Shown piece after piece: positions 1 to 21,492 of a stretch of 21,492 nt of DNA. Every line of letters starts with the position of its first letter. Position 1 is the first letter of the stretch. Made by a program: the position numbers and the translations under genes. The notes below the pieces were generated by a model. That model was not told where the DNA came from. It saw nothing but the letters and a program-made list of their open reading frames with translations, and made no database searches. The stretch is taken from the IMG/VR virus record IMGVR_UViG_3300042516_000769, positions 1 through 21,492 of that record. One strand, given 5' to 3'. The stretch comes from a virus.

Positions 1-2
1 AC

Positions 3-1079
3 GGTGGCTTCTTCTACGGCGGCATGCAGAACTTTGTCGTCGCCAACAACACATTCGAGCAGATGAAGGCTTGCTTCCGACTGGTCGGTGCTGGTTGCGG
101 AGACATCAATTTCTCGAACAACTCGGTGTTTGCGTCTTATGACCCATTCATCAGCGCCAACGAAGATGGAGACCCGAAAAACTTTATCAACGTCAGCGGC
201 TTGAACGTCTACCAGCACTATCGCGGCCCGGTGTTCGCTGGACGTAATGCACGCAACTGGCACATCAGCAACGTGACGCTGCAAGGCGACACTGGTGCTC
301 CTCTTGGGACGCTGGGCATTGGTGACTTCTACGACTCCAGCAACGTCACCATTGACGGCTTCTCGTGCATCGATGAGTTGAACGAGGTGTTCCGGTTCAA
401 TGGTGTGCAGGCCAAGCTGTCCAATGGCTTCATCGGACCTTGCGCAGCAGCATTCAAGCCCTACGGCAACTTCACAAACACCGATCTGACCATTGACAAC
501 GTGAACGTCACAGGCGCTGTGTTCGGTGCCTTCTGGGATGAGAACTCATCTCAAGGTGGCAATATCCGTGTGGACAACTGCACCTGGAACAACGCAGAAG
601 GCAACTTCTGGCTGACGCAGGGCACACCATCCTACAACGTCACCATCACGAACAGCAGGTTCATCAACGCTGGATTCCCAAACACGGCTGCTGGTACTCG
701 AAACTTGCAGTTCAGCACTTCCGGTGATGTGTTGGTGCAGAACAGCGAGATCGGACGTACCACTGTCAACGCAATCGCCAACTTCTATGTCCTGCAAGAC
801 GGCTCTGGCGACTGCACGCTGCTGAACTGCCGACTGACCGATCTCGCAGCACCTGCCGGTGTTGGCAATGAGATTGCAACAAGCACAGCCCCTGTCAAAA
901 TCATGGGTAGTCTTGGCAATCGTTTTGCTCAGTTCTATGCAACGGCAGCGCCTATTGCTGGCACTTGGCAGGTCGGTGATCGAGTTTTCAACTCAGTGCC
1001 TGTTGTCGGCCAGCCGAAAGGCTGGCTGTGTACTGTCGCTGGAACCCCTGGCACTTGGGTGTCAGAAGGCAATCTGTAA
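3..1079 (+). CDS. Tail spike / pectate-lyase-like right-handed beta-helix protein (5' end outside window)
   Basis: The reading frame is open from the first bases of the window (GGFFYGG before the first ATG at 24), so the 351 residues from that ATG are only the C-terminal part. The protein has many short beta-strand turns with Asn and NVT/NIT motifs (SNVTIDGF, NVTITNSRF, LVQNSEIG), typical of right-handed parallel beta-helix spikes that bind or cleave surface polysaccharide. The last ~45 residues carry a GTWQVGDRVFN...PKGWLCT...GTPGTW...GNL module that I recognise from the ends of many phage tail proteins. No catalytic residues can be assigned. The role as host-recognition spike or depolymerase is inferred from the fold. 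It is first in a rightward series of tail-associated genes. Confidence 0.8.
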   Translation, partial: GGFFYGGMQNFVVANNTFEQMKACFRLVGAGCGDINFSNNSVFASYDPFISANEDGDPKNFINVSGLNVYQHYRGPVFAGRNARNWHISNVTLQGDTGAPLGTLGIGDFYDSSNVTIDGFSCIDELNEVFRFNGVQAKLSNGFIGPCAAAFKPYGNFTNTDLTIDNVNVTGAVFGAFWDENSSQGGNIRVDNCTWNNAEGNFWLTQGTPSYNVTITNSRFINAGFPNTAAGTRNLQFSTSGDVLVQNSEIGRTTVNAIANFYVLQDGSGDCTLLNCRLTDLAAPAGVGNEIATSTAPVKIMGSLGNRFAQFYATAAPIAGTWQVGDRVFNSVPVVGQPKGWLCTVAGTPGTWVSEGNL

Positions 1080-1095
1080 TCACAAGGAGAAAGTC

Positions 1096-1353
1096 ATGGC
1101 ACTCAAGAAAACCTCTCAAACCGCATTTGGCATCGAAGTCGCTGATGCATACCACCGAGTCGAAGGCCTGAAGCTGGTCGGCAAAGACCAGATCGCCTTC
1201 CAAGTTCGCTCGTACAAGGACAATTCTGGCCTGCCGCATTTCGCTGATGCGGCTGCTGGTTGCGCCTACAACCTCAACGGCGAGAACCCCATCAAGCAGG
1301 CCTACGTTTACCTGAAGACCACGCCTGAGTTTGCTGACGCACAGGACTGCTGA
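1096..1353 (+). CDS. Conserved small phage protein, 85 aa, next to tail spike
   Basis: I chose the ATG at 1096 because AAGGAGA (1084-1090) lies just upstream; a longer open frame starting at 859 runs through the spike gene in another frame. The 85-residue product has an AYHRVEGL motif, a FADAAAGCAYNLNG segment and a YVYLKTTPEFADA end. This resembles a small protein of unknown function found beside tail fibre genes in Burkholderiales phages. There is no signal peptide or membrane segment. A structural or tail-assembly role is inferred from position only. Confidence 0.75.
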   Translation: MALKKTSQTAFGIEVADAYHRVEGLKLVGKDQIAFQVRSYKDNSGLPHFADAAAGCAYNLNGENPIKQAYVYLKTTPEFADAQDC

Positions 1354-1355
1354 TC

Positions 1356-1859
1356 ATGTTGAAAACAGTCGGAAACCCATCTCTGCGCTACGGCGATCAA
1401 ACGATCATCGATGGCAACCTTGTCATCGGAACCGCTGGCAAAGGCATCGACTTCTCTGCGACTTCTGGCACCGGCACAAGTGAGTTGCTGGACGACTACG
1501 AAGAAGGCACCTGGACTACAGCCTGGCAGGGCGGTGTGAACGTCACTGGCACGCCAACTTTTTCCCAAGGTAAGTACACAAAGATCGGCCGGCAAGTCAC
1601 ATTGCAGGGCATTTGGAATGCGACCATTACCACTGGCTCGACTGAAATGTACGGTGCCTTCACAATTCCATTTGCACGGGATGCGGCTGCCGACAGAACT
1701 GTTGGAATTGCGGCTGGGTACTCAAACTGGCGTGTTGGTCTGATGTCAAGCGGCAGCCCAACGACGACTGTGTTGTATATCGTATTCCCTGCAGCGTCTG
1801 CACTTCCTGCCGGTGCTGACACTTTGAATTTCTGCGTCACATACTTCACAACGACTTGA
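1356..1859 (+). CDS. Tail-fibre-like protein with LLDDYEEGTWT motif, 167 aa
   Basis: It starts two bases after the previous stop. Residues ~30-55 read GIDFSAT..GTGTSELLDDYEEGTWT, a segment often seen near the ends of phage tail fibre and minor structural proteins, where a beta-rich domain follows (here GKYTKIGRQVTLQGIW and later strands). The protein is Thr/Gly-rich with little charge, as expected for a trimeric fibre tip or secreted adhesin. A separate short gene with this module beside the spike suggests an accessory tail protein; its receptor is unknown. Confidence 0.7.
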   Translation: MLKTVGNPSLRYGDQTIIDGNLVIGTAGKGIDFSATSGTGTSELLDDYEEGTWTTAWQGGVNVTGTPTFSQGKYTKIGRQVTLQGIWNATITTGSTEMYGAFTIPFARDAAADRTVGIAAGYSNWRVGLMSSGSPTTTVLYIVFPAASALPAGADTLNFCVTYFTTT

Positions 1860-1867
1860 GGACAATC

Positions 1868-2104
1868 ATGGCAACAAGAAAATACTTTGATGATGTGAAG
1901 GTGGTGGACGGTGTCGTTTTTGTCCGAGAAGTGACAGAAGAACTCGACGGAGAAAATGTTGTCTCTCGTGATTTCTCTCGTAGAGGAATTGCACCCGGCG
2001 AAGATGTGTCTGATCTACCTGCAGAGCTGCAAGAGGTCTGCAACAACGCCTGGACAGAAGAAGTCGTCCAGAATTTCAAATCTCAAATCCTGAAAGGCAG
2101 GTAA
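1868..2104 (+). CDS. Hypothetical small phage protein, 78 aa
   Basis: The ATG at 1868 has GAGGA at 1858-1862 and is preferred over the in-frame TTG at 1856. The product is acidic (EVTEELDGENV, GEDVSDLPAELQEVC) and ends KSQILKGR. I recognise no domain. It lies between tail-associated genes in the same direction, spaced by eight bases upstream and two downstream, so it probably shares their transcript. Its function is unknown. Confidence 0.65.
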   Translation: MATRKYFDDVKVVDGVVFVREVTEELDGENVVSRDFSRRGIAPGEDVSDLPAELQEVCNNAWTEEVVQNFKSQILKGR

Positions 2105-2106
2105 TC

Positions 2107-2460
2107 ATGGCAACCAACAGTCAAATCGCATTCAACCCGCAAGGCGAGACCGTAGTCATTGCGGCTGCTGTCGCACCTCCGCTTGGCGTGCAAGTCCCGG
2201 TCTATCAGAAGTTCTCGGACCATGTGGCTGGCCAGATGCGCATCGTGAACGCCAGTGCCAACACAGTCCACCTCGGCTACGGTCCGACCGCTGCCGAGGC
2301 ACAGGCCAACGCTGTGGCGGCCACTGCAGGCAACCCTGCACCCAGCATCCCGCTGGTGGCTGGCGCTGTTGAAATCCTTCGCTTTTCTGCCGGCCTGTAC
2401 TTCAGTGGCGCAGCCGGTGGTGCCTCGACGGTCTACATGACCCCTGGCGAAGGTCTTTGA
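2107..2460 (+). CDS. Hypothetical structural-type phage protein, 117 aa
   Basis: The ATG at 2107 follows an AAAGGCAGG ribosome site. The 117-residue product is rich in Ala, Val and Gly with predicted beta strands (ETVVIAAAVAPPLGVQVPVYQ, MRIVNASANTVHLGYG, AVEILRF, GASTVYMTPGEGL). It looks like a small beta-sandwich of the kind found among minor virion or head-decoration proteins, but I cannot name a family. Its stop codon overlaps the ATG of the following lysis gene by one base, linking the tail block to the lysis block. Confidence 0.65.
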   Translation: MATNSQIAFNPQGETVVIAAAVAPPLGVQVPVYQKFSDHVAGQMRIVNASANTVHLGYGPTAAEAQANAVAATAGNPAPSIPLVAGAVEILRFSAGLYFSGAAGGASTVYMTPGEGL

Positions 2461-2693
2461 TGGAGTCGGACACGATGCTGCAGGAACAACAAGAAGGCAT
2501 TGACCTGGTCAAGTACGGCGTGCTCTGGCAGAAGGTCCAGGAGATGGACAAGAAGGTCGACAAGCTGGAGCGCAACATTGAGGAGCTGCTGGCCCTGGCC
2601 AACAAGGGCAAGGGCGGCCTGTGGTTCGGCATGAGCATCGTGTCCGGCATCTCAGTCATCGTTGGCTACATCATCAGCCTCTGGAAGCACTGA
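2460..2693 (+). CDS. XhlA/holin-accessory-like membrane protein, 77 aa
   Basis: The ATG at 2460 shares its A with the preceding TGA; the in-frame TTG at 2457 is a less likely start. Residues ~10-48 form a charged coiled coil (QKVQEMDKKVDKLERNIEELL), followed by a Gly/Lys turn and one membrane segment at 54-75 (WFGMSIVSGISVIVGYIISLW) with a short basic tail. Coiled coil plus one C-terminal TM is the layout of XhlA-like proteins, which work with a holin. The neighbouring endolysin and 3TM holin support a lysis role. Calling it holin, antiholin or accessory factor is inference. Confidence 0.65.
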   Translation: MESDTMLQEQQEGIDLVKYGVLWQKVQEMDKKVDKLERNIEELLALANKGKGGLWFGMSIVSGISVIVGYIISLWKH

Positions 2694-3076
2694 TGGCCTA
2701 CAAGCTCGGTCCTCGTTCTGTCGCCAGGCTCAAGGGCGTGCATGAAGACCTGGTGAAGGTGGTCGAGCGCGCCATCGAGATCACCACGGTGGACTTCACG
2801 GTGTTGGAGGGTCTGCGCGATCCACTGCGCCAGAAGAAGTTGGTCGAGGCTGGAGCCAGCCAGACGCTGAACTCTCGCCACATCACCGGCCACGCAGTCG
2901 ATCTTGGCGCATGGATCGAGGACGAGGTGCGCTGGGACTGGCCCCTGTATCACAAGATCGCAGCGGCCATGAAGGAGGCAGCCAAGGAGCTGGACGTGGC
3001 CATCGTCTGGGGCGGTGACTGGCGCACATTTAAGGACGGCCCCCACTTCGAGCTGGACCGGAGGAAATACCCATGA
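2693..3076 (+). CDS. Endolysin, M15-family (VanY/L-Ala-D-Glu type) peptidase, 127 aa
   Basis: The start is the ATG at 2693, overlapping the previous stop by one base. The protein is a single M15 peptidase domain. The first zinc motif SRHITGHAVD supplies H63 and D70, and the second motif PHFEL supplies H118; the WGGDW segment at 106-110 is typical of phage M15 endolysins. Family members cut peptide bonds in peptidoglycan stem peptides. There is no signal sequence, so release into the periplasm should depend on the holin. Its size is normal for this family and all expected metal ligands are present. Confidence 0.92.
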   Translation: MAYKLGPRSVARLKGVHEDLVKVVERAIEITTVDFTVLEGLRDPLRQKKLVEAGASQTLNSRHITGHAVDLGAWIEDEVRWDWPLYHKIAAAMKEAAKELDVAIVWGGDWRTFKDGPHFELDRRKYP

Positions 3077-3462
3077 TTCAAGCCCTGATTCCTGCCCTGG
3101 CACCGATTGTCGGCAAGGTGGTGGCCAACCTATTCCCAGACCCTACAGAGCGCGCCAAGGCCGAGGCTGAGGCCTTGCGGCAGCTCCTGGAGCACCAGGG
3201 CGAGATTGAGCAGGCGGCGGCCAAGATCATCCAGACCGAGGCGGCCAGCACGCACTGGCTGGCGGCCAACTGGCGGCCACTGACCATGATCACGTTCACG
3301 GCGCTGATCGTGGCCAGATGGATGGGCTGGGTTGCTCCGAACCTCAGCGAGGCCGAATACCTCAAGCTGTGGTCCATCATTGAGTTCGGCCTGGGCGGCT
3401 ATGTGGTCGGCCGCAGCGTCGAGAAGATCGCACCAAGCATTGCCAGCGCCATGAAGCGCTGA
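3073..3462 (+). CDS. 3TM holin (GTA-holin-like), 129 aa
   Basis: ATGA overlap with the endolysin. The N-terminus (IQALIPALAPIVGKVVANLF) is a hydrophobic or amphipathic helix. A charged Glu/Ala/Lys helical hairpin follows (residues ~25-60), then two membrane segments at ~62-85 (after WLAANWRPLTM) and ~98-117 (SIIEFGLGGYVVG). The WRP motif before a TM and the GGYVVGRS end fit the family of 3TM holins of gene transfer agents and phages. It would form inner-membrane lesions that let the endolysin out. The gene ends directly against the convergent leftward operon. Confidence 0.85.
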   Translation: MIQALIPALAPIVGKVVANLFPDPTERAKAEAEALRQLLEHQGEIEQAAAKIIQTEAASTHWLAANWRPLTMITFTALIVARWMGWVAPNLSEAEYLKLWSIIEFGLGGYVVGRSVEKIAPSIASAMKR

Positions 3463-3633
3463 TCAGGACGGCTGGCGCTCGCCAGTCTCAAAGGCCTCAC
3501 GGCCGTCCATGCTGTTGTGGACCCAGACATCGTGCTCTTCATCAGGCACAGGCCGACACCAGCATTCTGGTGACGGCTCGTGCTCGCGCAGATCGTTGAT
3601 CGGCACGATGTGATACCTGGCCGGAAGATTCAC
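3463..3633 (-). CDS. Small conserved phage protein, 56 aa, GTG start
   Basis: This short gene reads leftward from a GTG at 3633-3631 that overlaps the TGA of the upstream gene by three bases (GTGA). The product contains RYHIVPINDLREHEP, ECWCRPVPDEE and DVWVHNSMDGRE, a pattern I recognise from uncharacterised phage proteins. CxC and the Trp/His content could suit metal binding, but this is not shown. It is the last gene of the leftward operon, and its TGA abuts the TGA of the convergent holin gene. Function unknown. Confidence 0.75.
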   Translation of the reverse strand: MNLPARYHIVPINDLREHEPSPECWCRPVPDEEHDVWVHNSMDGREAFETGERQPS

Positions 3634-3821
3634 CGGCACATGCCTTCACCGTTGAAGGCAGGCCAGCCGGCCTGGCCTTTGGTCTGCTTCCACAGCTTGA
3701 CCATCTCGCAGTATTCGGCCTGCTGGCGCTCGGCCTCCTCGAAGTCGGACTGGCCGACGATCCCCATTGCGATCACCAGGCCGATCAGGCCCAGGATGAC
3801 GTGGTAGCGTTTGAGTTGCAT
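3630..3821 (-). CDS. Small membrane-anchored phage protein, 63 aa
   Basis: Residues ~8-23 (VILGLIGLVIAMGIVG) form one N-terminal membrane segment after a short basic MQLKRYH head, giving N-in topology. The remainder is a charged helix (DFEEAERQQAEYCEMVKLWKQ) followed by GWPAFNGEGMCR. The CEMVKLW...GWP pattern is shared with uncharacterised membrane-anchored phage proteins. An inner-membrane spanin-like or superinfection role is conceivable because it lies near the lysis cassette, but it is transcribed from the opposite strand with early genes. Function unknown. Confidence 0.7.
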   Translation of the reverse strand: MQLKRYHVILGLIGLVIAMGIVGQSDFEEAERQQAEYCEMVKLWKQTKGQAGWPAFNGEGMCR

Positions 3822-3832
3822 GGTGGTCTCCT

Positions 3833-4036
3833 TCAGTCGGTCACGAGGCAGCCATTCTCAATGCGCATAAAGCGCATCAGGTCCAGCTCCTGCGCCACCT
3901 CAATGATGGCCTGCTGGGCGCGCTTGGTCAAAGCGCAGCGCTGGCATGTGGCCAAGATGCGCGCGGCCGTCTCGTGGTGGCCGAGGCTGTGGAAGTCGCG
4001 CGCCTTCTCGATCTCGCGCTTTTGGGTCTTGTTCAT
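3833..4036 (-). CDS. Hypothetical phage protein, 67 aa
   Basis: The ATG at 4036 has a strong AAGGAGA site five bases upstream, so longer in-frame extensions are rejected. The product is mostly helical (MNKTQKREIEKARDF, TKRAQQAIIEVAQELDLMRF) with a central CQRC pair. No family is recognised. It is separated from the upstream gene by a perfect hairpin at 4061-4078. Confidence 0.7.
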   Translation of the reverse strand: MNKTQKREIEKARDFHSLGHHETAARILATCQRCALTKRAQQAIIEVAQELDLMRFMRIENGCLVTD

Positions 4037-4060
4037 GGTGTTCTCCTTGGTGGTTGTTAG

Positions 4061-4078
4061 AGCGCCCCGGAGGGCGCT
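4061..4078. repeat. Perfect 7-bp inverted repeat (intergenic hairpin)
   Basis: AGCGCCC, a four-base loop CGGA, then GGGCGCT lie in the 49-base gap between two leftward genes. There is no T-tract on either side, so it is not a classical intrinsic terminator. It could be an mRNA processing or stability hairpin separating the last three genes from the rest of the operon. Confidence 0.5.
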
Positions 4079-4085
4079 GGGTTGG

Positions 4086-4364
4086 TCAGGCGTGCAGCTT
4101 GGCAATGCGCTCGCGTGCGGTGGCATAAGCCCAGGTGTTGGCAGCCTTTAGGCTGTCGAAGCAGCGCGAGCGCTGCTGCACACCAAACTCGACCCACTCA
4201 CCATTGCCAAGATACCGAGCGTTTTGGACCCAAGCGTAGAAGTTGACTCCGTTGTCGCGCAGGCCGACGACATAGCCAATGTGGCGGCCTTTGGAGTCGC
4301 GCTTGTTGGCATGCACAAAGGTCTCGAAAGTGGGACCGAGTTCGAGGGTGGTGGTTGCATTCAC
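4086..4364 (-). CDS. Hypothetical phage protein, 92 aa, GTG start
   Basis: A GTG at 4364 with AAGGAG six bases upstream is the best start; the in-frame extension to 4460 has no ribosome site. The product has beta-strand-rich segments (HIGYVVGLRD, VNFYAWVQNARY, EWVEFGV) followed by a helical end (SLKAANTWAYATARERIAKL). I recognise the style from small phage proteins of unknown function but no named domain. The ~80-base gap upstream may hold its own promoter. Confidence 0.65.
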   Translation of the reverse strand: MNATTTLELGPTFETFVHANKRDSKGRHIGYVVGLRDNGVNFYAWVQNARYLGNGEWVEFGVQQRSRCFDSLKAANTWAYATARERIAKLHA

Positions 4365-4443
4365 GGTCAGCTCCTTGCTGGTTGGTTGCGATGGCCACAT
4401 CTTACCACGATTTCCCACGATGCACGCAAGTAGGTGAAAACCC

Positions 4444-4938
4444 CTAGACCACCTCAACATCGTGCGGCTGCTTGCGGCCGTCCAGGATGGCGTGGATGCG
4501 CTTCTCGGTCAGGCGATGGCACCTGATCATGGTGCGTGCAGGCAGCATGTCCAGCAGCTCCCCGTAGTTGGCCAGGACGGTGCGCACGGCCTGGATGCCA
4601 GGACCGTCCAGCCTGATGGGCTTGCCTTCGCGCTTGTGGCGCTGGCCAGCCAATGCCAGGCCGCGGATGGCGTCCATCAGCAGGCCGCTGGCGTCCTCGC
4701 AGACCTGCATCTCGACCACCAAGGTCTCCAGCATGTTGACGGCATCGCTGACGACTCGCCAGTCCTCCTTGCCAGGCTCCGCGGCCGTCTCCAAGGCGTG
4801 CAGCCCCTGGTACATGCGCGTGAGCTGATAGGTGCGCTGATCCTGCGGCAGCGGCTCGCTGGCGCTGGCCATCAGCTCGTCCCAGTGGGTATAGGTCACC
4901 GGCCGGCCAGCCGGCTTGCGCTTGCCTGACTTCTTCAT
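4444..4938 (-). CDS. Conserved hypothetical phage protein, 164 aa
   Basis: The ATG at 4938 overlaps the upstream TGA (ATGA), indicating translational coupling. The N-terminus is basic (KKSGKRKPAGRPVTYTHWDEL), the rest largely helical, with RVVSDAVNMLETLVVE and IRCHRLTEKRIHAIL segments. The basic head and helical body could bind nucleic acid, but no known motif is visible. It closes a run of tightly overlapping leftward genes. Function unknown. Confidence 0.75.
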   Translation of the reverse strand: MKKSGKRKPAGRPVTYTHWDELMASASEPLPQDQRTYQLTRMYQGLHALETAAEPGKEDWRVVSDAVNMLETLVVEMQVCEDASGLLMDAIRGLALAGQRHKREGKPIRLDGPGIQAVRTVLANYGELLDMLPARTMIRCHRLTEKRIHAILDGRKQPHDVEVV

Positions 4939-5108
4939 GGCGCGACCATATCCACCAGGCTGAAGGTGTGCTCCTCACGGTCGAAGAACACGGCGATGTC
5001 CGGAGGCCGCGGCCCACCGATGACCTGGCACGCGGCCAGGCTGATCGGTGCAGGCCGCAGCAGTGCCACCAGGATGTGGCGCTTGTCGTTCGGGCTGTCG
5101 GCAGCCAT
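4935..5108 (-). CDS. Small hypothetical phage protein, 57 aa
   Basis: The frame opens at the ATG at 5108, whose A is also the last base of the upstream TGA, and closes with a TGA overlapping the next ATG. The product (MAADSPNDKRHILVALLRP...GGPRPPDIAVFFDREEH...) has no recognised domain. Exact start/stop overlaps on both sides support it as a real coupled gene although it is very short. Confidence 0.6.
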   Translation of the reverse strand: MAADSPNDKRHILVALLRPAPISLAACQVIGGPRPPDIAVFFDREEHTFSLVDMVAP

Positions 5109-5239
5109 CAGTACGACCTCCAGACCTCAATCTCGACGATCCACAGGTACAGGTGGAACTCGCCACGGTCGAACCCGATGGCGAAATACGGCCAGCGGCG
5201 AGGGAACCACTGCACAGCAAGTCGAGGACGCAGCTTCAT
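5108..5239 (-). CDS. Very small Trp/aromatic-rich phage protein, 43 aa
   Basis: The ATG at 5239 overlaps the stop of the RHH gene upstream (ATGA), and the TGA overlaps the next ATG. The 43 residues are basic at the start (MKLRPRLAVQWFPRRW) and rich in aromatic residues (FDRGEFHLYLWIVEIEVW). No signal peptide or known fold. Support comes only from the exact gene-to-gene overlaps in an operon where every neighbour shows the same packing. Confidence 0.55.
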   Translation of the reverse strand: MKLRPRLAVQWFPRRWPYFAIGFDRGEFHLYLWIVEIEVWRSY

Positions 5240-5427
5240 GCGGCAGCCTCCTCCTGGCTCTTGGCCAGCCCCTGCTTGATGTAGTGCAGCACCTGGGCGG
5301 CCAGCGTCCTGGTGTCAGCGTCAGCCTGGCGGCGCAGCGCCAGCTCGACCTCTGGCGGCACGCGGATCGTCAGGTATCGGTCCTTGACGGCCGAGGCCGA
5401 CGACTTGGGAGTGGTCGGCGCTTTCAT
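5236..5427 (-). CDS. Arc/CopG-type ribbon-helix-helix DNA-binding protein, 63 aa
   Basis: Residues ~18-53 fit a ribbon-helix-helix fold: a strand with alternating residues (YLTIRVPPEVE), helix A (LALRRQADADTR) and helix B (TLAAQVLHYIKQGL). Such dimers insert a beta ribbon into the major groove and act as repressors, like P22 Arc. The N-terminal ~15 residues are a Ser/Pro/Lys tail. It starts on the last base of the upstream stop. It may regulate this operon or late genes; its target is unknown. No toxin partner with a recognised fold lies next to it. Confidence 0.8.
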   Translation of the reverse strand: MKAPTTPKSSASAVKDRYLTIRVPPEVELALRRQADADTRTLAAQVLHYIKQGLAKSQEEAAA

Positions 5428-5669
5428 CAGTCGGTCATCCCTGGGTTGGTCAGAGATGCCTCCTCGAACATATCGGCGGTGGCTTGGCCGGTGGCCAGCT
5501 CGACAGGCACGCCATGCGTCAGCAGGCTGACCAGGTCATCCTGGCCGGCCACCTCGATGTCGAATCGGGTCTGGGCAGCGTGCCTGATGGCCTGCGCCTG
5601 GTTGGCAGCGCGGATCAGGCGGTGCTTGTTGGTCTCCGTGTCGGTGACCAGGTAGATGCGAGTGCTCAT
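5427..5669 (-). CDS. Hypothetical phage protein, 80 aa
   Basis: The ATG at 5669 has AAGGAA upstream and overlaps the TGA of the VRR-NUC gene (ATGA). The N-terminal half (TRIYLVTDTETNKHRLIRAANQAQAIRHA) looks like a small alpha/beta domain with strand, turn and helix; the C-terminal part is acidic. I do not recognise a family. It is sandwiched between a nuclease and an RHH regulator in the early operon. Confidence 0.65.
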   Translation of the reverse strand: MSTRIYLVTDTETNKHRLIRAANQAQAIRHAAQTRFDIEVAGQDDLVSLLTHGVPVELATGQATADMFEEASLTNPGMTD

Positions 5670-6025
5670 TGGGTTCCTTGGTTGGTGGTGAAAAAGGCGC
5701 TGATCTGCTGCTTGGCATGATCCGCACCTTTTCCCACTATAACCCAATATCCCACACCTTCCAAGTATTCGATCCAGTCCTTCTGCTCTGCGCTGAGGCT
5801 GCCACCCTTGGCGCGCTTCATCTCGACCCACAGACGCCAGGCCGGCACAAACAGGTCAGGCACGCCAGAGGACACGCCTTCGGCCTTCAGGCGGCCAGCG
5901 GTGGCCTTGCTGCGCGCGCCACCATTGGGGATGGCATGGATGCGCACGCTTGGCCAAGTCTGCCGAAACCAGCGCACCACCTCTCGCTGCTCCTCGTGCT
6001 CGGTGGGTATGCGGTCGGCGGTCAA
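5666..6025 (-). CDS. VRR-NUC-type nuclease, 119 aa
   Basis: The protein has the PD-(D/E)XK core of VRR-NUC domains: acidic N-terminal helix (EHEEQREVVRWF), IPNGG (32-36), SGVPDLFV with D57, then VEMK with E68 and K70, and a downstream Q81. Related phage proteins are structure-specific nucleases, probably for Holliday junctions or flaps. I chose the TTG at 6025 because it overlaps the upstream stop (TTGA), has GGGAG eight bases ahead, and matches the usual length; an in-frame extension would run into the Cys-rich gene. The start is less certain than the function. Confidence 0.85.
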   Translation of the reverse strand: MTADRIPTEHEEQREVVRWFRQTWPSVRIHAIPNGGARSKATAGRLKAEGVSSGVPDLFVPAWRLWVEMKRAKGGSLSAEQKDWIEYLEGVGYWVIVGKGADHAKQQISAFFTTNQGTQ

Positions 6026-6219
6026 AACGGAATCTCCCGTTCCCACTTTTCGCAGGCGTCCACAGTGGCGGCAAAGTCCTCCGGTGGTGTCATGAAGAAC
6101 TCGACGCACAGGCCGTCGACACCGTAGTGCTCACAGGTGTGGCAGCACTTGGGTGGCCCGGCCTGGACCCACTCACGCCACTGGATCAGGAACTCTGGCT
6201 CTGGTGGTCTGGTGGTCAT
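6022..6219 (-). CDS. Small four-Cys (probable zinc-binding) phage protein, 65 aa
   Basis: The protein carries C26-x2-C29, C38 and C56 in the pattern CHTCEHY...GLCVEF...ACEKWE, a plausible zinc knuckle, and ends EIPF. The same spacing (C-x-T-C-x-H, then C about 10 residues on, then C about 16 later) appears in the C-terminal part of the RecB/Cas4-like nuclease encoded at 9012-10037. The start overlaps the upstream stop (ATGA). Function unknown; a nucleic-acid- or protein-binding module is an inference. Confidence 0.75.
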   Translation of the reverse strand: MTTRPPEPEFLIQWREWVQAGPPKCCHTCEHYGVDGLCVEFFMTPPEDFAATVDACEKWEREIPF

Positions 6220-6620
6220 ACGTTGCGCTCCTTCAGCGCGGCCTCAATGGCGAGGGCAAATTCAACCATCTCAGCATCGCTGCTCGGCTCGTTGTACATC
6301 GGGTAAATCTCATCCTCCGTCAGCCCTCGCCACTCGCGGCGGGGTGGGTGGGTGAAGAGCGGGGTTTCACCGCGCAGCCCAGGGCGGCGGTCGGCCGCAA
6401 GTACCAGCATGGTTGAGTGCAGCCACGGATGAGCGTCCTGCGGCGTGCTGGCATCGTGATACAGGTACGCCACCGGCTCCTGCTCCGGCTGCTCCAGCGC
6501 GGCGCGGAGGGCGGTGATGGCGTCACTGCAACGCTGCCCGCGCACAGGATCAACATGCCAGTTGAACAGGCTTTCCAACGCCTCCAGCGCCTGCTGGGCG
6601 GCGGTTCGTAGTGTGGTCAT
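6216..6620 (-). CDS. Hypothetical phage protein, 134 aa
   Basis: ATGA overlaps join it to neighbours on both sides. The N-terminal ~45 residues are helical (AQQALEALESLFNW, CSDAITALRAALEQPEQEPVAYLY), the middle resembles the EPVAY..H...LHSTMLVLAADRR...TPLFTHPP pattern of accessory proteins often found in phage early regions, and the C-terminus has LTEDEIYPMYNE...FALAIEAALKERN. This two-part layout is common in phage and prophage proteins of unknown function. No catalytic motif is seen. Confidence 0.75.
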   Translation of the reverse strand: MTTLRTAAQQALEALESLFNWHVDPVRGQRCSDAITALRAALEQPEQEPVAYLYHDASTPQDAHPWLHSTMLVLAADRRPGLRGETPLFTHPPRREWRGLTEDEIYPMYNEPSSDAEMVEFALAIEAALKERNV

Positions 6621-6925
6621 GCCTGCTCCTTCACAAACGTGCCATCAGGCATCAGCGTGCCTCGGCGGTCCTTGATCTGCTCGTAGGCTCCAGCCAAGCA
6701 GCGCGTCATGTCCAGGTCGCGCAGTGCGCAGTAGTTGATCAGGCACACCAGCACATCACCCACAGCGTCCTCGATGGCGGCGCGGTCGCGCTTGCCTTCG
6801 GCGTCGGCCAGCTCTCCCATCTCGCTCACGGCTTTGAGCAACTGGCTCACAGGCGTGGCATTGGGGATGATGCGCCTGTCCTCGGCCCACCTGATGACCT
6901 TCAATTCAATCTCTGACCAGCTCAT
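6617..6925 (-). CDS. MazG-like nucleotide pyrophosphohydrolase, 102 aa
   Basis: The all-alpha MazG core is visible: first helix with SEMGEL giving E35 and E38, and a later helix EDAVGDVLVCLINYC giving D53 and D57, the paired acidic motif that binds Mg2+ in MazG/dUTPase-type NTP pyrophosphohydrolases. These enzymes hydrolyse (d)NTPs to (d)NMP and pyrophosphate; phage versions may clean nucleotide pools or alter (p)ppGpp signalling. The length fits a single-domain phage MazG. It overlaps the helicase stop by four bases, so the two are probably translated together. Confidence 0.85.
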   Translation of the reverse strand: MSWSEIELKVIRWAEDRRIIPNATPVSQLLKAVSEMGELADAEGKRDRAAIEDAVGDVLVCLINYCALRDLDMTRCLAGAYEQIKDRRGTLMPDGTFVKEQA

Positions 6926-8523
6926 GTCCAGCTCCTCTTGATGACTCGGTGAAACTTCCCGTCCATGCGGTACTCGATGACCTTTGGCGGCCTGCTGCTG
7001 CTCATTTGCGCGGCCAGGTACTCCAGACCTTCGCTGTCACTCATGCGCTCAGCCTCGGCCAAGTGCGCGCCTGACGAGTTGGCCATGTTGAAGAGCTGCT
7101 GCAGCGCACGCTGGCCGGCATACCCTTCATGGAGCACCGGCAGATACTCGGTGATGGGCTTGTCCGACAGACTGCCATAGTAGGTGCAGGACAGCATCTC
7201 CTTGCCTGATGCGCGGCTGACGTGCTTGCGCCAGCTCCAGGAGGTGACCTCCAGGTCGCTGCCTTCCAGGCCCATGATGTCGTCGTTGCGCAGCTCCAGC
7301 TTCTTGCGCTCCGGCTCTGGGAATGGCGTCAGGCACGCAGGGCAGATGGCCACTGCGATGGCGCACAGCTCGCCACAGTTGTCGCAGACCTTGACTGGTG
7401 CCTCGCCATTGCCTTCTCCGGCCTTCTTGGGCGGCTGCACTGCGGTGATCGGCCCATGCGTGGCCACCACGCCAGCAAAGTCCAGCACCAGGCAATGGTC
7501 GGTGTGGCTCTTGACCCGCATGCCGCGGCCGGCCATCTGGACGTACAGGCTGGCCGACATGGTCGGGCGCAGCATGGCGATCAGGTCGATGTCAGGGTAA
7601 TCGAACCCAGTGGTCAGCACGTTGGCATTGGTCAGGGCGCGCAGCCGGCCAGCCTTGAACTCGGCCAGCAGGCGCTCGCGCTCCTTCTTTGGCGTCTCGC
7701 CTGTCACGCACTCGGCGGCCACGCCACGCTGGCGCAGGACTTCGGCCACATGGTGCGCGTGCTTGACGCCAGTGCAAAAGAGCAGCCAGGCCTTGCGATC
7801 ACCAGCCAGCTCGATGATCTCGCGCACCACCTTCTGGTTGTTGTCGTCGGTGTCGACTGCTGCCTGCAGCTCAGACTCAATGAACTCGCCACCACGCTTG
7901 TGGACACCAGTGGTGTCCAGCTTGGCCTTGGTGACCTTGCTGCGCAGTGTGGCCAGGTAACCCTTGAAGACCAGCTCCTCGATACTGACCGGCTCGATCA
8001 GGTCATCGAACAGCGCAGGTTTGTCGGTGATCAGGCCGTGCCCCAGGCGGTATGGCGTGGCCGTCAGGCCAATGACACGCAACGCAGGGTTGATGGCCTT
8101 CAGGTCGGCCAAGAACTGGCGATACCCGCCTTCGTCCTTGTGGTTGACCAGGTGGCACTCGTCGATGATCACCAGGTCGACGTGGCCGATCTGCTTGGCT
8201 TTGGTGCGGATGGACTGGATGCCTGCGAAGGTGATCGGCTCACCGAGCTGCTTTTTGCCGATGCTGGCGCTGTAGATGCCCATCGGCGCGCCTGGCCAGT
8301 GCTGGCGCATCTTCTCGGCATTCTGCTCAATCAGCTCCTTGACGTGCGTCAGCATCAGCACCACGGTCTCTGGCCAGTTCTGCAGCGCGTCCTTGCACAG
8401 CGCAGCCACGATGTGGCTCTTGCCGGACCCGGTCGGCAGCACCAGGCAGGGATTGCCTGCATGGCCTGCCTCGAACCACGCATAAAGCTGGTCGATGGTT
8501 CGCTGTTGGTAATCACGAAGCAC
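6922..8523 (-). CDS. SF2 DEAD/DEAH-type helicase with C-terminal zinc ribbon, 533 aa
   Basis: Motif Q (LRDYQQRTI), Walker A TGSGKS (31-36), motif II DECH (121-124), motif III TATP (154-157) and motif VI QMAGRGMR (329-336) place it in superfamily 2, in the RecQ/RecG/SSL2-like group of phage helicases. A zinc ribbon with C380, C383, C394 and C397 follows the second RecA domain. It should translocate on or unwind DNA during replication or recombination. The start is a GTG at 8523 with GGAGG five bases upstream, overlapping the previous gene by 11 bases. All motifs are intact. Confidence 0.92.
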   Translation of the reverse strand: MLRDYQQRTIDQLYAWFEAGHAGNPCLVLPTGSGKSHIVAALCKDALQNWPETVVLMLTHVKELIEQNAEKMRQHWPGAPMGIYSASIGKKQLGEPITFAGIQSIRTKAKQIGHVDLVIIDECHLVNHKDEGGYRQFLADLKAINPALRVIGLTATPYRLGHGLITDKPALFDDLIEPVSIEELVFKGYLATLRSKVTKAKLDTTGVHKRGGEFIESELQAAVDTDDNNQKVVREIIELAGDRKAWLLFCTGVKHAHHVAEVLRQRGVAAECVTGETPKKERERLLAEFKAGRLRALTNANVLTTGFDYPDIDLIAMLRPTMSASLYVQMAGRGMRVKSHTDHCLVLDFAGVVATHGPITAVQPPKKAGEGNGEAPVKVCDNCGELCAIAVAICPACLTPFPEPERKKLELRNDDIMGLEGSDLEVTSWSWRKHVSRASGKEMLSCTYYGSLSDKPITEYLPVLHEGYAGQRALQQLFNMANSSGAHLAEAERMSDSEGLEYLAAQMSSSRPPKVIEYRMDGKFHRVIKRSWT

Positions 8524-8755
8524 TGCGTCCTCCGTTCATTGCCTTCAGCTCGTCGATCCTCTGCTGCATCTGCTTTGCAGCGCGCAGAGCTGTGAGTTGG
8601 CCGATGTATTCGTAGCACAGGTTGGACAGGCGCTCGATCTCGGCGTGCTGGCGGCGCAGTTCGGCAGCGGCTTGTGCTTGTTCTGGATCGCCGACGTGCA
8701 GACTGCACGACTCAAGCGCCTGAGCCAGCCGCAAGGCTTCGGGTTGTGTGGTCAT
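8513..8755 (-). CDS. Hypothetical coiled-coil phage protein, 80 aa
   Basis: ATG at 8755 with AAGGGGG upstream, overlapping the preceding TGA by four bases (ATGA). Almost the whole product is helical with heptad character (LRRQHAEIERLSNLCYEYIGQL, LRAAKQMQQRIDELKAM). Such short coiled-coil proteins are common filler genes in phage early operons. The gene end overlaps the helicase start. No known function. Confidence 0.7.
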   Translation of the reverse strand: MTTQPEALRLAQALESCSLHVGDPEQAQAAAELRRQHAEIERLSNLCYEYIGQLTALRAAKQMQQRIDELKAMNGGRSAS

Positions 8756-9015
8756 GCTTGCCCCCTTGCGCGGAGGGCGGCGGCGCAGCGTTGCGCGATG
8801 CCCTCGATGCTGGCGTGCTGGTCGCAGATGTCTGCACACGCCTCGCGCTCGGCAGCGGCCACTTGTTCATTGCGCATGTAAAGCCACTCTGCATGGGCAA
8901 CCAATGCGTCAATGGCGAACACAACCTCGCGGTCAACTTCATCCCAGGTACGCTGATTGCGCTGACGCACCTTGTCAGCAATGGCGCGTGCGCGTTCAAT
9001 TGATGCGCTTCTCAT
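8752..9015 (-). CDS. Hypothetical helical phage protein, 87 aa
   Basis: ATG at 9015 overlaps the nuclease stop (ATGA). The product is helical, with the segment EREACADICDQHASIEGIAQRCAAALRARG, a pattern (EREAC...C......IA..I..R) that recurs in small phage early proteins. The cysteines are spaced irregularly and need not bind metal. Function unknown. Confidence 0.7.
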   Translation of the reverse strand: MRSASIERARAIADKVRQRNQRTWDEVDREVVFAIDALVAHAEWLYMRNEQVAAAEREACADICDQHASIEGIAQRCAAALRARGQA

Positions 9016-10037
9016 CCCACAATCCTCGCGTCAAAGGTCTCGCGCAGCTTCTCCACATACTCATCACCCAGGCTGCACATCTTGGGGTTGGCCAGAATCT
9101 CGCGGCTGGTGTAGACGTGCGCATCGCCTTCACCGTTGGCCACATCGCGGCCTTCGATGACGTAGACGGCCGTCCACTGGTCCAGGCCGTCCTTGCGCTC
9201 CCAGGGCACCAGGTCAGGGTGCAGGACATGGCTGTCGCAAGCCTGGCGCTGGAACTCCACCGGAATGCCATCGGCCTCGTGGCGCTCGCAGCGCCAGGTG
9301 CTGTCCTCCTTGGCCGTGCTGTGCGCGCAGGTGCGGCAGTTGACGTGCTTGGTGGTCTTGGTCTCGTGGCAGAACTCGTGCGCATCGCAGAACTTGCACT
9401 GATACCAGCTCGGATCGGTGCTGATGGGCGGCGGCATGCGATCTGATGTGGCCAGGTAATGGCCACGCCTGATGAACTTCTCGGCCACCTCTTTGTCGTA
9501 GCGCACACGCTCGGTGTAGATGCGGTCGTCGTCCTTGCAGACGGCCAGGTACAAGGCGCGGTCGATCTCAGTGCCATGCATGTAGAGCTGCATCTGGACA
9601 AAGTGCTCTGGCTTGGACTTCTCGACCCCGTTCTTCTCCAGGTCGGCAAAGCTCTTGGAGCTGTGCGTCTTGAACTCGGCCACATGGCGCTTCTTGGGCG
9701 CTGCAGGCACGCCAGACTCGATGATGGCGTCGATGCTGCCGGACACATGCACACCGAAGTCCACACGCGCCTGCTGCCGGCTGGTGCGCACGTCCATGCC
9801 GATGGCGCGCAGGTCCGACACGATGGTGGCCTCCTCCATCTGGCCGCGCCTGAACAGGCGCAGGATGCGGCCTGGAAACTGGGGCTGGACGGCCCAGCGG
9901 AATGACAGCCACAGCCACCTGTCGCATGGGTGGCCCAACTGGCTGCAGCCCATGTGCGGCCTGGGCGGCTCGGCCTGCTTCTCGTGGTGCTTGTCAATCA
10001 GGCCTTGGATGCTATGCTCTGGTTCGGGTATCTTCAT
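9012..10037 (-). CDS. RecB/Cas4-like PD-(D/E)XK exonuclease with Fe-S-type cysteines, 341 aa
   Basis: The nuclease core shows GSIDAI (D103), VAEFKTH (E121, K123) and QMQLY (Q148/Q150), the motifs of RecB-type nucleases. C38 near the N-terminus plus C214, C217 and C223 match the one-plus-three cysteine layout that binds a 4Fe-4S cluster in Cas4 and AddB. A second cysteine group follows (C234, C237, C250, C267). It probably resects DNA ends for the recombination module encoded just upstream. ATG at 10037 has AAGGAG upstream. There are no CRISPR genes nearby, so a phage recombination role is more likely than adaptation. Confidence 0.88.
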   Translation of the reverse strand: MKIPEPEHSIQGLIDKHHEKQAEPPRPHMGCSQLGHPCDRWLWLSFRWAVQPQFPGRILRLFRRGQMEEATIVSDLRAIGMDVRTSRQQARVDFGVHVSGSIDAIIESGVPAAPKKRHVAEFKTHSSKSFADLEKNGVEKSKPEHFVQMQLYMHGTEIDRALYLAVCKDDDRIYTERVRYDKEVAEKFIRRGHYLATSDRMPPPISTDPSWYQCKFCDAHEFCHETKTTKHVNCRTCAHSTAKEDSTWRCERHEADGIPVEFQRQACDSHVLHPDLVPWERKDGLDQWTAVYVIEGRDVANGEGDAHVYTSREILANPKMCSLGDEYVEKLRETFDARIVG

Positions 10038-10068
10038 GGTGCCCGTCTCCTTCTAGTGGTTGCCAACT

Positions 10069-10104
10069 GCCCAGGACCAGCTCGCGCTGGCCTGGGCTTC
10101 TTTT
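10069..10104 (+). terminator. Possible rightward (antisense) hairpin terminator
   Basis: GCCCAGG-A-CCAGC, loop TCGC, then GCTGGCCTGGGC pair as 12 bp with one bulged A, followed on the plus strand by TTCTTTT. As read rightward it resembles an intrinsic terminator, but the surrounding genes run leftward. It may block antisense transcription or serve as an mRNA hairpin between the DUF669 and nuclease genes. Confidence 0.4.
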
Positions 10105-10108
10105 CGAC

Positions 10109-10627
10109 TCACTTCTTCTGCCAGGGCGGCGCGGCCTTGGCCGGCGCTGCAGACGCTGCAGGAGCTGCTGCAGGTGCTGCTGCGGCAAAGGTGGGCGCTG
10201 CGCCACCATTGACGGCCTTGAACCCCTTCACATCGTTGCTGGCCTCGTAGGTCTTGCCAGTCTTCTCGTCGGTGCGCGCAGGGCGCACGTCCAGCTTGAC
10301 CTGGATGCTGGCACCAATGAGCTGGTCGGTGTCCTGAACCTTGGCCAGGCCGATGGCGCGCATGATCTCGCCAAGCTGCTGGCGGCCGATCTCCTCGGCC
10401 TTGGCGCTCGCGTTTTTGATGTTGAGGTTGCCGAACACCACGCGGCCCTGGTGGGTTGGTCCGGTGATGTCGTAGCGCAACTTGATGTACTGGCCATCGC
10501 CAGCGACCGTGCTCTTCAGCTCGGCCTGGGTGATGTTGGCTGTGTACCAGCCGGCCGGCAGCGGCTCGAAGTTGCTGGTGCCCTGGGGCATGTCAGAAGC
10601 TGCAAAGGTTTGTCCGAGAAAAGCCAT
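10109..10627 (-). CDS. DUF669 single-stranded-DNA-binding-like protein, 172 aa
   Basis: The N-terminal ~130 residues fit DUF669: FEPLPAGWYTANITQAELK, then KLRYDITGPTHQGRVVFGNLNI, GRQQLGEIMRAIGL and LIGASIQVKLDVR. DUF669 proteins sit beside phage recombinases and behave as SSB-like partners. An Ala/Pro-rich linker (~145-165) leads to a C-terminal PPWQKK. The acidic tip typical of bacterial SSB is absent. ATG follows AAGGAG that overlaps the stop of the previous gene. The order ATPase - 132-aa protein - DUF669 - nuclease supports a recombination role. Confidence 0.85.
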   Translation of the reverse strand: MAFLGQTFAASDMPQGTSNFEPLPAGWYTANITQAELKSTVAGDGQYIKLRYDITGPTHQGRVVFGNLNIKNASAKAEEIGRQQLGEIMRAIGLAKVQDTDQLIGASIQVKLDVRPARTDEKTGKTYEASNDVKGFKAVNGGAAPTFAAAAPAAAPAASAAPAKAAPPWQKK

Positions 10628-10630
10628 GAT

Positions 10631-11029
10631 TTACTCCTTGGTGGTGATGGGTTCGATGGTGAAAGAAGGGCGGCCAGGTTTGGCCGTGATTGCTCCGGCG
10701 AGTGCTTTGGTGATGGACTCATCTGTCGCCTTCCAGATGGCCATGTTGATCTCCGGCTTCCACCGGAACAGCGTGCTCAGGTGATCGGTCAGGCCGTGCT
10801 CGGCGGCCAGCTCCTGCACCTTGTCAGCGTCAACCTTGCGGTCGATGCGGCCGACGATCTTGATGGCGTATCCAGGCGTCTTGATGTTCTCGGTGCCTTC
10901 GGTCTGGTCCGAGAAGTTGGCCAGGGCGCGCATGGCATCCTCGAAGTCACGGCGGCGCTCTGTGGCCTTGCGCTCGGCCTCTTTGGCCTCCAGCCACTGG
11001 GCGGCCAGTTCCTGCATGGACTTGGTCAT
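10631..11029 (-). CDS. Conserved recombination-module protein of unknown function, 132 aa
   Basis: ATG at 11029 with GGGAAG upstream, two bases after the ATPase stop. The N-terminal half is a charged coiled coil (AAQWLEAKEAERKATERRRDFEDAMRALA). The C-terminal half has GYAIKIVGRIDRKVDADKVQELAAEHGL, LFRWKPEINMAIWKA and AITAKPGRPSFTI. This pattern recurs next to Sak4-like and DUF669 genes in proteobacterial phages but I know no biochemical role. Conserved adjacency makes a partner or regulator of the recombinase the best guess. Confidence 0.78.
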   Translation of the reverse strand: MTKSMQELAAQWLEAKEAERKATERRRDFEDAMRALANFSDQTEGTENIKTPGYAIKIVGRIDRKVDADKVQELAAEHGLTDHLSTLFRWKPEINMAIWKATDESITKALAGAITAKPGRPSFTIEPITTKE

Positions 11030-11031
11030 GA

Positions 11032-11706
11032 TCACTTCCCTCCGATCTTGGCGATGACTGCACCGAGGTCCGGTGCCTCCCAGGCGTCCAGCTTCCCGCT
11101 GCGGTCCTTGGCCAGCCAGAGGCCGTCTGAGTCGCACATCAGGGCGCGCTGGGTGTTGTTCTCGCTGTCCTTCTCGACACGCAGCGCCAGCACCTCGTCG
11201 AAGAAGTAGGGAAGAGCCTGTCCGGTCTTGTTGCCAGGCATCGAGGGCGCGTACAGCACGCGGCCCATTTCGTCCTGGGTCTTCTCCAGCTTGGCGCTCA
11301 TGTAGACGTGCCGACCAGGCAGGTCGCGGAATGCGCGGATGATGTCTGCCATCTGCTCCTGCATTGCACCGTAGGCCTGGCGTGGGTCTTTGGTGGCCTT
11401 CTTCTCGGCATTGAGCACCACCTCAGCGATCTCGCTGATGGAGTCCAGCGCGACCGACTGGAACCCCTTGGCCTCGTCGGACTGCGTCAGCCAGGTGTAG
11501 GCCTCCCGCAGCGTCTCCATGTCGCTGATCTCGATGAAGGGCAGGTCGGCGTCCTGGATGGACAGCAGGCCTCCTTCAGCAGACAGCACGATGGGCTGCG
11601 GCAGGGTCTTGATCAGTGAGGTCTTGCCTGCACCGGCCTGGCCGTAGACCAGGACTTTCACACCGTTGGCAGCCAGGCTGCCGGTGGTCTTCACGTTGAT
11701 TGCCAT
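11032..11706 (-). CDS. Sak4-like RecA-fold ATPase (AAA_24), 224 aa
   Basis: Walker A GQAGAGKTS lies at 22-30 and Walker B ALDSIS at ~86-91 after a short strand-helix core, the minimal RecA fold of Sak4/AAA_24 proteins. Sak4 recombinases anneal or exchange single strands and work with an SSB, which matches the DUF669 gene two genes downstream. ATG at 11706 has AAGGAG seven bases upstream; the longer in-frame extension crosses a terminator hairpin and is rejected. A plain phage NTP-binding chaperone role is the main alternative. Confidence 0.85.
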   Translation of the reverse strand: MAINVKTTGSLAANGVKVLVYGQAGAGKTSLIKTLPQPIVLSAEGGLLSIQDADLPFIEISDMETLREAYTWLTQSDEAKGFQSVALDSISEIAEVVLNAEKKATKDPRQAYGAMQEQMADIIRAFRDLPGRHVYMSAKLEKTQDEMGRVLYAPSMPGNKTGQALPYFFDEVLALRVEKDSENNTQRALMCDSDGLWLAKDRSGKLDAWEAPDLGAVIAKIGGK

Positions 11707-11728
11707 GTTGGCTCTCCTTCTTGGTTGC

Positions 11729-11752
11729 AAAAATGGCCGGCTTGCACCGGCC
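11729..11752 (-). terminator. Intrinsic terminator after the first leftward gene
   Basis: Read leftward, GGCCGG, loop TGCAAG, CCGGCC is followed directly by ATTTTTGC. It lies between the stop of the 127-aa gene and the Shine-Dalgarno site of the Sak4-like gene, so it should end or attenuate leftward transcription before the recombination genes. Confidence 0.7.
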
Positions 11753-11761
11753 TCGTTGTTG

Positions 11762-12145
11762 TCAATGAGCAGCGCGCTCAGCGAAGACACGCTGCAGCTC
11801 GATACCTTGACTGACATACTCGTCAGAACCGTAGACCGGATCGACTTCGTACCACTGAGTCGCATCCAGACGACCACCTTCTGCCAGGCGATCCTGAACA
11901 CGAGCCACCAGGCGCTCCAGGCGTGCGGTGGCATCTGCGCGCAGATCAGGGAAGTGCGGCTCGCCCGTCTCTTCGCAGTATTCGCACTTGGTGCCATTGA
12001 TGGCCAGGTTGTGCCTCCAGCGGCGACCGGTGTTCACGTTCACCAGCTCGACGAAAAAGCGCTCAGCGATGAAAGGATGACCATCGTCTTGACGACCTGC
12101 GTCGAACAGGTCAGAAACGACACCGACTTCAAACTTGCTGCTCAT
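11762..12145 (-). CDS. First gene of the leftward operon, hypothetical 127 aa
   Basis: ATG at 12145 with AGGAG six bases upstream; the open frame continues upstream through the promoter region and is not used. The product begins MSSKFEVGVVSDLF, has beta strands around RFFVELVNVNTGRRWRHNLAING, a C54-x2-C57 pair (CEYC), and a helical part (DATARLERLVARVQDRL). No family is recognised. Being the first gene after the leftward promoter and before a terminator, it is produced earliest and possibly at the highest level, but a role such as antitermination is only speculation. Confidence 0.75.
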   Translation of the reverse strand: MSSKFEVGVVSDLFDAGRQDDGHPFIAERFFVELVNVNTGRRWRHNLAINGTKCEYCEETGEPHFPDLRADATARLERLVARVQDRLAEGGRLDATQWYEVDPVYGSDEYVSQGIELQRVFAERAAH

Positions 12146-12195
12146 TTCAATCTCCTCGTTTGCTGCGCCTTCGGCCAATTCCGTTCGCGCAGTGG

Positions 12196-12224
12196 TTGAA
12201 CTGTAATCCATTCTGGAGTACCAT
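12196..12224 (+). promoter_or_regulatory. Rightward promoter for HTH/primase genes
   Basis: TTGAAC (12196-12201), 17-base spacer, TACCAT (12219-12224): four to five of six matches in each box. Transcription would begin near 12231, about 34 bases before the ATG of the HTH gene. It overlaps the leftward promoter almost completely. Confidence 0.5.
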
Positions 12225-12229
12225 GTCAA
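12200..12229 (-). promoter_or_regulatory. Leftward early promoter
   Basis: On the minus strand a perfect TTGACA (12229-12224) is followed after 18 bases by TACAGT (12205-12200). Transcription would begin near 12193 and lead into the 127-aa gene about 48 bases downstream. The consensus -35 makes it the stronger of the two opposing promoters. Confidence 0.6.
12203..12221. promoter_or_regulatory. 19-bp palindromic operator candidate
   Basis: GTAATCCATTCTGGAGTAC is a palindrome around a central TTC with one mismatched pair (arms GTA-A-TCCA and TGGA-G-TAC). It lies inside the spacer of both opposing promoters, so a bound dimer would block both. The HTH protein at 12265 is the likely ligand. Confidence 0.6.
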
Positions 12230-12264
12230 CACCCTGATGTGAAATTTTTACGACGAGGCCCAAA

Positions 12265-12453
12265 ATGCTGACCCTTGAACAAATCCGAGAGGCGCTGCGA
12301 GACCGCAGGCCTGGCCTGGTGGCTGAGGCCACCGGACTGCACCTGAACACTGTGCGAGACGTGCGCGATAACCCCACGGCCAACCCGACCTACAAGGTAC
12401 TCAAGGCGCTGTCGGACTACCTGACACGCAGGGAGGCCACGATCAATGGCTGA
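12265..12453 (+). CDS. Small HTH DNA-binding protein, Cro-like, 62 aa
   Basis: ATG at 12265 has GAGG upstream. The whole protein is one helix-turn-helix domain: IREALRDR helix, then PGLVAEATGLHLNTVRDVRDN (the turn and recognition helix) and TYKVLKALSDYL. This matches the XRE/Cro fold, with HLNTVR as the probable DNA-contacting helix. It sits directly downstream of the opposing promoters and palindrome and overlaps the primase-helicase gene by eight bases. It is likely the autoregulating switch protein. A CI-type partner is not visible in the window. Confidence 0.78.
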   Translation: MLTLEQIREALRDRRPGLVAEATGLHLNTVRDVRDNPTANPTYKVLKALSDYLTRREATING

Positions 12454-14467
12454 CCTGTCCAAAGTCCTGGGCGGCCCCTGGTCGCCACCACCCGAGAAGA
12501 GGGTGGCACCACCAGAAGAGCAACTGATCGACGCTATCAAGGCAGCCGGCCTGGAGCCACCAGAGCAGGTGATCCTGGACGGCAAGATTCACAGGTTCAG
12601 GTCCGGCACCAAGGGCACAGGCGGCAAGGGCGGCGACAAGCCTGGCTGGTACCTGGTCTTTGGTGATGGTGTGCCGGCCGGCCGTTTTGGCTGCTGGAGG
12701 GCTGGCGTCGAGGTGACCTGGCGCGCAGATGTCGGGCGCAAGCTGACACCCAGCGAGGAGATGGCACACGCCAGGCGCGTGGCCGAGGCCAAGGTGCTGC
12801 GCGATGCCGAGCTGGAGCGCCAGCACCAGGTCGCAGCCAGCACGGTCGAGACCATCTGGTCATCGGCCTCCGCGGCGCATCCAGATCACCCATACCTGGC
12901 GCGCAAGGGCATCAAGACGCACGGCGCACGCATCACAGGCGATGGCCGGCTTGTGGTGCCACTGTTCGACAAGGATGGCCAGCTCTGCAGCCTGCAGTAC
13001 ATCAGCCACGATGGTGGAAAGCTGTACCACCCAGGCGGCGAGGCTGGCGGCAAGTTCTGGATGGTGGGCACGATGGACGAGCCAGGCATGCTGTATGTGG
13101 CCGAAGGGTTCGCAACTGCGGCCACGGTCCACGAGACCACCGGCCGGCCCTGCGCGGTGGCATACAGCGCCAGCAACCTGGTGCCGGTGACAGGCACACT
13201 GCGCGAGATGTACGGCCAGCAGCAGACCATCGTCATCGTGGCCGACCACGACAAGGGTGGAGTCGGCCAGAAGTACGCCGACCAGGCCAGCGCCAAGTTC
13301 GGCGCGCGCGTGGTGATGCCTCCAATCGAGGGCATGGATGCCAACGATTATGCGCAGGCTGGCCACGATCTGGCAGGTCTGCTTTCCCCGGCCAAGGACA
13401 ACTGGCTGATCCCGGCAGACGACTTCTCGGCCCAGCCGGCCCCGATCTCCTGGCTTGTCAAGCGCTGGCTGCAGAGCCAGGCGCTGATCATGGTCCACGG
13501 CCCATCGGGCGGCGGAAAGACCTTTGTGGTGCTGGACTGGTGCCTGCGCATGGCCAGTGGCATGGCCGAGTGGTGCGGCCAGAAGGTGCGGCCAGGCAAT
13601 GTGGTCTACCTGGCTGGCGAAGGCCACCACGGCCTGCGTGGTCGCGTGGCAGCCTGGAAGCACCACCACCAGGCCGGCTCCCTGGCCATGTGGCTGTCCA
13701 AGGACGGCTGCGACCTCAACACCCCGGCCGGCTATCTGCAGGTGGTCGAGCAGGTGCGCGGCCTGCCAGAGAACCCGGCCATCATCGTGGTCGACACCCT
13801 GCACCGATTCCTGGCCGGCGACGAGAACAGCGCCCAGGACGCCAAGACCATGCTGGACGCCTGCAACAGCCTGATGAACGAGTTCAACTGCAGCGTGATC
13901 TTGGTCCACCACACTGGCGTGGCCGAAGAGGCCCAGCACCGTGCGCGCGGCTCCAGCGCCTGGCGAGGCGCTCTGGACATCGAGATCAGCATCGTGCCAG
14001 GCAAGGATGGCGTGCCTATGCAGATCGTGCAGCGCAAGTCCAAGGACGCCGAGCTGGCCAAGACCGTCCATGTCGAGCTGCAGCAGGTCACCATCCCAGG
14101 CTGGTATGACGAAGACAACCAGCCGGTCACCTCCGCGGTGATCGTCCAGGCTCAGGCTCCCACAGCGGCCAGGAAAGACAGCAAGATCGACAGCCATCGC
14201 AAGACCTTCGAGAACGCCTGGTGGGCATCCGGTGCCGAGGAGCGTAATGGTTTACCCTATCTCAGCCGGTCGGCAATGGTCGACTACCTGGTCCAGAAGA
14301 TGGACGTCAGCGAGGCCTCGGCCAAGCAGTACATCAAGCCCAGCAGCCCTGGAAAACCCATCGCAGACCTGCTGGTGGCCGAGATCATCGAGGCCTTTGA
14401 GCACGGTTGGCTGGTGGTCAATGACATGCATGCCAGCTCCATGCTGATCCGAAAGTCGGAGCGCTGA
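12446..14467 (+). CDS. Replicative primase-helicase (TOPRIM + RecA-like/RepA ATPase), 673 aa
   Basis: The N-terminal ~120 residues resemble the zinc-poor head of phage primases. A TOPRIM domain follows, with E220 in YVAEGFATA and D267/D269 in VADHDKGG. The C-terminal half is a RepA/AAA_25-type helicase with Walker A GPSGGGKT (352-359), Walker B IIVVDT (D450) and the VHHTG sensor (488-491). The last ~100 residues look like a winged-helix or DNA-binding tail (SRSAMVDYLVQKM). It should prime and unwind phage DNA. The origin-like region starts directly after its stop, as expected for a phage replication gene. Confidence 0.92.
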   Translation: MADLSKVLGGPWSPPPEKRVAPPEEQLIDAIKAAGLEPPEQVILDGKIHRFRSGTKGTGGKGGDKPGWYLVFGDGVPAGRFGCWRAGVEVTWRADVGRKLTPSEEMAHARRVAEAKVLRDAELERQHQVAASTVETIWSSASAAHPDHPYLARKGIKTHGARITGDGRLVVPLFDKDGQLCSLQYISHDGGKLYHPGGEAGGKFWMVGTMDEPGMLYVAEGFATAATVHETTGRPCAVAYSASNLVPVTGTLREMYGQQQTIVIVADHDKGGVGQKYADQASAKFGARVVMPPIEGMDANDYAQAGHDLAGLLSPAKDNWLIPADDFSAQPAPISWLVKRWLQSQALIMVHGPSGGGKTFVVLDWCLRMASGMAEWCGQKVRPGNVVYLAGEGHHGLRGRVAAWKHHHQAGSLAMWLSKDGCDLNTPAGYLQVVEQVRGLPENPAIIVVDTLHRFLAGDENSAQDAKTMLDACNSLMNEFNCSVILVHHTGVAEEAQHRARGSSAWRGALDIEISIVPGKDGVPMQIVQRKSKDAELAKTVHVELQQVTIPGWYDEDNQPVTSAVIVQAQAPTAARKDSKIDSHRKTFENAWWASGAEERNGLPYLSRSAMVDYLVQKMDVSEASAKQYIKPSSPGKPIADLLVAEIIEAFEHGWLVVNDMHASSMLIRKSER

Positions 14468-14471
14468 CCAT

Positions 14472-14495
14472 GAGTTATCCACAGAGTTATCCACA
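14472..14495 (+). repeat. Tandem 12-bp direct repeat with DnaA boxes
   Basis: GAGTTATCCACA occurs twice back to back without mismatch. Each unit holds a perfect DnaA box. A third TTATCCACA lies 170 bases downstream. Confidence 0.85.
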
Positions 14496-14505
14496 GGCAG
14501 GCATC

Positions 14506-14613
14506 GGTAACTGGTAACAGAACGGAAAAAAACGATATGAGTTACCTGGGGCAAAGGCGGCGATTTCGGTAACGTAACGTAATCCCCCCCTTTAGGGGGG
14601 GTTACCAGTTACC
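14506..14613. repeat. 13-bp perfect inverted repeat made of GGTAAC units
   Basis: GGTAACTGGTAAC (14506-14518) and its exact reverse complement GTTACCAGTTACC (14601-14613) flank ~80 bases. Further copies of GGTAAC or GTTACC lie at 14541-14546 and 14568-14573, with GTAAC at 14574-14578. The even spacing within each pair (7 bases) resembles initiator-binding iterons. Confidence 0.75.
14568..14613. repeat. C7/TTTA/G7 hairpin in the origin region
   Basis: Seven C residues (14584-14590), loop TTTA, then seven G residues (14595-14601). The stem extends outward with GTAA (14579-14582) pairing TTAC (14602-14605) around a bulged T, and GGTAAC (14568-14573) pairing GTTACC (14608-14613). No T-tract follows, so it is more likely a cruciform or single-strand origin structure than a terminator. 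Confidence 0.75.
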
Positions 14614-14694
14614 AAACGCTGCGGCGCTTTTCGGTACCGAGGCAACATAGAAAGTGGTGAAAAGTTATCCACAGGAAAGTTAGGAAGCACTAAC

Positions 14695-14922
14695 ATGACA
14701 ACAGCAAACGACACCCAGGTCGGCGGCCAGCACTACAAGGCCAAGACCATCCAGCCCTGGGACTTCATCGCAGCCAACCAGCTCGGCTACTTCGAGGGCA
14801 ACATCGTCAAGTACGTCAGCCGCTGGCGCGACAAGGGCGGCGTCGACGACCTGCGCAAGGCCAGGCACTACCTGGACAAGCTCATTGAGCTGGAGACCAA
14901 ACTGGAGGACAATGCAGCATGA
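14695..14922 (+). CDS. DUF3310 protein (T7 gp1.7-related), 75 aa
   Basis: The DUF3310 signature is complete: VGGQHYK, IQPWDFI, LGYFEGNIVKYVSRWRDKGGVDDLRKARHYLDKLI. T7 gp1.7, a member of this family, is a nucleotide kinase acting on dTMP and dGMP, though short versions like this one hold only the core domain and their activity is unproven. AGGA upstream of ATG 14695. It follows the origin region and starts the rightward packaging block. Confidence 0.88.
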   Translation: MTTANDTQVGGQHYKAKTIQPWDFIAANQLGYFEGNIVKYVSRWRDKGGVDDLRKARHYLDKLIELETKLEDNAA

Positions 14923-15038
14923 CCACAAAATCGCACGAAACACTCTTGTGGGTTCTGGCCACGGTGGCATTCGCTGCAGCCGGCTGGTGGATCGCAATCC
15001 TGGCGATCTGGGTTTGGCTGCTTTGGACGAGGTGGTGA
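14919..15038 (+). CDS. Tiny Trp-rich membrane protein, 39 aa
   Basis: ATGA overlap with DUF3310. After a short polar head (MTTKSHE), nearly the rest is one hydrophobic stretch with seven tryptophans (LLWVLATVAFAAAGWW, ILAIWVWLLWTRW), so it should be an integral membrane peptide, perhaps a hairpin. It ends two bases before the small terminase ATG. It is too short for most gene finders. Similar small membrane peptides in phages act in lysis or superinfection exclusion, but no role can be assigned here. Confidence 0.6.
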   Translation: MTTKSHETLLWVLATVAFAAAGWWIAILAIWVWLLWTRW

Positions 15039-15040
15039 AC

Positions 15041-15508
15041 ATGGCAACGAAGAAACGAACGACACCGAAAAGCCCTGAGCGCAAGGACATCGCAGCCCTG
15101 GTGATCTCTGGCATGCGCTCCGGTCTGAGCGCTTTCAAGGCCTGCGAAGCAGCAGGCGTGCCGCAGAGCACGTTCTGCCGGTGGGTGGATGAGGATGCGG
15201 AGCTTGCGGAGCAGTACGCGCGCGCGCGCGAGGACTTGATCGAGCGCCTGGCCAACGAGACGATGGCCATCGCTGACCAGGCCTTCACCGAAATCGAGGA
15301 GCAGACCCTGGACATGAAGGGAAAACCCGTCATGGTGAAGAAAAAGGTGCCGGTCGACGTGCAGCGTGCCAAGCTCCAGGTCGACACCCGCAAGTGGCTG
15401 CTGTCTAAGCTGGCCCCAAAGAAGTACGGCGACAAGCTGGAGCTGACTGGCGACCCTGACCGGCCGCTGGCCATCCAGAAGATCGAGCGCGTGGTGGTCG
15501 GAAAGTGA
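15041..15508 (+). CDS. Terminase small subunit (Sf6-like), 155 aa
   Basis: The ATG at 15041 is used, because the longer in-frame extension crosses the two preceding genes. The N-terminal HTH (GLSAFKACEAAGVPQSTFCRWVDED) binds packaging-site DNA, the middle forms the oligomerisation helices (YARAREDLIERLANETMAIADQAF) and the C-terminal part has RAKLQVDTRKWLLSKLAPKKYGDKLELTGD, a hallmark of Sf6-like small terminases. It recognises pac DNA and loads the large subunit, whose GTG start overlaps the TGA of this gene. Confidence 0.9.
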   Translation: MATKKRTTPKSPERKDIAALVISGMRSGLSAFKACEAAGVPQSTFCRWVDEDAELAEQYARAREDLIERLANETMAIADQAFTEIEEQTLDMKGKPVMVKKKVPVDVQRAKLQVDTRKWLLSKLAPKKYGDKLELTGDPDRPLAIQKIERVVVGK

Positions 15509-16731
15509 CGACCCTGCGCATCGAGACCCCACAATGGGCGCTGCCCCTGCTGGACCCTGCGCGCTACAAGGCAGCCTTCGGCGGCCGCGGCTCCGGCAAG
15601 TCGCACACCTTTGCCGAGATGCTGATCGAGGCGCACATCATGGACCCGACTAGCCGGTCTGTCTGCGTGCGCGAGGTCCAGAAGTCCCTGGCGCAGTCGG
15701 TAAAGCGCCTGCTGGAGCTGAAGATCGACGCCATGAACGCTGGTGCCTACTTCGAGGTCCAGGAGGCCGTAATCAAGTCCAAGAAGGGAGACGGCCTGAT
15801 CATCTTCCAGGGCATGCAGAACCACACGGCCGACTCGATCAAGTCGCTGGAGGGCTACGACCGCGCCTGGGTGGAGGAGGCGCAAAGCCTCTCCCAGCGC
15901 AGCCTGGACCTGCTGCGACCGACCATCCGCAAGCCAGGCTCTGAGCTGTGGTTTACCTGGAACCCGAGCCAGTCCAGCGATCCGGTCGACCAGCTCCTGC
16001 GCGGCGACAAGCCACCACCGGACTCGGTGGTGCTGGAGGTCAACTTCGACGACAACCCCTGGTTTCCAGACGTGCTGCGCGCCGAGATGGAGTACGACAA
16101 GGCGCGCGACCCGGACAAGTATGCGCACGTCTGGCGTGGCGGCTACCTGCAGAACAGCAGCGCGCGCGTCTTCCGCAACTGGCGCATTGAGGAGTTCGAG
16201 GCACCGAAAGACGCCATCCATCGGCTGGGCGCTGACTGGGGCTTTGCCACTGATCCGACCGTCCTGGTGCGCTGCCACATCGTCGGCCGCACGCTGTACA
16301 TTGACCACGAGGCCTACATGGTTGGCTGCGAGATCATGAACACGCCAGAGCTGTTCATGACCGTGCCGGAGGCCGAGAAGTGGCCAATGGTGGCCGACAG
16401 CTCCAGGCCCGAGACCATCAGCCACATGCGCAAGAACGGGTTCCCGAAGATCATGTCGGCCGTCAAGGGCAAGGACTCGGTGGTCGAGGGCGTCGAGTGG
16501 CTGAAGTCTTACGACATCGTGGTGCATCCACGCTGCACACACACCATCGACGAGCTGACGTTCTACAGCTACAAGACGGACCCGCTGACCGGCAAAGTGC
16601 TGCCGGTGCTGCAGGACAAGCAAAACCACGTCATTGACGCACTGCGCTACGCATGCGAAGGCGTCAGGCGTGCCGCGGTGGTCAGCAGGCAGGTGGACTT
16701 CACACCATTGCCCGTGACCAGTAAATGGTAG
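15505..16731 (+). CDS. Terminase large subunit (Terminase_3/PBSX type), 408 aa
   Basis: The ATPase has Walker A GGRGSGKS (26-33) and Walker B WVEEA (122-126, with catalytic E), followed by the coupling motif LWFTWNPS (148-155). The RNase-H-fold nuclease has D244 (GADWGFATD), D298 (VADSS) and D378 (NHVIDALRY), all three metal ligands. This motor cuts and pumps phage DNA into proheads through the portal encoded next. GTG start at 15505 overlaps the small-subunit stop. Complete and of normal length. Confidence 0.95.
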   Translation: MTTLRIETPQWALPLLDPARYKAAFGGRGSGKSHTFAEMLIEAHIMDPTSRSVCVREVQKSLAQSVKRLLELKIDAMNAGAYFEVQEAVIKSKKGDGLIIFQGMQNHTADSIKSLEGYDRAWVEEAQSLSQRSLDLLRPTIRKPGSELWFTWNPSQSSDPVDQLLRGDKPPPDSVVLEVNFDDNPWFPDVLRAEMEYDKARDPDKYAHVWRGGYLQNSSARVFRNWRIEEFEAPKDAIHRLGADWGFATDPTVLVRCHIVGRTLYIDHEAYMVGCEIMNTPELFMTVPEAEKWPMVADSSRPETISHMRKNGFPKIMSAVKGKDSVVEGVEWLKSYDIVVHPRCTHTIDELTFYSYKTDPLTGKVLPVLQDKQNHVIDALRYACEGVRRAAVVSRQVDFTPLPVTSKW

Positions 16732-16757
16732 AAAATACTTGCAAATAGGGGCGATAT

Positions 16758-18797
16758 ATGGCACGCATGTCAAAAGAGCAGTATCTGAACAATCTCCACA
16801 GTGATGCGCTGAATCAATTCAACGACATCCAGACTGCTCTGCGCGACGAGCGCTTGCAGTGCCTGCAGGACCGGCGCTTCTACAGCCTGGCCGGCAGCCA
16901 GTGGGAAGGCCCACTCTGGGATGTCTACGAGAACAAGCCCAGGTTCGAGGTGAACAAGGTCCACCTGGCCGTCATCCGCATCATCAACGAGTACCGAAAC
17001 AACCGCATCACGGTCGACTACGTCAGCAAGGACGGCAGCGAGAACGACAAGCTGGCTGAGACATGCGATGGCCTGTACCGTGCCGACGAGCAGGACTCGG
17101 TGGCCGACGAGGCCTACGACAACGCCTTCGAGGAGGCGGTGGGTGGTGGCTTTGGTGCCTGGCGGCTGCGCACGGTCTACGAGGACGAAGAGGACGAGGA
17201 CAATGAGAAGCAGCGCATCCGCATCGAACCTATCTTCGACGCCGACAGCTCGGTGTTCTTCGATCTGAACGCCAAGCGCCAGGACAAGGCCGATGCGCGC
17301 TTTGCCTTTGTTGTCACCTCGATGACCCGCGCCAGCTACAAGGAAGAGTGGGGCGACGATCCGACCGACTGGCCGAAGATCATCCACCAGTACGAGTTCG
17401 ACTGGTGTACGCCTGACGTGGTCTATGTGGCCGAGTACTACAAGGTCGAGGACGTGACCGAGACCGTGCGCATCTTCCGCGCCATCGACGGCACCGAGGA
17501 GCGCTACCGCCAGGCCGACTTCGATGCCGACCCTGCGCTTGAAGAGACGCTGGCGGCCATCGGCAGCCAGGAAGTCCGGCAGCGCAAGATCAAATCCAGG
17601 CGCGTCCACAAGTACATCATGTCGGGCGGCAAGATTCTGGAGGATGCCGGCTACATCGCAGGAAAGGAAATCCCCATCGTGCCGGTCTACGGCAAGCGCT
17701 GGTTTGTCGACAACGTCGAGCGCTGCATGGGCCATGTGCGCCTGGCCAAGGATGCGCAGCGCCTGAAGAACATGCAGCTCTCCAAGCTGGGCGAGATCAG
17801 CGCGCTGTCCAGCGTCGAGAAACCGATCCTGGTGCCTGAGCAGGTCGCCGGTCACCAGGTCATGTGGGCAGACGACAACCTGCGCAACTACCCGTACCTG
17901 CTGGTGAACCCGATCACTGGACCGGACGGCAGCCAGCAGATCAGCGGCCCGGTGGCTTACACCCGCAGCCCACAGATTCCTCCGGCGATGGCAGCCCTGC
18001 TGCAGATCACCGAGCAGGACATGCAGGACATCCTGGGCAGCTCGCAGCAGGCCGACAAGATGGTCTCGAACATCTCCGGCAAGGCCATCGAGATGATCCA
18101 GACCCGCCTGGACATGCAGACCTTCATCTACATGAGCAACTTTGCCAAGGGCATGAAGCGCTGCGGCGAAATCTGGCTCTCGATGGCGCGCGACATCTAC
18201 GTCGAAGAAGGCCGCAAGATGAAGGTCGTCGAGGCTGACGAGTCTGTCGGCATGATCGAGCTGATGCGGCCGATGGTCAGCGAGACTGGCGAGGTGGTCA
18301 TGGAGAACGACCTCAGCCGCGCCAAGTTCGACGTGAACGTCGATGTCGGCCCGTCCAGCTCCAGCAAGCGCGCAGCGACCGTGCGCGCACTCACCGGCAT
18401 GATGGCCATCACAGACGACCAGCAGACCAAGCAAGTGCTGCAGGCGATGGCCATGATGAACATGGAAGGCGAGGGCATTGGAGAGGTGCGCGACTTCTTC
18501 CGCAAGCAGCTCGTGCGCATGGGCGTGGTCAAGCCCACCGAGCAGGAGCAAGAAGAGATGATGGTCGAGCTGCAGGGCCAGCCCGAAGACCCGAACAAGA
18601 TATTCCTGCAGGCCGCGGCCGAGGAGGCGATTGCCAAGGCGGCCAAGGCGCGCGCAGACACGGTGGACACCATCGCAGATGCCGAGTACAAACGAGCCAA
18701 GACGGCAGAGACGCTGGCCAACATCGACAACGAGGACCAGCGCCTGGCAGTCGAATCTGCTCGCACAATCTCCAACATGGTGACCGGACGTGGCTGA
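16758..18797 (+). CDS. Portal protein, P22 type, 679 aa
   Basis: Length and sequence fit the P22-type portal: an N-terminal QTALRDERLQCLQDRRFYSLAGSQWEG segment, RFEVNKVHLAVIRIINEYRNN, the acidic YEDEEDEDNEKQ loop, then VPVYGKRWFVDNVERCMGHVRLAKDAQRLKNMQLSKL and a helical C-terminus with a charged coiled coil (IAKAAKARADTVDTIADAEYKRAKTAETLANI), the barrel-like end. Twelve copies form the vertex that terminase docks to. AGGGG upstream of ATG 16758; the second Met at residue 4 is an alternative. Stop overlaps the next gene by eight bases. Confidence 0.93.
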   Translation: MARMSKEQYLNNLHSDALNQFNDIQTALRDERLQCLQDRRFYSLAGSQWEGPLWDVYENKPRFEVNKVHLAVIRIINEYRNNRITVDYVSKDGSENDKLAETCDGLYRADEQDSVADEAYDNAFEEAVGGGFGAWRLRTVYEDEEDEDNEKQRIRIEPIFDADSSVFFDLNAKRQDKADARFAFVVTSMTRASYKEEWGDDPTDWPKIIHQYEFDWCTPDVVYVAEYYKVEDVTETVRIFRAIDGTEERYRQADFDADPALEETLAAIGSQEVRQRKIKSRRVHKYIMSGGKILEDAGYIAGKEIPIVPVYGKRWFVDNVERCMGHVRLAKDAQRLKNMQLSKLGEISALSSVEKPILVPEQVAGHQVMWADDNLRNYPYLLVNPITGPDGSQQISGPVAYTRSPQIPPAMAALLQITEQDMQDILGSSQQADKMVSNISGKAIEMIQTRLDMQTFIYMSNFAKGMKRCGEIWLSMARDIYVEEGRKMKVVEADESVGMIELMRPMVSETGEVVMENDLSRAKFDVNVDVGPSSSSKRAATVRALTGMMAITDDQQTKQVLQAMAMMNMEGEGIGEVRDFFRKQLVRMGVVKPTEQEQEEMMVELQGQPEDPNKIFLQAAAEEAIAKAAKARADTVDTIADAEYKRAKTAETLANIDNEDQRLAVESARTISNMVTGRG

Positions 18798-20061
18798 TCC
18801 AACCATCAAAGACCTGGCATACCGAGCGCTGGCCTCAGTGGTCGGCACGCCAGTTGACCTGGCCACGATGGCCATGCGGCCGTTCGGCTACCGCACACCA
18901 GACGAGCAGGTCGTCGGCAGCAGCGAGTACATCGGCCGGCAGATGGAGCGTGCCGGCCTGGTCAGCTCGGCCAGGGCACCGATCCAGGAGTTCCTGGCGT
19001 CGATGGCCGTGCCAACACCTGGCGGCATGGCCAAGGGTGGCGCAATGCTGGCCGGCATGGCAGCCATGCCACGAGCCAGCAAGGCCGAGAACATCGCGCG
19101 CGGCCTGTACCACCCGATTGGCGAAGGCAAGAAGCTGGAAAAGCCAGTCAGCGAGATGCAGTTCACCCAGGAGGTGGTCAAAGACCTGCCCCCGCGGCAG
19201 ATCATCACCCCTGAAAGCCTGCAAGGCGCAACCATCTTGCCGGCCACTGGCGACCGCACGGCAGCCGGCCGCATGCTGACCGAGATCGAGGGAGTGCGCC
19301 TGCCGACTCCGGTGGCGCTGGAGGGCGGCCCGGACTTCATGCGCACGCACCTGCCATTCGGCGCAGCCTGGGCGTCTGACAAGGGACCGATCACCGGCCT
19401 GTCCAAGCGCGTCCAGGAGGCGGCCAGCAAGGGCAGCGGCGATGTCTACATGGTCTACACCCCGATGAGCCATGTCGGCGGTGACTTCTCGACCATGATG
19501 TCAGATGCGTTGCTGGAGCAGATCAAAGGCGGCAAGATCACCAAGAAAGCCAAGAAAGAGTTCGACCAGGAGGTGCGCAAGTTCCGGCCTGAGTGGAAGG
19601 GCGTCGACAATCCGCAGGCGCGCGACCAGCTCAACGCCAACGGCGCGCTGCGGCATGCCTTCATCGACCGCATGACGCTGGACCAGTTCAAAACTGCCGG
19701 CTTCCCAGACCTTCCGACCACTCGCGCGGCCATCACCGAGCAGTCGCTGATGGACGTGCCGATCCATGCTGGTGGCTTCGCTGTGGCCAAGATGGACCCG
19801 ACCGGCCGCATCATCACCGAATCACCAGCTCCGCACACCACCTACAACACGCAACTGGCTGGCCAGTATGTCGGCGGCTTCGAGCAGCCTATCCCGCGCG
19901 AGCTGATGTTTTCCGACTTCACGCAGGCCAGGCGCGCTGCCGGCACTGATCCGGCTGGAGACATCCGGTCGTTCCAGCTATCGAACCCGGTGCAGCAAGC
20001 CACCCAGCAATGGGTTGACAGCTTGATGCGTTTCATGGAATCCACGAGGACAGGCCGATGA
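18790..20061 (+). CDS. Unidentified virion-region protein between portal and scaffold, 423 aa
   Basis: GTG start at 18790 overlaps the portal stop. The first ~110 residues have an Ala/Gly/Met-rich hydrophobic segment (VPTPGGMAKGGAMLAGMAAMP, about 75-98) that could insert in a membrane. The middle has YMVYTPMSHVGGDFSTMMSDALLEQIKGG and KKEFDQEVRKFRPEWKG, then IHAGGFAVAKMDP and TYNTQLAGQYVGGFE. I half-recognise the central domain from large polyvalent phage proteins but cannot name it. An injected (ejection) protein is a possibility from the hydrophobic segment and gene position; an enzyme is another. Confidence 0.75.
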   Translation: MADPTIKDLAYRALASVVGTPVDLATMAMRPFGYRTPDEQVVGSSEYIGRQMERAGLVSSARAPIQEFLASMAVPTPGGMAKGGAMLAGMAAMPRASKAENIARGLYHPIGEGKKLEKPVSEMQFTQEVVKDLPPRQIITPESLQGATILPATGDRTAAGRMLTEIEGVRLPTPVALEGGPDFMRTHLPFGAAWASDKGPITGLSKRVQEAASKGSGDVYMVYTPMSHVGGDFSTMMSDALLEQIKGGKITKKAKKEFDQEVRKFRPEWKGVDNPQARDQLNANGALRHAFIDRMTLDQFKTAGFPDLPTTRAAITEQSLMDVPIHAGGFAVAKMDPTGRIITESPAPHTTYNTQLAGQYVGGFEQPIPRELMFSDFTQARRAAGTDPAGDIRSFQLSNPVQQATQQWVDSLMRFMESTRTGR

Positions 20062-20252
20062 GCACGCAAGACGAGTTCGAGCGCCTGGTCGAATACATTC
20101 ACTCTGCCATTGAGTCAGAGCAGCCGGAGCCAGCCGAATTCAAGGCTGAGACCGAGCTGCGATTGCGTCTGGTCTATGCAGCCTTGCGCAGATCGCTAGG
20201 AATGAGTGAAAATGTGGGAAACGGTAACCACTCAGCCGTTCAAATTGAGTGA
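20058..20252 (+). CDS. Hypothetical 64-aa protein upstream of scaffold
   Basis: ATGA overlap with the 423-aa gene and GTGA overlap with the scaffold gene. The product is acidic and helical (DEFERLVEYIHSAIESEQPEPAEF, LRLRLVYAALRRSLGM). No recognised family. Its placement in the head block suggests a small head-assembly factor, without other evidence. Confidence 0.65.
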   Translation: MSTQDEFERLVEYIHSAIESEQPEPAEFKAETELRLRLVYAALRRSLGMSENVGNGNHSAVQIE

Positions 20253-21163
20253 GTTTGATGGGGTCAAAGATGAATTTAAAGGCAGAAGCAGGAGAAAACG
20301 ACAACGGCGGCGATGCCGCGGTGCTGGATGACGAGCAGCAACCTGTTGAGATTGAAGTCAGCGAGGACGATTCCGCTGATGGCCAACAGGACGCAGGTTC
20401 CGATGACGAGCACGCGGAGGAGTCAGACGAAGTTGTGGTCTCCATAGGTGAGGAGTCGCCACCCACCGAAGAGGAAGTTCGCGCACCTGAATGGGTTCGA
20501 GAGCTACGCAAGGCCAACAGGGAAAAAGAGCGTCGAATTCGTGAACTCGAAGCAAGGCTCGCCACCACTGCACCTGAGAACAAGCCAGTGCAGTTGGGAC
20601 CGAAACCGAAGCTGGAGGACCACGACTACGATGCTGAGAGATTCGAGCAGGCATTGGACGCCTGGCATGAGCGCAAGCGGCAGCATGACTTCATGGTTGA
20701 ACAGGCCAGGATGGCAGAGCAGCAGCAGCATCAGGCCTGGCAAGCCAAGCTGGAGGGCTACAGCAAGGCCAAGGCCGAGCTGAAGGTCCGAGACTATGAG
20801 GATGCCGAGGCGATTGCCCAGGAGGTCTTCAGCGTCACCCAGCAAGGCGTGATCCTGCAAGGAGCTGAAAACCCTGCGCTGGTGGTGTATGCACTCGGAA
20901 AGAACCCGAAGAAGGCGGCCGACCTCGCAAAGATTACCGACCCCGTGAAGTTTGCTTTTGCGGTGGCAAGACTGGAGAAAGAATTGAAAGTCACAAATCG
21001 CAGAGCAGCACCCGCGCCTGAGCGCATCGTCCAGGGAACTGGCCGAGCATCCGGCACGGTGGACTCAACCCTTGAACGGCTGCGCGCCGAAGCTGAGAAG
21101 ACTGGAAACTACACCAAGGTGCTCCAGTACAAACGGCAGAAGCAAGCAGCATCCAGAAACTGA
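20249..21163 (+). CDS. Scaffolding protein, P22-like, 304 aa
   Basis: The N-terminal ~75 residues are strongly acidic and disordered (DDEQQPVEIEVSEDD, DDEHAEESDEVV), the middle is a long charged coiled coil (ELRKANREKERRIRELEARL, MVEQARMAEQQQHQAWQAKLEG) and the C-terminus is basic (LQYKRQKQAASRN), as in P22-like scaffolds, whose basic C-terminal helix-loop-helix contacts coat. Position between portal and coat supports this. The GTG at 20249 overlaps the preceding stop but lacks a clear ribosome site; ATG 20270, with GGGG upstream, is an equally possible start. Confidence 0.82.
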   Translation: MSLMGSKMNLKAEAGENDNGGDAAVLDDEQQPVEIEVSEDDSADGQQDAGSDDEHAEESDEVVVSIGEESPPTEEEVRAPEWVRELRKANREKERRIRELEARLATTAPENKPVQLGPKPKLEDHDYDAERFEQALDAWHERKRQHDFMVEQARMAEQQQHQAWQAKLEGYSKAKAELKVRDYEDAEAIAQEVFSVTQQGVILQGAENPALVVYALGKNPKKAADLAKITDPVKFAFAVARLEKELKVTNRRAAPAPERIVQGTGRASGTVDSTLERLRAEAEKTGNYTKVLQYKRQKQAASRN

Positions 21164-21184
21164 TTTTTGAAATAGGAGCCAATC

Positions 21185-21492
21185 ATGGCCAATAGTTTTT
21201 CCAAAGAAGAGCGTGTTGCGTTCGAGAATTTGCTCGAAGGCTTTCACGATGCCCTGGTGCTCTCGCGCAACGTGAGCATCTACAACACCGACCAGACGAT
21301 GATGGCTCGTACCAACGACATCATCTGGCGTCCCCAGCCCTACATCGCGCAGTCGATCTCCTCGACTCCCGGTGTGGCCATCCCTGGCTACCAGGACATG
21401 ACGCAGTTGGCTGTTCCGGCCACCATCGGCTTCAGCCGCACGGTGCCCTGGACCATGACTGCGCTCGACCTGCGTGATGCGCTGCAGGAAGG
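21185..21492 (+). CDS. Major coat protein, P22 gp5-like (3' end outside window)
   Basis: ATG at 21185 follows AGGAG. The first 102 residues are visible: MANSFSKEERVAFENLLEGF, then RTNDIIWRPQPYIAQSISSTPG and ATIGFSRTVPWTMTALDLRDALQEG. The pattern of N-arm helix, TIW(R/M)P strand and the LRDDxxRE-like segment resembles P22-type coat proteins (HK97 fold). Forming the icosahedral shell around scaffold is the family's role. The gene continues past the window end. Confidence 0.85.
   Translation, partial: MANSFSKEERVAFENLLEGFHDALVLSRNVSIYNTDQTMMARTNDIIWRPQPYIAQSISSTPGVAIPGYQDMTQLAVPATIGFSRTVPWTMTALDLRDALQE

Follow-up and report, generated by a model that had tools for sequence, protein, structure and literature searches.

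A probable phage replication origin behind a primase-helicase gene, and a C-terminal residue that covaries with its iteron word

The window, that is, the whole 21,492-nucleotide stretch of viral DNA that was analysed, carries a gene for a small HTH protein followed by a gene for a primase-helicase, and a gap of 227 bp at positions 14468-14694 runs from the stop codon of the latter (14467) to the start of a DUF3310 gene (14695). The features of this region are as follows.

12265-12453, + strand: Cro-like HTH gene, 62 aa, overlapping the primase start (phrog_18104, transcription regulator)
12446-14467, + strand: primase-helicase gene, 673 aa, with Pfam Toprim_3 primase, AAA_25 (RepA/T7 gp4-like) helicase and a C-terminal domain
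14171-14464, + strand: C-terminal domain, residues 576-673, predicted iteron reader (AlphaFold2; partial correlation in 612-642)
14327-14329, + strand: codon 628 (CAG, Gln), which tracks the third iteron base (class comparison, tree, nonredundant loci)
14345-14350, + strand: codons 634-635 (Ser-Pro), secondary word-associated residues (independent pairs)
14475-14483, + strand: DnaA box 1, TTATCCACA (motif count, conservation in relatives)
14487-14495, + strand: DnaA box 2, TTATCCACA (motif count, conservation in relatives)
14506-14511, + strand: iteron 1, GGTAAC (motif count, conservation; likewise for iterons 2 to 6)
14513-14518, + strand: iteron 2, GGTAAC
14526-14532, + strand: A7 run between the converging iterons 2 and 3
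14541-14546, - strand: iteron 3, GGTAAC
14548-14558, + strand: GGGGCAAAGGC box, strand-specific, ~41 nt before the hairpin centre (motif count)
14568-14573, + strand: iteron 4, GGTAAC, followed by GTAAC half-copies
14584-14601, + strand: hairpin C7-TTTA-G7, seven pairs (stem covariation, loop conservation)
14601-14606, - strand: iteron 5, GGTAAC
14608-14613, - strand: iteron 6, GGTAAC
14618-14626, + strand: GATGCGG-like box, here in the form GCTGCGGCG, ~28 nt past the hairpin (motif count)
14665-14673, + strand: DnaA box 3, TTATCCACA (motif count, conservation in relatives)

All three copies of TTATNCACA in the window fall within the gap and on the + strand, where 0.09 copies would be expected per whole 21.5 kb and none of 100 shuffles reaches three. 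GGTAAC occurs eight times in the window (1.9 expected), six of these inside the gap with three copies on each strand, and a 13-bp inverted repeat (14506-14518/14601-14613) spans 108 bases. As in iteron replicons, several copies of one short word are therefore found clustered beside the putative initiator gene. The hairpin is composed of C7 (14584-14590), the TTTA loop (14591-14594) and G7 (14595-14601), and the gap as a single DNA strand folds better than 200 of 200 shuffles (z -2.9). An earlier note on this DNA had described three perfect DnaA boxes in one orientation, six GGTAAC/GTTACC hexamers, the 108-base inverted repeat, a seven-pair C/G hairpin with TTTA loop and an A-rich stretch, all placed after the primase-helicase gene, and each of these elements is present, with the gap beginning right at the stop codon. 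The hairpin as an intrinsic terminator was ruled out (0 found), an Rfam search of the gap gave no credible RNA family match, and a DNA similarity search of the gap against sequenced phages returned short scattered matches only.

Scans that used the window protein and five diverged relatives as queries yielded 425 loci. In the 33 GGTAAC-class relatives that are more than 76% identical, DnaA boxes 1, 2 and 3 are kept at 0.88, 0.90 and 0.95, respectively, the iterons at 0.92-1.00, the A7 run at 0.97, the hairpin loop at 0.98 and its stem arms at 0.67-0.77, while the remaining gap positions are kept at 0.58 and the last spacer at 0.48. The motifs (boxes, iterons, A-run and loop, 0.88-1.00) are kept while the spacers drift, and the conservation check that the earlier note had put forward is therefore passed. 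In some relatives, L069 among them, the A7 run makes up the loop of a longer palindrome of iterons. A set of 85 distinct hairpins was selected by requiring a TTTA or TATA loop with a closing C-G pair. Stem pairs 2-7 are formed in 56-64 of these 85, numbers that are somewhat inflated by the choice of the best-pairing site, and pairs 3-7 occur as all four Watson-Crick types, most of them above slid controls. With all four pair types in the stem and the loop kept, it is the hairpin structure that is conserved and not the stem sequence. Two further boxes recur in the 121 nonredundant loci, namely GGGCAA[AG] (70 loci on the window strand, 0 on the opposite strand, shuffled mean 5.4), which precedes the hairpin centre by 41 nt (37-43), and GATGC[AGT]G (43 loci, one on the reverse strand, shuffled mean 10.9).

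The distribution of DnaA boxes is much narrower. Against a background of 0.010 per 260 nt, the window's clade has them in 79 of 110 loci (187 boxes forward and 6 reverse) and the L006 clade in 27 of 48, where all are reverse, the opposite orientation to the window's clade. Of the 124 remaining relatives just 2 carry boxes, although many of the 124 keep iterons and hairpin. A DnaA-box cluster in the origin is thus seen in two clades only, and the boxes look like a clade-specific add-on that was acquired at least twice. Because they are mostly confined to two clades, the role of DnaA would be accessory and outside the core, and an accessory DnaA-dependence of the window's origin is plausible. 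The DnaA-dependent iteron origin of the earlier note therefore holds up in its iterons, hairpin and boxes, which the comparison strongly supports, but not in placing DnaA at the core.

The iteron word itself varies between phages. Across the 425 loci we find GGTAAC, GGGAAC (L008), GGGACA (L006), GGTACA (Idiomarinaceae phage 1N2-2), GGTTCA (Alteromonas phages) and others, as well as CCCCCT/GCCCCC in L086. Within one origin all or nearly all iteron copies switch word together and the layout is unchanged; since the word switches in concert, some reader must recognise it and change too. We also noticed that several GGGAAC origins (L008, L010, L013 and similar) retain one GGTAAC at the second iteron, ~45 nt after the primase stop.

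The earlier note had assumed a second initiator for GGTAAC, and the upstream HTH protein was considered for this part. It is excluded as the reader because L008 and L012 share an identical HTH protein yet carry different words and because the gene is swapped for unrelated types; the 62-aa protein is probably a regulator. At least four unrelated types of HTH gene occupy the same place before the primase (window, L007-L086), in the manner of an immunity or regulator cassette. As word trackers, Sak4, SSB, the neighbouring ORF and the exonuclease were rejected too, with no column above 0.90. These results bear on the reading of a DnaA-led origin, in which the host protein would be the chief initiator and the HTH protein of the phage would occupy the iterons. 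The three perfect and conserved DnaA boxes of the window's clade would fit such an origin, but the scarcity of boxes in distant relatives that keep iterons and hairpin, together with the exchange of HTH proteins and the occurrence of identical ones beside different words, makes it improbable.

A residue that does follow the word is found in the primase-helicase itself. In 48 GGTAAC loci, residue 628 is Q in 39, M in 7 and L in 1, with one gap, and in the GGGAAC loci it is V in 32 of 32, which makes it the sole perfect amino-acid site; sites 634 and 635 rank next in separating the two classes. On a tree built from codons 1-560, with the C-terminus excluded, the word switches on 14 occasions, no fewer than 11 of them on well-supported branches, and residue 628 switches together with the word in 11 of 11 independent phylogenetic pairs (p 0.00098), as compared to 10.6 for site 635, 5.9 for site 634, and 3.9 and 2.0 for the control sites 619 and 612. 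A rule table was compiled from 82 nonredundant loci, all of them with GG[GT]NNN words, from which L421 was omitted as its C-terminus is unrelated and a naive alignment would count it against the rule. The third base is T in 36 of 36 loci that have Q, M or L at 628 and G in 31 of 31 that have V or T (67/67 with N and K set aside). Residues N and K depart from this simple rule, N occurring with G in eight loci and with T in five, and K with G in two.

Further loci were sought in genome-bin contigs, where a single-protein search found nothing and an alignment query found 24 additional loci, all after the rule had been made. In these loci, where the register for words such as CGTAAC was set by eye, the third base is T in 5 of 6 loci with Q, and it is G in one locus with T, in 3 of 4 with K and in 2 of 2 with N-M, and there is no reversal; L447 and L441 have A as the third base. 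In L444, which is distantly related and stands nearest to the Prim-Pol type, both QYIKPS and GGTAAC recur unchanged.

The covariation points to a cognate initiator of matching specificity, as is expected of an iteron replicon, and the word reader is predicted to be the C-terminal domain (residues 576-673) of the primase-helicase. The second initiator for GGTAAC supposed by the earlier note thus has a predicted counterpart, which the covariation at 628 places in this domain and not in a separate HTH protein. The AlphaFold2 model of the full-length protein has a pLDDT of 85, and Foldseek matches it to T7 gp4 (E 2.6e-16) and the helicase part to RSF1010 RepA (TMt ~0.70). For the domain by itself the model reaches a pLDDT of 95.4 and a pTM of 0.86, with helices 577-594, 608-618, 623-629, 638-644 and 660-672 and strands 603-607, 648-651 and 654-657; the resulting order H-E-H-H-H-E-E-H is predicted to be winged-helix-like, and residue 628 sits at the end of the short helix that makes up the fourth element. 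Foldseek of the domain against PDB gave mostly winged-helix proteins (MotA, CRP/FNR, Fur, forkhead), none of them significant (best E 0.11). Sequence searches with the domain found no match in Pfam or PHROGs and none significant in PDB, and a PLSDB search with the full-length protein gave only partial primase or helicase matches.

Taken together, the gap is very probably a DNA replication origin. We consider it highly likely that it is the phage's own origin in the form of a single-polypeptide iteron replicon, with the C-terminal domain reading GGTAAC through residue 628. In such an origin the winged-helix-like domain would bind the six GGTAAC iterons, which are arranged as converging groups around the A-run and the hairpin, and residue 628, aided by 634/635, would select the third iteron base. 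The bound subunits could then assemble the RepA/T7 gp4-like hexameric helicase on the site, and the hairpin with its fixed TTTA/TATA loop, once exposed or extruded, may serve for helicase entry or for priming by the fused primase. In the window's clade the three DnaA boxes would add host DnaA, probably as an aid in DNA melting or for recruitment of host replisome components.

The same coupling of word and residue would emerge equally if the array were an autoregulatory or incompatibility site at which the C-terminal domain controls its own gene or the copy number while replication starts elsewhere, and P4 has such a second site, crr. However, the array sits after the gene and away from its promoter, the hairpin combines a fixed loop with a covarying stem, DnaA boxes share the gap in two clades, and no comparable second array was seen in the flanks and fragments examined; we therefore regard this alternative as having little chance of being right.

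Still less probable is hitchhiking, in which word and residue 628 would be co-transferred in recombined segments with no contact between them. The spacers between iterons also differ between word classes, so origin segments do get exchanged. However, the association is focal and convergent. In separating the classes, third codon positions elsewhere average ~0.6 and residues nearer the origin are weaker than 628. The window and L008 form the closest pair, their primases being 98% identical, and in this nearly identical stretch the 3' end of the gene differs mainly at codon 628 (CAG/GTC) and codons 632-636. The rule also holds between relatives that are merely 33-70% identical. Over 121 nonredundant loci that span many words, identity in segment 612-642 correlates with word similarity once all other segments are partialled out (0.286, 0 of 200 permutations), whereas the other segments stay within 0.08 of zero, including segment 643-673, which is nearer to the origin. 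The least credible reading of all is a site for packaging (pac) or partition with the terminase small subunit, whose gene starts ~200 bases downstream, as its reader, since none of the terminase columns follows the word (balanced accuracy at best 0.73 for TerS and 0.79 for TerL) and the gene after the gap varies between relatives.

The predicted reader and the origin appear to persist through replacement of the primase. In L006, L216 and L253 a Prim-Pol with PriCT_1 takes the place of Toprim, while the AAA_25 helicase and the iterons are kept, and most of these loci also have the hairpin. Helicase, C-terminal domain and origin thus recur with two unrelated primase types, and reader and origin are more conserved as a unit than the primase.

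The component parts of this arrangement are already known from P4 alpha, pRN1, PICIs, PLEs and geminiviruses. One close system is the alpha protein of satellite phage P4 with its ori/crr iterons. The helicase of P4 alpha belongs to SF3, whereas the helicase here is RepA/T7 gp4-like with a RecA fold (AAA_25). The window's C-terminal domain, moreover, has no detectable sequence kinship to any solved structure, and its origin differs in lying directly after the gene and in having a covarying hairpin and, in the window's clade, DnaA boxes. Shared with P4 alpha are a Toprim primase, a helicase and a C-terminal winged-helix origin-binding domain on one polypeptide and short iterons (PMC4234260), with the winged-helix order in our protein being predicted and its fold match weak. 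The archaeal plasmid pRN1 also has, in this order, a repressor gene (orf56), a primase-helicase (ORF904) with a C-terminal winged helix and a downstream origin, whose stem-loop is kept in structure and not in sequence (PMC4234260); it differs in its archaeo-eukaryotic primase, SF3 helicase, lack of iterons and stem-loop of ~100 nt.

The oriV of plasmid RSF1010 likewise combines a RepA-fold hexameric helicase (PDB 1g8y/1olo), iterons and priming hairpins. There, the helicase RepA, the primase RepB' and the iteron-binding RepC are three separate proteins and the hairpins are two ssi hairpins, whereas here helicase, primase and predicted reader are one chain. The joining of a Toprim primase to a RecA-fold helicase is of the T7 gp4 type. 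T7 gp4 is not known to have a C-terminal DNA-reading domain, in contrast to the 98-residue extra C-terminal domain of the window protein.

In the pri-rep-ori modules of PICI/SaPI elements the origin also lies directly 3' of the pri-rep gene, two iteron sets flank an AT-rich stretch, and the iteron sequences vary between elements (PMC6092414); these modules are not known to follow a residue-to-base rule. Covariation of initiator and origin is known for the RepA_N/ori of PLE satellites, in which origin-directed attack by the Odn nuclease of phage ICP1 selects new iterons (PMC8263062). PLEs have two classes and long iterons, whereas here there are many short-word classes, a single tracking residue and a domain placed at the opposite end, on a helicase-primase. 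A similar logic applies to the iteron-related domain of geminivirus Rep, where diversification of the short iterons is followed by changes at specific Rep residues (PMC12548392), although these are unrelated rolling-circle Rep proteins of ssDNA plant viruses. None of the open-licence papers searched was found to describe a system that unites a helicase-primase of the T7 gp4/RepA class, a reader of its own, an uncatalogued domain and a rule resting on one residue.

Whether these loci represent a class of self-loading replisome starters, that is, T7 gp4/RepA-class helicase-primases with their own origin reader, a simple code that can be re-keyed, and a reader and origin that outlast primase replacement, we judge to be an even proposition. 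If so, one protein would recognise, open and prime the origin, and phages would re-key the code repeatedly (at least 11 word switches in one clade), probably under pressure from replicon interference or origin-directed attack. How ring helicases of this class are loaded onto origins and which forces change origin words are questions usually approached one system at a time. Here many matched protein/word pairs share one layout with one residue predicting one base, which brings binding, loading and incompatibility within reach of point changes. The rule also provides a means of locating origins in this phage family where genomes are unannotated, and a small origin module that may be re-keyed.

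Other C-termini occur among the relatives. All 29 loci with a 'KYI'-type C-terminus (including L349, L350, L376 and L293) are without iterons downstream of the gene, so the origin there must be elsewhere or operate differently. The C-termini of L421, L247, L248, L438, L440 and L442 are unrelated to the window domain and are accompanied by other downstream words (TGTTAC, CTAACA, GATGCA, GTGAC), and some of these loci share the CCTTTAGG/CCTATAGG hairpin. In the window, AT skew changes sign at ~11500-12500, where genes diverge, 2-3 kb before the putative origin.
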